A stretch of DNA of 64,000 nt. It comes from Akkermansia sp. RCC_12PD (GTDB lineage: Bacteria; Verrucomicrobiota; Verrucomicrobiia; Verrucomicrobiales; Akkermansiaceae). This document shows, piece after piece, positions 1 through 64,000 of this stretch. The stretch is taken from assembly GCF_036417355.1 (NCBI RefSeq), contig NZ_CP143889.1, positions 2,418,001-2,482,000 on the forward strand, in the 5' to 3' direction. Made by a program: the position numbers and the translations under genes. How positions within the stretch are numbered: position 1 is the stretch's first letter; the number at the start of each line of letters is the position of its first letter. The notes below the pieces were generated by a model. That model was not told the DNA's origin. It searched no databases and saw only the letters and a list, made by a program, of their open reading frames with translations.

Positions 1-403
1 TGGGTCCCATGAATGCCAGGGATACGGCCGCGAAAGTAAGCACAGTCGGGAACCAGATGGTACTTTCAATCCATTGAAGCCAGATGGCCAGGAAGCCCCA
101 TTTCTTGCCGAAGGCTTCACCCACCCACCGGTAAACGCCGCCTTTCTGGGGCCAGCCGGTGGTGAGTTCCGCAGCTACCAGGGAGACGGGAACCAAAAAG
201 AAGACCGCAGCAAAAATGTAATAAAACACGGAACTGAGTCCGTACGTACTTTCCGCCGGCATGCCTCGGAGGCTGACAATAGCGGAAACGTTAATCATGG
301 CGAGGGTGAATACCCCCATCCGGATGGCGGATTTTACCGCCGGGGCATTGTTCGGAGCAGCGGGACTGGTTGTGGCAGTCCCTGGTTGAGTCGTATTATT
401 CAT
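1..403 (-). CDS. APC-superfamily amino-acid antiporter (GadC-like), 3' end outside window
   Basis: The first 134 residues of an inner-membrane amino-acid transporter are visible; the rest runs off the left edge. The start ATG is at 403. An unstructured Asn/Thr/Pro/Ala-rich leader of about 23 residues precedes a first membrane helix with the sequence GVFTLAMINVSAIVSLRGMP. A second hydrophobic segment (FYYIFAAVFFLVPVSLVAAE) and the stretch WPQKGGVYRWVGEAFG follow, as seen in the glutamate/GABA and related antiporters of the APC superfamily. The substrate cannot be decided from this fragment. The next gene on the same strand is glutamate dehydrogenase, about 790 bp upstream and separated by a terminator, so it is not the same operon. 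A glutamate link is possible but unproven. The family call is firm; the GadC subfamily is an inference. Confidence 0.75.
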   Translation of the reverse strand, partial: MNNTTQPGTATTSPAAPNNAPAVKSAIRMGVFTLAMINVSAIVSLRGMPAESTYGLSSVFYYIFAAVFFLVPVSLVAAELTTGWPQKGGVYRWVGEAFGKKWGFLAIWLQWIESTIWFPTVLTFAAVSLAFMGP

Positions 404-1127
404 TGGTTTATTCCGGGTTGAGAATCGGGAGGCGTCGGGCTGTTGCCAGGCACCGGCCCTTATGGGAACGACTAGCCGGCACGGGGTTTCGTTGAAGATA
501 TGGAGCAGATTGCGTTATTGAGTTTGTCTTAACAGACCTTGGCGGAACGGGGAAGAATCCGGAAAACAGGTTCATATCCCGGGCAGTTCCGTCATGTGTT
601 TGAAGAGAGACTGAATGAGGGAAGGAACGAGTGCCGACTAATGCGGCAGAGTTCCGGTTTTCCCATTCCTGCGTTGAGTGATCTGGATGAGGAAAGGCTT
701 TTTAGTGGAGGGTGCCGGATGGAGACGGAAAACCGGGTGAGTACGCTACAAGGGGAATTGTCCATGAAAGTTTCTGCAAACGGCAAGAATTCCAACGGAA
801 GATATGGAAGACTTTTGAAGAGTTGCGGACAGAAGGCGGATATGTTTTGAAGCGGCCATGAAAAAGATTCCGGACGCGGTTTAAAAGCTTCTCAAGGTGT
901 CCGACCACGCAGTTTCGGAATGAATTACTGCGTTCTTGGGGAAGCAGTTGCCGCCGTATGCGGAGAGAATCAGATCTGATTTTTTCAGGATTTTTGCATT
1001 GTTGGCAGGGCAGGGGCTGGTTGTGGTGGAGATTGAGATACCTTGCGGTCCGGAATGATTCATGAGGGTAGTCAGTCCATTACGGCTGTTGCGTTTCCGT
1101 GGCGCGGAGTCCTGTTCCCGGGAATAA
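404..1127. other. Intergenic, no convincing gene
   Basis: About 720 bp between the antiporter start and the gdhA terminator. Short open frames on both strands have no initiation signal, low-complexity translations and no recognisable domain. It probably contains the promoter of the antiporter gene, but I could not pick a convincing -35/-10 pair. Confidence 0.5.
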
Positions 1128-1155
1128 GAAAGCGCCGGGCGGACCCGGCGCTTTC
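1128..1155 (-). terminator. Hairpin terminator of gdhA
   Basis: A perfect 12-bp stem (1128-1139 with 1144-1155, arm GAAAGCGCCGGG) with a 4-base loop lies 40 bp beyond the gdhA stop codon. The T tract after it on the minus strand is weak. Confidence 0.75.
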
Positions 1156-1195
1156 CAGTGTGTTTTGCTATAGCGGAAAGTATAATGTTTCCGGA

Positions 1196-3436
<2,241 letters not shown>

Positions 3437-4447
3437 TCAGGTCGTCAGCCGTTCGATCCAGGCTCTGGTTTTCAGGTCCGTTTCCGCCATTTTCCTGGCC
3501 CGGTGAAGCAGGGTTCCCATGGATTTTGGGATGCCCATGTGCAGGCGGTTGCTGATCCATGCGTAGGGAACCATGGTGCTTTGCCGCACGGCCAGCGCAA
3601 TGACGAGTTTGGAAGGGTGGCTGTAGGGTGTAGTGAGCAGTTCTTCTTCTGACAGACCGAAAGCCTTCAACCCGTTTTTGACAATGATTTCCGCCTGATA
3701 TTCCCCTATTTCTGAGGCCCGGACACCTGTCGTAACGGGTTTTCTGCGCGCCAGCCTGGGAAGTTCGCTCACCAGTTTGGCACGGAAGGAGCTGGACCCG
3801 TAGCACCAGCCGCGCTGGACGGTTCCCGGACCCACGTGCCCTACCGGAATCAGGGAGCGTTCGTCCATGCGTTCCGCTTCAAAACGGCCCATCAGGTGGT
3901 TAAGATATTTTTGGCGGCCTTCTTCCGTGTCCGTGCAGCCGAAGCATACGAGACCGCGCTCCGGATGAATCCATTTGGGGCGTTTGGCAGGGGCATCCAG
4001 CCACGCCGGAAGGCTGGTCCACTTGCAGCCGGACAGAAAGGTATGGTGGCGCGCCAGCCCGGAACGCGCGGGGTTCAGGTGGATGTAGTCGATGATGGTG
4101 GAAAAGTAGTGGGCATTGTCCGCCTCCACCACCATCGCGTGGTAGCGGCCCGCAAAGAGGTGGCCGCGCATGCGGTGGCGCGCATTGAAACGCTGGGTAT
4201 AGGCGGTTTGCAACCATTTCATGCCGTCCACTAGATTGGCCCTGGAAGTCTGGAAGAGAAGATGGTAATGGTTAGCCATCAGCGCGTATGCATAGACGGT
4301 CCAGCCGCATCTTCTGGCGGCCTCTTGGAATGTCCGCAGAAACGTCTTCCTGTCTTCATCATCCAGATAGATGGCGTCTCCGCGGTTGCCTTCACTCTGT
4401 ACGTGGTAAACCGCTCCGGGGTACTCTATTCTCAGCGTACGGCTCAT
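3437..4447 (-). CDS. REP-associated tyrosine transposase (RAYT, Y1/HUH family)
   Basis: A 336-residue protein whose N-terminal ~150 residues form a Y1 transposase domain (IS200/TnpA-REP type). The start MSRTLRIEYPGAVYHV is typical. The HUH metal site is visible as NHYHLLF (His60 and His62), and the likely nucleophile is Tyr121 in YIHLNPARSG. The C-terminal half is basic and helical and resembles the DNA-binding extension (DnaA-C-like helix-turn-helix) seen in longer members. RAYTs cut single-stranded DNA at palindromic repeats and are usually single-copy housekeeping-like genes. Copies of the associated repeat lie on both sides (2665-2725 and 4489-4511). The gene is intact, so the enzyme may be active. 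Confidence 0.88.
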   Translation of the reverse strand: MSRTLRIEYPGAVYHVQSEGNRGDAIYLDDEDRKTFLRTFQEAARRCGWTVYAYALMANHYHLLFQTSRANLVDGMKWLQTAYTQRFNARHRMRGHLFAGRYHAMVVEADNAHYFSTIIDYIHLNPARSGLARHHTFLSGCKWTSLPAWLDAPAKRPKWIHPERGLVCFGCTDTEEGRQKYLNHLMGRFEAERMDERSLIPVGHVGPGTVQRGWCYGSSSFRAKLVSELPRLARRKPVTTGVRASEIGEYQAEIIVKNGLKAFGLSEEELLTTPYSHPSKLVIALAVRQSTMVPYAWISNRLHMGIPKSMGTLLHRARKMAETDLKTRAWIERLTT

Positions 4448-4488
4448 AATGCCGGAAGCGTACCGGATGGAGGTAAAAATTCAAGTTT

Positions 4489-4511
4489 GTTGTTATTTTT
4501 AACCTGACCCC
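4489..4511. repeat. Copy of the transposase-associated repeat (CTGACCCC end)
   Basis: A 23-bp sequence ending in CTGACCCC, matching 2701-2723 at 21 positions. It sits 41 bp upstream of the transposase start. Together with GGGGTCAG at 2667 it brackets the transposase gene with inverted 8-bp ends. Confidence 0.7.
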
Positions 4512-4613
4512 GGTTGCGAGGCAAGAGGATGTAAAATTGCATTTTAAACGAAGGCATTTTTCTGAGAAGAGAGGTTTCCCCTCGCTGTATTTCCTGCCGG
4601 AATCATGACGGTC

Positions 4614-6151
4614 CTACGATTGGAAGTTCTTCAAGACCTTTCCCATATCAACCCAATTGAAACCTCCGGGAAACTGGAACGTCCACATTGCTCCCCTCGC
4701 TGGGTCGGAAAAGACCATGGACAGAATTCCCTTTTCCGGTTTTCCCGTCCACGAAGCGGTCACAGGCGTGCCTCTCTCTACATGGACCGTCCTGTTGCCG
4801 ATCCCCTTTTCAGGCGCTCTCAAGAGCTTGACGAGTTTCTTCCCCTCTTCAATGGCTTGGTAATAATGTCCGTAGGCTTTTCCGGCGGGATTACCGATAT
4901 TCACCAATGCACTCGTCCATCTGCCGTTTCCCGGTTTTCCCCTTTCCATTACCGGAGATACGGTTACGCTAAGTTCAAAGTTTTCATGTTTCGGAAAAAT
5001 ACGAACGTCATTAATCTCGTACATAGATGACGTCGTGATGCTTTTACCGGATTTCAAGACGCGGGCGGCATCGGTTCCATGAATATAGCGGTCCAGCACC
5101 ATCAACTGCTCCGTTTTTTCTGTTCCATCCTCCTCTTTCCAAACGAAGCGGAAAAGAGCGTTTTTGCCCCATTCCCTGGGCAGGGTAATTTCTTTGCTGC
5201 TTCTGTTTGTCAATGTCAGGCGCAGGCCGAATGAGAAACTGAAAGGGCCCCCTCCTTCATAAGATTCCAAGGAAACCTTCAGGGGAGATTCGGGATCCTC
5301 CAGCGGTGCCGGATACACTCTCGCGGAAACATGCTCTCCCTCCGTCATCCAGATTTCATTGCCAACAATGAGTTTGTCACCACGCGTTTCTTCCAGTCCC
5401 ACTCTGGTTTCATATTCCGTTTTGCCCGTCCTGGTATTTAGGACGGAAAGGCGGCCACTCCATCGGCTCCACCCGATATTGACAATCCTATCGCAGTCCA
5501 ACCATTCCGCACTTGATAAATCATCAGAAGATATAGACCAGTCCAATGAATTGATCCGTTTGCATTCTCCTATGGCGGGACAAATCCACCACGCTCCGAC
5601 TTCCGCACTGTCGGAAGCGTTTGCACGGGGGATGCCTCCTATGGCGACAATCCAGCCTTCCGGATTTTCCGTGGCAGTCACCAGGCAGAAACGGACCCCT
5701 TTTGGGCCGTTCCATTGAACAATTTTTCTGTCTTTTTTTGATCAAGAAAAGAATATGGATGCCCGAACCGGTTCGCCATAGCCATGTTCATGGCTATCTG
5801 ATAGCACGGACTGTCGGAATCCATGACGACGTAACGCCCCGTTTTGGCATATGGTGTCCGGTCGTGATTGGAAAAAGTTTTCATTTCCCTCACAATGCGT
5901 TCGGGAGGACGGTAGGCGTAGAAACCTTGCGCAAACTCCTTTTTGTTGGATTCGCCTCCGGAATCATATTTGGGGTAAACGGAATAACTTATATAGAAAG
6001 AAGATTCTGGAGTCAGGCAACGGGTGGAAAACAATTGTCCCTCCTTGGCCGTATGCGCCTTTTTTTCAACCCACGGAACGGGGTTTTCTGTAGGCGAAGC
6101 TTCGCAGATGGAAACGCTCAATGCTAAAATCAATGGAACGACGGATTTCAT
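4614..6151 (-). pseudogene. Secreted protein of unknown function, split by a frameshift in an A7 run
   Basis: The 5' part (5678-6151) starts with a signal peptide (MKSVVPLILALSVSICEA) and runs about 157 residues to a TGA at 5678-5680. The 3' part (4614-5681, about 355 residues) is open from a GTG overlapping that stop. Read in the second frame, the DNA upstream of the GTG translates as IVQWNGPKGVRFCLVTATE, which flows naturally into the downstream protein. The frames join if the seven-A run at 5733-5739 gains one base. I therefore read this as one gene of about 510 residues, broken by a one-base indel, rather than two overlapping genes. No family was recognised; the C-terminal half looks beta-rich. 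Whether the break is real, phase-variable or a sequencing error cannot be told here. Confidence 0.65.
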
Positions 6152-6293
6152 GGATGGGAAAGGGTGGTTAGTTAAAGTCTTTCCCGTCTTCTTGGCGTTA
6201 ACGAGAAATGGATGGAACAAACGAACATCCATACCGCTTAATGAATTATTCTTCCCTCTACATTTTCCTCTTCCGGAATGCAAATTTAAACGG

Positions 6294-6320
6294 AAACAAG
6301 GAAAATGATTTTCCTTGTTT
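6294..6320 (-). terminator. Palindromic hairpin downstream of the ClC gene
   Basis: The 13-bp arms AAACAAGGAAAAT (6294-6306) and ATTTTCCTTGTTT (6308-6320) surround a single central base; in RNA the innermost pairs would open into the loop. It lies 76 bp past the stop of the chloride channel gene and may end that operon. Confidence 0.55.
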
Positions 6321-6396
6321 CACCCTGTTGTCGTCAAGGGCAGGTTGAACGTGCTGGCCATTGGTGACTGCGGCATCTATCCAGAAAAACGGAGCC

Positions 6397-8187
6397 TTAT
6401 TGCAGTTTCTCTCTCCGCATGATCTCGGAGAGCACCAGGTAAAGGTCCGTCTTGTTGACGACGCCCAGAAGATGGTCGTTGTCCGGATTCACCAGGGCCA
6501 GGGATTCTCCGCAATGGGGGCGGGAGAAAATGCCCAGGGCTTCCGGCAGGTGCATGTCCGCGGGGAGGGTGGGCATGTCGTTGCGCAGCACGTCCATCGC
6601 AAGAACGGCCTGGGCCAGCTCCTTGTTGCGGGCGAAGGCCGCCACGTCTTCCGCTTCCACGCTGCCCAGGTATTTTCCGGCGGGGGAGGTGACGAAGATG
6701 GGATGCGCGGGATTCTTGATGAGCATGGCGGCGATAGTTCCGAATTTGTCCAGCGGATGCACCACGGGCGGATCTTTGCGCGCCACGTCCTGAAGCTGTA
6801 CTTGGGCGAGCGGCTTGTCAAAGGTGCTCCTGGGGCCGAAGGCCAGGGAGTCATGGTACATGGACTGGGCCTTGGTCAGCCGCGCCGTACCGTAGGAAAC
6901 CAGAACGCCGATGATGAGGGGGAACATCATCTGGCCGGCCATCGTGAATTCCACCACCAGCACCAGGGACGTGATAGGGGCGTTGGCCGCCGTGGTGAAG
7001 AAGGCGGCCATGCCCACCAGGGAATAGGCAATGGCGTGTTCCCCCGGCACGCCCATTTGCGTGAGCGCCGCGCTGAACAGGAAGCCGAAGACGCTGCCGA
7101 TGGTCAGGCTGGGCGTCAGGGCCCCCCCCACGGTACCGACGCCGAAGACGATGGCAACGGTGCAGATTTTCAGGGCCAGCAGGATGGACGCCTTTGTCGT
7201 GTCGAACTCGTAGTGGATCAGAGCCGTGATGATGTTCTTCCCGTTGCCTACGATTTCCGGGTAGAAGATGGCGATGACGCCTACCAGCATGCCGGCGGCC
7301 ATCAGGCGCACGGGCAGCCAGTGCCTTTTGCCGTTCAGGTATTGGCGGGATTTCTTCAGGACCAGCAGCCAGAGGCTGGCCAGCAGGGAGGCCAGGCACC
7401 CCAGCAGGACGCACCAGAGCACGTGCTGGTTGCCTGTCAGGGAGACTTCCTGCTGGAGCTGGTAGATGGGGGCCGGTTCATGGAAAAGCCCCATCGTGAA
7501 GTAACCCGCACAACTGGCGACCAGGAGGGGGGCCAGGAAGTCAATGGTCAGCGCTCCCAGAACAATCTCGCTGACGAACAGGCCGCCGGCCAGCGGCGTG
7601 TGGAAGGCGGCGGACATCCCGGAGGCGGCGGCGCAGGCCACCACCAGCCTCAGGCGCGGTGCGGAAAGGTGAAAGAAGCGGCCCAGGGCGGATCCCACCA
7701 CGGCGGCGGACTGCACCAGCGGGCCTTCACGGCCTATGGAGGCCCCGGAACCGATGGAAAAGACGGCGGAAAGAGAGCGCAGAAGGCTGGGTTTGGGCGG
7801 CACGTAGCCATTGCCCAAGGCCACGGCTTCCATGTATTCCGTGGCTTTGGCCGGTACAAAGCGCTGCGTGAACAGGAGGGTCAGGCCGGCCAGCAGGCCA
7901 CCCGCCGCAGGAACGAAAATACACCAGGCCCAGTCCTGGGAAGCCATTTCCTGGAAAGCCTGTATTTGCCTGTAACCGTGGCGGCCCGTCAGCAGGTCCT
8001 GCACCAGTTCCACACCCATTTCGAAAAGAAGGGCGGTCAGGGCGCCCAGGGCGCCGACAAGGGCCGCCCAGATGAAGATGACCTGCTTGTCTCCCAGCTT
8101 GATTTTCTCCCGCAGGTTCAGCGCCATACGGAGCCAGGACCAAGACATATGCGTCTTGCCTGCGGTCTGGTCTTCCTCGTTCGTCAT
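6397..8187 (-). CDS. ClC-type chloride channel or Cl-/H+ antiporter with C-terminal CBS pair
   Basis: An inner-membrane anion transporter of 596 residues. The membrane part (about residues 35-440) shows the ClC selectivity motifs GSGASIGREGP near residue 145 (the Glu of GREGP is the gating glutamate) and GVGTVGGALTPS later on. The last ~130 residues, containing the stretches DPPVVHPLDKFGTIAAM and LALVNPDNDHLLGVVNKTDL, are two CBS modules of the kind that bind adenine nucleotides and regulate gating. The ATG overlaps the stop of the upstream PTS-IIA-like gene by 4 bp, so translation is probably coupled. Whether it is a channel or an exchanger is not settled by what I can read. Confidence 0.93.
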   Translation of the reverse strand: MTNEEDQTAGKTHMSWSWLRMALNLREKIKLGDKQVIFIWAALVGALGALTALLFEMGVELVQDLLTGRHGYRQIQAFQEMASQDWAWCIFVPAAGGLLAGLTLLFTQRFVPAKATEYMEAVALGNGYVPPKPSLLRSLSAVFSIGSGASIGREGPLVQSAAVVGSALGRFFHLSAPRLRLVVACAAASGMSAAFHTPLAGGLFVSEIVLGALTIDFLAPLLVASCAGYFTMGLFHEPAPIYQLQQEVSLTGNQHVLWCVLLGCLASLLASLWLLVLKKSRQYLNGKRHWLPVRLMAAGMLVGVIAIFYPEIVGNGKNIITALIHYEFDTTKASILLALKICTVAIVFGVGTVGGALTPSLTIGSVFGFLFSAALTQMGVPGEHAIAYSLVGMAAFFTTAANAPITSLVLVVEFTMAGQMMFPLIIGVLVSYGTARLTKAQSMYHDSLAFGPRSTFDKPLAQVQLQDVARKDPPVVHPLDKFGTIAAMLIKNPAHPIFVTSPAGKYLGSVEAEDVAAFARNKELAQAVLAMDVLRNDMPTLPADMHLPEALGIFSRPHCGESLALVNPDNDHLLGVVNKTDLYLVLSEIMRREKLQ

Positions 8188-8657
8188 TGCAGGGCTTGTT
8201 GAAGGGATGACAGCAGGGTGGCTTCATCTCCCGTCCATTCCCCCCTGGGGCCCAGCGGGGCGTTTTTATGCCAGCGCAGCAGCTTCTGCATGGTGGTCAG
8301 GTAACCGGTGACCATGACAGTAGGGACGCCCAGCATGACAATCAGGTGGGCCGTCTGGGCGCCGTCCGGCCAGCGGATGCCTTCCGGGCTGATACCTACG
8401 GAGACATACATGGAATCCAGAGCCGTAGTGCGGCCGTGCGGCACCGCCAGCCCGTGGTCCAGATAGGTGGTTTGCGTTTCTTCACGCAGGAGCACGGCAT
8501 TCTTGATATGCCTGGACTGTCTTTCATCAAGGACTTCCGCCATGGAATCCACCAGGGTTTCCAGAGCCTGTTCCTGTGTTGTGTCGGGCTGGAGTGTGCG
8601 TACGTGAATTTGAAGATTGTTTGCCACCGGGTCTGCTAAAGGCTTTTGGCTTTTCAT
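8184..8657 (-). CDS. PTS EIIA-like protein, fructose/nitrogen (PtsN) type
   Basis: A 157-residue cytoplasmic protein of the mannitol/fructose-type EIIA fold. The phosphorylatable histidine is His74 in the motif DHGLAVPHGRTT, and the segment LREETQTTYLDHG before it is characteristic. No EIIB or EIIC gene is nearby. That favours a regulatory PtsN-like role over sugar transport. The stop overlaps the start of the ClC transporter gene by 4 bp, so the two are one operon. EIIA-Ntr proteins are known to control potassium transporters in other bacteria. Control of this anion transporter would be a parallel but is only an inference. Confidence 0.85.
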   Translation of the reverse strand: MKSQKPLADPVANNLQIHVRTLQPDTTQEQALETLVDSMAEVLDERQSRHIKNAVLLREETQTTYLDHGLAVPHGRTTALDSMYVSVGISPEGIRWPDGAQTAHLIVMLGVPTVMVTGYLTTMQKLLRWHKNAPLGPRGEWTGDEATLLSSLQQALQ

Positions 8658-8846
8658 TCTAGGAGGGGAACCATGATTATCAAGGAAATTCTGGCCTGCG
8701 GACGGGGAAGGAAGGCGTCTGGTGTCCTGGCACGGGAAAAACGCGCCGCGCCCGGCGGGTTCCGGGAGGCTTTTGGGGCGGTTTCGTCATGAAACGGCGT
8801 GTTTTGGGCTTTCTCTTCTCCGGAAATGAAGCTACCCTGCCGCCGT

Positions 8847-9383
8847 ATGCAGGATTCGGAGGTAATCAAACTCGTCAAGCCCGTGCCGTCCGACAAACTG
8901 GCCATCCAGGTGCTGGTGATGTGGTATAATGCGGTGCGCCCCAAATGGAAAAAGCCGCTGGATCTGACGATTACCGGCTTTTTTGTGCTGATGACCCTGT
9001 ATTCCTTTTCCCTGCGTCCGCTGCCTCCGTTCGCGTGGTTTTCCCTGGCCGGGGCCCTGGCGGCGATCATTCTGTCCTGGTTTTACGTCCCCTTTCTGGC
9101 GAAGGCCGCACTGACCGCCAACAAGAAGGTGCCGCTGTATTATCAGGAAAAAGACTACGTTTTCCATGAAGACTACCTGACTTTTTCCAGTGAAGGCGTG
9201 GACCCCCTGAACATTCCCTATGACCGCTTTACGACGCTTTGCAGGACGCGCCAGGCTCTTCTCTTCCTGTTCGGCAAAAAACTCGTGCTGTGGCTCCCTC
9301 TGCACATCATGAGCGCGGAGGAAATGGAAAGCATCATGAACCGGTTCCACAATCACGGGGTGGAGGTGAAGGAACTTTACTGA
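8847..9383 (+). CDS. YcxB-like membrane protein
   Basis: A predicted inner-membrane protein of 178 residues from the ATG at 8847; in-frame ATGs at 8799 and 8826 are possible alternatives and no Shine-Dalgarno decides. Two adjacent hydrophobic helices (LTITGFFVLMTLYSFSL and FSLAGALAAIILSWFYVPF) are followed by a soluble tail containing YYQEKDYVFHEDYLTFSSEG and a short conserved-looking C-terminus. This is the layout of the YcxB-like family, whose function is unknown. It is transcribed divergently from the EIIA/ClC pair and lies upstream of a Nudix gene. Confidence 0.7.
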   Translation: MQDSEVIKLVKPVPSDKLAIQVLVMWYNAVRPKWKKPLDLTITGFFVLMTLYSFSLRPLPPFAWFSLAGALAAIILSWFYVPFLAKAALTANKKVPLYYQEKDYVFHEDYLTFSSEGVDPLNIPYDRFTTLCRTRQALLFLFGKKLVLWLPLHIMSAEEMESIMNRFHNHGVEVKELY

Positions 9384-9500
9384 TGAGGAGGCGCTGGCCG
9401 GATGCCGGAGTTGCGGAAAAGGGTAAAGTGCAGCATCTGAAAAATCGCATTTTCCGGGCTTTTTGATTGAGCGGAGGTGCAAAACGGGTAGGGTAGGCCC

Positions 9501-10121
9501 ATGTCACGTTACAATGGAGAACAGGTACTGGTGGTTCCCCGCGCCGTCTTTGAGGAAGCCGGTTATTTCCAGGGACACCGCGAGGGCGGGGAACATTATC
9601 TGGACGCGTTCATGAAGCCTGGAATAGCCTCCTTCATGGACCGGGAAGCTGCGGAGAACGATCCGTCCCACAAGCAGATCATCGCCTATGCCATCTTCTG
9701 CCACCAGGGCCGCATCCTGCACTACACCCGCGGCGGTTCGGGGGGAGAAGCCCGTCTTCATGACAAGGGTTCCATCGGCATAGGCGGCCATATCAATCCG
9801 GTGGACCGCCAGTCCGGCCATGACAACGTTTCCACCTATCTGGCCGGTGTGGAGCGTGAAATCCGCGAGGAGCTCGTCATTGACGGCGGCTGCACCCAGC
9901 GCGTACTCGGCGTGATCAACGACGATTCCAATGAAGTGGGCGCCGTGCACCTGGGCATCGTCCATTTGTTCGAACTGGATACGGACCGGGTGCGCGCCAA
10001 TGAATCCGCCCTGGACAATCTGCGCTTTGTAACTCCGGAAGAATTGTCCGGAGATATGTTTAATAAGCTGGAAACCTGGTCCCGGCTTGCCCTGGAGTTG
10101 TTCAGGAAAAGGCGTTCCTGA
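9501..10121 (+). CDS. Nudix hydrolase, predicted phosphoesterase type
   Basis: A 206-residue Nudix-fold protein. The core is an atypically spaced Nudix box: GSIGIGGHINPVD is followed after an insertion by VEREIREEL, which supplies the metal-binding REXXEE glutamates. The N-terminus (VLVVPRAVFEEAGYFQG) and the middle (IIAYAIFCHQGRILHYTRGG) match the MutT-like predicted phosphoesterases found in diverse bacteria, for which the substrate is not established. It starts at the ATG at 9501 and stands about 120 bp after the YcxB-like gene, so co-transcription is possible. Confidence 0.85.
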   Translation: MSRYNGEQVLVVPRAVFEEAGYFQGHREGGEHYLDAFMKPGIASFMDREAAENDPSHKQIIAYAIFCHQGRILHYTRGGSGGEARLHDKGSIGIGGHINPVDRQSGHDNVSTYLAGVEREIREELVIDGGCTQRVLGVINDDSNEVGAVHLGIVHLFELDTDRVRANESALDNLRFVTPEELSGDMFNKLETWSRLALELFRKRRS

Positions 10122-10214
10122 TTTTACTGTTTTGCGGGGCAATGCTTCTACCGCATTGTTCCGGACAGGCTATTCCGGGGTTGCGTTGCCGGAAAAGCGG
10201 CTCCTTACCTGGTT

Positions 10215-10979
10215 TCAGCCGCGGCGGCGACGGCCGAGCAGGAGCCCCAATCCCAGCAGTCCGAGCGAGGCTGAGGCCGGTTCCGGAACGGCACTCAGAG
10301 CGTATTCCTTCATCTGGTCTTCTGTCAGGGCTCCCATATACAGGTCAAAGTTGTTCAGGGTATATTCCCCGGTGATCCCGTTCGGGACGCTCCAGGTATT
10401 GCCGGAACCGTCCTTGGCGGAGAAGTTGAGCTGGGTCATGGTGACGCTGCCGAACCTGACGCCGGTGCCGTTCAAAGATGCAAGAGTGGTCAGTGAAGAC
10501 GTGTCATTGCCCAGCATGGCGGAAATGGTGACATTTCCATTACTGTAAGTGTAAAACAGGGTAAGGGGCTGTTCTGCGGAATAGCCGGACAGGGTATTCG
10601 TTTTCCAGGGGGAAGCGGCAGCGGTGCCTCCGTTGTAGTTAAAGCCTCCCACGCACAGGGTAAGGTCTCCGGAATCCGTCAACTGAAAGCCCATTCCTTC
10701 CAGGTTCTTGTAGTTGGAGGTGGTGTTATAGGTGAACAGTAGGCCCACATCCGTTCCGGAGGTGGCTTCCAGACCGGAAATGGTGAATGCCATGGTCCAT
10801 GAAGTGGTTCCGCTCACCGGAACGGTGGTGGGAGAAGAGACATTCAGAGTATCTCCGTTGCTTCCGTCGTAGATGGTATAATCCTTTGAATAAGCCGGAT
10901 TCAGATCATTGATGGAAGCGCCGCAGCACAGGCTGCTTCCCAGAATGGCGGCCAGGAGGGACAGGTATTTGGTCTTCAT
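10215..10979 (-). CDS. PEP-CTERM-anchored secreted protein, LamG-like
   Basis: A 254-residue exported protein starting at the ATG at 10979, with signal peptide MKTKYLSLLAAILGSSLCCG. The middle has the beta-sandwich look of concanavalin/LamG-like domains (SWTMAFTISGLEATSG, YTLNNFDLYMGALTEDQM). The C-terminus is a PEP-CTERM sorting signal: VPEP, a glycine/leucine helix and a final RRRRG. Such tails are processed by an exosortase and are often linked to extracellular polymer or surface layers; no exosortase is in this window. A 15-bp palindrome (11039-11053) lies 60 bp upstream of the start. Confidence 0.88.
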   Translation of the reverse strand: MKTKYLSLLAAILGSSLCCGASINDLNPAYSKDYTIYDGSNGDTLNVSSPTTVPVSGTTSWTMAFTISGLEATSGTDVGLLFTYNTTSNYKNLEGMGFQLTDSGDLTLCVGGFNYNGGTAAASPWKTNTLSGYSAEQPLTLFYTYSNGNVTISAMLGNDTSSLTTLASLNGTGVRFGSVTMTQLNFSAKDGSGNTWSVPNGITGEYTLNNFDLYMGALTEDQMKEYALSAVPEPASASLGLLGLGLLLGRRRRG

Positions 10980-11038
10980 ATTGATTGCTCTAGCAGATTG
11001 GAAAAATGCTCCCGGGCAGGAGAACATCCGTTTTTTAT

Positions 11039-11216
11039 CGGATTCTTAATCCGCCAACAATTAAAAATATTAACGGTGAATGAATTATTTATCATAAAAC
11101 ATTGATTCCCATGGAAGTTTTACATATCTGGTCTTTTTTTAAATTCATTCCCCTATGATTCTCTAGTCTTTATCACTGTTTACTGAAGCGGATGTTACAG
11201 GCGGATTAAGAATTCG
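11039..11216. promoter_or_regulatory. 178-bp AT-rich module bounded by CGGATT-N3-AATCCG palindromes
   Basis: The left palindrome CGGATTCTTAATCCG (11039-11053) is perfect 6-3-6; the right one (11202-11216, CGGATTAAGAATTCG) has one mismatch. In between lie CATTGAT (11100-11106), then after 22 bases TGGTCTTTTTTT (11129-11140). The same elements at the same spacing occur at 44269-44448 before another PEP-CTERM gene. Here, however, the corresponding orientation points away from the minus-strand PEP-CTERM gene, and no gene follows on the plus side. It could be a bidirectional control region, a leftover promoter, or a small non-coding mobile element. Confidence 0.6.
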
Positions 11217-11605
11217 CCGCGGCATTGAAAATTCGCTGTAAGATCAGGAACTGTATTGGGTTGTGCATAATTATGGAATATAAAAACCATGGATAATTAA
11301 TTCCTGAAAAACAAGATGGAGAATTTATCAGTATGTTAAATGTCCATGAATTAACCTTAAATCAATTTTGGAATGGAGCCCTTATACCCGGAAACCGTGC
11401 CGGGAGGGGGAAAAAAGAAGGAGATAAAGAAAGAATCCATACCGCCCGGCATCATGCGGCGGAAATGGCAGGGGATAATTCATTGAGTTCTTGTCCCGGA
11501 ATTATAAAGCGCCTTTAGCGGAAAGGAGGGGAAAGGGGCCGTTCTGACCGGCAGGACCGGAAAGAAAGGGAAAATTCGTTTCTCCACATTACCGGAAAGA
11601 AAAAT
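11217..11605. other. Intergenic, no gene recognised
   Basis: About 390 bp, AT-rich up to 11340. A 61-codon open frame at 11333-11518 has no recognisable domain and no clear ribosome binding site; I do not call it a gene. A small RNA driven by the module to the left is conceivable but unsupported. Confidence 0.45.
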
Positions 11606-11630
11606 CCCCGGCAAGTTGTACTTGCCGGGG
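11606..11630 (-). terminator. Intrinsic terminator of the RND efflux operon
   Basis: A perfect 10-bp stem (CCCCGGCAAG at 11606-11615, CTTGCCGGGG at 11621-11630) with a 5-base loop. It is followed on the minus strand by ATTTTTCTTTC. It lies 47 bp beyond the last gene of the operon. Confidence 0.9.
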
Positions 11631-11677
11631 GATGAAAGAACAGTCAAAGAATCTCCCATTTTAAGGGACAGGCTTTT

Positions 11678-13111
11678 TTATCGCCTGGAAGGGCCGTCCA
11701 TGATAGCCTTGTGGCTCATGTTCCAGCCGCCGCCCAGTGCCGTGTACAGGGATACCAGTGTGCTGGCGTGCTGATAATAGTACTGGGAGAGCTGGATCTG
11801 CGCCGGATACAGGTTCTGCTGGGCGTACAGCACTTCAATGTAGTTGGAAAGGCCAGTGCGGTAGCGTTCAAAGGAAAGCTTTACGGCCGTCTGGTAGGCT
11901 TCCACGGCTTCAGACTGGATGGTCGTAATGTCGCGGAGCTTGGTGCGCTGGATCAGTGTGCTGGAGACTTCAGACAGGGCGTTGAGCACGGTTTGTTCGT
12001 AGTCGTTCTTGGCCGCCAGGAATTCCGCCTTGGCCGCCTTTTCAGAGGCTGTGAGCCTGCCCGCCTGGAAGAGAGGTCCCGTCAGGTTGGCCCCAATGCC
12101 CCAGCCGCTACGGCGTCCCTGCACATGGCGCAAGTCACTTGAGGCGATGCCTCCGGCTGCCGTCAGGGAGATGGTCGGGAAGTAGTCGGCAATGGCCGCG
12201 CCTACGTCGGCATTGGCGGCGCGCAACTGGTATTCGCTCTGGCGCACGTCGGGCCTTCTGGAAAGGATATAGGCCGGGATGCCGGCGGGAACCTTGATAT
12301 TGTAGGAAATATCGCGGAGGCTTCCGGAACGGCGGATATGGCCGGGAGCGCGTCCCGCCAGGGCGGAGACAGCGTTTTCCAGATTGGCTATTTGCGCTTC
12401 AATAGCGGGAATCTGTGCCTGGGAGGAGGCCAAGGCAGCCTTGGCGGAAGATACTTGGAGCTTGTCGCCTACCTCGCCTTCCAGCTGTTCGTCAAACAGG
12501 CGGAGGCATTCGGAATAGGATTCCACGGATTTCTGCACAATGGCAAGCTGTTCGTCCAGTTGGAGGAGCTGGAGATAGGAGTCAGCCACCTGGCGGAGCA
12601 GGGAGAGCATCAGGGCGCGCTGGCCTTCTTCGGAAGCCAGGTAATCCGCACGCGCCGCTTCCGTCAGACGGCGGGTCTTGCCCCAGATATCCAGTTCCCA
12701 GGAGATGCCGCCGTCAATCATGCCGGGCGTCAGCGTGGTGCCTGTGGTCTGCACGATGTTGCCGCTGGTGTAGTTGGCCCCCTTGCTGAGGCTGCCGGCA
12801 TAGTCCGCCCACGGGAAGAGAGGGGCTTCCGTCACGGTAATGTACTGGCGTGCCTTTTCCACGCGCGCCATGGCCGCTTTCAGGTCGCGGTTATTGTTGT
12901 AGGTGTCCGTCAGGAGGTCTTGAAGGTCCTTGTTCTTGAATACTTTCCACCAGGGGAGGTCTGCGATGGATTCCGTGGATGCTCCGGCGCCCCTGAATGC
13001 AGCGGGCATGGGCATGTCCACGGGCTTGAAGTCGGGGCCCATCATGCATGAGGAAGCCGTCACGACAGTCCCGAGCAGAATGAGGCGTGTGATATATTGA
13101 TTCGGTCGCAT
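11678..13111 (-). CDS. RND efflux outer-membrane channel lipoprotein (OprM/NodT family)
   Basis: A 477-residue TolC-like channel. The leader MRPNQYITRLILLGTVVTAS ends in a lipobox with Cys22, so the protein is a lipoprotein. The body shows the two repeated OEP domains: the first with DLKAAMARVEKARQYI, the second with PDVRQSEYQLRAANADVGAA, a signature of this family. It provides the outer-membrane exit for the tripartite pump encoded by the two upstream genes; its start lies 37 bp after the pump gene. Substrates cannot be predicted. Confidence 0.93.
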   Translation of the reverse strand: MRPNQYITRLILLGTVVTASSCMMGPDFKPVDMPMPAAFRGAGASTESIADLPWWKVFKNKDLQDLLTDTYNNNRDLKAAMARVEKARQYITVTEAPLFPWADYAGSLSKGANYTSGNIVQTTGTTLTPGMIDGGISWELDIWGKTRRLTEAARADYLASEEGQRALMLSLLRQVADSYLQLLQLDEQLAIVQKSVESYSECLRLFDEQLEGEVGDKLQVSSAKAALASSQAQIPAIEAQIANLENAVSALAGRAPGHIRRSGSLRDISYNIKVPAGIPAYILSRRPDVRQSEYQLRAANADVGAAIADYFPTISLTAAGGIASSDLRHVQGRRSGWGIGANLTGPLFQAGRLTASEKAAKAEFLAAKNDYEQTVLNALSEVSSTLIQRTKLRDITTIQSEAVEAYQTAVKLSFERYRTGLSNYIEVLYAQQNLYPAQIQLSQYYYQHASTLVSLYTALGGGWNMSHKAIMDGPSRR

Positions 13112-13148
13112 ATGCGTATGTGTGTTTTAAATGTGGTCAGGGGCGTTG

Positions 13149-16100
13149 TCAGCCTTTCAGTGATTCATGGGCTTCATGAAAGAGGTGCTTGCGGGCGATG
13201 ATTTCATCCGGATCGTCCGTTTCCACAGTCTTCCGGGCGATGCGCACGCGGAAGAGCTTCATGATGAAGTAGAAGGAACTCGGAATGAGGAAGATGCCCA
13301 CGACTGTCGCCATCGTCATCCCGGCGATCACCACGATCCCGATGATGTTGCGGGAGTAGGCTCCGGAACCGGAGGCGATGGCCAGCGGTACGCAGCCCAG
13401 GATGAAGGCGAAGGAGGTCATCAGGATGGGACGCAGGCGGATTCTGGCCGCGGAAAGCGTGGCTTCCATCAGCGTCTTGCCGCGCTCCATCTCAATGACC
13501 GCGAATTCCACGATCAGAATGGCGTTCTTGGCCGCCAGCCCGATGAGCATCACCAGGCCGATCTGTGCGTACAGGTTCAGTTCATAGCCGAACCAGTACA
13601 GGCCGAGAAAGGCGCCCAGGGCCGCAATCGGCACCGTCATGAAAATACTGAGCGGAAGGGCCCAACGTTCATACAGGGCCGCCAGGATCAGGAACACGAA
13701 GATGGAGGAGAGCATGAAAATCTGCACGATGTTGATGCCGTTCTGGATTTTCTGTTCCTGATAGCTCATGTCCGCGTAACTGTAGCCCATGTCTGTGGGC
13801 ATGCAGGCCTCGAACGTTTTTTGCAGGGCCTCCATGGCCTGGGAGTTGGAGAAGCCCATGGCCGGAGTGACCATGAGTTTGGATGAGTTGTACAGATTCT
13901 GGCGCAGCAGGAATTCCGGCCCCTTGGTGTCCGTGATCTTGACGAGCGTGGAGAGGGGTACGGAACTGCCCGTGTCGTTCTTCACGTAGAAGTTCTTGAG
14001 CATGTCCGTTCCGTTCCGGTCGTCGCCCTGGGCCTGGATGTACACCTGCCATTGCTGGCCGTACAGCGTGATGTAGTTGATGAACAGGGAGCCCATGTAC
14101 GCCTGGAGCAGGTTGTTGGCCTCGCTGATGCTGACGCCCAGCGTGGCGCATTTTTCCTCGTCCAGCCGCACGTCCTTTTGATCCACGGCAAAGGACATGA
14201 CGCTGCGCACGCTGCCGTTATGGAGAGGATCAAAAATCGGAAGCTTGCTGGCCTCCTTCACGAAGATGTCCGTCTGTTCGGCCAGGTATTCCGTTCCCTT
14301 GCCGTCGCGGTCTTCCAGCATGAAGGTGACGCCGTTAGCGGAACCCACCCCCGCAATGGCCGGAGGCTGGAAGCACATGGTGACGCCTTCGGAAACCTTG
14401 GTGCTCAATAGTCTGTTCAGCTCGGCGGTAATCGCCTTGGCGCTTTGGTCCGGATTGGGGCGTTCCTCCCAGGGCTTCAGCATCACAAAGAAGAAGGCGT
14501 TGTTCGTGCTCTGCACTCCGGTAAGAAGGCTGAACCCGGAAATGGCGATCACATCCTTGACGTTCGGATTCTGCCGGATCAGTTCGCTGACCTTGTCCGC
14601 GGCGGCGGTCGTGAGCTGGAGGGAGCGCGCTTCCGGCATGATCAGGGCGGAGAACAGGTAGCCCTGGTCTTCGTCCGGCAGGAAGCCGTTCGGAATGTGC
14701 TTGGCTACGGGGATGATGGCGTACGCGATCAGGGCCAGCAGAGGAATGGAAATGATGAGCTTCCTGGTCAGGAAGTGGCATATCTTCGTGTAGCCGCTGG
14801 CGGTGGCGTCATAGCCCCGGTTGAAGACGCGGTAGAAGAATTTCAGGGGGCCGCCCTTGTTCGGGTCCTTGGGCTTGAGCAGGATGGCGGACAGGGCCGG
14901 CGAGAGCGTCAGCGCGTTGAACGCGGAAATCAGCATGGAAATGGCAATGGTCACGGCGAACTGCTGGAACAGCGTACCCGTGATGCCGGGAAGGAGCAGG
15001 GACGGCAGGAACACCGCCGCCAGTACGAGGGCAATGGCGATGACCGGGCCGGACACTTCCTCCATGGCGGCGAAAGCCGCCTGGCGCGGCGTCAGGCCGC
15101 GCTCCATGTGGGATTCCACGGCTTCCACCACCACGATGGCGTCGTCCACCACCAGGCCGATGGCCAGCACCATGCCCATCAGGCAGATGGTGTTCAGCGT
15201 GAAGCCCAGCAACGGGAACAGCGCGAAGGTGGCGATGATGGAGACCGGTACGGCGATGGCGGGAATCAGGGTGGCGCGCCAGCCCTGCAGGAAGACGAAT
15301 ACCACCAGCACCACGAGGAGGAGGGCTTCCACCAGCGTGTGTTCGATTTCCACAATGGAGGCGCGCACGGCCAGCGTGGTGTCCAGCGTCATGTTGTATT
15401 CCATGCCGGGCGGGAAGCTGCGGGAACGTTCTTCAAAAAGCTTTTTCAGGGCGTCCACCGTATTGATGGCGTTGGAGCCGGGGGCCGCATACACGGCGAT
15501 GGCGCCGGAGTCCTTCCCGTTGTACTTGCTGGATACGTTGTAGGTCTGGGAGCCCAGTTCCACCTTGGCGATATCCTTTAGGTAGAGCAGCTTGTTTCCG
15601 TTGGCACGGATGATGATGTCGCCGAATTCCTCAGCGGTCTTCAGGCGTCCCTTGGTCTGGATGCTGTACGTGAATTCCGTTCCGGGAGGCGCCGGTTCCG
15701 CGCCGATCTGGCCGGCGGGAATCACGGTATTCTGTTCACGAATGGCGGCCTGAACTTCTCCCACGGAGATGTTTTGGGCAGCCATCTTGGTGGTGTCCAG
15801 CCAGATGCGCATGGCATAGCGGCCCGCGCCGAACACCTGCACGTCGCCCACGCCAGGGACGCGTTTGACGGGATCCACCAGGCTCACGTAGGCGTAATTA
15901 CTCAGGAAAATGGCGTTCAGGCTGTTGTCCGGGGAGTACAGGTTGAGCACGGCCAGCGGGCTGCCCGTGGACTGGGTGATGGTGATGCCCATCTGGGCCA
16001 CTTCCGACGGAAGCTGGGCGGTGGCCTGGCCGTAGCGCATGTAGGCCAGCGTCTGGTCCATGTTCGGGTCTGTTCCTACTTCAAAGACGATGCTCAGGGA

Positions 16101-16364
16101 GCAGATGCCGTTGTTGGCGTTCGTGGAAGTCATGTAATCCATGCCCACCACGCCGGAAATGGACTGTTCCAGCGGGGAGGCTACGGAGTTGGCCACCGTT
16201 TCCGCATTGGCGCCCGGATAGGTCGCCTGCATCTTGATGGTGGGCGGGACGATGTTCGGGTACTGCTCAATGGGGAGCCCCAGCAGTGCCAGGCCGCCGA
16301 GCAGGATCATCACGATCGAAATGACGATGGCGATGGTCGGGTGTTTGATGAAAAAGCTGGACAT
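13149..16364 (-). CDS. RND multidrug efflux pump, HAE1 (AcrB/MexB) family
   Basis: A 1071-residue inner-membrane proton antiporter with the usual twelve helices and two large periplasmic loops. The start MSSFFIKHPTIAIVISIVMI is typical. TM4 contains the proton-relay aspartates in GLVVDDAIVVVEAVE, and the second half carries the matching GLAAKNAILIVEFAV. The loop segment QLPSEVAQMGITITQS belongs to the docking and porter region. It works with the adaptor encoded 62 bp upstream and the channel encoded 37 bp downstream. Length and motifs are intact. Bile salts or other gut toxicants are plausible substrates for a gut organism, but that is inference. Confidence 0.96.
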   Translation of the reverse strand: MSSFFIKHPTIAIVISIVMILLGGLALLGLPIEQYPNIVPPTIKMQATYPGANAETVANSVASPLEQSISGVVGMDYMTSTNANNGICSLSIVFEVGTDPNMDQTLAYMRYGQATAQLPSEVAQMGITITQSTGSPLAVLNLYSPDNSLNAIFLSNYAYVSLVDPVKRVPGVGDVQVFGAGRYAMRIWLDTTKMAAQNISVGEVQAAIREQNTVIPAGQIGAEPAPPGTEFTYSIQTKGRLKTAEEFGDIIIRANGNKLLYLKDIAKVELGSQTYNVSSKYNGKDSGAIAVYAAPGSNAINTVDALKKLFEERSRSFPPGMEYNMTLDTTLAVRASIVEIEHTLVEALLLVVLVVFVFLQGWRATLIPAIAVPVSIIATFALFPLLGFTLNTICLMGMVLAIGLVVDDAIVVVEAVESHMERGLTPRQAAFAAMEEVSGPVIAIALVLAAVFLPSLLLPGITGTLFQQFAVTIAISMLISAFNALTLSPALSAILLKPKDPNKGGPLKFFYRVFNRGYDATASGYTKICHFLTRKLIISIPLLALIAYAIIPVAKHIPNGFLPDEDQGYLFSALIMPEARSLQLTTAAADKVSELIRQNPNVKDVIAISGFSLLTGVQSTNNAFFFVMLKPWEERPNPDQSAKAITAELNRLLSTKVSEGVTMCFQPPAIAGVGSANGVTFMLEDRDGKGTEYLAEQTDIFVKEASKLPIFDPLHNGSVRSVMSFAVDQKDVRLDEEKCATLGVSISEANNLLQAYMGSLFINYITLYGQQWQVYIQAQGDDRNGTDMLKNFYVKNDTGSSVPLSTLVKITDTKGPEFLLRQNLYNSSKLMVTPAMGFSNSQAMEALQKTFEACMPTDMGYSYADMSYQEQKIQNGINIVQIFMLSSIFVFLILAALYERWALPLSIFMTVPIAALGAFLGLYWFGYELNLYAQIGLVMLIGLAAKNAILIVEFAVIEMERGKTLMEATLSAARIRLRPILMTSFAFILGCVPLAIASGSGAYSRNIIGIVVIAGMTMATVVGIFLIPSSFYFIMKLFRVRIARKTVETDDPDEIIARKHLFHEAHESLKG

Positions 16365-16426
16365 GGTGTTAGATCATGGAATTGCGCGGAAGAGCGGCGG
16401 GGAATGCGGCTTCTCGGGAAAGAATG

Positions 16427-17692
16427 TTATTTGGAGGCCGGCTGGGCGTTGTCGTGGTGCATGCCTTCCGGAGTTTTGGCCTTTTCAAAGGACTGGGCGC
16501 CTACGGAGGGCATGACGGGCTGGGAGACGACATGCTTGTAGGGAGTCGGGTTGACAGGGGCTTGTCCCTGCAATCTGGCGGCCTGCTGAATGCCTTCCAC
16601 CACAATGGGGCTGTCCTTCGTGAACGTGGAATTGGGCATCGGAATAATGTCGATCACCTGCATGCCGTCAACGACGGGTCCGGTTTGCACCACCTGCATG
16701 TGGGGAATGTTCTTGTCGTCCAGATAGACGATGAATTTGGCGCTCTGGTTGGACAGGATGGAGCGTGGCGGAACCAGCGTGGCGTTTTTCAGGATTTTCA
16801 CAGTGGCCTGGATGCGGACGAACATGCCGGGGCGCAGGATCAGATTCGGGTTGGGAATGTGGCCGACGACATTGATAGTGGCCGTCTGGGTGTCCACGTT
16901 GCGGTCGGCCGCCACGGAGTAGCCTTGCTGGGGGTAAAGGGTGCCGTTGGGAAGGATGACGTTGAACTTGAATCCCTTTTTGCCGTTTGAACTTTCATCC
17001 AGGGAGCTGAGGTCCAGAAAATCCTTATCGCTGGGGTTGAAGTCCACGCGGATGGGATCAATGGCGGAAATCGTGGTCAGAGGCGTGGGGCTGGAGGGAG
17101 TGAGCAGGTTGCCGATGGAGGGAGTCGCCAGGCCGGCCAGGCCGGAAATGGGGGCGGTGATTGTCGTGAACTTGAGATTGATCTTCGCCTGGTCCACCTG
17201 CGCCTTGGCCGTAGCGATGGCGGCTTGCGTTTCCTGAACCTGTTGCAGGGCGTCGTCCAGCTGCTTGCGGCTGACGGACCCGGACTTGACCAGCGGGGTA
17301 TAGCGTTCTACGTCCAGCTGGTATTTCTTCAGTGTGGCTTCGTATTGTTCCAGGCGTCCCTGGGCCTGTTCCAGCGTTGCCTGGAAGGGGCGCGGGTCAA
17401 TCTGGAAAAGCGTCTGGCCCTTCTTGACATAGGCGCCGTCCTTGTAGTCCTTGGAAAGCAGGTAGCCCGTCACCTGGGAGCGGATTTCCGCGTCTTCCGT
17501 GCCGCGCAGGTTGCCTATCCATATCGCCTTGATCGGCACGTCTTCGGTCACCAGCTTGGTTACCTGCACGTCAGGAACGAGAGCCTGCGGTTGGCCGGCT
17601 CCGGCATCCTTTTTTTCACAGGAACTTAAAATTATCACCGGAGAGCACAGGAGAATGGTGGTGGCGGCAATCGTCAAAGGCTTGTTGTACAT
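16427..17692 (-). CDS. RND efflux periplasmic adaptor (membrane fusion) lipoprotein
   Basis: A 421-residue adaptor beginning at the ATG at 17692. The open frame extends much further upstream, but that part lacks a signal and is AT-rich promoter DNA. The leader MYNKPLTIAATTILLCSPVI continues to ILSSC, so Cys25 is the lipidation site. The lipoyl/barrel-sandwich halves are seen at VTGYLLSKDYKDGAYVKKGQ and ITAPISGLAGLATPSIGNLL, separated by a coiled-coil hairpin (QAQGRLEQYEATLKKYQLD to VQETQAAIATAKAQVDQAK). It bridges the pump and outer-membrane channel encoded just downstream in the same operon. Confidence 0.94.
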   Translation of the reverse strand: MYNKPLTIAATTILLCSPVIILSSCEKKDAGAGQPQALVPDVQVTKLVTEDVPIKAIWIGNLRGTEDAEIRSQVTGYLLSKDYKDGAYVKKGQTLFQIDPRPFQATLEQAQGRLEQYEATLKKYQLDVERYTPLVKSGSVSRKQLDDALQQVQETQAAIATAKAQVDQAKINLKFTTITAPISGLAGLATPSIGNLLTPSSPTPLTTISAIDPIRVDFNPSDKDFLDLSSLDESSNGKKGFKFNVILPNGTLYPQQGYSVAADRNVDTQTATINVVGHIPNPNLILRPGMFVRIQATVKILKNATLVPPRSILSNQSAKFIVYLDDKNIPHMQVVQTGPVVDGMQVIDIIPMPNSTFTKDSPIVVEGIQQAARLQGQAPVNPTPYKHVVSQPVMPSVGAQSFEKAKTPEGMHHDNAQPASK

Positions 17693-17919
17693 AAATGAAC
17701 GCGGTTGTTTACAAACTGGATTGCCGAAAAGTGCGGCAAGTCGCGTGAATTTTGCTTTTTTTTCACCAAAAGTCAACGCAAAGATATGTCCTCTTTCATG
17801 TGAAATATGCGTAATATTATCATAGTGAATGGATAAAATAATTGAACAAATGTATAATATGTTATTCCTTGTCGTGATGATGACAGGGAGAACCGCGAAT
17901 GGCGATTTTCCGCTGGCAT

Positions 17920-20091
17920 TCAGGAGGTCAGCCGTCTTTTGCGGAGCATGGCGTCCATGTTCGGCTTTCTCCCCATGAAATCGGTGAACTGCTGCATAGG
18001 TGGGACCGTGAATCCCTTTTCCAGGATGGCTTTCCGGAATTTTCCGGCGGTTTCTCTGTTCAGCAGCCCAGAATGTTCGAAAGCCTCGAAAATGTCCTTG
18101 TCCAGAACCTCCGCCCAGCGGTAGGAGAAGTAAAAAGAGGCATAGCCGGAAGAAGAGGCGAACAAATGGCGCGCCGTCCTCAGCCTTCCGGCCTGCCTGC
18201 AATCCTTGAAATATTCCAGGTCTCCCGCCACGATGGAATCCACATCATCCAGGGAACACGCCGCAAACCGTTCCGGATCCATGTGAACGGCCAGGTCCGT
18301 TTTCGCATACAGAAGTTGTGAAACCAGCGTAACAGCGGGCGTGTTGCCGCGGGATTCCTCCAGGGACCGCAGCATGTCTTCCGGGATGGGCTGTCCCGTT
18401 TTTTCATGCCGGGCAAAACTTCTCAAAATATCAGGATGGGAACACCAGTTTTCCATGAACTGGGAGGGGACTTCCACGAAATCCCGCGGAACGCTGGTGC
18501 CGGCCAGGGAAGGGATGGAAACTCGCGAAAACATCAGATGCAGCAAATGGCCGAATTCATGAAAAAGAATCCTGACCTCCCTGTGAGAAAGAAGAACTGG
18601 CTCCCCATCCGCGGGTTTTTGTACATTCAGGCAGATCATTCCCAGGCGCGGTTTGCCGGGCTTGCCGCCCGCAGGCGGGGCGCCTGCATCCAGCGGTGAC
18701 ATCCACGCTCCGGCCCGCTTGTTGCTGCGGGCGAAAATATCCAGGTAAAAATACCCCAGCCGTTCTTCCTTGCCGTCGTCAATGGCAAAAAAGCGGACGT
18801 CCGGATTCCAGACCTCCGCCTCTCCGCCTTTTTCCGGTCCGGAAATGCCGGTCAATGGTTTCCGGACAGGGAGTTCCGTTACGCGGATGCCGTACAATTG
18901 TTCCGCCACGCCAAAGAGTCCGGCCATGACGCGGGGAAGGGGGAAATAATGCCGCAGTTCTTCCCGGTCCAGGCGGAAGCGCTCTTCCGCCTGGAGGTTG
19001 GCGTAATAAACCGTGTCCCAGGGGTGCAGGCTGACCTCTTTATTCTCCGTAAGCCGTGCCTTGACCTGGCGCAGAGACTCCATTTCCCTGAAAAACGGCT
19101 CCTTCACCCTGTCCAGAAGTCCGTTGACGAACCGCATGGCCTCTTTTCCGTTTCCGGCCATGCTCTGTTGCAGCGCATAATCGGAATACGTCCTGTAGCC
19201 GCACAACTGCGCTTTCTCGCTGCGCAGGGAAAGCATTTGCCTGACGACCGGTTCCGTGTCGTAGCTGTCCGTAGCCAGGGTTTGAAGATGTTCCCACAAA
19301 TCCTTGCGGATTTTTTCACTCCGCACCTTCTCCATCACCCGTCCGGCAGCGGCGGAATTCAGGGTGAACGTCCAGCCGGGGCCGGTTTCTCCGGGATGGC
19401 GGGAGCGGAATTCCTGCGCCGCCTGCCGCAGCGTTGTCCGGCTCAGGCCGTCCAGGGCGTCGGCGTCGTGTACCGTCCAGCTCCAGTTCTTCCGGGCGTC
19501 CATGTACAGATTGTTGAAACGCTGGGCACACAGGGCCAGCTCCCTGTCAATGACTTCCAGCCTGGCGCGCTTTCCGGGCGGCAGGTCCGCCCCGTTATCC
19601 CGGAAGCTCTGCATGCACAGTTCCATGTAACGTTTTCTTTCAGGGTCCGCAACCACATCGCCCAGCCGGACATGGGCGGTTTTCAGGGTATTCCACAGGG
19701 ACTGGTTTTTGGTGAGGGAAGAATGGAACGCGACTGCGAGCGGGGTGGCCTCATCCATGGCCTTCCGGATGGAATCGCTGTCGCACAGGCTTTTCAGGGC
19801 ATATGCCTTGGCCATCGGCTCCGTCAGGGAAACATTGACCTCTTCCAGTGCGCCGAATGTATTTTCATACGTTATTTCTTCCGGAGCTGTGCGGCAGATC
19901 CGGTCCACTGCTTCATGGGCGCGCCGTATGGCTTCCTTCACGTCCGGCTGCAGGCGGTCCGCTGCCAGGGCACTCCAGCGGATGGGGCGTGAAGTATCCA
20001 GAAAGGGGTGGGCCGAAGACGCGGCAATGCAGGGAACCAGGCCGGAAAGGATCAGTGGAAGAAAAGCACGGAACAGGCGGATGCGGAGCAT
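17920..20091 (-). CDS. M3-family zinc metallopeptidase (oligopeptidase), exported
   Basis: A 723-residue thimet-oligopeptidase-like enzyme. The zinc motif is HEFGHLLH near residue 510, with the helper glutamate region FVEVPSQFMENW downstream. The N-terminal two-thirds are helical, as in this family. The start at 20091 gives MLRIRLFRAFLPLILSGLVP followed by CIAASS, a signal peptide, so the enzyme should be periplasmic like E. coli Dcp rather than cytoplasmic. The open frame continues far upstream, but that part is antisense to citramalate synthase and is not real. It stands alone between the efflux operon and the divergent cimA. Confidence 0.92.
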   Translation of the reverse strand: MLRIRLFRAFLPLILSGLVPCIAASSAHPFLDTSRPIRWSALAADRLQPDVKEAIRRAHEAVDRICRTAPEEITYENTFGALEEVNVSLTEPMAKAYALKSLCDSDSIRKAMDEATPLAVAFHSSLTKNQSLWNTLKTAHVRLGDVVADPERKRYMELCMQSFRDNGADLPPGKRARLEVIDRELALCAQRFNNLYMDARKNWSWTVHDADALDGLSRTTLRQAAQEFRSRHPGETGPGWTFTLNSAAAGRVMEKVRSEKIRKDLWEHLQTLATDSYDTEPVVRQMLSLRSEKAQLCGYRTYSDYALQQSMAGNGKEAMRFVNGLLDRVKEPFFREMESLRQVKARLTENKEVSLHPWDTVYYANLQAEERFRLDREELRHYFPLPRVMAGLFGVAEQLYGIRVTELPVRKPLTGISGPEKGGEAEVWNPDVRFFAIDDGKEERLGYFYLDIFARSNKRAGAWMSPLDAGAPPAGGKPGKPRLGMICLNVQKPADGEPVLLSHREVRILFHEFGHLLHLMFSRVSIPSLAGTSVPRDFVEVPSQFMENWCSHPDILRSFARHEKTGQPIPEDMLRSLEESRGNTPAVTLVSQLLYAKTDLAVHMDPERFAACSLDDVDSIVAGDLEYFKDCRQAGRLRTARHLFASSSGYASFYFSYRWAEVLDKDIFEAFEHSGLLNRETAGKFRKAILEKGFTVPPMQQFTDFMGRKPNMDAMLRKRRLTS

Positions 20092-20211
20092 GCGTTCCAC
20101 TTTAATGAATGCCTTCCCTTCATTCAAGCTCCGCGCTTTTTGTGTCTGCAAACGGCGGGAGGCCGGGACTGCCCTTGAATGCTGGCCCCTTTGCATGTAT
20201 GAAGAAATGCG

Positions 20212-21846
20212 ATGCCTGCCAAAATCCATCTCTACGACACCACGCTGCGCGACGGAGCGCAAAGCGAAGACGTGAATCTGAGCGCAACGGACAAGGTCCG
20301 GATCGCCCGCCAGCTGGATTATCTGGGTATGGACTACATTGAGGGAGGCTGGCCCGGCGCCAACCCCGTGGAAACGGAATTCTTCAAGGCCATGCGGGAG
20401 GTGGAGCTCAAGAACGCCAAACTGGCCGCGTTCGGCAGCACGCACCATCCGGCGCGAACGCCGGAGACGGACCCCACCTTGAACGCCCTGATATCCTGCG
20501 GAGCGCAGGTGGCCACCATCTTCGGCAAATCGTGCCCCCGCCACGTGGAAGTGGCGCTGGGCATTTCCAGGGAGCGAAATCTGGAAATTATCGGGGACTC
20601 CGTGGCCTTCCTCAAAAAGCATTTGACGGAAGTTTTCTTTGACGCGGAACACTTTTTCGACGGATTCAAGCGGGACGCCGAATACGCCCTCAGCGTTCTT
20701 CAGGCCGCCCATGAACACGGTGCGGACTGCCTCATCTTGTGCGATACCAACGGCGGCACGATGCCGGAGGAAACAGGCTCCATCATCAGGACGGTGAAGG
20801 AACGCCTGCCCGGCGCCGTCCTGGGCATCCACGCCCACAACGACTGCGAGCTGGCCGTGGCCAACAGCCTGGCAGCCGTCATGAACGGCGCCGTGCAGGT
20901 GCAGGGCACGGTCAACGGCATCGGGGAACGCTGCGGGAACGCCAACCTGTGTTCCGTGATACCCAATCTTCAACTGAAAATGGGCGGTTTTTCCTGCCTG
21001 AGCGAGATTTCCCTGACGCGCCTCAAATCCACGGCGGCCTTTGTTTCGGAAGTGTCCAACCTGGCTCCCTTCCGGCGGCAGCCCTTTGTCGGGAACTCCG
21101 CCTTCGCCCACAAGGGCGGCGTGCACGTAAGCGCCATCATGAAAGACTCCGCCCTTTACGAGCACATGGACCCTTCCCTGGTAGGGAACGCGCAGCGCGT
21201 GCTGATGACGGAGCAGGGGGGGAAAAGCAACATTCTTTCCCTGTCCCGTACCCTGGGCTTTGAGCTGGAAAAGGGGGACCCGGTGCTGGATGTCCTTTCC
21301 GCCGCCGTGAAGAAAAACGCCGCCCTGGGGTACGACTACGTAGCCGCCCCGGCCAGTGCCGAACTGCTCTTCCTGCGCCATATGCCGGACAAGGCGCTGA
21401 AACCCTACTTCAACATCCTGCGCACCGTCGTTCTTACCTCCCGCCATGAAATGGACCCGGACATGATGGTGGAAGCCTCCCTTAAAATAGACGTGCACGG
21501 CAACGTGGAACATACCGCCGCGGGCGGCTTCGGGCCCGTGCATGCGCTGGACCGCGCCTTGCGACGCGCCCTGACGCGCTGGTACCCGGAACTGGAGCAG
21601 ATGCACCTCATCGATTACAAGGTGCGCGTGCTTTCCCCCACCCGGACGAACATTCCGGATGCCGCTGAGGAAAACGGAACCGGCTCCAATGTCCGTGTTC
21701 TCATTGAATCCTCGGACGGCGTCGCTACCTGGACTACGGTGGGCGTTTCCTACAACATCATTGAGGCCAGCCTGGAAGCCCTGGCGGATGCCGTCACGTA
21801 CAAGCTATACAAGACGGAGCAGGCCAGATGGCGCGCGGAATGCTGA
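20212..21846 (+). CDS. cimA: (R)-citramalate synthase
   Basis: A 544-residue enzyme of the isopropylmalate/homocitrate synthase family, condensing acetyl-CoA with pyruvate to citramalate, the threonine-independent route to isoleucine. The N-terminal TIM barrel opens with IHLYDTTLRDGAQSEDVNLS; GIHAHNDCELAVANSLAAV supplies the metal-binding histidines. NGIGERCGNANLCSVIPNLQ follows. The C-terminal ~150 residues are the LeuA dimerisation/allosteric domain. The early sequence YLGMDYIEGGWPGANPVETE and the total length fit the CimA group better than LeuA. No other branched-chain amino-acid gene is adjacent. Confidence 0.92.
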   Translation: MPAKIHLYDTTLRDGAQSEDVNLSATDKVRIARQLDYLGMDYIEGGWPGANPVETEFFKAMREVELKNAKLAAFGSTHHPARTPETDPTLNALISCGAQVATIFGKSCPRHVEVALGISRERNLEIIGDSVAFLKKHLTEVFFDAEHFFDGFKRDAEYALSVLQAAHEHGADCLILCDTNGGTMPEETGSIIRTVKERLPGAVLGIHAHNDCELAVANSLAAVMNGAVQVQGTVNGIGERCGNANLCSVIPNLQLKMGGFSCLSEISLTRLKSTAAFVSEVSNLAPFRRQPFVGNSAFAHKGGVHVSAIMKDSALYEHMDPSLVGNAQRVLMTEQGGKSNILSLSRTLGFELEKGDPVLDVLSAAVKKNAALGYDYVAAPASAELLFLRHMPDKALKPYFNILRTVVLTSRHEMDPDMMVEASLKIDVHGNVEHTAAGGFGPVHALDRALRRALTRWYPELEQMHLIDYKVRVLSPTRTNIPDAAEENGTGSNVRVLIESSDGVATWTTVGVSYNIIEASLEALADAVTYKLYKTEQARWRAEC

Positions 21847-21945
21847 TGGACAGCCCCCCGGAAGCTGACCGCCTGACGGTCTTATATTCTCTCTGAAGCG
21901 CACGGCGGCTTCCGGCGGGGAGAGAAGGCGCGCTCCGGATAAAAT

Positions 21946-22737
21946 TCATTTGAATTTTACTTCCTCCGGTATTGGCATATCTTCCGGCAGGTCAAATGGA
22001 AGGACTACAGGACAGTTGTAATCAAGTATACCGGGCTCCTGCTTCATGGTCAGGGGACGGCTTTCAGGTTTAAAATGAAATACCTGGACAGTACTTGGGA
22101 ATTCAGTTGCATAACGATGATGTTCTACATCATACATCAATGTCCAGTTAACGGTTGAAAAAATTCCGTACCGTTTGTTTGTTCCATATTGATCCCTTCT
22201 GGTGTATTCGCCCAACAATGCGATTCCCTGGACAACCACGCATAAATAAGGGCGGCTTCCCAGGCTTGCGGGTTGTTGTTGACGGCCATGGCGGAAGATA
22301 AGTTCCTGGTTGAATGGAATGATCAGCACCGGAAGCCATCCGCGGGAACCGGGCCATTCCGGGAATGCAGATAAAGACTTCCATTCCCGCTGTACGACCG
22401 GCAGTTGATTTCTCATGACCGTCCATAAATAATCACGGCAAAGAGGCTGGTTTAACATTATCCATAATAGATGGGGAGGCATTGTATTGCGGTTGTAGGC
22501 CTCTACAAATTCCTCGCCGCAACTGCGTACAAAGCTCAATTCCCAAAGCGGGAGGCCAAGTTTCGTTCCGTTTCACATCATTCCACTAGCTGCCGGTAGC
22601 TGCAGATATGGTTGACCGCCTCCCGATTGATCTCCACCCATACCGTCTTGTTATTTAAAGACGGCATGGAGAACAAATTCACCCCGGCATGGACTTGCTG
22701 AAGAAGCGTCAACCCTAAAAGAACGCAATAAATGGAA
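21946..22737 (-). pseudogene. Secreted protein gene, interrupted by the IS1595 element and frameshifted
   Basis: Two coding pieces are visible. The first (22578-22737) reads VSIYCVLLGLTLLQQVHAG and continues about 35 residues to CSYRQLVE and a TGA. It looks like the hydrophobic part of a signal peptide plus the mature N-terminus. The second (21946 to about 22568, a different frame) encodes about 200 residues beginning KLGLPLWELSFVRSCGEEF; it has no ATG start. The missing start is probably across the inserted element: ATGAAATGGGCTTAT at 26505-26491 encodes MKWAY, and deleting an 8-bp target duplication would join it in frame to the first piece. No family was recognised. Confidence 0.6.
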
Positions 22738-22771
22738 ACGGAACTATATACTTTAGTCTTGTAACTCCCCC
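22738..22771 (+). repeat. Left terminal inverted repeat of the IS1595 element
   Basis: Begins ACGGAACTATATAC and contains TTTAGTCTTGTAAC followed by a C run. It pairs with 26451-26484. Confidence 0.7.
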
Positions 22772-22813
22772 ATAATCTATTACACTACTCCTAGAAAAAG
22801 AAAGGAGTAGAAC

Positions 22814-23731
22814 ATGACGTACCGTGAATTCATTGAAAAATTCCCTGATGATGAGAGCGTGGCAAAATACCTGATTGAAAAACGGTTTGATGGGAAAATA
22901 GTTTGCCCGTTTTGCGGGAAAACAGAGAAGGTTTATCACGCTCACTATAATTGCCGCAACGCCTATTGCAACAACTGTAAGATGGAATTCTCTATTTTCA
23001 AGGGAACCATTTTTGAAGAAACAAGAATGCCTTTAAGGCATTGGCTGTATGCTATCAATATGGTTTGTTTGTCTAAAAAAGGGATTTCAGCCATGCAATT
23101 GAAAAGGGAGTTAGGTGTTTCCTATAAAACCGCTTGGAGGATGATGCACAAGATTAGAGGGGCAATGGCAAAAAGGGAGGTAGGAGAAACCTTTGAGGCG
23201 ATTGTTGAGATTGATGAAACCTATGTTGGTGGAAAACCCCGGAAGAAGAATGAGCATGGGGATGATGACGACTTGCCGAAAAATCCTAGAGGAAGAGGGA
23301 CGGCTAAAGTTCCTGTTATTGGAGTCAGAGAAAGGGGAACAGGAAAAGTTCATGCCGTCGTTGCCAATAGGAATGGAGAGGGAAAACGATTGACGGGCAA
23401 ACAATTATTCAATGTCCTTAGTAAGGTTTGCAAACCTAATACCAAAGTCATGACTGACCAGTTCAAGGGCTACAATATTCTGAACTATCCTAACAATAAG
23501 AACCTTACCCGCATCATGATTGACCATAATGTTATGTTCAGCGCGGGAAATGGGGTTCATACTAATGGCATAGAAAGCTTTTGGGCCTTATTGAAAAGAG
23601 GGATTCATGGAATATTTCACCATGTCTCTCTTAAACACCTACAGAAATATGTGGATGAATTCTGTTTCAGGCAATGCTATAGGAACGAGAATAAGGCATT
23701 TGAGGTTTTGATGGAGTTGTGCTGGAAATGA
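22814..23731 (+). CDS. IS1595-family transposase (ISXO2-like)
   Basis: An intact 305-residue transposase with a strong AAAGGAG ribosome binding site (22801-22807). The N-terminal zinc ribbon shows CPFCG and CNNC (paired cysteines about residues 34-37 and 53-56). A helix-turn-helix-like segment follows (SAMQLKRELGVSYKTAWRMM). The catalytic DDE-type domain has Asp in IDETYVGGK, Asp in TDQFKGY and the N/E pair in HTNGIESFWALLKRG, the pattern of the ISXO2-like fold. It should move the element whose ends lie 76 bp upstream and about 2.7 kb downstream. An imperfect hairpin (about 23735-23762) follows the stop. Confidence 0.94.
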   Translation: MTYREFIEKFPDDESVAKYLIEKRFDGKIVCPFCGKTEKVYHAHYNCRNAYCNNCKMEFSIFKGTIFEETRMPLRHWLYAINMVCLSKKGISAMQLKRELGVSYKTAWRMMHKIRGAMAKREVGETFEAIVEIDETYVGGKPRKKNEHGDDDDLPKNPRGRGTAKVPVIGVRERGTGKVHAVVANRNGEGKRLTGKQLFNVLSKVCKPNTKVMTDQFKGYNILNYPNNKNLTRIMIDHNVMFSAGNGVHTNGIESFWALLKRGIHGIFHHVSLKHLQKYVDEFCFRQCYRNENKAFEVLMELCWK

Positions 23732-23835
23732 AAAGCCGCCACCCTGCGAACAAGGTGACGGCCAGTCAATGCAAATCAAAGAATCGCCCCCTTCCCCGAA
23801 AGGAAGGAGGCCAGTTAATTCACCGCCGAAGAGGT

Positions 23836-24582
23836 CTAGAAGGTCCAGCTAATACCAGCTTGGATGACATGGTAAGGGTCAGTATCATGGAATTTGAGAA
23901 GTTCGTACCCTAAAATCAAATCTGTTGTATTGCCAATGGCAAAGCGGAATCCTAACGTAGCAGAGAATGTAAAATCTGCATTGAACTCAGTTGCACTAGC
24001 TCTACCTCTCTCTATTCGATAAGTAGAATCAGATTGCCAAATTTTTCTATCAATCGTTGCTGTAGCTTTCAAAGAATTGAAAGTTACGCCAATTTTGCCA
24101 CCTAAGAAGAAATATGCTTTCTCTTGAACCAAAGGAAGATTCAATGTATATCCTGCCAGTAGGGGGATAGATGTTTGGTATTTGATTTTCAAGTCAACAT
24201 TCGTAATGTTTTTCTCATTTAGAAAATGTTGAATTTGAGCATCGGAATATCCCCATTCACGTCCAATATCGAAGGCATTGAAATGTTTAGCATCGGAAGA
24301 CATCAATCCCGCCGTCAAAGACAATTCGTGAACGATATCTCCTGTTTCAGTATATGAATTTAGGCTGAGCAAACCGCCGCCAAGATTAGGCATGTCGCTA
24401 TCTCCTGCAATCCCATAGGCCCCTTTGATAGTCATTCCAAAGGTAGAATCGTATTTCTGCGTATAGGACGGAGAACTGTAAGAACTGCCTACTCTATAAT
24501 AATTCCAAGGGTCAGACGCTTGGGCCGAAAAAGCACAGGACAACAGGCCTAATGCACACGTTATAAACAAGTTTCTCTTCAT
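23836..24582 (-). CDS. Outer-membrane beta-barrel protein (passenger gene)
   Basis: A 248-residue exported protein with signal peptide MKRNLFITCALGLLSCAFSAQA. The mature part alternates short amphipathic strands (LGGGLLSLNSYTETGDIVHE, YFFLGGKIGVTFNSL, SATLGFRFAIGNTTDLILGY) and ends in Trp-Thr-Phe, the terminal-aromatic signal for barrel insertion. It is therefore probably an 8-stranded porin-like barrel of unknown role. It lies inside the IS1595 element, oriented against the transposase. Its stop is about 100 bp from the transposase stop. Confidence 0.75.
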   Translation of the reverse strand: MKRNLFITCALGLLSCAFSAQASDPWNYYRVGSSYSSPSYTQKYDSTFGMTIKGAYGIAGDSDMPNLGGGLLSLNSYTETGDIVHELSLTAGLMSSDAKHFNAFDIGREWGYSDAQIQHFLNEKNITNVDLKIKYQTSIPLLAGYTLNLPLVQEKAYFFLGGKIGVTFNSLKATATIDRKIWQSDSTYRIERGRASATEFNADFTFSATLGFRFAIGNTTDLILGYELLKFHDTDPYHVIQAGISWTF

Positions 24583-24755
24583 GGTCGTTTATGGATTGAA
24601 GTCATAATGAACACACGGTCATCAACGAAACGCTCTAATTTTGCGTCTAATTGTGAATCGCAATAATCATCATATGCGAGTTATTATCATAACAAATGCG
24701 AACAACACAAGCTCTTTCTTTCTATGAACTGGGTTCTATCAGATAATCAAGCCGC

Positions 24756-25106
24756 ATGTTTACGAGCAATTCCAAGCCTGAACCGGACTATGTGGACACT
24801 AAAAAATTAGGCCAATGGCTCAGCGAACATTCCATTAGCCGTGCCGAAATAGCCAAGGCTCTTGGAGTCCAAACCACCGTGGTTCATAACTGGTTTGCCC
24901 GTCAAAGAATCCCTAAAAACGTGCAAGGCTCATTGCGTCATTTAATGAGTGCCGATTATCCTACGGAATTGGAATCTCAAATTGCCGTTCGAATGAAAAA
25001 TTCTACCCTGAACGAGGTAGTCAAGAGGGCCGTCAAGGAAGGATTATCCGTGGAGGAATGGATTTTGAGGGCGGTGGAAGGAAATTTAAAAAAGGATAAT
25101 AAGTAA
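24756..25106 (+). CDS. Small helix-turn-helix DNA-binding protein (passenger gene)
   Basis: A 116-residue protein with an N-terminal HTH (about residues 20-55: LGQWLSEHSISRAEIAKALG, then VQTTVVHNWFARQRIP), like XRE/CI-type repressors. The C-terminal segment (about 75-112: AVRMKNSTLNEVVKRAVKEG and SVEEWILRAVEGNL) is helical and could dimerise. It is divergent from the barrel gene and 77 bp upstream of the AT-rich pair. It may regulate either, but no operator was identified. Confidence 0.75.
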   Translation: MFTSNSKPEPDYVDTKKLGQWLSEHSISRAEIAKALGVQTTVVHNWFARQRIPKNVQGSLRHLMSADYPTELESQIAVRMKNSTLNEVVKRAVKEGLSVEEWILRAVEGNLKKDNK

Positions 25107-25183
25107 GAAAGTTGCCTAAAGAAGATAATGCTAAGGAATACTTCAAGGGAAATAAGAACAATTTTGACATGATGAGTTAATCA

Positions 25184-26077
25184 TTGGATTCAATATTAAA
25201 AAAATTCTCACACATGTTAAAGAAAATACTTAATCAGACTATTACAGGTAGTATTTGGAAATTTCTTTCAGGAAGTATAGGAGCTATTTGTACCCTTCTT
25301 TATTTTGGGAAAAATTTTTTCGAAATGCACATAATTTATTCCATTCTATTAGGAATAGGCATTTTACTTGTCTGTTTTATTATTAGATTCTTATATTTCC
25401 TTATTAAGGAAATGTCTATATTTGTGCACAATACATATGTAAATTCTATTTGGGGAGAAGCTATTGTTGATTTAAAAAACGCTTATGCTGAGATTAATTT
25501 TTTAAGAAAACAGGAAAATTTTAGTGACCATGAATTTATGTCCATAATGATTACTTTTTGTGATACACTAAAAAATATTTTTGATAGAAAGACTAAAGCT
25601 GATTGTTGTGTATCAATCAAAGTTCCTACTACTGTAGAAAATGCTTCTCTGGAAACTCTTGAACTAAGAAATTTATGTCGAGATAGTTTTCATCATAATC
25701 GTGATACCGAAAAATATGCGAAAACTAAACATTCTATTATTGGAAATACTCCGTATAGAATTATTGTTAATAAAATATTGAAACAAAATTCTAAAAACTT
25801 AGCATATGTAAATAATGATATAAATAGTTCTAAAGATTATGACAACTCAAGTAAAGAATGTTACCCTAATGGAATTTTGCCATATAGTAGCGAGCTCGTT
25901 TTTCCTATTATTCCTGCTAAAAGAGATAAAACAAAAAATTATAAAATGAATGGCTTTATTTGTATTGATTGCAATATGAAAGACAAATTTGATGAAACTA
26001 GATATGATATCCCAATGGTTGAAGGAATTGCAGATGGAATTTATGATATTATATTAAAAAGAAATCTAATAAAATAA
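25184..26077 (+). CDS. Two-helix membrane protein with a cytosolic, possibly GAF-like domain (passenger gene)
   Basis: A 297-residue protein from a TTG at 25184 (an in-frame ATG at 25214 is the alternative). Two adjacent membrane helices lie near the N-terminus (SIWKFLSGSIGAICTLLYFG and IIYSILLGIGILLVCFIIRF). A helical linker follows, then a soluble alpha/beta domain of about 190 residues with the stretches CCVSIKVPTT, ELVFPIIPAK and MNGFICIDCNMKD near the end. The last strand pattern (pro-rich SSELVFPI, then GFICIDC) recalls GAF-type sensor domains, but this is by eye. Very low GC sets it apart from the chromosome. The next gene starts 4 bp after its stop. Confidence 0.7.
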   Translation: MDSILKKFSHMLKKILNQTITGSIWKFLSGSIGAICTLLYFGKNFFEMHIIYSILLGIGILLVCFIIRFLYFLIKEMSIFVHNTYVNSIWGEAIVDLKNAYAEINFLRKQENFSDHEFMSIMITFCDTLKNIFDRKTKADCCVSIKVPTTVENASLETLELRNLCRDSFHHNRDTEKYAKTKHSIIGNTPYRIIVNKILKQNSKNLAYVNNDINSSKDYDNSSKECYPNGILPYSSELVFPIIPAKRDKTKNYKMNGFICIDCNMKDKFDETRYDIPMVEGIADGIYDIILKRNLIK

Positions 26078-26081
26078 AAAT

Positions 26082-26345
26082 ATGAGTAAAACATATTATT
26101 CACACATAGAGTTTGAAATATCAAAAAAAGACAAAAACTCTATTACTCTGAAAAGTATTATAAGAAATAAAAAACAAAATTATTTAAAATCCATAGAACA
26201 ATCGAAATTGATACTGCACTATTTCGATGAAGATGAAATTGAAAAGTTACAAAAAATTGAAAAGGAAATAGTTCAAAATATTCTTCATGAAAGAAAACAA
26301 AAAAAATTTCTTAACAAAGTAAGAAAAATTTTTATTCAAAATTAG
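26082..26345 (+). CDS. Small basic helical protein, partner of the upstream membrane protein
   Basis: An 87-residue lysine-rich protein (MSKTYYSHIEFEISKKDKNS at the start) with a predicted long helix near the C-terminus (IEKLQKIEKEIVQNILHERK). The start lies 4 bp after the stop of the membrane-protein gene and the base composition is equally AT-rich, so the two form one unit. An intrinsic terminator follows 50 bp later. No family recognised. The N-terminal strand-like repeats could form a small beta sheet. Confidence 0.65.
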   Translation: MSKTYYSHIEFEISKKDKNSITLKSIIRNKKQNYLKSIEQSKLILHYFDEDEIEKLQKIEKEIVQNILHERKQKKFLNKVRKIFIQN

Positions 26346-26398
26346 GATATTATTTTTCTTCAAAAAAGATTTCCGAACTTGAGTATATAAACCCCTAA

Positions 26399-26430
26399 AA
26401 AAACTCCTTCCAAAAAAAGAAGGAGTTTTT
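26399..26430 (+). terminator. Intrinsic terminator of the passenger gene pair
   Basis: A 12-bp stem (AAAAACTCCTTC at 26399-26410, GAAGGAGTTTTT at 26419-26430) with an A-rich 8-base loop and T tracts on both sides, so it could work in both directions. Confidence 0.9.
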
Positions 26431-26450
26431 TATTCCCCTACGAAGTAGGA

Positions 26451-26484
26451 GAGGGGGTAACAAGACTAAAAGGGATAATTCCGT
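26451..26484 (-). repeat. Right terminal inverted repeat of the IS1595 element
   Basis: GAGGGGGTAACAAGACTAAA and the 14 bases after it form the inverted partner of 22738-22771. It lies just past the terminator of the passenger genes. Confidence 0.7.
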
Positions 26485-26528
26485 AATAAGATAAGCCCAT
26501 TTCATTTGATAACCCAATTTCTCTCTAC

Positions 26529-26735
26529 TTAAGTTGGTATAAAAAGATATGTTCCCGCAGCTTCAATATCAATCTCCACCCCACCATAAGTGAGAATGCC
26601 TTCCCGTGTCAATTCAAGTTGGATTTCGATTTTACGCTGTCCGGTTCTACCTGTCTGAAGGATAGTGCCGTTATAATGCCTTTTCGTGGTCAGGGCAGCT
26701 TCTGAGGGATGCTTTTGCGTAGTGATGAGGGCCGA
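26529..26735 (-). pseudogene. C-terminal remnant of an unidentified gene
   Basis: A 68-residue frame with no usable start codon, ending at a TAA 24 bp upstream of the ATG (26505) of the interrupted secreted-protein gene. The translation HYNGTILQTGRTGQRKIEIQ and the following ELTREGILTYGGVEIDIEAA reads like real coding sequence. An in-frame TGA (26736-26738) cuts it off from the DNA upstream. It is most likely the tail of a decayed gene that once preceded the interrupted one. Confidence 0.45.
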
Positions 26736-26867
26736 TCAGGGTTGAAAAGACCGGATATTCGAGTTGATGTTGAAGCAGCTACGCAAGTCCCCGCCGATGC
26801 CGTACCCCGCAAGCTTCAGAAGAGGGCACGGGGCAGTTGGCGTGTGGAATGCGGCCGCGGCGGTGGG

Positions 26868-27920
26868 CTACATGGATGCCGCCCCCGTTTCGGAAACATA
26901 TTCGGAACCGTGGTACAGCAGTTTGCCCTCCTTGATACTGAAGTACAAATCCGCATACCAGCCGCCGGTCTGATAGCTGATGAACAGCAGCGGCCTTCCG
27001 TCTTCGCATTTGTGGAACCAGTTTTTCAGGGCGTCATAGAAAACAGTAATGCTGGAGCATCCCTGTTCGACAGTACCCCGCGTCAGGGTGCACGGCACCA
27101 TCCTGCCCCGGATGTCCATGTACCATTGCTGCCGGTCCTTTTTGGCAAACAGGGACAGGGCGTGCATGTTTCCGTCCCGCTCGCAGGCAATGTCCCACTG
27201 GTGGGCGTAGGGCGGCCGTTCACCGCCTTCCAGGTCTCTTCTCGTTTCCCTGCACAGGGCGGGAGGTTGGGCTGCTTCCGTATAGACTTCCGGTTGGGAG
27301 GAGGTTACAGGCCCTGTCCATTCGGGGTTAATGGAGGAAACGATTTCGGCGGCCTGTTCGGGCGTAAATGTGCGGATGCCCTCGCGGCAAGGTACGGGCA
27401 GGGAGGAAAAGGGAGGCGGCGGTTTTTCTATTTTACTTTTCTTTAACGCGTTCTTTTCTTTCCTGCTTCCCATGGGCGGCAGGAGGCTTCCCTGTTCGGG
27501 CTCGGGTTCGGGAAGCCTGAAAAATTTCCTTTCCGGAGGCTGTCCTGCATTGGGAATGAATTTGGGCCGTAAACCGGCAGGAAGCGCCGTCAGGCTCATG
27601 GAGATGGCTATTCCCATGAGCGGAAGGATGTAGAGGGTGAAAAACAACACCCGTGATTTTTTGTACACGAGGAACCAATTGAAAAAACATACCATGAACA
27701 CCAGTACCGACAGGGAAATGATCAACAGGAAAGTTTCATCAAGACGCAATGTTCTGGGAATGAGCAGGAACACGCCCCCGAAGAACAGGTACGCGAAAAG
27801 AAGATAACTGGCAATGCATTTGCTCATGCCGTATTCGCTGCCCTGGAAAAACAGGTCGAATGAGATGATCTTCAGAAACAGGCTGGAACCTCGGCTGCCT
27901 TCTTTCCTGTGCTGGTTCAT
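26868..27920 (-). CDS. Membrane protein of unknown function
   Basis: A 350-residue protein. Three hydrophobic helices lie near the N-terminus (SYLLFAYLFFGGVFLLIP, LLIISLSVLVFMVCFFNWFL, VLFFTLYILPLMGIAISM). A proline- and charge-rich linker and a C-terminal domain of about 170 residues follow (TFTPEQAAEIVSSINPEW to YADLYFSIKEGKLLYHGSEY). An in-frame ATG at residue 32 (MSKCIASYLL) may be the true start. I do not recognise a family. It lies between the remnants next to the mobile element and a divergent PUR-domain gene. Confidence 0.6.
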   Translation of the reverse strand: MNQHRKEGSRGSSLFLKIISFDLFFQGSEYGMSKCIASYLLFAYLFFGGVFLLIPRTLRLDETFLLIISLSVLVFMVCFFNWFLVYKKSRVLFFTLYILPLMGIAISMSLTALPAGLRPKFIPNAGQPPERKFFRLPEPEPEQGSLLPPMGSRKEKNALKKSKIEKPPPPFSSLPVPCREGIRTFTPEQAAEIVSSINPEWTGPVTSSQPEVYTEAAQPPALCRETRRDLEGGERPPYAHQWDIACERDGNMHALSLFAKKDRQQWYMDIRGRMVPCTLTRGTVEQGCSSITVFYDALKNWFHKCEDGRPLLFISYQTGGWYADLYFSIKEGKLLYHGSEYVSETGAASM

Positions 27921-28163
27921 GATTCTATCCTGTAACTCATTTGTTCTTTTAAGTCAATCGGGTTGGAGGCGCAAGCCCAGCCGTTTTTATGGTCAGCCGG
28001 TTTTTCCGGAAAATGAATGCGGAAGTGCGGATGGAGGAAATGGCGGTATTTTCCCCGTTTCCGCCCGGTGGGCCGCATCTGCCAGGGGGCAAATAAAACA
28101 TTGACCGGACGGGAGGGAAGTTTTATTCTGAAAGCCTCATTCAACCGGAGGAAGATTACAGCC

Positions 28164-28376
28164 GTGGAGGACGATATTATTTGCACAGAAAAAATCATTG
28201 CGGAACGCAAGACGTTCTTTCTTGATCTCAAACAGAATGCGCGCGGCAAAGTGGTGCGTATTACGGAAAAGGTGAGTTCCAACCGGGACCGGATCATGGT
28301 TCCCGCGGAAATTCTGGATGATTTCATCGCCGCTCTCCAGGATATCCGGGAAACGCTGAAGCAGCAGGGGGAATAA
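28164..28376 (+). CDS. PUR-family nucleic-acid-binding protein (DUF3276-like)
   Basis: A 70-residue protein. The start is set at GTG 28164, because GGAGGAAG (28147-28154) lies at ideal distance and the open sequence before it is not protein-like. The pattern IICTEKIIAERKTFFLDLKQ, then GKVVRITEKVS and a helix IMVPAEILDDFIAALQDIR matches the single PUR repeat of small bacterial PUR/DUF3276 proteins. Those bind single-stranded nucleic acid as dimers; the cellular role is not established. It is a single-gene unit with its own strong terminator. Confidence 0.75.
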   Translation: MEDDIICTEKIIAERKTFFLDLKQNARGKVVRITEKVSSNRDRIMVPAEILDDFIAALQDIRETLKQQGE

Positions 28377-28385
28377 ATCCCCCTG
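28365..28385 (+). terminator. Intrinsic terminator overlapping the stop of the PUR-domain gene
   Basis: Stem CAGGGGGA (28365-28372) with TCCCCCTG (28378-28385), then TCTTTTTTCTTCTTTTT. The stop codon lies in the loop. Confidence 0.9.
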
Positions 28386-28627
28386 TCTTTTTTCTTCTTT
28401 TTAACGCTGGCGGGGCTGTGGTTGTCCCGCTTTTTCGCGGTATCCGGATGGCTGGGAATCCGGCAGGCAAAAAGTGGCTTTGTCTGAATTAGGCGTTGTC
28501 AAAAATAAAAAAGGGAGTATTTTTGCTTCCCGGTTTTGCCGTCCCCCTATCTCTGTATTCCGGCGCATGCTGCGCTCCGGAGGCACGGGGGCGGAATGTT
28601 TATGGCAACCACTAGTATTTCAGACAT

Positions 28628-29704
28628 ATGACGACACAACAGGAATTGACTCCGGAGCTGATAAGGGCCGCGCTGACAACGGTTAAATTCCCGGGTTTCA
28701 GCCGCGACATCGTATCCTTCGGGCTAGTGAAGAAGATCGACATTGACGCTGAAAACAATGTCACGATTGATTTGGTGATTGAGAGCAAGAATGCGGATAT
28801 TCCCCGTTACATTTTTGAAGGCGTCCATGGTGTGATGAAGCATCTGCCCGGCGTAAAGCATTGTGACGTCAATATTGAACACAAGGCTCCGGAAGCTAAA
28901 AAGGGAGTCAATGACGATCCCTCCACCTGGAAATCCTCCGTCCCCGGCGCCAAGCACGTGATCGCCGTTGCCTCCGGCAAGGGCGGGGTGGGCAAATCCA
29001 CCGTTTCCGCCAATCTGGCGGTGGCCCTGAGCAAGCTGGGCTATTCCGTGGGCCTGGTGGACCTGGATATTTACGGTCCCTCCATGTCCCTGATGTTCGG
29101 CACCAAGGAACGGCCCGGAGCCAATGAGAATGACGAATTTCTCCCGGTCACGGCCCATGGCGTGAAGCTGCTTTCCATGGGGCTGCTGATCAACGAATCG
29201 GACCCCGTTGCGGTGCGCGGCCCCCTGGCGACGCGCTACGTTCAGCAATTCCTGCGCAACGTGGCTTGGGGGGACGTGGATTTCCTGATTCTGGACCTGC
29301 CGCCCGGCACCGGAGACATTCAGCTCACGATTGTCCAGACGGCTGAACTGGATGGCGTAGTGGTGGTCACCACCCCGCAGGAGGTCGCGTTGATTGACGC
29401 CCGCAAGGCCATCGGCCTCTTTGAACGGGTGGAAACCCCCATTCTGGGCGTGATTGAAAACATGAGCTATTTCCAGTGCCCCTCCGACGGCAAGATTTAC
29501 CACATCTTCGGAGAAGGCGGCGGCGAGCGGGAAGCGGCCAAGCTGGGCGTGCCCCTCCTCGGCAAGATTCCGTTGGATATCGCCACCCGCTCTGGCGGGG
29601 ACGAAGGACGCCCCGTGGCTCTGGAAGACCCTGAAAAGAACCCGGTTTCCGCCGCGTTCCGCCAGGTAGCTGAACAATGCGCCCGCGTGGTGCTTGACCG
29701 CTGA
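28628..29704 (+). CDS. mrp: Mrp/ApbC-type iron-sulfur carrier ATPase
   Basis: A 358-residue cytoplasmic P-loop protein that holds and transfers Fe-S clusters. The first ~90 residues form a MIP18/DUF59 domain (LIRAALTTVKFPGFSRDIVS). The nucleotide-binding domain opens with the deviant Walker A SGKGGVGKSTVSANLAVAL (about residues 117-135). It continues with DLDIYGPSMSLMFG and LDLPPGTGDIQLT. The cluster-binding cysteine region shows a single cysteine in ENMSYFQCPSDGKIYHIFG where many homologues have CXXC. The start ATG at 28628 is followed by a normal N-terminus. A GC-rich imperfect hairpin without a T tract follows the stop. Confidence 0.95.
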   Translation: MTTQQELTPELIRAALTTVKFPGFSRDIVSFGLVKKIDIDAENNVTIDLVIESKNADIPRYIFEGVHGVMKHLPGVKHCDVNIEHKAPEAKKGVNDDPSTWKSSVPGAKHVIAVASGKGGVGKSTVSANLAVALSKLGYSVGLVDLDIYGPSMSLMFGTKERPGANENDEFLPVTAHGVKLLSMGLLINESDPVAVRGPLATRYVQQFLRNVAWGDVDFLILDLPPGTGDIQLTIVQTAELDGVVVVTTPQEVALIDARKAIGLFERVETPILGVIENMSYFQCPSDGKIYHIFGEGGGEREAAKLGVPLLGKIPLDIATRSGGDEGRPVALEDPEKNPVSAAFRQVAEQCARVVLDR

Positions 29705-29827
29705 ATGTCCGGACGGGGCAGGAGGCCCCGGTCCGGTTGATACCCTTAACCTTGAAGCCGGGTTGGAGCCTGCCGCTCCGGTCCGGCTTGTTTGCCGGCA
29801 TGTTCCGGCTCCCTGAAGGAGGAATGC

Positions 29828-31222
29828 ATGGAAGGAAAGAAAGAAATGAATAAGACGTGGAATTTGAAGGAGATGAAAAAACTGATACCGCTGGCCCTCC
29901 CGGTGCTGGTGGTCAACCTCTCCATTGTGGGCATGGGAGCGGTGGACGCCATTGTGGCCGGGCGCGCCGGCGTGACGGACATGGCCGCCGTGGCGCTGGG
30001 GTCTTCCGTGTACCTGCCTGTGGCGCTGTTTGCCTGCGGCGTACTGATGATCATCGGCCCCGTGATTGCCAACATGCGGGGGAAAAGCCATGAAAGCCGC
30101 GTAGGTTACATGACCAACCACGGCCTGTGGCTGGCGCTGATGCTCAGCCTGGTTTCCATGCCGGTCATTTATGTGCTGAGAAACGTGTTCGGCTGGATTT
30201 CCGATGACGTCGCCATGTGCCAGATGGCTTCCGCCTACATGTTCGCCATCATGTGGGGACTGCCCGCCAACCTGGGATTCGTGGCCCTCAAGAGCCTGAA
30301 CGAGGGGTCCAACATGACCCGGCCAGCCATGTACGTGGGGCTGTGCGGGCTGCTGCTCAACATTCCGCTGAACTACATCTTCGTCTTCGGCCTGTACGGT
30401 TTTCCGCGCATGGGCGGAGCGGGGTGCGGCGCGGCCACGGCAGTCATCTTCTACATTGAATTCCTGCTGATGTTCCTGCTGGTCTATCTGAATCCCAAGC
30501 ACAGGCCGTACCGCAGGCACATCGTTTCCTGGCGGCGCCCCACGCCTTCCGTCATCACTCACCTCATGCGGCTCGGCGTGCCGATAGGCGTTTCCCAGTT
30601 GTGTGAGGTGATGCTCTTCTGCGCGGCCGCGCTGGTGCTGGCCCCGCTGGGAGAAACGCAGGTGGCCAGCCACCAGATTGCCGGGAATGTGGGCGGCCTG
30701 GTCTTCATGCTTCCGCTCTCAGTAGGGCTGGCGGCCTCCATCCGCGTGGCGTACCACCACGGCAGGAAGGATCTGGCGGGCACCAAATCCGCCGTTCTGT
30801 CCTCCTATGTGCTGGTGCTCACGATCTGCCTGTGCACCTTTGGCGGCATCACCCTGTTCCGGGAGCAGATTGTGCACTTGTACAATGATTCGGAGATGAT
30901 TGTCAGCACGGCTTCCGTCCTGCTGATTCTGGCGGCGGCCTACCAGCTTCCGGACTGCCTGCAGGTGCTCTCCGTCGGGGTGCTGAGAGGCTTCCGGGAC
31001 ACCGCTTCCATCACCGTCATCACCTTCTTTTCCTACTGGATCGTCGGGTTCCCGGTGTGCTATATCCTGGCCCGTACCAACTGGATTGTTCCGGCCATGG
31101 GCGCGCGCGGCATCTGGATAGGGTTCATCATCGGCTTGTCCGTGGCGGCTGTGCTCCTGCTCTGGCGGGTAAGGCGCACCACCAGGCGGGAGTTCGCCCG
31201 CATGCGCTTAAGCGGAGAATGA
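29828..31222 (+). CDS. MATE-family efflux transporter
   Basis: A 464-residue inner-membrane exporter with about twelve helices in two related halves. The start at 29828 is set by AAGGAGG at 29816-29822. The first half has LALPVLVVNLSIVGMGAVDA and VAGRAGVTDMAAVALGSS, the second LGVPIGVSQLCEVMLFCAAA and HQIAGNVGGLVFMLPLSVGL; both pairs are typical MATE signatures. Coupling ion and substrate are unknown. It is downstream of mrp by about 120 bp and convergent with the PH-like gene; a palindrome (31229-31239 with 31256-31266) lies across the junction. Confidence 0.93.
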   Translation: MEGKKEMNKTWNLKEMKKLIPLALPVLVVNLSIVGMGAVDAIVAGRAGVTDMAAVALGSSVYLPVALFACGVLMIIGPVIANMRGKSHESRVGYMTNHGLWLALMLSLVSMPVIYVLRNVFGWISDDVAMCQMASAYMFAIMWGLPANLGFVALKSLNEGSNMTRPAMYVGLCGLLLNIPLNYIFVFGLYGFPRMGGAGCGAATAVIFYIEFLLMFLLVYLNPKHRPYRRHIVSWRRPTPSVITHLMRLGVPIGVSQLCEVMLFCAAALVLAPLGETQVASHQIAGNVGGLVFMLPLSVGLAASIRVAYHHGRKDLAGTKSAVLSSYVLVLTICLCTFGGITLFREQIVHLYNDSEMIVSTASVLLILAAAYQLPDCLQVLSVGVLRGFRDTASITVITFFSYWIVGFPVCYILARTNWIVPAMGARGIWIGFIIGLSVAAVLLLWRVRRTTRREFARMRLSGE

Positions 31223-31246
31223 CTTTTTCTCCGGAACGGAAATAAT

Positions 31247-32473
31247 TCACCTTTCCCGTTCCGGAGTGGGTTGAGTCGTCCGGAGACCTTTCAGGATATC
31301 GACTGCTTCACGGGCATTCATGATGTCCTTGAATTGGAAGCCTCTTTTCTTTCCGTATTTCAGCATGATGTCTCCGGAGCCGTTTTTGCGCAGACGGTGC
31401 CGGATCCCCTTGATTTTGTGAACGGAATAGGTCCGGATGCTGTGGTCGATGATCGTCATCAGGCGGTGTTCCGTCAGCACGTAAAGGGTATTGCGGCGGC
31501 GTTTCCGTTCCTTCCATGGAGCCGCAAATGCATTCAGGGGATAATAGATGGCTCCAAGGACGATACAAATCCATCCCGGAATAAAAAAGTAAAAAACGGG
31601 AGTGAACCTGCCGTCCGCCGGAAAACTGGTTACACGTTGCCAGCCCCCCAGAGTAAGCGCCAGTGGCAAGATAAACAGGAAGATTCCGTACAGGAATTGC
31701 CTTGTGCCCACGAAAGTCCAGCACCGTTCCATGGGATGGCTTTTCCACAGCACCTGTTCTCCGGGCTTGAGTTTTCTGCTCCAAATTTCTTCAGAGGCAT
31801 CAATGCCGTCGTGACATCTTCGGGGCAGGACAGACTGATCTCTGTCGGCTGATGTAGCCAATGCTGCTGAAGCAGAGGCGTTATGCTGGTTCACCAGCTT
31901 TTTCAGAACATCCGCCGCTTCCCGGGGATGTTCCATGTCTTCCATCACAAAACAACCTCCTTTCCGGTACTCCAGAATAACATTCCCGGTACCATCCTTG
32001 CATGAATATGTCCGGATGCGCCTTCGCCTAGGAATAGGATAAGAGTGGAAGCGGAACTCTTGTGAGGAGGGGAAAAATAAAGGAGTTTCCCGAACGATGG
32101 TTAGCAGGCGCTGGTCTGTGAAAACGTAGCGGGTATTGCGCCTGGTTGTTCGTTTTCGCCACGGGGATGTCAGCAAATACAGGGAAGAAACCAGCAGGGG
32201 AGTGATGATAAGGGCGGCAAGGAGGATGCCTAATACGGAAGGGAAGCGATAGTATTTCATCCTGGCATCAAAACACAGGCTCAGGAACGTCGGCAGCATC
32301 AGGAAGAAGGCTGTGCACAGGCTGAACAGCGCGCTTCCGAATAGAAGTTTTCCCGTATCCCAACCAGTCCAGCTCCGTTCCACAGGCCGGCCTTTCCATA
32401 AAATCCTCTCTCCGGGTTTGAGCCTGCTGGCCAGCAGTTCTTCCGGGGTCTGTTTACCCTCGCTTCGTTTCAT
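31247..32473 (-). CDS. Membrane protein with tandem duplicated PH-like (bPH) modules
   Basis: A 408-residue protein from the ATG at 32473, made of two similar halves of about 200 residues. Each begins with LKPGE(R/Q)(I/V)LWK, continues through two hydrophobic helices, then RRNT(R/L)YV(F/L)T(D/E)(Q/H)RL(L/M)TI and ends in a segment with R(R/K)NG/KDGTG-type turns and a final helix (AADVLKKLV or AVDILKGLR). This is the layout of bacterial PH-domain membrane proteins (YdbS/YdbT-like), duplicated internally. Function is unknown. It is convergent with the MATE gene and divergent from the hexuronate operon. Confidence 0.75.
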   Translation of the reverse strand: MKRSEGKQTPEELLASRLKPGERILWKGRPVERSWTGWDTGKLLFGSALFSLCTAFFLMLPTFLSLCFDARMKYYRFPSVLGILLAALIITPLLVSSLYLLTSPWRKRTTRRNTRYVFTDQRLLTIVRETPLFFPSSQEFRFHSYPIPRRRRIRTYSCKDGTGNVILEYRKGGCFVMEDMEHPREAADVLKKLVNQHNASASAALATSADRDQSVLPRRCHDGIDASEEIWSRKLKPGEQVLWKSHPMERCWTFVGTRQFLYGIFLFILPLALTLGGWQRVTSFPADGRFTPVFYFFIPGWICIVLGAIYYPLNAFAAPWKERKRRRNTLYVLTEHRLMTIIDHSIRTYSVHKIKGIRHRLRKNGSGDIMLKYGKKRGFQFKDIMNAREAVDILKGLRTTQPTPERER

Positions 32474-32647
32474 TGTGATATGGATATAAAGATGAGAGCA
32501 TTTTGTGTCAACGGTTTGTAAAAAATGTAGAGTCAAGGTACATGACTTTTAAGTTGGAATAGATTCAGGAGCTTTCAGGCAATGCTGTTTCTTCCGTAGT
32601 GAAAATCATGGTTTAAATTTATTAACATCAAGACTTTACTATACATC

Positions 32648-32697
32648 TGGTCTTTTTCCGTCGTTTTCCCTTGTGGAGAAAAACAGTTCTTTTATAC
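32648..32697 (+). promoter_or_regulatory. Probable promoter of the hexuronate operon
   Basis: TGGTCTTTTT (32648-32657) stands directly upstream of a candidate -35 TTGTGG (32671-32676) and, after 16 bases, a -10 TATACT (32693-32698). The same box-35-10 order at nearly the same spacing occurs upstream of the PEP-CTERM gene at 44464. The operon's first start codon is 31 bp after the -10. Confidence 0.5.
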
Positions 32698-32728
32698 TAA
32701 ACAGAATCGTACTATTTGATGCTTTTAT

Positions 32729-33823
32729 ATGTCTTTAACTATTAAATCAGAACAGGAATGCCGCTGGGACATTGCCTCCCTGGGTGAAGTGATGCTGAGG
32801 CTGGACCCCGGAGAAGGGCGCATTCATACCACCCGTTCCTTCCGCGTGTGCGAGGGCGGAGGGGAGTACAACGTGGCCCGCGGGCTAAGGCGCTGCTTCA
32901 GGATGCGCGGCGCCATTGTCACTGCCATTTGCGACAACCCGGTGGGGCGCTTGCTGGAAGACTGCATGCTCCAGGGTGGCCTGGACATGGATTACGTGGC
33001 GTGGAAGCCGTTTGACGGCATTGGCCGCGATTGTCGCGTGGGCCTGAACTTTACGGAGCGCGGCTATGGCGTGCGCGCCGCCGTGGGCTGTTCCGACCGC
33101 GGTCTGAGCGCCGCCTGCCAGATGAAACCCGGGGAGGTGGACTGGGACGCCCTGTTCGGCAGGGACGGCGTGCGCTGGTTCCATACAGGCGGCATTTACG
33201 CGGGCCTTTCGGAAACGACCAGCGCCGTGGTGCTGGAAGCCGTGCAGGCCGCCCGCAGGCACGGGTCCATCGTTTCCTATGACTTGAATTACCGCCCCTC
33301 CCTCTGGAAGAGCATCGGAGGGCAGGCCCGTGCGCAGGAGGTGAACCGGGCCATCGCCCCCTTTGTGGACGTGATGATCGGCAATGAAGAGGATTTCCAG
33401 GCGTCCCTGGGACTTTCCATTGAAGGGAGCACGGAGGATTTTTCCCGCATTGACCATGACTCCTACCGCCGGATGATCCGCCGCGCCGTCAAGGAGTTCG
33501 GCTTCAAGGCCGCGGCTACTACGCTGCGCGTGGCCCGAACGGCCACGCTGAACGACTGGGCGGCCATGCTGTATTACGACGGCGAATTTTATGATTCCAT
33601 TTCCTTTCCGAACCTGGAAATCCTGGACCGCGTGGGCGGCGGGGATTCCTTTGCCTCCGGCCTGATTTACGGCCTGCTGTCCGGCAAGGGGCCCCAGTAC
33701 GCCGTGAACTGCGGCTGCGCCCACGGCGCGCTGGCCATGACCACTCCGGGGGATACCTCCACGGCCACGCTGGCGGAAGTGGAAAAAGTGATGAAAGGCG
33801 GAACCGCCCGCGTGGACCGTTAA
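32729..33823 (+). CDS. kdgK: 2-keto-3-deoxygluconate kinase (PfkB family)
   Basis: A 364-residue sugar kinase that phosphorylates 2-keto-3-deoxygluconate (KDG) to KDPG. The ribokinase fold is recognisable from SLGEVMLRLDPGEGRIH, the glycine-rich substrate loop (CEGGGEYNVARGL) and the anion-hole/catalytic motif RVGGGDSFASGLIYGLL near residue 304, where the Asp is the general base. NYRPSLWKSIGGQARAQEVN is common in KDG kinases. KDG specificity rests mainly on being the first gene of a hexuronate operon that also encodes mannonate dehydratase and KDPG aldolase. Confidence 0.9.
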   Translation: MSLTIKSEQECRWDIASLGEVMLRLDPGEGRIHTTRSFRVCEGGGEYNVARGLRRCFRMRGAIVTAICDNPVGRLLEDCMLQGGLDMDYVAWKPFDGIGRDCRVGLNFTERGYGVRAAVGCSDRGLSAACQMKPGEVDWDALFGRDGVRWFHTGGIYAGLSETTSAVVLEAVQAARRHGSIVSYDLNYRPSLWKSIGGQARAQEVNRAIAPFVDVMIGNEEDFQASLGLSIEGSTEDFSRIDHDSYRRMIRRAVKEFGFKAAATTLRVARTATLNDWAAMLYYDGEFYDSISFPNLEILDRVGGGDSFASGLIYGLLSGKGPQYAVNCGCAHGALAMTTPGDTSTATLAEVEKVMKGGTARVDR

Positions 33824-33842
33824 CCCTTTAACTCTTTCTGAC

Positions 33843-35843
33843 ATGATTGAAAGCTGGAGATGGTACGGTCCAAGTGATCCTGTGACGTTGAGGGACATCC
33901 GTCAGGCCGGAGCCGCGGGCATCGTGACGGCCCTGCATGAAGTGAAGTGCGGGGAACTCTGGACGCGGGAGGCCGTGGCCGGACGCGCGCGGATGGTTGA
34001 AGAGGCCGGGATGAAATGGGTGGTGGCGGAAAGCATTGCCGTCCATGAAGACATCAAAACGCGTTCGGGGAACTGGAAGCATTATCTGGAGGTTTACAAG
34101 CAGAGCCTCCGCAACCTGGCCGCAGGAGGCGTGAAAGTGGTGTGCTACAATTTCATGCCCGTGCTGGACTGGACGCGTTCCGACCTGGCTTTTCCGCTGG
34201 AGGACGGCAGCAGCGTTTTAAAGTATGACGCCGTCCGCGTAGCCGCGTTCGACCTGTTTATTCTGGAAAGGGCGGGGGCTGCGGACGATTACGCGCCGGA
34301 AACGGCGGCGCGCGCCCGTGAACTTTTCCAGTCCATGGACGGAGACGCCCGCAAGGCGCTGGCGGATTCCATCCTGCTGGGGCTGCCCGGCACGGTGGAT
34401 GACCTGACGCCGGAGCAGTTCAGGGAGATGCTCAAACGCTACGAGGGCATTGACGATGCACAATTGCGCCGGAACCTGTATGACTTTCTGAATGAAATCA
34501 TGCCCGTGTGCGAGGAAACGGGCATCCGCATGGCCATTCATCCGGATGACCCGCCGCGCCCCATCTTCGGCCTTCCCCGCATCATGAGTGATGAGGAGGA
34601 CATGCGCCAACTGGTGCGGGAGGTCCCCTCCATGCATTCCGGCTTCACGCTCTGCACCGGCTCTCTGGGCGGCCTTTATTCCAATGCGCCGCACCTGCTG
34701 ATGGAGGAGTTTGCGGACAGGGTGTATTTCGCCCATTTCCGCAATACGGTGTTTGACGCGGACCATGAAAGCTTCCGGGAATCCGGTTCCCACCTTTGCG
34801 GCCATACGGACATGGCCTATGCCATGCAGTGCCTGCTGGACGAGGAAGCCCGCCGCAAGGCCGCGGGATGGCCGGAGTGGCGCATTCCGGTGCGCCCGGA
34901 CCACGGGAAGCTGATGGACATTGATCTGGAGAAGCACTGCTATGCCGGGTATTCCTACGGCGGCCGCGTGATCGGCCTGGCGGAACTGCGCGGCCTGGCG
35001 CTGGGGCTCCAGTCCTTCCGCCCGCTGGCGGGAAAGACCGCTGTCGTGACCGGGGCCGCGGGCGTCCTCTGTTCCGTGATGGCCCGTGACCTGCTGAAGG
35101 CCGGGGCCAGCGTGGCTCTCCTGGGCCGTACTCGCTCCAAGCTGGAAGACCTCCAGCGGAAGCTGGCGGAGGAAGGTCTGGACCGGACGCTGGTGCTGGC
35201 TGCGGACGTGCTGGACAAGGCTGCTCTGGAACAGGCCTGTTCCCGCGTGAAGGAAGAATGGGGAAGGCTGGACATCCTGGTGAACGGCGCGGGCGGCAAT
35301 GATCCGCGCGGAACCAGCCCGGCGGAGCAATGCATGCCGGACACTCCGGCGGATCAAGGCTTCTTCGGCATGGACATGGAGGGCTTTGAGTACGTGAACC
35401 GCCTCAACATGATCGGCACCATTCTGCCTTCCCAGGTGTTCGGGGAGCTGCTGGCCGCCTCCGGCGGGTGCATCGTCAACATCTCTTCCATGGCTGCCTT
35501 CCAGCCTCTGACCAAGGTGGGCGCGTACGGAGCCGCCAAGGCCGCGGTGGACAATTTTACCAAGTGGCTCGCCACGCATCTGGCCCCGCTGGGCGTCCGC
35601 GTGAACGCGATTGCCCCCGGGTTCTTCATCACGGAGCAGAACCGCTTCCTGATGATGGAAAAGGACGGGGCAACCCCCACGCCGCGCGGCCGCAAAGTGC
35701 TTGCCAAGACGCCCATGCACCGTTTCGGTGAACCGGAGGACCTCTGCGGGGTGCTCCGCTTCCTGGTCTCTCCCTCCGCTTCCTTCGTCACGGGCGTCAT
35801 CATTCCCGTGGACGGGGGCTTTCTGGCCTATTCCGGAGTATAA
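33843..35843 (+). CDS. Fused mannonate dehydratase and SDR-type fructuronate reductase
   Basis: A 666-residue two-domain enzyme. Residues 1 to about 392 are a complete UxuA (mannonate dehydratase): WRWYGPSDPVTLRDIRQAGA at the start, RMAIHPDDPPRPIFGLPRI, AHFRNT, and GSHLCGHTDM with metal-binding Cys/His residues. From about residue 394 (LAGKTAVVTGAAGVLCSVMA) a complete short-chain dehydrogenase follows, with the active-site Ser (NISSMAAF) and YGAAK (Tyr562, Lys566). SDR-type reductases are the Bacillus-style UxuB, reducing fructuronate to mannonate. The fused protein would thus do two consecutive steps, fructuronate to mannonate to KDG. There is no linker of note and no internal stop. The gene is 19 bp after kdgK and 18 bp before uxaC. 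Confidence 0.92.
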   Translation: MIESWRWYGPSDPVTLRDIRQAGAAGIVTALHEVKCGELWTREAVAGRARMVEEAGMKWVVAESIAVHEDIKTRSGNWKHYLEVYKQSLRNLAAGGVKVVCYNFMPVLDWTRSDLAFPLEDGSSVLKYDAVRVAAFDLFILERAGAADDYAPETAARARELFQSMDGDARKALADSILLGLPGTVDDLTPEQFREMLKRYEGIDDAQLRRNLYDFLNEIMPVCEETGIRMAIHPDDPPRPIFGLPRIMSDEEDMRQLVREVPSMHSGFTLCTGSLGGLYSNAPHLLMEEFADRVYFAHFRNTVFDADHESFRESGSHLCGHTDMAYAMQCLLDEEARRKAAGWPEWRIPVRPDHGKLMDIDLEKHCYAGYSYGGRVIGLAELRGLALGLQSFRPLAGKTAVVTGAAGVLCSVMARDLLKAGASVALLGRTRSKLEDLQRKLAEEGLDRTLVLAADVLDKAALEQACSRVKEEWGRLDILVNGAGGNDPRGTSPAEQCMPDTPADQGFFGMDMEGFEYVNRLNMIGTILPSQVFGELLAASGGCIVNISSMAAFQPLTKVGAYGAAKAAVDNFTKWLATHLAPLGVRVNAIAPGFFITEQNRFLMMEKDGATPTPRGRKVLAKTPMHRFGEPEDLCGVLRFLVSPSASFVTGVIIPVDGGFLAYSGV

Positions 35844-35861
35844 CCGCCAACGTTTGCCGCC

Positions 35862-37260
35862 ATGTTCATCAACGACGATTTCCTGCTGGACACTCCCCAG
35901 GCCAGGACGCTTTTTCATGAGTACGCGGAAGGACAGCCGATCATCGACTACCATTCCCACCTGGATCCCGCCGCCATTGCGGACAACCGCCAGTTCTCCA
36001 ACATCGCCCAGCTCTGGCTGGACGGGGACCATTACAAATGGCGCGCCATGAGGACAAACGGCATTCCGGAACGCCTCTGTTCCGGAGACGCTCCGGACCG
36101 GGAAAAGTATGACGCCTGGGCGGCTACGGTGCCGCGCCTGCTGCGCAATCCGCTGTACCACTGGACGCATCTGGAACTGCGCCGCCCCTTCGGCATTTCC
36201 GGCATTCTGTTCAGTCCGGAAACGGCGGATGAGGTCTGGGAAAAAAACCTCCTCCATGCTTCAGTCCGGAGGAATGGGCGCGCTGGATATCCTGAAAAGG
36301 ATGAACGTGGAGACCGTCTGCACCACGGACGACCCCTGCGACGACCTGTCCGCCCACCGGAGGCATGCCTTTTCCGGGGATTCCGTCAAACTGCTCCCCA
36401 CCTTCCGCCCGGACAAGGCGCGCGCCGTCCACCAGGGCAGTGCGTGGCGGGAGTGGGTGGCGCGCCTGGAACAGGCATCCGGCATGGAAATCCGTGATTT
36501 GGCCGCTTTCAGGGAAGCGCTCGCCTCCCGGCATGACTTTTTTGCCCGTCACGGCTGCAAGCTCTCGGACCACTCACTTGAAGCGTTTGACGAGGAAAGC
36601 TTGTCCGGAGAGGAAGCCGCCGCCCTGTTCGCCTCCGCTCTCCGGGGCGGTGACATCGCCTCCGGGGATGCGGCCCGTTTCTCCAACTACCTGATGGACT
36701 ACTTCGCGGAGCTGGATTCCGCGAAAAACTGGGTGCGCCAGCTTCATGTGGGCGCGCTCAGGAACCCGAACGGAGCCGCCCTGCGGGACCTGGGGCCGGA
36801 TACGGGCTTTGACGCCATAGCGGATTTCACGTACATGGCCCCGCTGGGCCGTCTGCTGGACCGTTCCGCTCAACAGGGAACGTTGCCGCGAACCATCCTG
36901 TACAACCTTAATCCGCGGGACAACGCCGCTCTGGCCGTGCTCTGCGGCAGTTTCCAGGACGGCGTCACGGCTGGAAAAATGCAGTACGGGGCCGCCTGGT
37001 GGTTCCTGGACCAGATGGACGGCATGACCCGCCATCTGGAAACCCTCAGCCAGCTCGGCATGCTCTCCCGTTTTGTGGGCATGCTGACGGACAGCCGCAG
37101 CCTGCTGAGCTACACGCGGCATGAATACTTCCGCCGCATCCTCTGCCGCGTCCTGGGGCGTGACATGGCGCAGGGCCTGGTTCCGGACGACATGGAGATG
37201 GTAGGCTCCATGGCGGCGGACATCTCCTACAGGAACGCCAAACAATATTTCAACTTTTAA
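35862..37260 (+). pseudogene. uxaC: Glucuronate isomerase, frameshifted at an A7 run
   Basis: The protein would isomerise D-glucuronate to D-fructuronate, the first step after uptake. The 5' part (to about 36240) reads [39 protein letters not shown] and [19 protein letters not shown], all typical of UxaC. After ETADEVWEK the zero frame becomes nonsense. The frame one base over continues [34 protein letters not shown] and on to the normal C-terminus at 37260. Seven A's lie at 36241-36247; six would restore one frame of about 465 residues, the family's normal length. The rest is undamaged, so the lesion is recent, phase-variable, or a sequencing or assembly error. Confidence 0.85.
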
Positions 37261-37263
37261 ATC

Positions 37264-37908
37264 ATGAAGACACTGCTGGAAAAATTATCCGCCATCAGGC
37301 TTGTCCCCGTCGTCGTCATCCATGACGCGGACAAGGCCGTACCCCTTGCCAAAGCGCTGCTGGACAACGGCTGCGCCTGCATGGAAATCACGTTCAGAAC
37401 GCCCGCCGCCGCGGAAGCCATTGCCCGCATTTCCCGGGAAGTCCCCGGAATGCTGGTGGGCGCGGGAACCCTCCTGACGCCGGAACAGGTGCAGGCCGCC
37501 TGCCGGGCGGGAGCCTCCTTTGGCGTGGCTCCCGGCTTTGATCCGCAGGTGGTGAAAGCCGCCGCGGGGATGGATTTCCTGTTTGTGCCGGGCGTCTCCA
37601 CCGCCTCGGAAATGAGCCAGGCCCTTTCCCTGGGCTGCCTGTTCCAGAAGTTTTTCCCGGCGGAGGCCGCGGGCGGCGTCAGGATGCTTAAATCCCTGCT
37701 GGCCGCGTTCCGCCATACGGGCGTGCGCATCATGCCCACGGGCGGCATCAACGCGGGCAACATCGGCTCCTGGCTGGAAATCCCGGAAGTGGCCGCCTGC
37801 GGCGGTTCCTGGATTTGCGAATCTCCTCTCATTGAGGCCGGAGACTGGGAGGAAATAGGCAGGCGCACGCGGGAAGCCCTGAAAGCCTTGAAGGCAGACG
37901 CCCTTTAA
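37264..37908 (+). CDS. eda: KDPG aldolase
   Basis: A 214-residue class I aldolase that splits 2-keto-3-deoxy-6-phosphogluconate into pyruvate and glyceraldehyde-3-phosphate. The motifs are RLVPVVVIHDADKAVPLAKA, MEITFRTPAAAEAIA (catalytic Glu), VGAGTLLTPEQV and FQKFFPAEAAGG, in which Lys129 forms the Schiff base. RIMPTGGINAGNIGSWLE binds phosphate. It begins 4 bp after the uxaC stop and is the last catabolic enzyme of the operon. Confidence 0.95.
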   Translation: MKTLLEKLSAIRLVPVVVIHDADKAVPLAKALLDNGCACMEITFRTPAAAEAIARISREVPGMLVGAGTLLTPEQVQAACRAGASFGVAPGFDPQVVKAAAGMDFLFVPGVSTASEMSQALSLGCLFQKFFPAEAAGGVRMLKSLLAAFRHTGVRIMPTGGINAGNIGSWLEIPEVAACGGSWICESPLIEAGDWEEIGRRTREALKALKADAL

Positions 37909-37928
37909 CAACCAACTGCGCTTTACCC

Positions 37929-39209
37929 ATGCTCCAGGAACAACCAAGGCAGGACTCATTCCGGTGGATGATTCTCTTCATGCTCTTTGCGGCGACGACG
38001 ATCAACTACCTGGACCGCCAGATTCTCTCCATCCTGAAACCCATTCTGGACCAAGAACTGGGCTGGACGGACGCCCAGTACGGCATGATCATGTCCATCT
38101 TCCAGGCTTCCTACGCGGTGGGCCTCACCATGTTCGGGTGGATTATCGACAAATACGGCGCGCGGATGGGTTTTGCCATTTCCATCATCTGGTGGAGCGT
38201 GGGCGCGCTTTCCCATGCCTTTGCCGTAGGCGTCAAATCCATGGGCCTCAGCCGCGTTATCTTGGGGCTGGGGGAAGGCGGCAACTTCCCGGCGAGCATC
38301 AAGACGGTGACCAACTGGTTCTCCTCCGGAGAGCGCGTGTTCGCCACCACCCTGTTCAATTCCGGCGCGAACGTGGGGGCGCTGGTGGCTCCGGCCACCA
38401 TCCCGTTCATTGCCGCCGCGTGGGGCTGGCAGTCCGCTTTCATTGCCGCGGGCGTTCTCGGTTTTATCTGGGTGATATTCTGGCTCCGCATGCCGAAGAA
38501 CCCGCGCGTGAAGCTGGCGGAGGAATCCGCCGCCCTGGCGCAGGCGGAAAAGGAGGAAGCCAGGGCCTCCATTCCGTGGAGGAAATTGCTGGCTTACAGG
38601 CAGTCCTGGAGCCTCATCCTCGTGCGCTTCCTGACGGATCCCATCTGGTGGTTCTTCCTCTTCTGGCTCCCGGATTTCTTCAGCAAGCACTTTGGCTATA
38701 ACATCAAGGAATCCGCCCTGCCGCTGATCGTCATTTACGCCCTGGTGACCGTACTGAGCATTTTGGGCGGCACCCTGACCAAGTTCCTGGCAAACCGTGG
38801 ATGGAGCCTGAACAAGGTCAGGAAAATCTCCATGCTCATCTTTGCGTGCTGCGTGGTTCCGGTGATCTTCGTCCAGTACTTTGACATGTGGACCATCGTG
38901 GCGGTGCTGGGGCTGGCGGGAGGCGCACACCAGGCGTGGTCCGCCAGCGTGTACACGCTGGGTTCCGACATGTTCCCGAAGTCGGATGTGGCATCCATCA
39001 CCGGCCTTTCCGGCATGGCGGGGCAGATCGGCAGCGTGCTGTTTCAGACGGCGGTGGGCTTCACGTTGTCCCACTTCGTAGCGCTGGGCAATCCTTCCCA
39101 CGGCTATGACATCATCTTCATCGTGTGCGGATGCGCCTATCTGGCCGCCTTCATCATCTTCAGCCTGATCGTTCCCAAAATCAACATGGTGGAGGTCAGG
39201 GAAAGTTAA
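37929..39209 (+). CDS. exuT: Hexuronate transporter, MFS anion:cation symporter family
   Basis: A 426-residue inner-membrane transporter with twelve predicted helices. The opening FRWMILFMLFAATTINYLDR and IDKYGARMGFAISIIWWSVG are characteristic of ExuT/GudP-type carriers. GLGEGGNFPASIKTVTNWFS is the family signature loop. The expected substrate is D-glucuronate and perhaps galacturonate, given the upstream genes kdgK, uxuA-SDR, uxaC and eda, with which it forms one operon. A hairpin 20 bp past the stop probably ends the transcript. Confidence 0.92.
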   Translation: MLQEQPRQDSFRWMILFMLFAATTINYLDRQILSILKPILDQELGWTDAQYGMIMSIFQASYAVGLTMFGWIIDKYGARMGFAISIIWWSVGALSHAFAVGVKSMGLSRVILGLGEGGNFPASIKTVTNWFSSGERVFATTLFNSGANVGALVAPATIPFIAAAWGWQSAFIAAGVLGFIWVIFWLRMPKNPRVKLAEESAALAQAEKEEARASIPWRKLLAYRQSWSLILVRFLTDPIWWFFLFWLPDFFSKHFGYNIKESALPLIVIYALVTVLSILGGTLTKFLANRGWSLNKVRKISMLIFACCVVPVIFVQYFDMWTIVAVLGLAGGAHQAWSASVYTLGSDMFPKSDVASITGLSGMAGQIGSVLFQTAVGFTLSHFVALGNPSHGYDIIFIVCGCAYLAAFIIFSLIVPKINMVEVRES

Positions 39210-39228
39210 GCTTCCGGTCTTGTGACGG

Positions 39229-39257
39229 CGGCGTGCGGGGAGGAAATTCCCACGCCG
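39229..39257 (+). terminator. Probable terminator of the hexuronate operon
   Basis: Stem CGGCGTG (39229-39235) with CACGCCG (39251-39257), plus possible inner pairing, then TTTCCATTT. Confidence 0.6.
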
Positions 39258-39646
39258 TTTCCATTTGATCCAGCTTTCTGTGGACAGGAACAATGGAATA
39301 CGTGCCATGCAGCACCCCGGTATTTGTCCGAAGGCGCATTGCCGCCGGGAATGATGCTGATTCCTGGTCTCTTACCTTCAAAAACATGAGAGAGGGAATA
39401 AATCCCCTCCGGCATGTTGAAAGTGCTGCACGGGGAAAATGTCTCTTGAACCGGGGAGGCTTTTAACCCGGAGAAGCGGGCGCTTTCCTTTCCCGATTGT
39501 TGGAATAGCCATTCACGGGAATGCATATTTTCACCTTCTTTCTTTGTTTTCTTATAGCGGGGATTCTCTGGTGATCCGGGGGGCGCATTCCGGGGTTTTT
39601 CTTCCGGTGCTCAAGGAGTTTTTACCAGAAAAGAAGTCTGTAAAAA
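39258..39646. other. Intergenic, no gene recognised
   Basis: About 390 bp between two convergent transcription units. Short open frames only, none convincing. Confidence 0.5.
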
Positions 39647-39678
39647 ACAGGCTGTTCCGGATTTCCGGAACAGCCTGT
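39647..39678 (-). terminator. Intrinsic terminator of the carboxyltransferase gene
   Basis: A perfect 14-bp stem (ACAGGCTGTTCCGG at 39647-39660, its complement at 39665-39678) with an ATTT loop, followed on the minus strand by a run of T's. Confidence 0.93.
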
Positions 39679-39708
39679 GAATTGATTAATAAAGTATTTG
39701 TTCCGTCC

Positions 39709-41232
39709 TTAACCGACGCGTTCGACCTTAACGGAGTGGGCCTGGCCGTTGATGACGATAGTCAGGTCACGGGAGCCGGAAGGTCCGCTCACCTGGGCGG
39801 TGATGCCGTTGTCGATGATGGTCATGGACGGAGCGGCAGACGCGGGAGCGGAGGCTGGAGCGGTGTTCACCTGCACGGGGACTTCTTCCTTCGGTTCCGG
39901 CTTCTTGTAGAAATCTTCCACCTGTTGCGGGAACATGGCGTAAATCACGCAGTGTTCGTCGTCCGTGGGGAGTCCCTTTTCCGCAAGCTTCCTGCGCAGG
40001 TCTTCCATGCCGGGCTTGATCAGGTCCGCCGGACGGCAGGTGATCGGTTCCTTGCCCATCTTTTCCGCGCAGAGCTTCTGCACTTCCGGGTCCACGGGGG
40101 CCGGGGTGCGGCCGTAGTAGCCCAGGGCGATGTCCGCCGCCTGGGGAGTAATATTCTTCCAGCGGCCGAACTTCACGTTCAGCATGGACTGCACGCCCAC
40201 AATCTGGGAGGTGGGGGTCACCAGCGGAATCCAGCCCAGGGCCTTGCGGACCACGGGGATTTCCGCGAACACTTCTTCAAACTTGTCTTCCATGCCCTGT
40301 TCCTTGAGCTGGGTGCGGAAGTTGGAAAGCATGCCGCCGGGTACCTGGTAGCGGAGCGTGTCGGAGTCCACCACTTCATTGCGGTGGGAAGTGAACTTGC
40401 CCAGGCCGTCGTAAACGGGCTTGAGCATTTCGGAAACTTCAATGAGCTTGTCCGTGTCGTAATCCGGCTTGCGGGGATTGCCGTTCAGCAGGGCGAGCAT
40501 GCGCAGGCAGTCCGGCTGACCCGTGCCGTTGGCGAAGGGGGAGATGGAGACGTCGCACGCGTCCACCCCGGCGTCAATCGCGCTGAGGTAGGTGGAGGCA
40601 CCTAGGCCGGCGGTGTCATGCGTGTGAATCCAGACGGGAATGTTCAGGTCCTTCTTCAGGGCGCTGACCAGTTCATGGGTCACATAGGGGGGGATGAGGC
40701 CGGCCATGTCCTTGATGACGATGGCGTCCGCCCCCATGTCAGCCAGTTCCCGGCCCATGTCCACGAAGCTTTGCGTAGTGTGCACGGGGGAGGTAGTGTA
40801 GCAGATGGTGCCGTGGGCCTGTGCTCCGGCCTTTTTGGCGGCGCGGATGGAGGTTTCCATGTTGCGCGGATCGTTCACGCAGTCGAAAATGCGGAAGATG
40901 TTCATGCCGTGCTTGGCGCTCATGGCGACGAAGGCTTCCACCACGTCGTCCGCATAATTGGTATAGCCCACGATGTTCTGGCCGCGCAGGAGCATCATGT
41001 GCGGCGTCTTGGGCGCGGCCTTTTTCAGGGCGTCCAGGCGGTCAAAGGGCCACTCTTTCAAAAAGCGCAGTCCGGCGTCGATAGTGGCGCCGCCCCAGGT
41101 TTCCAGGGCGCTGAAGCCCATGGAGTCCAGAATGGGGGCGACGGGCAGCATGTCTTCCGTCTTCATGCGGGTGGCCGCCAGGGATTGGTGCCCGTCGCGC
41201 AGAACGGTACAGTTGAATGTAACAGGATTCAT
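39709..41232 (-). CDS. Biotin-dependent carboxyltransferase alpha subunit (OadA / 5S / PycB type)
   Basis: A 507-residue enzyme of the oxaloacetate decarboxylase alpha, transcarboxylase 5S and pyruvate carboxylase B family. It moves CO2 between biotin and pyruvate/oxaloacetate. The barrel opens with NCTVLRDGHQSLAATRMKTE and has AIVIKDMAGLIPPYV (the Lys carbamylated in homologues) and IPVWIHTHDTAGLGASTYL, then the PycB conserved helical region. The C-terminus has an Ala/Pro linker and a short strand-rich tail but no AMKM biotin-attachment site, so biotin must be on a separate protein, as in 5S. No partner subunit is nearby. A role in succinate/propionate fermentation is plausible. A 16-bp palindrome lies just upstream. 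Confidence 0.88.
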   Translation of the reverse strand: MNPVTFNCTVLRDGHQSLAATRMKTEDMLPVAPILDSMGFSALETWGGATIDAGLRFLKEWPFDRLDALKKAAPKTPHMMLLRGQNIVGYTNYADDVVEAFVAMSAKHGMNIFRIFDCVNDPRNMETSIRAAKKAGAQAHGTICYTTSPVHTTQSFVDMGRELADMGADAIVIKDMAGLIPPYVTHELVSALKKDLNIPVWIHTHDTAGLGASTYLSAIDAGVDACDVSISPFANGTGQPDCLRMLALLNGNPRKPDYDTDKLIEVSEMLKPVYDGLGKFTSHRNEVVDSDTLRYQVPGGMLSNFRTQLKEQGMEDKFEEVFAEIPVVRKALGWIPLVTPTSQIVGVQSMLNVKFGRWKNITPQAADIALGYYGRTPAPVDPEVQKLCAEKMGKEPITCRPADLIKPGMEDLRRKLAEKGLPTDDEHCVIYAMFPQQVEDFYKKPEPKEEVPVQVNTAPASAPASAAPSMTIIDNGITAQVSGPSGSRDLTIVINGQAHSVKVERVG

Positions 41233-41238
41233 ATTTTA

Positions 41239-41254
41239 TTTAACGATCGTTAAA
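41239..41254. promoter_or_regulatory. Perfect 16-bp palindrome, putative operator
   Basis: TTTAACGATCGTTAAA lies 6 bp upstream of the carboxyltransferase start codon, in the probable 5' leader. Size and symmetry suit a TetR- or similar-type repressor. No regulator gene is adjacent. Confidence 0.5.
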
Positions 41255-41353
41255 AATTGAAGGAGGTGGCTTCTTGAAAAAAATTGTCTCATATGAGTTT
41301 GAGGAGGTCAAGCTTACATGAATGGAATTTAGAATTATTCTAATAAAACTCAA

Positions 41354-42820
41354 TTATTGAACAGGAGCCATCAACCTGGCAAGGTTGCATAGCATTTTGA
41401 ACCCCAGCGATTTTTTGTTGTAATCCTCCAGGGATTCCCTGACGGATGAGTAAAAGTCTTTTTCCAGCATGGCCTTTATCTCCGCGCAGACACCGGAATC
41501 GCGGACAATGGCGGTGAGTTCGAAGTTCAGGGCCAGGGAGCGGTTGTCCAGGTTGGCCGTTCCCACGGTGGCGATGTCGTCGTCCATCAGGATCACCTTC
41601 TGGTGCAGGAAGCCTTTTTTATAAGCCCAAAGCTGGATGCCGTAGGTATCCAGGTCCCGAAGGAAGGTGAAGGAGGAAAGCTTCACCAGAATATGGTCCG
41701 CCCGTTCCGGGCGCAGGATGCGCACGTCCACGTTCCGCAGGGCGGCCGCCTGGAGGGCAGACATCACTCCTTCGTCCGGGACGAAATAGGGCGTGGAAAT
41801 CCACAGGCGGTGCGTGGCCCGGTTTGCCAGGGCAATGATGGTGGTCTTCCATGCGGGAATCACGTCCGCCGGGCCGGAGGGCAGCACCAGCACCGTTTTA
41901 TCCTCCGGCTGGGGTGTAATCTCCCAGCACAGGCGGGGGAAGGTGGACGGGTTGGATTTCAGCATGGTGGCCCAGTTCCAGTCTTCCAGAAAGCTGATCT
42001 GGGTCTGCTGGACGGAGGGGCCGTGGAGCTGGATGAAGGTGTCTCTCCAGTATCCCAGCGCCCCCTTTCCCAGATACTCCCGGCCGATGTTCATGCCGCC
42101 AATGAAAGCGGTGGAGCCGTCCACGACGACCAGCTTCCGGTGATTCCGGAAGTTCAGGCGCAGAACGTTGCTCAGGAAGTGACGCTTTCCATTGAACGGC
42201 TCAATGTTCACCCCCTCCTTCCGCAGGGCGGAAATATAGCCGGGCGGCAGCTTGTGAGAGCCTATTTCATCATACAGCATATAAATGTTGATGCCGTCCC
42301 GCGCCCGCTCGATCAGCAGTTTTTTCAGGTTTTGGCCCACCGAATCGTTCTTGATGATGAAAAACTCGATCAGGATGTAACGCTCCGCCTTCTTGATGGC
42401 ATCGTAAATGCGGGGGAAGGCATTGTCCGCATCGATCAGGAGATGGCAGGAATTGCCCCTGCACACGGGCAGCCGCACGATGTCCCCCAGCGTCTGCATG
42501 ATTTCCCCCGCCGTGTCCGCTGTGCGTATGGCGTATGGCTTCATGCAGTTCGTGATCTTGTCCGTCAGCTCTCCCCACGGGGACTCGGAATCCGTCTGTC
42601 TCCGCCGCGTTTCCACATAGCCGCTGAAGGTGCGCCGTCCCAGAATGAGATAAAAGGGCACGGCGATGTAGGGAAAGGCCAGCAGGGAAATCAGCCACGC
42701 GATGGTACCCTGGGGCGTGCGTGTGTGGAGCAGCGCCGGAATCAGGCAGAATGCCCCGGCTATGTGGCAGAGGGCGGCGAATCCCAAATATGGCTCGTCA
42801 GGTATGAGCATGGAAATCAT
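41354..42820 (-). CDS. cls: Cardiolipin synthase (phospholipase D family)
   Basis: A 488-residue membrane-bound phospholipase D-type enzyme that makes cardiolipin from phosphatidylglycerol. Two N-terminal hydrophobic helices (about residues 12-60, FAALCHIAGAFCLIPALLHT and IAWLISLLAFPYIAVPFYLI) form the PLDc_N anchor. Two HKD motifs follow: HRKLVVVDGSTAFIGGMNIG and HQKVILMDDDIATVGTANLD. The chain length and both motifs match the ClsA type. It is divergent from thyA with a short intergenic space. The exact start could be the second ATG (residue 4). Confidence 0.93.
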   Translation of the reverse strand: MISMLIPDEPYLGFAALCHIAGAFCLIPALLHTRTPQGTIAWLISLLAFPYIAVPFYLILGRRTFSGYVETRRRQTDSESPWGELTDKITNCMKPYAIRTADTAGEIMQTLGDIVRLPVCRGNSCHLLIDADNAFPRIYDAIKKAERYILIEFFIIKNDSVGQNLKKLLIERARDGINIYMLYDEIGSHKLPPGYISALRKEGVNIEPFNGKRHFLSNVLRLNFRNHRKLVVVDGSTAFIGGMNIGREYLGKGALGYWRDTFIQLHGPSVQQTQISFLEDWNWATMLKSNPSTFPRLCWEITPQPEDKTVLVLPSGPADVIPAWKTTIIALANRATHRLWISTPYFVPDEGVMSALQAAALRNVDVRILRPERADHILVKLSSFTFLRDLDTYGIQLWAYKKGFLHQKVILMDDDIATVGTANLDNRSLALNFELTAIVRDSGVCAEIKAMLEKDFYSSVRESLEDYNKKSLGFKMLCNLARLMAPVQ

Positions 42821-42954
42821 GGAACGCGTAACGGAAGAAAATACAGGGACGGGAAATAGTGAAAAGGCTGGCTTTTGGTGCTGGAGATGGTACTAAAGTG
42901 GCGCATGCTCGTATTATCACGGGCCAAGGGCTGAGAAAAGCGCAAATTACGGAA

Positions 42955-43770
42955 ATGAAGCAGTATTTGGAACTTTTGGACGACGTTTTGACCCATGGGG
43001 TGGGGCGGGAGGACCGGACTGGAACGGGCACTATCGGCGTGTTCGGCAGACAGAGCAGATATGACCTGCGCGACGGTTTTCCGTGCCTGACCACCAAGAA
43101 GCTCCACCTGCGCTCCATCATTTACGAACTGCTCTGGTTCCTGAAAGGTGAAACCAACATCAAGTTTCTGAAAGACAACGGCGTCAGTATCTGGGACGAA
43201 TGGGCTGATGAAAACGGCGAGCTTGGCCCCGTGTACGGCGCGCAATGGCGCTGCTGGCCGGGGAACGACGGCAAGCCCATTGACCAGATTGCCAGACTGA
43301 TTGACGGCCTCAAGAATAATCCGTGGTCTCGGCGCCACATCGTCAGTGCCTGGAACGTGGCCCTGGTGGATGACATGGCCCTGCCGCCGTGCCATTCCCT
43401 CTTTCAGTTTTGTGTAATTCCCGCGCAGCCGGGAGAGGAAAGGAACGGCCTTTCCCTCCAGCTCTACCAGCGCAGCGCGGACCTCTTCCTGGGAGTTCCG
43501 TTCAACATTGCCTCCTATGCCCTGCTGCTGCTCATGACAGCCCAGGTGTGCGGCTATGAGGCCAGGGAATTCATCCATACCTTCGGGGACCTGCACCTGT
43601 ACCGCAACCATCTGGACCAGGCACGGGAACAATTGTCCCGCATGCCGCGCCCGCTTCCGGTGATGAAGCTCAATCCGGATGTCAGGACCATTGATGGATT
43701 CCATTACGAGGATTTCGAACTTATCGGGTATGATCCCCTGCCGCATATCAAGGCCCCCATTTCCGTATAA
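42955..43770 (+). CDS. thyA: Thymidylate synthase
   Basis: A 271-residue cytoplasmic enzyme making dTMP from dUMP with methylene-tetrahydrofolate. The ATG at 42955 gives the normal N-terminus ([20 protein letters not shown]); the frame upstream is non-coding. [13 protein letters not shown] binds phosphate. The catalytic Cys146 is in [10 protein letters not shown], and [20 protein letters not shown] is the family signature. It is followed 27 bp later by folA, which regenerates its cofactor, an almost universal pairing. Confidence 0.96.
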
Positions 43771-43797
43771 TTCCGCTCATCTCATTCCCTGATCATC

Positions 43798-44268
43798 ATG
43801 TCACAGCCCGTCACTTACACAGGAGTGGTCGCCATGGCGTCCGACCGCGGCATCGGCTACCGGGGCGCGCTGCCCTGGCATCTGCCGGACGACCTCAAAA
43901 CCTTCAAGCGCCTCACCACGGGGCATCCCGTTCTGATGGGACGCAAAACCTATGAAAGCATCGGCAGGCCGCTCCCCGGACGGCAGAACATTGTGCTGAC
44001 CCGCGATCCGTTCTGGACGGCGGAAGGAGTGGACGTCATTCACTCCGTGGAGGAACTGGAGCGTCTGTCCCTGATGGACCCGGAAGTCATGGTCATCGGC
44101 GGTGCGGAAATCTTTTCCCTGATGATGCCGCTCATGTCCCGCATGTGGATTTCCCATGTCCGGGAGGAATACCCGGCGGATACGTGGCTACCGCCGTTTG
44201 AAGACCGTTTCCCGTCAGCAAATCTTCAGGAACAATTTGAAGGTTTTGATTTGTTTTTGCACGAATAG
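43798..44268 (+). CDS. folA: Dihydrofolate reductase
   Basis: A 156-residue NADPH-dependent reductase. Recognised from GVVAMASDRGIGYRGALPWH, LPDDLKTFKRLTTGHPVLMG, RKTYESIGRPLPGRQNIVLT and VMVIGGAEIFSLMMPL. It lies in an operon with thyA (27 bp gap). The first palindrome of the PEP-CTERM-linked module (44269-44283) begins right at its stop codon. Confidence 0.96.
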   Translation: MSQPVTYTGVVAMASDRGIGYRGALPWHLPDDLKTFKRLTTGHPVLMGRKTYESIGRPLPGRQNIVLTRDPFWTAEGVDVIHSVEELERLSLMDPEVMVIGGAEIFSLMMPLMSRMWISHVREEYPADTWLPPFEDRFPSANLQEQFEGFDLFLHE

Positions 44269-44448
44269 GGGATTCCGAATCCGTTGGCAATGGAATTTAT
44301 TGACAATAAATGTTTTATTTTTATAAAGCATTGATAATGCTTGATCTTATTAAATTATGGTCTTTTTTCGATATTCTCCCTTGTTCATGACTGTCTTGGA
44401 ATTATAAAGAGGGTGGACGACCGATCAAAAACGCGGATTCGGAATTCG
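44269..44448 (+). promoter_or_regulatory. 180-bp palindrome-bounded module upstream of a PEP-CTERM gene
   Basis: Bounded by GGGATTCCGAATCCG (44269-44283) and CGGATTCGGAATTCG (44434-44448), each one mismatch from the 6-3-6 palindrome CGGATT-N3-AATCCG. Inside are TTGACA with TATAAA after 16 bases (about 44300-44327), CATTGAT (44329-44335), TGGTCTTTTTT (44358-44368), and a second promoter TTGTTC (44381-44386) to TATAAA (44403-44408). The right palindrome ends 15 bp before the ATG, so it would be in the 5' leader. Module layout and spacing match 11039-11216. Confidence 0.65.
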
Positions 44449-44463
44449 TTACATTAACCGCGT

Positions 44464-45285
44464 ATGAAAACTGTTCTGTCCCTGATAGTTGTTCTGTGCA
44501 GTACGGCATCCTTCTCCCTGGGAGCCTCCCTGTATTATTCCGGTTCCAATGATGGCTGGTGGGAAACGGCCGGGAATTGGAAAAGGGATTCTCCTGACGG
44601 CCCCGCTTCTGCATCAAAACCTGCTACGGGAGATACCATGTACATCGGCTCCGGCGGAAATATCAACGTCAAGATAGGGAGCAACGGAGGCAGCAATACA
44701 TTCTACGGCATGAATATCAATATCGCGGAGGGGAGTACCCTGACGGTGACGACCAACGATGCGAAATTCTGGGGGTCCACCTTCACCATAGGCTCCGCGG
44801 ACGGTCTGATTTTCACAAACAATGTGTGGGGGGACTATAAAAACGGCGCTCCAGAGGTGGGCCGCCAGCCTCTTACGTTTAATCTGGGCCTGGAAGGTTC
44901 CGTAGTGTACCAGGCCAATTTCAACAATTCGTCAAGCGCCCACTTCAATTTGAACGGTTCCCTGAATATTCTGGGAGGAGGAGAATTCTCTATCCAGCGC
45001 AGGGATTTGATGACCTTCGGGACCAATGGAGATGCCTTGTCATTTGATTTTTCCAATTTTCAGGTGAGCTTTGAATCCGGGGAAGTTTCGACCCTTTATG
45101 ACCAGTCTGCAGAGCTGACCGCCACCAGAGAGGACTTGGGCAAGTACAAGCTGGTTTATGACGCCGACGGCAAGAAGCTGTATGTGGAATACGTGACGGG
45201 CTCCCAGGCCGTTCCAGAACCTTCCGTTTCTCTGCTGGGTTTCGCGTGCGTGGGTGGATTGCTGATGAGGCGCCGCCGTCAATAA
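44464..45285 (+). CDS. PEP-CTERM-anchored secreted protein
   Basis: A 273-residue exported protein. The signal peptide is MKTVLSLIVVLCSTASFSLG. The mature chain begins with a Trp-rich turn (NDGWWETAGNWKRDSPDG) and continues as repeated short beta strands (NGGSNTFYGMNINIAEGSTL, EGSVVYQANFNNSSSAHFNL), like an autotransporter-type beta-solenoid. The C-terminal sorting signal is VPEPSVSLLGFACVGG plus LLMRRRRQ. It probably ends up at the cell surface after exosortase processing. It is transcribed from the module just upstream, convergent with another PEP-CTERM gene. Confidence 0.85.
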   Translation: MKTVLSLIVVLCSTASFSLGASLYYSGSNDGWWETAGNWKRDSPDGPASASKPATGDTMYIGSGGNINVKIGSNGGSNTFYGMNINIAEGSTLTVTTNDAKFWGSTFTIGSADGLIFTNNVWGDYKNGAPEVGRQPLTFNLGLEGSVVYQANFNNSSSAHFNLNGSLNILGGGEFSIQRRDLMTFGTNGDALSFDFSNFQVSFESGEVSTLYDQSAELTATREDLGKYKLVYDADGKKLYVEYVTGSQAVPEPSVSLLGFACVGGLLMRRRRQ

Positions 45286-45387
45286 CTCGGAACTATTCGG
45301 ATAGTCTGTTCCGCGTGAATGGTTTAAATGCGGGAAGAGGCATTCATCTATCCGTGGAGCAGCCCCTGGCGAGTCCAGGCAAGTAAA

Positions 45388-45411
45388 AAAGGCGGGAAAT
45401 CTCCCGCCTTT
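45388..45411. terminator. Bidirectional terminator between two convergent PEP-CTERM genes
   Basis: Stem AAAGGCGGGA (45388-45397) with TCCCGCCTTT (45402-45411); A's precede it on the plus strand, giving a T tract for the minus-strand gene. It is 30 bp beyond the minus-strand stop. Confidence 0.85.
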
Positions 45412-45440
45412 GGAATTGATGCGACAAAACGAATTGTCCG

Positions 45441-46271
45441 TCAGAACCGTCTGCGGCGCATCAACAGCGTGCCGAGTCCAAACAGCCCCATGACGGCGGT
45501 TGCGGGTTCCGGGACGGCCATGGCTACCAGTTGAACATTTCCATCATTGTATTGCAGGCCGAATTCGCCTTCCTTGAGGTTGCTTGCATCCTGGGCGTAA
45601 GTAAGCGTATTGCCGTCGGAATCCATTACATGTAATTGGGAACCGTCAAAGTTGGAAATGGAACCGTCTCCGAAGCCGACATGTAGCATGTCAATGGAAG
45701 CAGTCAGCCCGGCTAGAGTGTAACTGCCCTTCAGAATGGTTGTTTTATCTCCAAGCCATGCCGTTCCAATAGTAACCAGGCTGTTTCCGGTCATCTGTCC
45801 GAAGTCGAAAACTGTTCCGTCCGCAACACCCATGTCAAAATTGAAATTCACTTGAGTGTTGGTTCCGAGATGCATGGAAAATGCTCCGTAATCTCCCCAT
45901 TCGGTGGCATTAAGGGTGACATAGTCTCCCAAATAGATACCTGATGCACAACTTTTCAGATCGTTTCCGGCTGTAACGGTAATAGCTGTCTGGTTGCTGG
46001 TGAACGTCTGTTTTCCGCCTTCCACGGAAAAGTCATACCCAATAAAGCCGGGGTCCTGATTGATGGGCTTGTAACCGTCTCCTGATTGAAGACTGCTCTG
46101 GGATGAATTTTTAAGGACACCCCAGTTGTTTTCTGACCAATTTCCATTCTCGCCCCCATTCCAGACGTAAACCCAGTAACCGTTGTAATTGAAGTCGGGG
46201 TGTAATACGGTAGCCGCCTGAGAGGCGGAAACGGCCATCATTGCCATGAACAGCGATAAAATCTTCTTCAT
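45441..46271 (-). CDS. PEP-CTERM-anchored secreted protein
   Basis: A 276-residue exported protein: signal peptide MKKILSLFMAMMAVSASQAA, a Trp/Asn-rich start (VYVWNGGENGNWSENNWGVL) that recalls the neighbouring PEP-CTERM protein, beta-solenoid-like strands (TVTAGNDLKSCASGIYLGDY), and a C-terminal VPEPATAVMGLFGLG plus TLLMRRRRF tail. The shared N-terminal Trp-Asn motif suggests that the two convergent genes are distant paralogues. The upstream region carries the same type of 15-bp palindromes. Confidence 0.85.
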   Translation of the reverse strand: MKKILSLFMAMMAVSASQAATVLHPDFNYNGYWVYVWNGGENGNWSENNWGVLKNSSQSSLQSGDGYKPINQDPGFIGYDFSVEGGKQTFTSNQTAITVTAGNDLKSCASGIYLGDYVTLNATEWGDYGAFSMHLGTNTQVNFNFDMGVADGTVFDFGQMTGNSLVTIGTAWLGDKTTILKGSYTLAGLTASIDMLHVGFGDGSISNFDGSQLHVMDSDGNTLTYAQDASNLKEGEFGLQYNDGNVQLVAMAVPEPATAVMGLFGLGTLLMRRRRF

Positions 46272-46307
46272 AAAAATGGTTTCTTCCTTGAACGAAAATA
46301 AATGTGT

Positions 46308-46477
46308 CGGATTTGATATCCGTTGTCAATAGATATGTTTGATAAATAGTGGTTTTTGAAAATTTAAACAAGGAATTCGCTTGTATTTCAGTATTTTCAC
46401 ATAATCTATAATTTTTATTAATCACTAAAAAAAAATAAGTAACAACAAAATGAAATCATTGCCGGATATCAAATCCG
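46308..46477 (-). promoter_or_regulatory. 170-bp palindrome-bounded module upstream of a PEP-CTERM gene
   Basis: CGGATTTGATATCCG (46308-46322) and its exact reverse complement at 46463-46477 bound a very AT-rich stretch. Both are variants of CGGATT-N3-AATCCG. On the minus strand, TTGACA immediately precedes the inner palindrome, so that palindrome would lie in the -35/-10 spacer of the gene at 46271. It is the third such module in the window, each with the two palindromes 155-165 bp apart. Confidence 0.6.
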
Positions 46478-47049
46478 TATTTGCTTCTTCCTTCCAAGGA
46501 ATTTATCGTTCGGAATAGACTTTTCCGACTGTGTTAACGGAATGAAAGGAATCACTCAGTTTTTCCGATGGAATGCATGAATAAGCTAAAGCAGCCTGTG
46601 GCGGCTGGATAATTTTCTGGTCCATGAGGAAAGATTTGATCCTGTTGCTCTACAGCATCATTTGCAGTAATGGCTAGATACTTTTCTTTCCCCTGCCGGA
46701 GTCCGGACTCAGAATTTTTAGGGCGGGAGAACCTCTGTCGGTTTTGCTGGAAGAGATAGGAGAATGCCGCAGCGGAAAGTTTTTTAGTCAGGAATGACTA
46801 ATGCTGAATACAGTTGAACCCGTCTCGCGCGGAACCTTGAACGGAACCCGTGGGCAGGAGATTAAAACGTGGGATTGAGGTGCAAAAAGGTGCGGTGGGC
46901 ATGACCGATTCCACAGGAGGCTGGCAGGGAAGGGAAACAGTGCGCTTCCGTTTGTTCACTTTTCCGGACGGGAAGACGGAGGGCTTCCGGGAAAAGCCCC
47001 TTCCTTCATGGATGTTTCCATTTCTGGGCTGTTCCTGAGTAGCGGGGCT
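46478..47049. other. Intergenic, no gene recognised
   Basis: About 570 bp. A 22-codon frame (46450-46518) and a 62-codon frame near 46850 are not convincing. Confidence 0.45.
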
Positions 47050-47484
47050 TTATTTAAAATCGTCCTTGCCCGGAGAGAAGGGTTGCACGACCCAGTCGAA
47101 TTCCAGTTCCCTGTCGCCTCCTCCCATGGAGACGTATTTCGGTCTGATCGAAGTCCCTACATCATCTCCCTCTTTTTGGGATGAAGGTTTTTCCCAGATA
47201 AAGGAGATCTCTTTTACCCTCTTTTCACCGGATTCGAGGAAGATCGTATGGGTTCGGGCGACCGGCATGTACCAGGAAGCGGCATCCGGATAAGAACAGG
47301 CGGTTTCCCAGGCAGCTTTATTTTCTTTTCCCTTCTTTTCCGCCTTCCAGGTGACGCTCAGGGAAGTTTTCCCCTGGCAGCCGTCTTCTGCGCCTCTAGT
47401 GTACTGAAGGGAGAGTGAATCCTGTGTAACGATGATGGGATTAATCAGGAAAAATCCGATGATAATGGAAGTGGCAGCAATCAT
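47050..47484 (-). CDS. Small exported or membrane-anchored protein, unknown
   Basis: A 144-residue protein from the ATG at 47484; the frame is open further upstream but that part is antisense to fucA. One N-terminal hydrophobic segment (MIAATSIIIGFFLINPIIVT) is an uncleaved anchor or signal. The rest is a single beta-rich domain (LSLQYTRGAEDGCQGKTSLS, RTHTIFLESGEKRVKEISFI). No family recognised. It lies downstream of fucA on the same strand (68 bp) and may be read with the fucose operon. Confidence 0.6.
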   Translation of the reverse strand: MIAATSIIIGFFLINPIIVTQDSLSLQYTRGAEDGCQGKTSLSVTWKAEKKGKENKAAWETACSYPDAASWYMPVARTHTIFLESGEKRVKEISFIWEKPSSQKEGDDVGTSIRPKYVSMGGGDRELEFDWVVQPFSPGKDDFK

Positions 47485-47552
47485 ATTTTCATGCAGGGGG
47501 GGTGGGAAAAAACGGGGCGGCAGGATTTCTGCCGTCCCGCTGGAAGAGTTTT

Positions 47553-48368
47553 TTATTTGCCGGATTTGCCCAGCTTGTAACCAGCATAGGTTTCCGTATT
47601 GTACAGGGGCTGTCCTTCCGGAACGGCATACCCGATTGCCTTGCGGATGGCGAGGAAGTCCGCCACGCCTTCCGGTCCCACCTGGTTCAGGGGGGCCTTG
47701 TGCAGTCCGGCCAGCAGGACCATGCGGCAGTAGGCATCCGCGTTTTCCATGAACCATTCCGCTTCCTCCACGTGGCGCCCTCCGGCGATGACGCCGTGGT
47801 TTTCCATGAATACGACGGTGGATTGTTTGGATACCTCCGCAACGGCCTGGGCCGTTTCCGGGGAGCCGGGCGTTCCGTAAGGGGCCAGCGGGATATGCCC
47901 CAGGAAAATGTCCGCTTCCGGATTGATGCCGGAGGGGGGAACCTGGCCGGCGAACAGGAAGGCGTTGCAGTGCGGTGGATGGGCGTGGATGCAGGAGTTG
48001 ACACCCACGGATTTCATCATGGCAATGTGCGTCTTCACCTCGCTGGTAGAGGGGCGGATGCCCGCTTTTTGGCGTCCTTCCATGTCAACCAGGCAGATGT
48101 CCTCCACCTTCATGAATCCCTTGGAGCACAGAGTGGGGGAACACAGCACGAGGTTCTGCGCCACACGCACGGAGATGTTGCCGCCGTTTCCGTCCACATA
48201 TTCGCGGTTCCACAGGCGGCGGCCCATGTCGCACATGCGTTCCTTGATCACCAGGATTTCAGGGGAATTGAAAAACGCGTCCACTTCCTCCTTCGTGACG
48301 GGATTGTACTTTTCCCACGGGAATACCTTGTCCGGGAGGGGCGGGGAGATTGACCAGTCTTCTGACAT
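47553..48368 (-). CDS. fucA: L-fuculose-1-phosphate aldolase-type class II aldolase
   Basis: A 271-residue zinc aldolase splitting L-fuculose-1-phosphate into lactaldehyde and dihydroxyacetone phosphate. The glycine-rich phosphate loop is DGNGGNISVRV. The zinc ligands appear as HAHPPHC and, later, His in ENHGVIAGG. The chain is longer than the ~215-residue E. coli FucA by an N-terminal extension and a C-terminal tail. It lies 12 bp after fucK as the last enzyme of the fucose operon. Family is certain; the exact sugar is inferred from the operon. Confidence 0.88.
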   Translation of the reverse strand: MSEDWSISPPLPDKVFPWEKYNPVTKEEVDAFFNSPEILVIKERMCDMGRRLWNREYVDGNGGNISVRVAQNLVLCSPTLCSKGFMKVEDICLVDMEGRQKAGIRPSTSEVKTHIAMMKSVGVNSCIHAHPPHCNAFLFAGQVPPSGINPEADIFLGHIPLAPYGTPGSPETAQAVAEVSKQSTVVFMENHGVIAGGRHVEEAEWFMENADAYCRMVLLAGLHKAPLNQVGPEGVADFLAIRKAIGYAVPEGQPLYNTETYAGYKLGKSGK

Positions 48369-48380
48369 ATTAGTTGCGTG

Positions 48381-49805
48381 TTAATGGTTGAGCTTTTCGT
48401 AGGCTGCCTTCTGGGGTCCGGGCAGGAATGTCCGGTACGTGATGCCGAAGGCGTCCCTGGCCTGCTCGGGCGTAGAGTACACTCCGGCTCCGGCAAAGGC
48501 AAACATGGATGCGCCCAGAACGGTGCTTTCCGAAACTTCCGAGACTTTCACCGGAATTTGGAGAATGTCTGCGCGCATCTGCGTCCAGATGTTGTTTCTG
48601 GCTCCACCTCCTACCAGGATGAGGAAGCCGCTCTTGAAGCCGCCCACGGATTCCAGGCGGGCCAGGCGGGATTTCAGGCGCCAGGAGAGGGCTTCCATGG
48701 CAGCGCGGTAGATGTGGGCGCGCGTCCTGCCCAGTACCAGGCCGTTGATGGAGCCCTTGCTGTCTCCGGAGGCCAGGAAGTCCGGCACCATGGTGACTCC
48801 GTCGCAGCCGGGCGGGATCAATTCCGCCTCCGCATCCATGACGTCATATGTCTCTCCCAGGAAGCAGGTGGATTTCACCCATTCAATGATGCCGGAGCCG
48901 AGCCATTGCAGGCCGGGGTTGAGCAGTCCGGGCTCCGCGTCGAACTCCGCCGTAGCTCCATCCGCATAATCTTCCGGAGTCAGGCGCGCCTGGGTGGAGC
49001 GCACCATCAGGATTTCCCAGGTTCCGGAGGAAAGGACCGGCTGGTTCCTGTCCGCTCCGGAACCGAAGATGGCGAACTGGGTATCATGTCCCGCGGAGAT
49101 GACGGGAACGCCCGCCAAGGCAGGAATTCCCATGTCCGCAGCTGCTTCCGGTGTGACAAGGCCGATGGTTTCCCCCGCATCAACTATGGGCGGGAAAAGA
49201 TCGCGGCTCAGGCCGAGGTGGTCCAGGATAAACGTGGAAAAATCACCCGTTTCCATATCCGTAAGCTGGGACGTGCCGGCCATCGTGCGGTCCGTCGCCA
49301 TGATGCCGGTGAGTTTGCAGGCCAGAATGTTGGAGATGAAGAGCCACGCATGGGCCTTTTCCAGCAGGTCCGGACGGTTTTCCTTGATCCAGATGAGCTT
49401 GTAAATGGTATTGAAGGCAAAGGCTCCCACACCGGAAATCCGGTTGAGCTCTTCCTGGGAAATATATTTGCCGATGTGCTTCATGACGTCCGCCGTGCGG
49501 GGGCATTTCCAGGAAATGACGGGATAAAGAAGGTTGCCTTCCGCATCCGTCAGCGCGCCGTCCACGCCGAAGGTGGTGATTGTCACCGCCTTCACCTGCT
49601 CGGCAGGCAGGCCCTGGAGCGCCTGGACGGCGCATTCGGAAAGCTGGTTGAAAATCCGGTCGGCGTTCCATACATGGAAATCCGGGTTTTCCTGGCCCGG
49701 CAGCGTGGCGTTGGGTTGTGAGGCCTTCCCCACAATAACGCCTTTTTCGTCCACAACCATCGCGCGCACATTCGTCGCGCCGCAGTCCAAACAGAGGGAG
49801 TACAT
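48381..49805 (-). CDS. fucK: L-fuculokinase (FGGY family)
   Basis: A 474-residue kinase phosphorylating L-fuculose. FGGY-type sugar kinase features: LCLDCGATNVRAMVVDEKG at the N-terminus (phosphate 1 loop), TTFGVDGALTDAEG with the catalytic Asp, SAGHDTQFAIFGSG, and FLILVGGGARNNIWTQMRAD for ATP binding. Length and the GHDTQFA segment agree with FucK. It is preceded by the four-helix cassette and fucI, and followed by fucA. Confidence 0.9.
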   Translation of the reverse strand: MYSLCLDCGATNVRAMVVDEKGVIVGKASQPNATLPGQENPDFHVWNADRIFNQLSECAVQALQGLPAEQVKAVTITTFGVDGALTDAEGNLLYPVISWKCPRTADVMKHIGKYISQEELNRISGVGAFAFNTIYKLIWIKENRPDLLEKAHAWLFISNILACKLTGIMATDRTMAGTSQLTDMETGDFSTFILDHLGLSRDLFPPIVDAGETIGLVTPEAAADMGIPALAGVPVISAGHDTQFAIFGSGADRNQPVLSSGTWEILMVRSTQARLTPEDYADGATAEFDAEPGLLNPGLQWLGSGIIEWVKSTCFLGETYDVMDAEAELIPPGCDGVTMVPDFLASGDSKGSINGLVLGRTRAHIYRAAMEALSWRLKSRLARLESVGGFKSGFLILVGGGARNNIWTQMRADILQIPVKVSEVSESTVLGASMFAFAGAGVYSTPEQARDAFGITYRTFLPGPQKAAYEKLNH

Positions 49806-49812
49806 AGAGAAA

Positions 49813-50237
49813 TACTAAATATTGAAGATTAGATACTAAAGGGAAACTGTTCAGAGATTTTGCCCGGCAAGCGTTTTTGTCGTAGCGGCCAATAGCCGCA
49901 TTAATTCCAGGCAATCCTGTTTTAAACTTTCAAATTGCTGGTCCGTCAGGCAGGAAGTTGCATGCAGAAGGCGGAGCCAATACCAAGTCTCCGAACATTC
50001 TTTTAGTGAAATGTGTACTTTGGAGAAGAAGTCTTTTTTGCTGACGGCATAGGAGGCTTCCGCAAGATTGGCCCCGATGCTTGTTCCGGAGCGTAGAATT
50101 TGCTGGATCAGTGCCTGTTCGCACCGTTGCTTGCGAAGATGGCGGCATAAGGAAACGATACGAATGGAAAAGGCAAAACTTTTTTCATGAGCGGCACTTT
50201 CGTTCATCTTTTAGTCTTTAATCATTCGTATTTAGTC
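49813..50237 (-). mobile_element. Inverted-repeat cassette carrying a four-helix-bundle gene
   Basis: Arms 49813-49840 and 50210-50237 are imperfect inverted repeats (21 of 28 positions), each with an internal repeat of (T/G)ACTAAA. They bracket one small gene with almost no spare sequence. In RNA the arms would pair and close the gene in a loop, as in 23S rRNA intervening sequences that encode the same protein family. It sits between fucI and fucK. Confidence 0.5.
49851..50207 (-). CDS. Four-helix-bundle (S23 / IVS-type) protein
   Basis: A 118-residue all-helical protein of the family first found as the ORF of 23S rRNA intervening sequences and related to the Avd accessory protein of diversity-generating retroelements. 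The signature IQQILRSGTSIGANLAEASY is followed by AVSKKDFFSKVHISLKECSE and TWYWLRLLHATSCL. The basic face suggests nucleic-acid binding; the function of stand-alone copies is unknown. No reverse transcriptase or variable repeat is nearby, so this is not a DGR. It interrupts the fucose operon between fucI and fucK inside an inverted-repeat cassette. Confidence 0.85.
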   Translation of the reverse strand: MNESAAHEKSFAFSIRIVSLCRHLRKQRCEQALIQQILRSGTSIGANLAEASYAVSKKDFFSKVHISLKECSETWYWLRLLHATSCLTDQQFESLKQDCLELMRLLAATTKTLAGQNL

Positions 50238-50257
50238 TTTGATATTAACGCTGAACG

Positions 50258-50288
50258 TCATCAGGGGAAGAATTTCTTCCCCTGATGA
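50258..50288 (-). promoter_or_regulatory. Strong hairpin downstream of fucI
   Basis: A perfect 13-bp stem (TCATCAGGGGAAG at 50258-50270, its complement at 50276-50288) with a 5-base loop lies 13 bp after the fucI stop. No T tract follows on the minus strand, so it may stabilise or process the mRNA, or weakly attenuate, rather than act as a full terminator. Confidence 0.7.
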
Positions 50289-50300
50289 AAAGGTCAGCCG

Positions 50301-52079
50301 CTAATATTTGCCGTACAGCGGGCCGTAGTTGGCGCAGGCGCGGAAGTCGGCGCCTTCCGGGTCCGCGGTGCCGTGGAGGCCCCAGGCGGAGGGACGGTAG
50401 ATTTGGTCGTCCGGGATGTTGTGGGCGTATACGGGGATGCGCAGCATGGAGGCCAGCGTCAGGATATCCGCGCCGATGTGGCCGTACGTGAAAGCTCCGT
50501 GGTTGGCGCCCATATTGGCCATGACACTGTACACGTCCGTGAAGGCGCCCTTGCCGGTAAGGCGTGGGGCGAACCAGGTGGTGGGCCAGCCTGGATCGGT
50601 CCGTTCGTCCAGCGTCTTGTGCACCTTGTCGGGCAGGTCCACGGACCAGCCTTCCGCCACAATGAGGACGGGGCCCAGGCCCTTGACGATGTTCAGGCGC
50701 ATCATGGTGACGGGCGCGCCGCCCTTGGTGACGTAGTGGACGGAGTAGCCGCCGCCGCGGAAGTATTCCCGGTTGGCCGGGCACCAGGTGGCCTGGCTCA
50801 TCATCTTGTCCGCATCCTCCTGGGTGACGTCCCAGTGCTTCTTCATGACGGGGTTGCCGTCCTTGTCCGTGCAGGCCATGCAGCCGTCCAGCGCGGCGGA
50901 GCCGGAGTTGATGAGGTGGATGATGCCGTCCTTGGCTTTGCCTTCCAGCTTATAGCCAGTGACGCGCTTTACGGCTTCCGGGCTCCAGTAGGTGCGCACG
51001 TCCGCAAAGACGTTCGCTTGGCCGGTGAGCAGGTAGCCGAACAGGAGGCACGCTCCGTTCAGGGAGTCGTTTTCCGTGGCGAAGGGCATCGGCGCGCGCG
51101 GGCCGTTCCAGTCAAAGGTGGAGTTGAGCAGGGTTTCCGCGATGTCCCCGTTCGGGTAAAAGTCCGTCCAGTGGCGCTGGCCCTGGAAGCCGCCGGCAAT
51201 GGCCTGGTAACCCAGGGATTCTTCTTCCCGGTCAATCTTTTTGAGTTTGGGGTTGCCCTGCATCATGTCGCGGAAGATCATGGCCATCAGCACGCTTTCC
51301 TTGAAGGTTTTGCGGCGGCCGTTCTCATCCAGCTTCAGGTCCGGGCGGTTCTTGTCTTCCGCAAACTTGAAGACGGAGTCCGCCCATTTCATGGCGATGT
51401 CGAATTCCTCTTGGTCGTAAATCTTCTGGTCCATGCGGCGGCGCACTTCCGTCATGTCCACGGCCTGTACGCGGATGCCCAGGTAATTTTCCCAGAAGGA
51501 CTGGTCCACGATGGAGCCGGCGATGCCCATGGAACAACCGCCGATGGAAAGATAGCCCTTGCCGCGGAGTGTCGCCACAGCCAGACCGGCACGGGCGAAG
51601 CGGAGTATCTTTTCCGCCACGTCATCCGGAATGGAGGTGTCTCCCGCATCCTGCACGTCCTTGCCGTAAATGGAAAAGGCGGGGAACCCCTTTTGGTTCA
51701 GGCCCGCCAGGGCGGCGGCCAGGTAAACGGCGCCGGGTCGCTCCGTTCCGTTGAAGCCCCAGATGGCCTTGGGCGTGAAGGGGTCCATGTCGAAAGTTTC
51801 ACTGCCGTAGCACCAGCAGGGCGTTACAGCCAGGGAGACCCCTACGTTGTTGGCCTTGAACTTGTCCGCACAGGCGGCGGCTTCCGCGGGGCCGCCGATG
51901 CAGGTGTCTGCGATCACGCATTTGACGGGATCGCCGGAGGCGTGGCGGACATTGGCTTCAATAAGGGCGGCGGCGGCCTTGGCCATGTTCATGGTCTGGT
52001 CTTCCAGAGATTCGCGGACGCCGAGGCGGCGCCCGTCGATCGTGGGACGGATTCCTATGGTGGGGAGTATTGTTTTCAT
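50301..52079 (-). CDS. fucI: L-fucose isomerase
   Basis: A 592-residue Mn-dependent isomerase converting L-fucose to L-fuculose; the E. coli enzyme has 591 residues. The ATG at 52079 gives [20 protein letters not shown], the normal N-terminus. Other recognised stretches are [40 protein letters not shown] and [20 protein letters not shown] near the end. It lies in an operon between fucP (26 bp upstream) and the four-helix cassette, and is followed by a strong hairpin. Confidence 0.96.
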
Positions 52080-52104
52080 ATCTTGCGTATGTGATGTGCA
52101 GGGA

Positions 52105-54039
52105 TTATGCCGGAATGGACTCTTCTTCATCCTCCTTCTTCAGATGGATGTTCCGGAAGAAGAAGCCGTAAATTAGTACCACGGCAAAGCAGATGATGGG
52201 AATAAAGAAAGATGACCGCACGGCTTTTTCCACGAAGTTTTCCTGGGCCGTCTGGAACTGCTTCATGTCCAGGGGATGGTAGATCAGATCGTTCAGGACG
52301 TCGGGCCGGGAGGCGGGGAGCGTGGTCAGGGCCGGAATCAGGGAAAACTGCTGGATCTGCTGTTCCCGACTGGCAGCGGCGGGCAGCCGATTCAGGTTGT
52401 CCTTGAACAGGGAAAGTTCTGCGGGCGTGAGGCCGGAACAGCCGGGCAGCGTTTTGGCGGCTTCACTGAAGGCGGCTCCGGTCAGGGAAGGCAGGGACTG
52501 GAAGGTTTGCAGGTTCTTCTCGAACTTGGCGGCGGTTTTGGCCTGTTCCCCTCCTGCTGCGGCGTTTGCTTCCGACATTTTGTAGAGGGTGAGCATGGAG
52601 CCGGAGATGGATTTTCTGGAGTCAGCGGCTTCCACCTGGGCGATCAAGGGACGGTCGATGGATTCAAAATAGGCCACCTGGTTTTTCACCGTGGTATTGT
52701 CAATGCAGGCGCCCATGTACGGGGTGATGACTGCGCCGCCCAGAATGGCCATGATCAGGCCGGCCGCGCCCAGCTTGACTTCCGACCCCAGGCCGCGCAG
52801 CGCGATGCCGTAGATGGTCGGAAACATCAGGGACATGCAGCCGGAAATGGCAACCAGAGTCCAGACGGAGAATTCTTTGGGCAGGTACATGGTTCCCAGG
52901 CAGCAGAGAATGCCGGCGACGGCGAAGAGGGCCATCATGTTGGCCGGGTTGAATTTCTTCATCAGGGCCGTGGTGATGGCGCGGCAGGCGATAAAGAGGA
53001 TGATGGAAAAGATGTAATAGTTGGAGGCGGCTGCTTCCTGCATGCCGGGGAAGACGGACATGATGTACTTGATTGTCCACGTCCAGACGGCGATTTGCAC
53101 GCCCACATAGAAGAATTGGGCGACTACGCCGCAGGTATAGCGGGGAAGCCTGATGAGCTTCACGAGCTGGCAGCGGTAATCCGGCATGATGATCAGGAAG
53201 GCGATGGGGCCGATCATCATGATCAGGATCTGCTGCACCATGCTGAATTCAAAGCTGGAATAATACTGGAACAGGAAGGGAACCAGAATGAAGGCGATGC
53301 AGAGGCCCAGGCGGCCCAGTTTGGAGGAAAGCGGCCGCGTGTTTTCCTGCGTGGGTACGGTTGAGTCGTCGGACTTGTAGCGGCAGAAGAAGAACCAAAT
53401 GACGGCCGCAATGGCGACGAGGCCAACGTAAGGCACGCATACCCAGAAAAGTTCGTCGCTCACGATGGCGTTGAGCTGTTCCGGGTCCATGGCCTTGCGG
53501 GTGTCCATGTCCGCATCGTTCAGGTGGGACAGAATGAAGTATTTTGCCAGGAAAATACCCGTCAGGGAGCCGATGGGGTTGAAAGCCTGGGCGAAGTTGA
53601 GGCGGCGTACGCTCGTTTCCTGTGACCCCATGGACAGCACGAAGGGGTTGCAGGTGGTTTCCAGGATGGAGAGGCCGCCCGCCAGTACGAAAATAGCCAT
53701 TAGGTAAATGTCAAAGCTCTGGCCTATGGCGGCAGGAATATAGCAGAGGGCGCCTATCATGTAGAACCCCAGTCCAATCAGCACGCCCGCCTTGTAGGAA
53801 AATTCTTCCAGCAGGATGGAGGCGAAAATCGCCAGCACCGCATATGCCCCATAGAAGGAAATCTGCACCCCGGCTGACTCGGAGGCGTTGATCATGAAAA
53901 TTTTGCTGAAAGCAGGGACCAGATTGTCCGTCATATTGTTCAACAACCCCCACAGGGCGAAGCAGGAGACCAGCATGAAAAATGGCAGCCGGTACTGCTT
54001 GGGTACGATCGGCACGGTAGAGGTACGATTTGTGTCCAT
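52105..54039 (-). CDS. fucP: L-fucose:H+ symporter with a large insert before the last helix
   Basis: A 644-residue MFS transporter of the fucose-galactose-glucose family; E. coli FucP has 438. The first ~440 residues give eleven helices with FucP features: [19 protein letters not shown]-like opening (here [20 protein letters not shown]), [20 protein letters not shown], and [19 protein letters not shown] with the conserved NFAQ. About 165 residues (roughly 444-608), mostly helical and Ala/Leu/Gln-rich, are then inserted before the final helix ([18 protein letters not shown]). The gene heads the fucose operon. Confidence 0.92.
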
Positions 54040-54550
54040 ATGCTTTTTCTAATCTCTCACACGAATATCGATGCGTCAATCTGGAAACAGGGAAGAAGTT
54101 GGGAATCCGATTTTTCTTCCATCCATATGAGCGCGTGCCTGAAAATATCCATATGCAGCTAACTATGAAAAAATAATCACGTTTTGAGCTGTTCCGTAGT
54201 GCGCATGCACGAGATACGCTTCCCTATCAAACGTGAAATTCAGGAATGGGTTCTTTCTACACCGCCATCACGGCAGGAAACAGATGCAGGAATGCCGGCG
54301 GAACAGGAACTACGATTTTCGGGAAAGTGGGGCCTGTCGCTAGAGGTATGTCCGGAACCTTGGAAACGGAAGAGGGAGAGCGAACAGAAATGGACAGGGA
54401 GAGTCTGCCGTGGATTTTGAATTTATTCATTTTGTTAGAAAAATATATCTATTTTTTAAATTAATTGTTGATTATTTCTGATTTTTTCATACCATAATAG
54501 GTGAAACATTGGAATTATCATCTATTTAAACAATTAAACAAAATAATGTT
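54040..54550. other. Intergenic between fucP and a divergent gene, AT-rich promoter DNA
   Basis: About 510 bp. The half next to 54550 is extremely AT-rich and is probably the promoter region of the plus-strand gene pair. The fucP promoter must be in the left part. Short open frames (for example 54184-54420) are not convincing. Confidence 0.5.
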
Positions 54551-55306
54551 ATGGGAAAATTAAGCGAAGCCAAAAACAAGGTGCAGGAAGAGAGGAAAGA
54601 AGTTCAGGAGCAACTGGATATCCTCATTTCTCTTGCAAAATCTCAAACGGAAATATTCCAGCAGCGAATCGAAGCCAGCTTGAAGGATGGAAAAATCAGC
54701 GACGATCTGACAGTACCTATCACGAAAGTCCTGGCCAAGCAATTGGAGTCCAGAGCCGTTTACAAGGAAGGCTCTGGTAACATTGTGACCAAGGTGACCG
54801 ACGCCTTCAAACAGTTATTCAATGGGAATGGACAAATTGCGGATGCAGTGGGCTCCATCATTTCTACCGGGATTGACGCCATTCTGGGGGCAGGAGAGGG
54901 AACGGAGAAGATCGTGGAAACATACTATGTGGTCGTGGAATATCCCGCTTTAATACGGTACGATATCAGTTGCTGGGGCCGGAATATGAAGGCAACCGGT
55001 TATTTAACCTCCATCCTGACAAACGCCATATCATACACGGCCTACAAATCCGCTGTGGATGTCAGTAAAATGGACTTCAACACATTCCTGGCGGCCTATG
55101 CGGGCATTCTGAACAAGGCGTTTGGAGATAATCCCAAACAGATGAAGGAAATGATTGAGGAAGCAAAGGAAATATTCAACATGTTCAAGGACAATAAGAT
55201 GAAAATCGATGGAGGGGATGATGTACAATATGTCAAGTCGATGCCATCCGTAGAGCATTACACGCGCCATGTAGAGGAGAAAAAAGCCGTGATTGGGGAC
55301 TTCTGA
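54551..55306 (+). CDS. Helical protein of unknown function, paired with a YiiX-like peptidase
   Basis: A 251-residue protein with no signal peptide. An N-terminal coiled coil (LSEAKNKVQEERKEVQEQLD, up to about residue 45) is followed by KVLAKQLESRAVYKEGSGNI and a Gly/Ala/Ile-rich amphipathic segment (IADAVGSIISTGIDAILGAG, about residues 98-117) that could insert in a membrane. Then comes a folded region with YYVVVEYPALIRYDISCWGR, and a charged helical C-terminus. No family recognised. The peptidase gene begins 22 bp downstream, so the two are probably co-transcribed. Confidence 0.65.
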   Translation: MGKLSEAKNKVQEERKEVQEQLDILISLAKSQTEIFQQRIEASLKDGKISDDLTVPITKVLAKQLESRAVYKEGSGNIVTKVTDAFKQLFNGNGQIADAVGSIISTGIDAILGAGEGTEKIVETYYVVVEYPALIRYDISCWGRNMKATGYLTSILTNAISYTAYKSAVDVSKMDFNTFLAAYAGILNKAFGDNPKQMKEMIEEAKEIFNMFKDNKMKIDGGDDVQYVKSMPSVEHYTRHVEEKKAVIGDF

Positions 55307-55328
55307 TCCGGAAACAGCATGATGTGCC

Positions 55329-56324
55329 ATGAAGACTGAACTATCAATCAATGAACTGAGAAAGGGGGATGTCCTCCTTTTCTCCGTGCTGCAAGGGGAC
55401 ATAATCTCTTCCCTGATCGGGCTGCTGACAAATTCGGATGTAAGCCATGCCGCCCTTTATGCCGATGAGGAAAAACAGACCCTGCTCGAAGCCACCGGAG
55501 AACATCCTGTCCTGGAAAATCCGGCCCGGGAAAGGTTTGCCGGGCGTACCATCCATGTTTACAGAAACAGGGCTCTCCCTTCGCTGGACCCGGTTGTTGA
55601 AACAGGCAGGAAATACTTGCAGCAAAAACTCCCGTATGGCGGCATTTATTTGCTGGGGCTGCTTCTGGTTACCTCCAAATATTGCCGGTTCCGCTGGGAC
55701 CGCGAGACGGCCGGGGCCGCAATATGCCTGCTGGCGTCTACCTATCAGGCATTGCGCTCTTTGCTGGAGGGCAGCCATCCTACGGCATTTTGTTCTCAAT
55801 TTGTAGCGGAATGTTATGAAGAGGCCGGAGAGCCCTACCACTTGCACTACAAACAGCCGGTCATCCCTCTGGATGCTCGTGTCGGGGATGGGGATCGGTC
55901 TCTTCTGTCAGAAGCTCTGGAAGAAATGGAAGCCGGGAAACTGAACGTTGACGGTGTCGGCCCGGACGGGTATGAGGAGAATTTCATGATTCAGGAATTA
56001 TCTGAAAACGTCTTTGATCCGGAGAAGCACGGGGCCGTCTTGCTTCAATCTGCCAGGGATGCCATGACTGACCAGTCGGAAAACGGCGGTTTTGTGTGTT
56101 CTTCATTCAAGGAGAAAATAGAGCTTATCCTATGGACAGGAAGGGTTGCCTATGTCTGGTACTGCCTCCTTACCCACAAGAAAGACTGGAAAAGCCTGTG
56201 GAGCCGGCAAGCCCAGAAAGAAGCCCTTCTCTGGCTCAATGAACATCGTTCCTCCTTCATTGCTCCTTCTGATTTCAAGAATACTGAGGAACTTTCCTGT
56301 GAAGGCTGCATTGCCGGGAACTGA
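55329..56324 (+). CDS. YiiX-like permuted papain-fold (NlpC/P60 superfamily) peptidase
   Basis: A 331-residue protein without a signal peptide. The N-terminal ~200 residues have the circularly permuted NlpC/P60 layout: KGDVLLFSV, SDVSHAALYADEEKQTLLEA with His40 as the probable catalytic His, and PTAFCSQFVAECYEEAG with Cys155 as nucleophile. Two hydrophobic segments between them (YGGIYLLGLLLVTSKY and AAICLLASTYQALRSLL) may pack on the lipid side. The C-terminal ~130 residues (NVDGVGPDGYEENFMIQELS onward) are unidentified. Relatives act on lipid-linked or amide substrates, but the target here is unknown. It is paired with the helical protein gene just upstream. Confidence 0.75.
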   Translation: MKTELSINELRKGDVLLFSVLQGDIISSLIGLLTNSDVSHAALYADEEKQTLLEATGEHPVLENPARERFAGRTIHVYRNRALPSLDPVVETGRKYLQQKLPYGGIYLLGLLLVTSKYCRFRWDRETAGAAICLLASTYQALRSLLEGSHPTAFCSQFVAECYEEAGEPYHLHYKQPVIPLDARVGDGDRSLLSEALEEMEAGKLNVDGVGPDGYEENFMIQELSENVFDPEKHGAVLLQSARDAMTDQSENGGFVCSSFKEKIELILWTGRVAYVWYCLLTHKKDWKSLWSRQAQKEALLWLNEHRSSFIAPSDFKNTEELSCEGCIAGN

Positions 56325-56496
56325 TCATTAAACGCCGTCCTGTTTGTTTGGAGAGCCGGACATACAGGGCGGAGTCTTTCTCCAGATCTTGAAGCTGCTC
56401 TTCTGCCTGTCCCATGCGGAAATTTATCCGGACGCATGCGGGAGAAGGCGGGCCTTCTGCTTGACTCTCGTTGGAGGGGTGTTTAAGCATGGACGC

Positions 56497-57009
56497 ATGA
56501 TTAAGTATGTTCCCGTCTTTGGCCTTTTTCTGATTGGTGGGCTGGTCTCCCATGCCGTGGAAAATTCTGTGGCCGTTCCTCCGTCTACCTCCGATACGCC
56601 GGAGGCGCCGCTTCCTTCCGGGGAATTGCTTTCCGACCATGTGGCGGAAGCCGAGTTCACGGGCATCATTCACAGAAAGTGCATGTTCAGGACTTCCCTG
56701 TGCCCGGACAAATGCGCCCATCCCAAGGACTTCGCCACCTTCCGGATCATCAAGTACCTGGATTACCGGAAGCCGGGCAAATATGGCGATGAGAAGCAGG
56801 AAAAGCTGATGGTTGACGTAAATCCGGATCACAAGCCCATTCTCCAGGATGCCTCCATCCTGAAGCAGATTGCCGCGTTCAAACCGGGTGACAAGGTTGT
56901 TCTGCACTGGTCCCATTATTATATGCACAAGGATTCCAGTTCCTTCCCGGAGCGGCCCGTGATTTCCATACAGCCTCTTTCTCCGTCCGGCAGGGAGAAG
57001 AAAGAGTGA
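56497..57009 (+). CDS. Small secreted protein, unknown, cysteine-containing
   Basis: A 170-residue protein from the ATG at 56497, with signal peptide MIKYVPVFGLFLIGGLVSHA. The mature part holds a short cysteine cluster (HRKCMFRTSLCPDKCAHPKD) and a beta-rich domain ending GDKVVLHWSHYYMHKDSSSF, which could bind a metal or form disulfides. No family recognised. It stands alone between the YiiX-like gene and the sialidase. Confidence 0.6.
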   Translation: MIKYVPVFGLFLIGGLVSHAVENSVAVPPSTSDTPEAPLPSGELLSDHVAEAEFTGIIHRKCMFRTSLCPDKCAHPKDFATFRIIKYLDYRKPGKYGDEKQEKLMVDVNPDHKPILQDASILKQIAAFKPGDKVVLHWSHYYMHKDSSSFPERPVISIQPLSPSGREKKE

Positions 57010-57151
57010 CTTCTGGTCTTTTTGCAGAAAAGCGGGCCGGGCTGGACTTGAAAATGCGGGGTGTGCTAGGAACCACGCTGGTAATGGCACGATGGACGGA
57101 TAAGAATGATGCGTCCATCGCGTAGTTACCGTTACACACCATATTTACACC

Positions 57152-59200
57152 ATGCGTTTACCTTTGAACAACTTGACAGTACTCTCCCTGCTGTGCGCGC
57201 TGGGAATGTCCATGACTGCTGCCCTGGGTACGGAAAGCTTTGAACAAGCCAAACGTGGCACGTTCACCAGCCTGCAGACCAAATACGGTCCCCTGTCCTG
57301 TGCGGATGGAGTGGCGGAAATCGGGGGAACCGGAAAATCCGGAAATTCTTCATTACGGATGTTCGGCGGGAAAGATGCCGAACTCAAACTGGACTTGAAG
57401 GACATACCCTCCACGGAAGTGCGGCTTTCCGCCTGGGCGGAACGCTGGACGGGGCAGGCCCCTTTTGAATTTTCCATCACGGCGGTTGGCCCCCAGGGAG
57501 AAAAGGAAATCTATGACGGCAAAAATATCAGGACGGGCGGGTTTAAGACAAAGATTGAAACGCGCGTTCCTGCAGGCACCCGTTCCCTGGTTTTCAAGCT
57601 GACGGCTCCGGAAAACAAAGGATTGAAGCTGGACGACCTGTTCATTGTCCCTTCCATTCCCATGAAAGTGGACCCTCGCGTGGAAATGTCCGCCCCGGTG
57701 GCTCCCGTGATGAAGCGCATCCCGGACAATCCCGTTCTTTCCGTGAACGTGAAAACGGAAGGATGCCTGAATCCCGTTTCCCTGAATGCCGTTAATCTGG
57801 ATTTCTCCGGCACGGACAGGCTGGCGGACATTGAATCCGTGACGGTGCTGCGCGGCGGGGAAAAACCGGAAATCCCTGAGGGAGCGGCTACATTCCCTGG
57901 AGACCCGGCCCAGGTTCTGGGTACGGTCCGTGTTTCCGGCGGCATGAAGCCCCGGATTTCCGTCAGGGGCCGCTTGGAACTGGAACCCGGCGACAACCAC
58001 ATGTGGGTGTGTGTCACGATGAAGGACGGAGCCTCCCTGGACGGCAAGGTGGTTGTGCGCCCTGCCAGCGTCGTGGCTGGCAACAAACTGATGAAAGTGG
58101 CGGATGCCATCCCTGTGGCGCAGCGAATTGGCGTGGCTGTGGTGAGGCCCGGGGATTTTAACTCCAAATTCTACCGCATTCCCGGCTTGGTACGGACGAA
58201 AAAAGGGACCCTCCTGGCGGTTTACGATATCCGCTATAACCATTCCGGCGACCTTCCGGCCAATATCGACGTAGGCGTGAGCCGTTCCACGGATGGGGGG
58301 CGCACCTGGTCCGATGTGAAAATTGCCGTGGACGATTCCAAAATAGACCCAGCCAGGAAAGACGCCAAGGGCGTGGGAGACCCCTCCATTCTGCTGGATG
58401 AAAAAAACGGCCGCGTGTGGGTGGCCGCCATCTGGAGCTACAGGCATTCCATCTGGGGCAGCAAGTCAGGGGGCAATTCCCCGGAAACCTGCGGCCAGCT
58501 GGTACTCGCCAGCAGCGACGACGACGGCCTCACCTGGTCCAAGCCCGTCAACATTACGGAACAGACCAAAGACAAAGGATGGCGGATTCTGTTCAACGGA
58601 CCCGGAAACGGCATCTGCATGAAGGACGGCACCCTCGTTTTTGCCGCCCAGTACTGGGATGGCAAGGGAGTGCCGTGGTCCACGATCGTTTATTCCCAAG
58701 ACCAGGGCAAGACCTGGCACTGCGGTACGGGTGTCAGTCAGCAGACCACGGAAGCGCAGGTTATTGAACTGAAAGATGGCTCCGTCATGATCAATGCCCG
58801 CTGCAACTGGGGCGGTTCCCGCGTGGTGGGAGTGACGAAGGATCTGGGCAAGACTTGGGAAAAACATCCCACCAGCCGTACTGCCCAGCTCAGGGAGCCC
58901 GTCTGCCAGGGCAGCATCCTTGCCGTGGACGCCGTGCCCGGAGCGGGCAGACTGGTTCTGTTTTCCAATCCGAATACGACATCGGGCCGTTCCCATATGA
59001 CGCTCAAGGCCTCTGCGGATGACGCTTCCTCCTGGCCGGAAGACAAATGGCTCCTGTACGACGAGCGCGGTTGCTGGGGGTACTCCTGCCTGGCGCCTGT
59101 GGATAAAAACCACATCGGCGTCCTGTATGAGGGCAGGGGCGCTTTAAACTTCCTGAAGATTCCTTACAAGGAAGCCCTCAATCCTCCGGCCGGGCGCTGA
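57152..59200 (+). CDS. Secreted exo-alpha-sialidase, GH33
   Basis: A 682-residue exported sialidase that would release terminal sialic acid from mucin glycans. The signal peptide is MRLPLNNLTVLSLLCALGMS plus MTAALG. Residues ~30-180 form a beta-sandwich (carbohydrate-binding-like), and ~190-330 the sialidase N-terminal domain (SVNVKTEGCLNPVSLNAVNL). The catalytic propeller begins with the FRIP-type motif FYRIPGLV (about 341). It has Asp boxes STDGGRTW (~377), SDDDGLTW (~454), SQDQGKTW (~514) and TKDLGKTW (~563). The C-terminal GCWGYSCLAPVDKNHIGVLY supplies the catalytic Tyr/Glu region. A terminator follows. Neighbouring fucose genes fit a mucin-feeding lifestyle. Confidence 0.94.
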   Translation: MRLPLNNLTVLSLLCALGMSMTAALGTESFEQAKRGTFTSLQTKYGPLSCADGVAEIGGTGKSGNSSLRMFGGKDAELKLDLKDIPSTEVRLSAWAERWTGQAPFEFSITAVGPQGEKEIYDGKNIRTGGFKTKIETRVPAGTRSLVFKLTAPENKGLKLDDLFIVPSIPMKVDPRVEMSAPVAPVMKRIPDNPVLSVNVKTEGCLNPVSLNAVNLDFSGTDRLADIESVTVLRGGEKPEIPEGAATFPGDPAQVLGTVRVSGGMKPRISVRGRLELEPGDNHMWVCVTMKDGASLDGKVVVRPASVVAGNKLMKVADAIPVAQRIGVAVVRPGDFNSKFYRIPGLVRTKKGTLLAVYDIRYNHSGDLPANIDVGVSRSTDGGRTWSDVKIAVDDSKIDPARKDAKGVGDPSILLDEKNGRVWVAAIWSYRHSIWGSKSGGNSPETCGQLVLASSDDDGLTWSKPVNITEQTKDKGWRILFNGPGNGICMKDGTLVFAAQYWDGKGVPWSTIVYSQDQGKTWHCGTGVSQQTTEAQVIELKDGSVMINARCNWGGSRVVGVTKDLGKTWEKHPTSRTAQLREPVCQGSILAVDAVPGAGRLVLFSNPNTTSGRSHMTLKASADDASSWPEDKWLLYDERGCWGYSCLAPVDKNHIGVLYEGRGALNFLKIPYKEALNPPAGR

Positions 59201-59236
59201 GCTTTTTCCGGCAGAACCCCGGTTTGGTGGAATTCG

Positions 59237-59270
59237 AGCCGCTTCGCTTCCTATGCGGGGCGGCTTTTTC
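59237..59270 (+). terminator. Intrinsic terminator of the sialidase gene
   Basis: AGCCGC (59237-59242) pairs with GCGGCT (59260-59265), with possible extra pairs inside, followed by TTTTCTTTT. Confidence 0.8.
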
Positions 59271-59282
59271 TTTTCCCGCTGG

Positions 59283-59876
59283 TCAGGACAGGAAGGAAGC
59301 CAGAGCCTCCTTCAGCATGTTCCGGGCGCGGAACAGAAGGCTTTTAGTAGCCGGAACGGTCATTTCCAGCGTTTTGGCTATCTCCTCGTAAGGCATGTTC
59401 TCAAAGCGGCGGAGCTGGACGGCCAGGCGCGCCTTTTCCGGCAGGGCTGCAATGGCGTCATCCACGGCTTGCTGAAGCTCCGTTTGTTGTAGCGCGGCGT
59501 CCGGGGATTGGGAGCCTTCCAGAAACAGAATAGCACCTCCTTCCTCCTCAATGGCATCCGCAGATGTGGTGGGCTTGCGCTTCTGGCGGCGGACTTCATT
59601 GAATACCAGATTACGGAGAATCGTGAACATCCAGGTGGTGAAACGGGCGGAAGGTTCGTAATTCTTCGCTCCGCGCCATACGCGGATGAATACCTGCTGG
59701 GCAATGTCTTCCACTTCCGGACCGTTGTTCAGCATGCGGGCCACCGTGGCGTACACGGAATGCTGGTGTTTGCGGATCAGCATTTCCATGGCGGAGGCGT
59801 CCCCGTCCCTGACCCTCAGCATCAGCAGGGCGTCTTCGTCCGGTACGGCGGATGGCATGTCTCGTGCTTCGTCCAT
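59283..59876 (-). CDS. ECF-type RNA polymerase sigma factor
   Basis: A 197-residue sigma-70 family protein starting at the ATG at 59876. Region 2 is seen as MEMLIRKHQHSVYATVARML, VEDIAQQVFIRVWRGAKNYE and FTTWMFTILRNLVFNEVRRQ. Region 4 is AIAALPEKARLAVQLRRFEN with the helix-turn-helix MPYEEIAKTLEMTVPATKSL. It is convergent with the sialidase gene. No anti-sigma gene lies next to it, which is unusual; its regulon is unknown. Confidence 0.9.
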   Translation of the reverse strand: MDEARDMPSAVPDEDALLMLRVRDGDASAMEMLIRKHQHSVYATVARMLNNGPEVEDIAQQVFIRVWRGAKNYEPSARFTTWMFTILRNLVFNEVRRQKRKPTTSADAIEEEGGAILFLEGSQSPDAALQQTELQQAVDDAIAALPEKARLAVQLRRFENMPYEEIAKTLEMTVPATKSLLFRARNMLKEALASFLS

Positions 59877-60117
59877 GAAAAGTCCCTTGTATAAACACTG
59901 CACCCGGGGGAAAGTTGCGTCCGGAAGGGCGAATGGCCCGGAAAATATATTTATCCCATTCTTCCGGAATGACGAGATGAAAACGGGTCTGTTCCCTCTT
60001 TTCGAAGGATTCCGTCCGGAGGATGGAAAGGAATGGATTTCCTGGTAATCCAGGATCCCATATCGGAAATGCCGGGAAAAATCTTCCGGCATTTTCCTGT
60101 CCTGTTGGCCGGAATGA

Positions 60118-62175
<2,058 letters not shown>

Positions 62176-62294
62176 TCCTCCATCCATTTCCCGGAAGCCG
62201 GGTGGAGGCTTCCGGGAATGGTGGGGTCTTCCGGGTGCGGAAGTGTTAAAAATGGGATGACACCGCATCAATTTGTGTTATTGTGCCCTGTAAG

Positions 62295-63242
62295 ATGAAT
62301 ACCTTTTTTCATATAGCAGGGACGGCTTCACTTTCTCTGGCCGTAGCTCCCGCCACTCTCGCCGCTCCGGTCTGGGAGATTGATTTCAACAAGGGACTGG
62401 AGACGGCCAGGGACGGAAACCGCACCGTGATGGTGGAATTCACCGGTTCCGACTGGTGCCCGCCCTGCAAATACCTGCGCAGTACCATTCTGGACTCTCC
62501 GGAATTTGCAAACTATGCGGAAAGAAACAAGCTGGTGCTTGTGGAACTGGACTTTCCGCGTACGCCGGGGAAAATCTCTAAGGAACTCATGAAGGAACGA
62601 GAGGACATTATGCGGCGGTATGGCGTTACCGGTTTTCCCACCGTGATGCTGATGGACGGAACCGGAGCTCCCTATGCCCGGATCGTGGGGCCCACAAAAA
62701 CGGCGCCGGAATATCTGGAAAAGCTGACAAAGGCCCAGGATCTGAAAAATTCGCTGAACGGGGAAATTGCCGTTGCCCGGAAGCTCTCCGGCAGCGAACG
62801 GGCTGCCGCCCTGGCGAAGGCTCTGGAAAAAGTGCCCGCGGAATTGCAGGGATACCACAAGGAATTGATCGCGGAAATCATGGCGTCTGACCCGGAAGAC
62901 CGGTTCGGATTTGGAAAGAAGGAGAAGGAAGCGCGCATGATGGCGCAGCAAAGTGAGATGCTTGAGCAATTTTATCTCTCTCAGAGGGGGAAGATAAGAG
63001 GTGAGGAGCTCCGGAAGAGCCGCGAAGAAGCTGAAAAAATACTGTCGTCTCCCGATCTCCTGCCACCAATCCGTTTGAAACTGAATAAATTCATCAGTGA
63101 CAGCTATGCCTTGGAACGCAACTATCCTAAATCCCTTGAATACCTGAAAAGCGCACGCGATTCCGATCCCGGCTCCAAGGAATCCTCCAGGCTGCAACCC
63201 TGGATAGAAAATATGGAAAAAATCATAGCACGCGAAAAATAA
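62295..63242 (+). CDS. Secreted thioredoxin-fold protein
   Basis: A 315-residue protein. The signal peptide is MNTFFHIAGTASLSLAVAPA plus TLAA. The thioredoxin-like domain follows (VMVEFTGSDWCPPCKYLRST) with active-site CPPC at residues 55-58 and a cis-Pro loop GVTGFPTVMLMDG. The C-terminal ~150 residues are helical and charged (SGSERAAALAKALEKVPAEL, SREEAEKILSSPDLLPPIR), perhaps a TPR-like extension. An upstream in-frame GTG (62283) is a less likely start. A role in periplasmic disulfide handling is inferred. Confidence 0.85.
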   Translation: MNTFFHIAGTASLSLAVAPATLAAPVWEIDFNKGLETARDGNRTVMVEFTGSDWCPPCKYLRSTILDSPEFANYAERNKLVLVELDFPRTPGKISKELMKEREDIMRRYGVTGFPTVMLMDGTGAPYARIVGPTKTAPEYLEKLTKAQDLKNSLNGEIAVARKLSGSERAAALAKALEKVPAELQGYHKELIAEIMASDPEDRFGFGKKEKEARMMAQQSEMLEQFYLSQRGKIRGEELRKSREEAEKILSSPDLLPPIRLKLNKFISDSYALERNYPKSLEYLKSARDSDPGSKESSRLQPWIENMEKIIAREK

Positions 63243-63299
63243 GAGGGCTGCATTCCTTGTTCTTGCTATTTTCCCGTTCATGCGGCTGAATACGGTTTC

Positions 63300-63321
63300 C
63301 TTCCCTCCCCACGGAGGGAAG
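63300..63321 (+). terminator. Intrinsic terminator of the thioredoxin-fold gene
   Basis: A 9-bp stem (CTTCCCTCC at 63300-63308, GGAGGGAAG at 63313-63321) with a 4-base loop, then AGTGATTTTTCC. Confidence 0.75.
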
Positions 63322-63370
63322 AGTGATTTTTCCGTATAATATTTAGACAAAGGAAAGATGGCATTCCGCT

Positions 63371-63979
63371 ATGATGATAGAAAGACCGCAAGACGAGGAA
63401 ATGAATATGTCCGCACAGGCCATGGAACAGGAAATGAATGAGGATGCCGATCATCTGCTGAGCTGGGATGAATGGCTGCGCCGCCATGTGTCCCAGCTTC
63501 TCCTGTTCGCACGCCAGCAATCCCGTTCCCCGGAGGATGCGGAGGACATTCTCCAGGATGCCCTGGTCCGCCTGGCGCGCAAGGAAGCCGCAGGAGAATT
63601 CGTGGGCGGCCAGGAAGCGTGGCTCTCCTATGTCTTTGCCTCCATCCGCCGCCTGGCCGTGGACTATGGCCGCAAGGCGGACCGCCGCCAGAGGCGCGAG
63701 GACGAGGCGTGCAGCGCCGATCCGGCGCAGGATGCGTGTACGGACCCCTGGTTTTCCAGCTCTGCTGCGGATGAGGAGCTCAAGCAATTCATGGAGATGC
63801 AGCTCAAAAAGCTCCCTTCCAAATTTTCCGAAGTCATTGTGCTGAAAATATGGGGTGAACAGACCTTCCTGCAAATAGCGGAGACGCTGGAAATATCCCA
63901 GAACACGGTGGCAAGCCGCTACCGCTACGGCATTGACATGCTCCGGAAAGCGTTGAGAAACAGAAAAGAAGAAATTTGA
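63371..63979 (+). CDS. ECF-like RNA polymerase sigma factor
   Basis: A 202-residue sigma-70 family protein. Region 2 has HVSQLLLFARQQSRSPEDAE, DILQDALVRLARKEA and LSYVFASIRRLAVDYGRKAD. Region 4 has LKKLPSKFSEVIVLKIWGEQ and the helix-turn-helix FLQIAETLEISQNTVASRYR. The N-terminal 30 residues (MIERPQDEEMNMSAQAMEQE) are acidic and probably disordered; later in-frame ATGs are alternative starts. The window ends 21 bp after the stop, so a downstream anti-sigma gene would not be seen. Confidence 0.9.
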   Translation: MMIERPQDEEMNMSAQAMEQEMNEDADHLLSWDEWLRRHVSQLLLFARQQSRSPEDAEDILQDALVRLARKEAAGEFVGGQEAWLSYVFASIRRLAVDYGRKADRRQRREDEACSADPAQDACTDPWFSSSAADEELKQFMEMQLKKLPSKFSEVIVLKIWGEQTFLQIAETLEISQNTVASRYRYGIDMLRKALRNRKEEI

Positions 63980-64000
63980 ACATACCTGCTCCACTCTTAT

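Follow-up and report, generated by a model that had tools for sequence, protein, structure and literature searches.

The fimS element of Escherichia coli is a promoter switch worked by a tyrosine recombinase at a single locus, with the promoter lying wholly inside the invertible segment, and the invertible promoters of Bacteroides include the Mpi system. The switches analysed here would resemble fimS in being tyrosine-recombinase promoter switches, with an enzyme that is so far a candidate, and differ from it in their number and in where the promoter appears to lie. They are, like the Bacteroides promoters, many, scattered and next to surface genes; Bacteroides has other repeat groups and another promoter motif than Akkermansia and is set apart by description (excerpts of PMC11892184). 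The closest described system is in Akkermansia itself. According to excerpts of one report (PMC13343947), the motif CGGATT..AATCCG of Akkermansia invertons is credited to Jiang et al. 2019, and the orientation of the cps1 inverton of A. muciniphila tracks capsule state. Excerpts of a second report (PMC11892184) describe the same repeat, rediscovered as group 138, with PEP-CTERM genes enriched nearby, and an Akkermansia promoter motif, 138-2, that fell below the promoter cut-off. The repeat motif, the genus and the PEP-CTERM enrichment are the same in the case presented here. However, the excerpted Akkermansia accounts place the promoter within the inverton, whereas here its -10 half appears to lie outside, with the repeat as spacer. 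Neither this split-promoter anatomy nor the candidate enzyme was found in the open-access literature searched, which did not cover Jiang et al. 2019; thus, the type of switch is known, and these two features seem new relative to that literature.

The window is a 64,000-nucleotide stretch (2418001-2482000) of the genome of Akkermansia sp. RCC_12PD (G000; 3,168,262 bp in one contig). A preliminary description had reported six palindromic 15-mers, in pairs 155 to 165 bp apart, at the three PEP-CTERM genes of the window. A pattern scan found all six where they had been reported, at 11039, 11202, 44269, 44434, 46308 and 46463, with the mismatches to CGGATT-N3-AATCCG that had been claimed (0 at 11039 and 1 at each of the others; the sites at 46308 and 46463 have the form CGGAT-N5-ATCCG) and with intrapair spacings of 163, 165 and 155 bp, respectively. 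No further site with ≤1 mismatch was detected in the whole window, and at that limit the earlier impression that there were none elsewhere holds; at ≤2 mismatches there were 14 sites, compared to 4.2 expected. Dinucleotide shuffles of the window in 200-base blocks (n = 40) yielded no pairs and a mean of 0.15 sites. The interiors of the three pairs were AT-rich, as described (GC content, 0.21 to 0.31 versus 0.55 for the window). A simple pattern for PEP-CTERM-like C termini found three in the window, and a pair was present at all three, although P0001 is below threshold for PF07589. The putative invertons, the promoter-like elements discussed below and the genes next to them are as follows.

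10215..10979, minus strand: PEP-CTERM gene P0003 (PF07589, 26.5 bits); inverton 1 faces P0003 and is read as ON.
11032..11037, minus strand: -10-like TAAAAA outside inverton 1, toward the gene, with TA 1 nt past the repeat and a gap of 17 bp to the -35-like box.
11039..11216, no strand: inverton 1; repeats 11039-11053 and 11202-11216, inverted repeats CGGATTCTTAATCCG / CGGATTAAGAATTCG.
11055..11060, minus strand: -35-like TTGTTG of inverton 1; exits the left end, with TTG 7 nt inside the repeat.
44269..44448, no strand: inverton 2; repeats 44269-44283 and 44434-44448, inverted repeats.
44285..44290, minus strand: -35-like TTGCCA of inverton 2; faces left, away from P0001, and is read as OFF.
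44450..44455, plus strand: -10-like TACATT on the gene side of inverton 2, outside the segment and just 8 nt ahead of the P0001 ATG.
44464..45285, plus strand: PEP-CTERM-like gene P0001; C terminus VPEPSVSLLGFACVGGLLMRRRRQ.
45441..46271, minus strand: PEP-CTERM gene P0002 (PF07589, 25.0 bits).
46301..46306, minus strand: weak -10-like CACATT outside inverton 3; TA is absent at the expected position.
46308..46477, no strand: inverton 3; repeats 46308-46322 and 46463-46477, a perfect 15-bp inverted repeat.
46324..46329, minus strand: -35-like TTGACA of inverton 3; faces left to P0002 and is read as ON.

In the six-frame search P0001 scored 18.4 bits against PF07589, below the cut-off of 20.7, and as a protein it had no Pfam match. 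A longer frame for P0003, from 11027, starts too close to the predicted promoter for use.

The key feature missed in the preliminary description is that the centres of the two copies in a pair are reverse-complementary and specific to that pair. In the window the centres are CTT/AAG, CCG/CGG and TGATA/TATCA, and the copies match as inverted repeats at 14, 13 and 15 of 15 bases in pairs 1, 2 and 3, compared to 11, 12 and 12 as direct repeats. The whole genome contains 110 sites with ≤1 mismatch, 48 of them exact, and the reversed pattern used as a control gave 0 in both the exact and the ≤1-mismatch scans. Stretches were analysed around PEP-CTERM genes and around those listed sites that had a listed neighbour, matched exactly or were close variants; the stretches cover 92 of the 110 sites, with 98 distinct places listed and 13 listed one-mismatch sites that have no listed neighbour left out. 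When pairs were defined in these stretches by their arms at distances of 100 to 400 bp, the centre triplets were reverse-complementary in 46 of 50, and the remaining 4 were cross-pairings with a neighbouring or chance site. The 46 pairs take up 86 of the 92 sites, and their 6 leftover members carry 2 mismatches. Agreement between the copies was 34 to 45 of 46 at outer arm positions 0 to 3 and 10 to 14, without position 11. Outside the repeat it was 8 to 18 of 46 on the outer side and 23, 22 and then 2 to 16 of 46 on the inner side; since matched centres and similar arms were what the 46 pairs were selected on, part of the agreement within the repeat follows from that choice, but the drop outside it does not. 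The sites and their pair-specific centres are established by this comparison. A private centre that is matched at both ends is what strand exchange in the centre predicts and what operators do not. As judged from sequence, the paired 15-mers are not an operator pair but the boundaries of invertible DNA segments (invertons).

Comparison with a relative in the same genus (G028, with 90% identity to the window in the region of inverton 2) showed that segments had been reversed at these repeats. Among 24 orthologous segments, matched by their flanks so that shared flanks are by construction, 8 were reversed between G000 and G028 with the flanks unchanged. Inverton 1 (L215 in G028) was among them, its interior having an identity of 0.97 in the reversed comparison versus 0.36 in the direct one, as was inverton 3 (L216; 0.96 reversed versus 0.54 direct); one of the 8 flips, at locus 1628123, is weak (0.63 reversed, 0.49 direct). 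The other 16 orthologs, inverton 2 (L195) included, were in one orientation in both genomes. The stretch with inverton 2 was also collinear throughout in G173 (L194) and in a MAG locus (L040). Thus, across the two Akkermansia genomes both orientations were seen for invertons 1 and 3 of the window and one orientation for inverton 2. The centre differed between G000 and G028 in 8 of the 24 orthologs and was alike at both ends in each, a count that cannot show how often centres fail to match since pairs with unmatched centres were ineligible; in inverton 3, the centre is TGA in G000 and TCA at both ends in G028. Of the 35 G028 loci, 34 were taken at exact sites or at the position corresponding to inverton 3, and the last was L195; 2 of the 35 (L181 and L182) had no pair, and 9 (L179, L180, L189, L191, L192, L212, L214, L223 and L224) had no G000 ortholog at the flank threshold. 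The protein of 43798-44268, dihydrofolate-reductase-like by reading, was 83 to 92% identical to five loci, four from Akkermansia and one from Akkermansiaceae.

The matched centres and the flipped orthologs bear on what the pairs were first taken for, "the operator or recombination signature" of a regulon, possibly with looping between the paired sites. Recombination is the half of that proposal that stands. Paired operators of a PEP-CTERM regulator acting through a DNA loop would account for paired palindromes of similar spacing near promoters, but such a regulator needs no private reverse-complementary centre for each pair, and the segments between the sites have flipped in G028; we consider this reading very improbable, and the inverted, pair-specific centres together with the flipped segments point to recombination sites rather than to looping. 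Still less probable is that the repeats are the termini of a small transposable element. Short inverted repeats around AT-rich DNA in many copies, and the nine pair-bearing G028 loci that have no match among the analysed G000 loci, could be explained in that way, but the centres vary between copies yet match within a copy, and the segments have flipped in place. Both readings were set aside on these grounds.

If the pairs bound invertons, the question is what the invertible segments carry. Unsupervised motif discovery in the interiors of the 46 pairs returned ...TcAAAAtTTT..aTTGAC, which mostly ends 2 nt short of the repeat. At inner offset -7, TTG was present at 41 of the 92 ends, each in a different one of the 46 pairs, compared to 0 to 7 at the other offsets from -30 to -3. 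When offset -8 was also allowed, exactly one end had TTG in 44 pairs, both ends in 0 and neither in 2; interiors lacking it thus fell from 5 of 46 (at -7) to 2 of 46 (at -7 or -8). The same placement was found in G113 and G047 (TTG at -7 in 16 of 20 pairs, at one end each) and in G028 (28 of 30 pairs; one end in 27 and both ends in 1), although loci in these three genomes were chosen for exact or near-exact paired sites, so that matched centres there are no test. A second motif lay outside the repeat. In G000, TA at outer offset 1 was present on 22 of 36 gene sides versus 3 of 36 other sides (Fisher, 3.7e-6), the gene sides having been set by hand from open reading frame calls after the flanks were seen, with 10 of the 46 pairs dropped because their target gene was unclear; automatic gene calls gave a weaker contrast (28/63 versus 3/24; P = 0.006). 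In G113 and G047, TA was at outer offset 1 at 16 of 40 ends, compared to 0 to 3 at other offsets, and at 13 of the 22 ends with an open reading frame of at least 150 amino acids.

In a test for an embedded promoter, the conserved interior motif was -35-like only, 2 nt from the repeat, with the TA outside. The promoter seems to be split into TTGACN, 17 bp, and TA, and the repeat would form the 17-bp spacer. The fixed place of both motifs is established by comparison between pairs and genomes; we infer that together they form a promoter and that inversion turns the gene on or off. Of the 31 pairs in which the motif was scored and the target gene was clear, 13 read as ON and 18 as OFF. TA was present both where the -35-like box faced the gene (7/13) and where it faced away (11/18), as expected of a fixed half. 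By this reading, invertons 1 and 3 would be ON and inverton 2 OFF in the window, and in G028 the OFF state is predicted for invertons 1 and 3. Beyond the TA, the -10 is poor: at offset 1, only 6 of 36 gene sides share four or more of the six bases of TATAAT. The called gene start was only 11 to 19 nt past the repeat in 10 of 36 cases, and it came before the end of the repeat in 5 of 36; with starts this close, those genes would be nearly leaderless or begin further down.

The genome scan that the preliminary description had proposed as a check revealed enrichment and not the even spread that would have spoken against it. A pair was directly upstream of 16 of the 27 G000 PEP-CTERM genes that exceed the Pfam cut-off; under a rough null expectation of 0.67% per gene, the probability of 16 of 27 is 2e-28. 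This list of 27 is incomplete, missing P0003 and at least 2 PEP-CTERM-like proteins with invertons (beside 663154 and 789698), and P0001 is below its cut-off. No degenerate pairs were found at relaxed limits upstream of the 11 PEP-CTERM genes without a pair, and 3 of these 11 (664307, 1207546 and 2982985) begin where a pair-bearing PEP-CTERM gene ends or immediately after it. By reading, 21 of the 46 pairs face a PEP-CTERM-like gene, and the other 25 face other or unnameable genes. When ten of these other targets were compared with Pfam, five could be named by matches over or near the cut-off and five had no match; the named ones are an autotransporter (PF03797), a glycosyltransferase, a Sel1-repeat protein, an ankyrin-repeat protein and a sub-threshold outer-membrane barrel. 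A recombinase gene is also among the genes faced by invertons. The link to PEP-CTERM genes is therefore strong but neither universal nor exclusive. With 11 of 27 such genes lacking a direct upstream pair and 25 of 46 pairs facing something else, the "unrecognised PEP-CTERM regulon" that had been proposed is not the right description; nor is it unrecognised, since the motif and its PEP-CTERM enrichment are already in print (excerpts of PMC13343947 and PMC11892184).

We propose, with a probability of about 0.82, that each of these elements is an inverton with a split promoter, flipped by a site-specific recombinase, that switches a surface-protein gene. Each pair would bound an invertible segment (140 to 150 bp from repeat to repeat in the window), which would flip when a site-specific recombinase exchanges strands in the 3-bp centre of the 15-bp repeats. 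Of the promoter, the segment would carry only the upstream half, made up of a -35-like TTGAC box and an A+T-rich tract at one of its ends, and the -10 half would stay fixed outside, 1 nt past the gene-side repeat. One orientation would bring the halves together at ∼17 bp, with the repeat as spacer, and the surface-protein gene would be read; in the other orientation it would not. PEP-CTERM and other envelope genes would then switch independently, cell by cell.

In order to identify a candidate for the recombinase, the proteins of G000 were searched with Pfam models. There were nine PF00589 proteins, and no PF00239 match, as a serine invertase would give, was found at an E value of 0.001. Five of the nine form a family, A1, whose members are 35 to 46% identical to the first member and all exceed the PF00589 cut-off. 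The motifs GIRP, KTGG, LRHT, MGH and RY are invariant in all five, with Asp in place of the first box-II His, and we take them to hold the conserved R, K, R, H and Y of tyrosine recombinases. Two NCBIfam "tyrosine-type DNA invertase" models, presumably of the FimB/FimE type, did not match 4 of the 5 A1 members at an E value of 0.001. One member of the family stands out.

About 108733-109824 of G000: gene for the L038 protein, a family A1 member.

Exact sites number 37 to 88 in 11 of 20 Akkermansia genomes, 11 in G144 and 0 to 4 in the other 8, compared to 0 to 5 in 125 genomes of the family's other genera, and A1 members are present in all 20. In 9 of the 11 site-rich genomes the top A1 hit is an intact protein 90 to 99% identical to L038, and in G000 itself L038 ranks second. 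The best A1 hit scores at least 532 bits in each site-rich genome versus at most 447 bits in the genomes with few sites. The L038-type frame is intact in G055 and G063, the reported stop being upstream of the start. G063 has 74 exact sites, four PF00589 proteins in all, and a single A1 member. G132, with 88 sites, has no close L038 ortholog, and its best A1 member is of another type (L033, 81%); thus, either another enzyme can act as well, or the assignment is mistaken. Most inverton-rich genomes, G000 and G028 among them, seem to be close relatives, so the co-occurrence may reflect shared ancestry. The L038-type A1 protein is a candidate master invertase, by association and not by proof. Among the 30 loci listed, an inverted-repeat pair of this shape lies at or across the gene start in 9 of 16 non-L038 A1 loci (one of which, L242, gave no frame), 0 of 10 L038-type loci and 0 of 4 outgroup loci, and the A1 paralogs may switch themselves.

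Species with few CGGATT sites might spell the repeat differently. A loose pattern was about twice as frequent as its reversed control in 2 of 9 few-site genomes (G144 and G002); in the other 7 it was close to the control or lower, and imperfect pairs adjoin recombinases in G084, G002 and G124. The variant AGGATT..AATCCT has 3 exact sites in G000, two of which form a pair beside recombinase L035; such a pair lies just upstream of one recombinase type in G000 (L035), G028 (L250) and G078 (L253).

Two components of the split-promoter switch could be explained otherwise. These could be ordinary invertons with the whole promoter inside; the TTGAC at the edge would then be a chance occurrence or an accessory contact for the recombinase, and the outer TA would be unrelated. 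The AT-rich interiors, some called gene starts very close to the repeat, and the inverton-embedded promoters of which excerpts of PMC11892184 speak all fit such an arrangement. An accessory contact at symmetric sites does not explain why TTG is at one fixed offset and nearly always at one end, and TA at the matching place is far commoner on the gene side; that motif 138-2 missed the promoter cut-off (excerpts of PMC11892184) is what half a promoter might do. On this evidence a promoter wholly inside the segment seems unlikely. Somewhat less doubtful, though still improbable, is that the invertase is XerC/XerD or another integrase and not a member of family A1. At least two Xer-like proteins, as judged by size and score, are present in each of G063, G132, G028 and G055; one adjoins an inverton in G000 (L031), and orthologs of L037 occur in some inverton-rich genomes. 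However, L037 orthologs, at 92 to 93% identity, are found in only 3 of 10 other inverton-rich genomes, and inverted-repeat pairs mark the starts of 9 of 16 non-L038 A1 genes, yet the L038 type itself has none in 10. We infer that the Akkermansia tyrosine-recombinase family A1 is the likely agent of the flipping, with exchange presumably in the centre of the repeats.

A wider scheme is possible, but we hold it only tentatively and rather doubt it as a whole. The split-promoter switches would operate genome-wide, RNA polymerase and invertase would compete for the 15 bp of the repeat so that transcription and flipping exclude each other, and a stable master invertase (the sole A1 member in G063) would serve dozens of sites, its paralogs lying behind inverted-repeat pairs of their own.

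Several loci in G000 depart from the simple arrangement. At L152 (G000:2147042-2148285), the same repeats are 1.23 kb apart, one of them inside a 1,316-amino-acid frame. The piece between the repeats encodes, by reading, a prepilin-like N-terminal module, and the flanks hold alternative C-terminal cassettes of 987 to 1,000 amino acids, alike at both ends and at 43 to 55% in the middle. The 1,316-amino-acid protein at G000:2147325 had no Pfam or NCBIfam match at an E value of 0.01. L152 has the appearance of a shufflon-type switch acting on a single surface protein. A third related frame, of at least 1,308 amino acids, is at L149 (G000:1900863) with a single such site; exchange between this site and the L152 repeats could invert a large part of the chromosome. 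L125 (G000:481312-481908) has two tandem invertons between two divergent genes.

If the split-promoter reading is correct, an unexplained palindrome would become a readable switch, and the ON or OFF state of each surface gene would be predictable from a single assembly. It could also explain the difficulty of confirming a promoter motif that was sought only inside the segment. Furthermore, it would name one protein as a test of how flipping is controlled in a widely studied gut bacterium.
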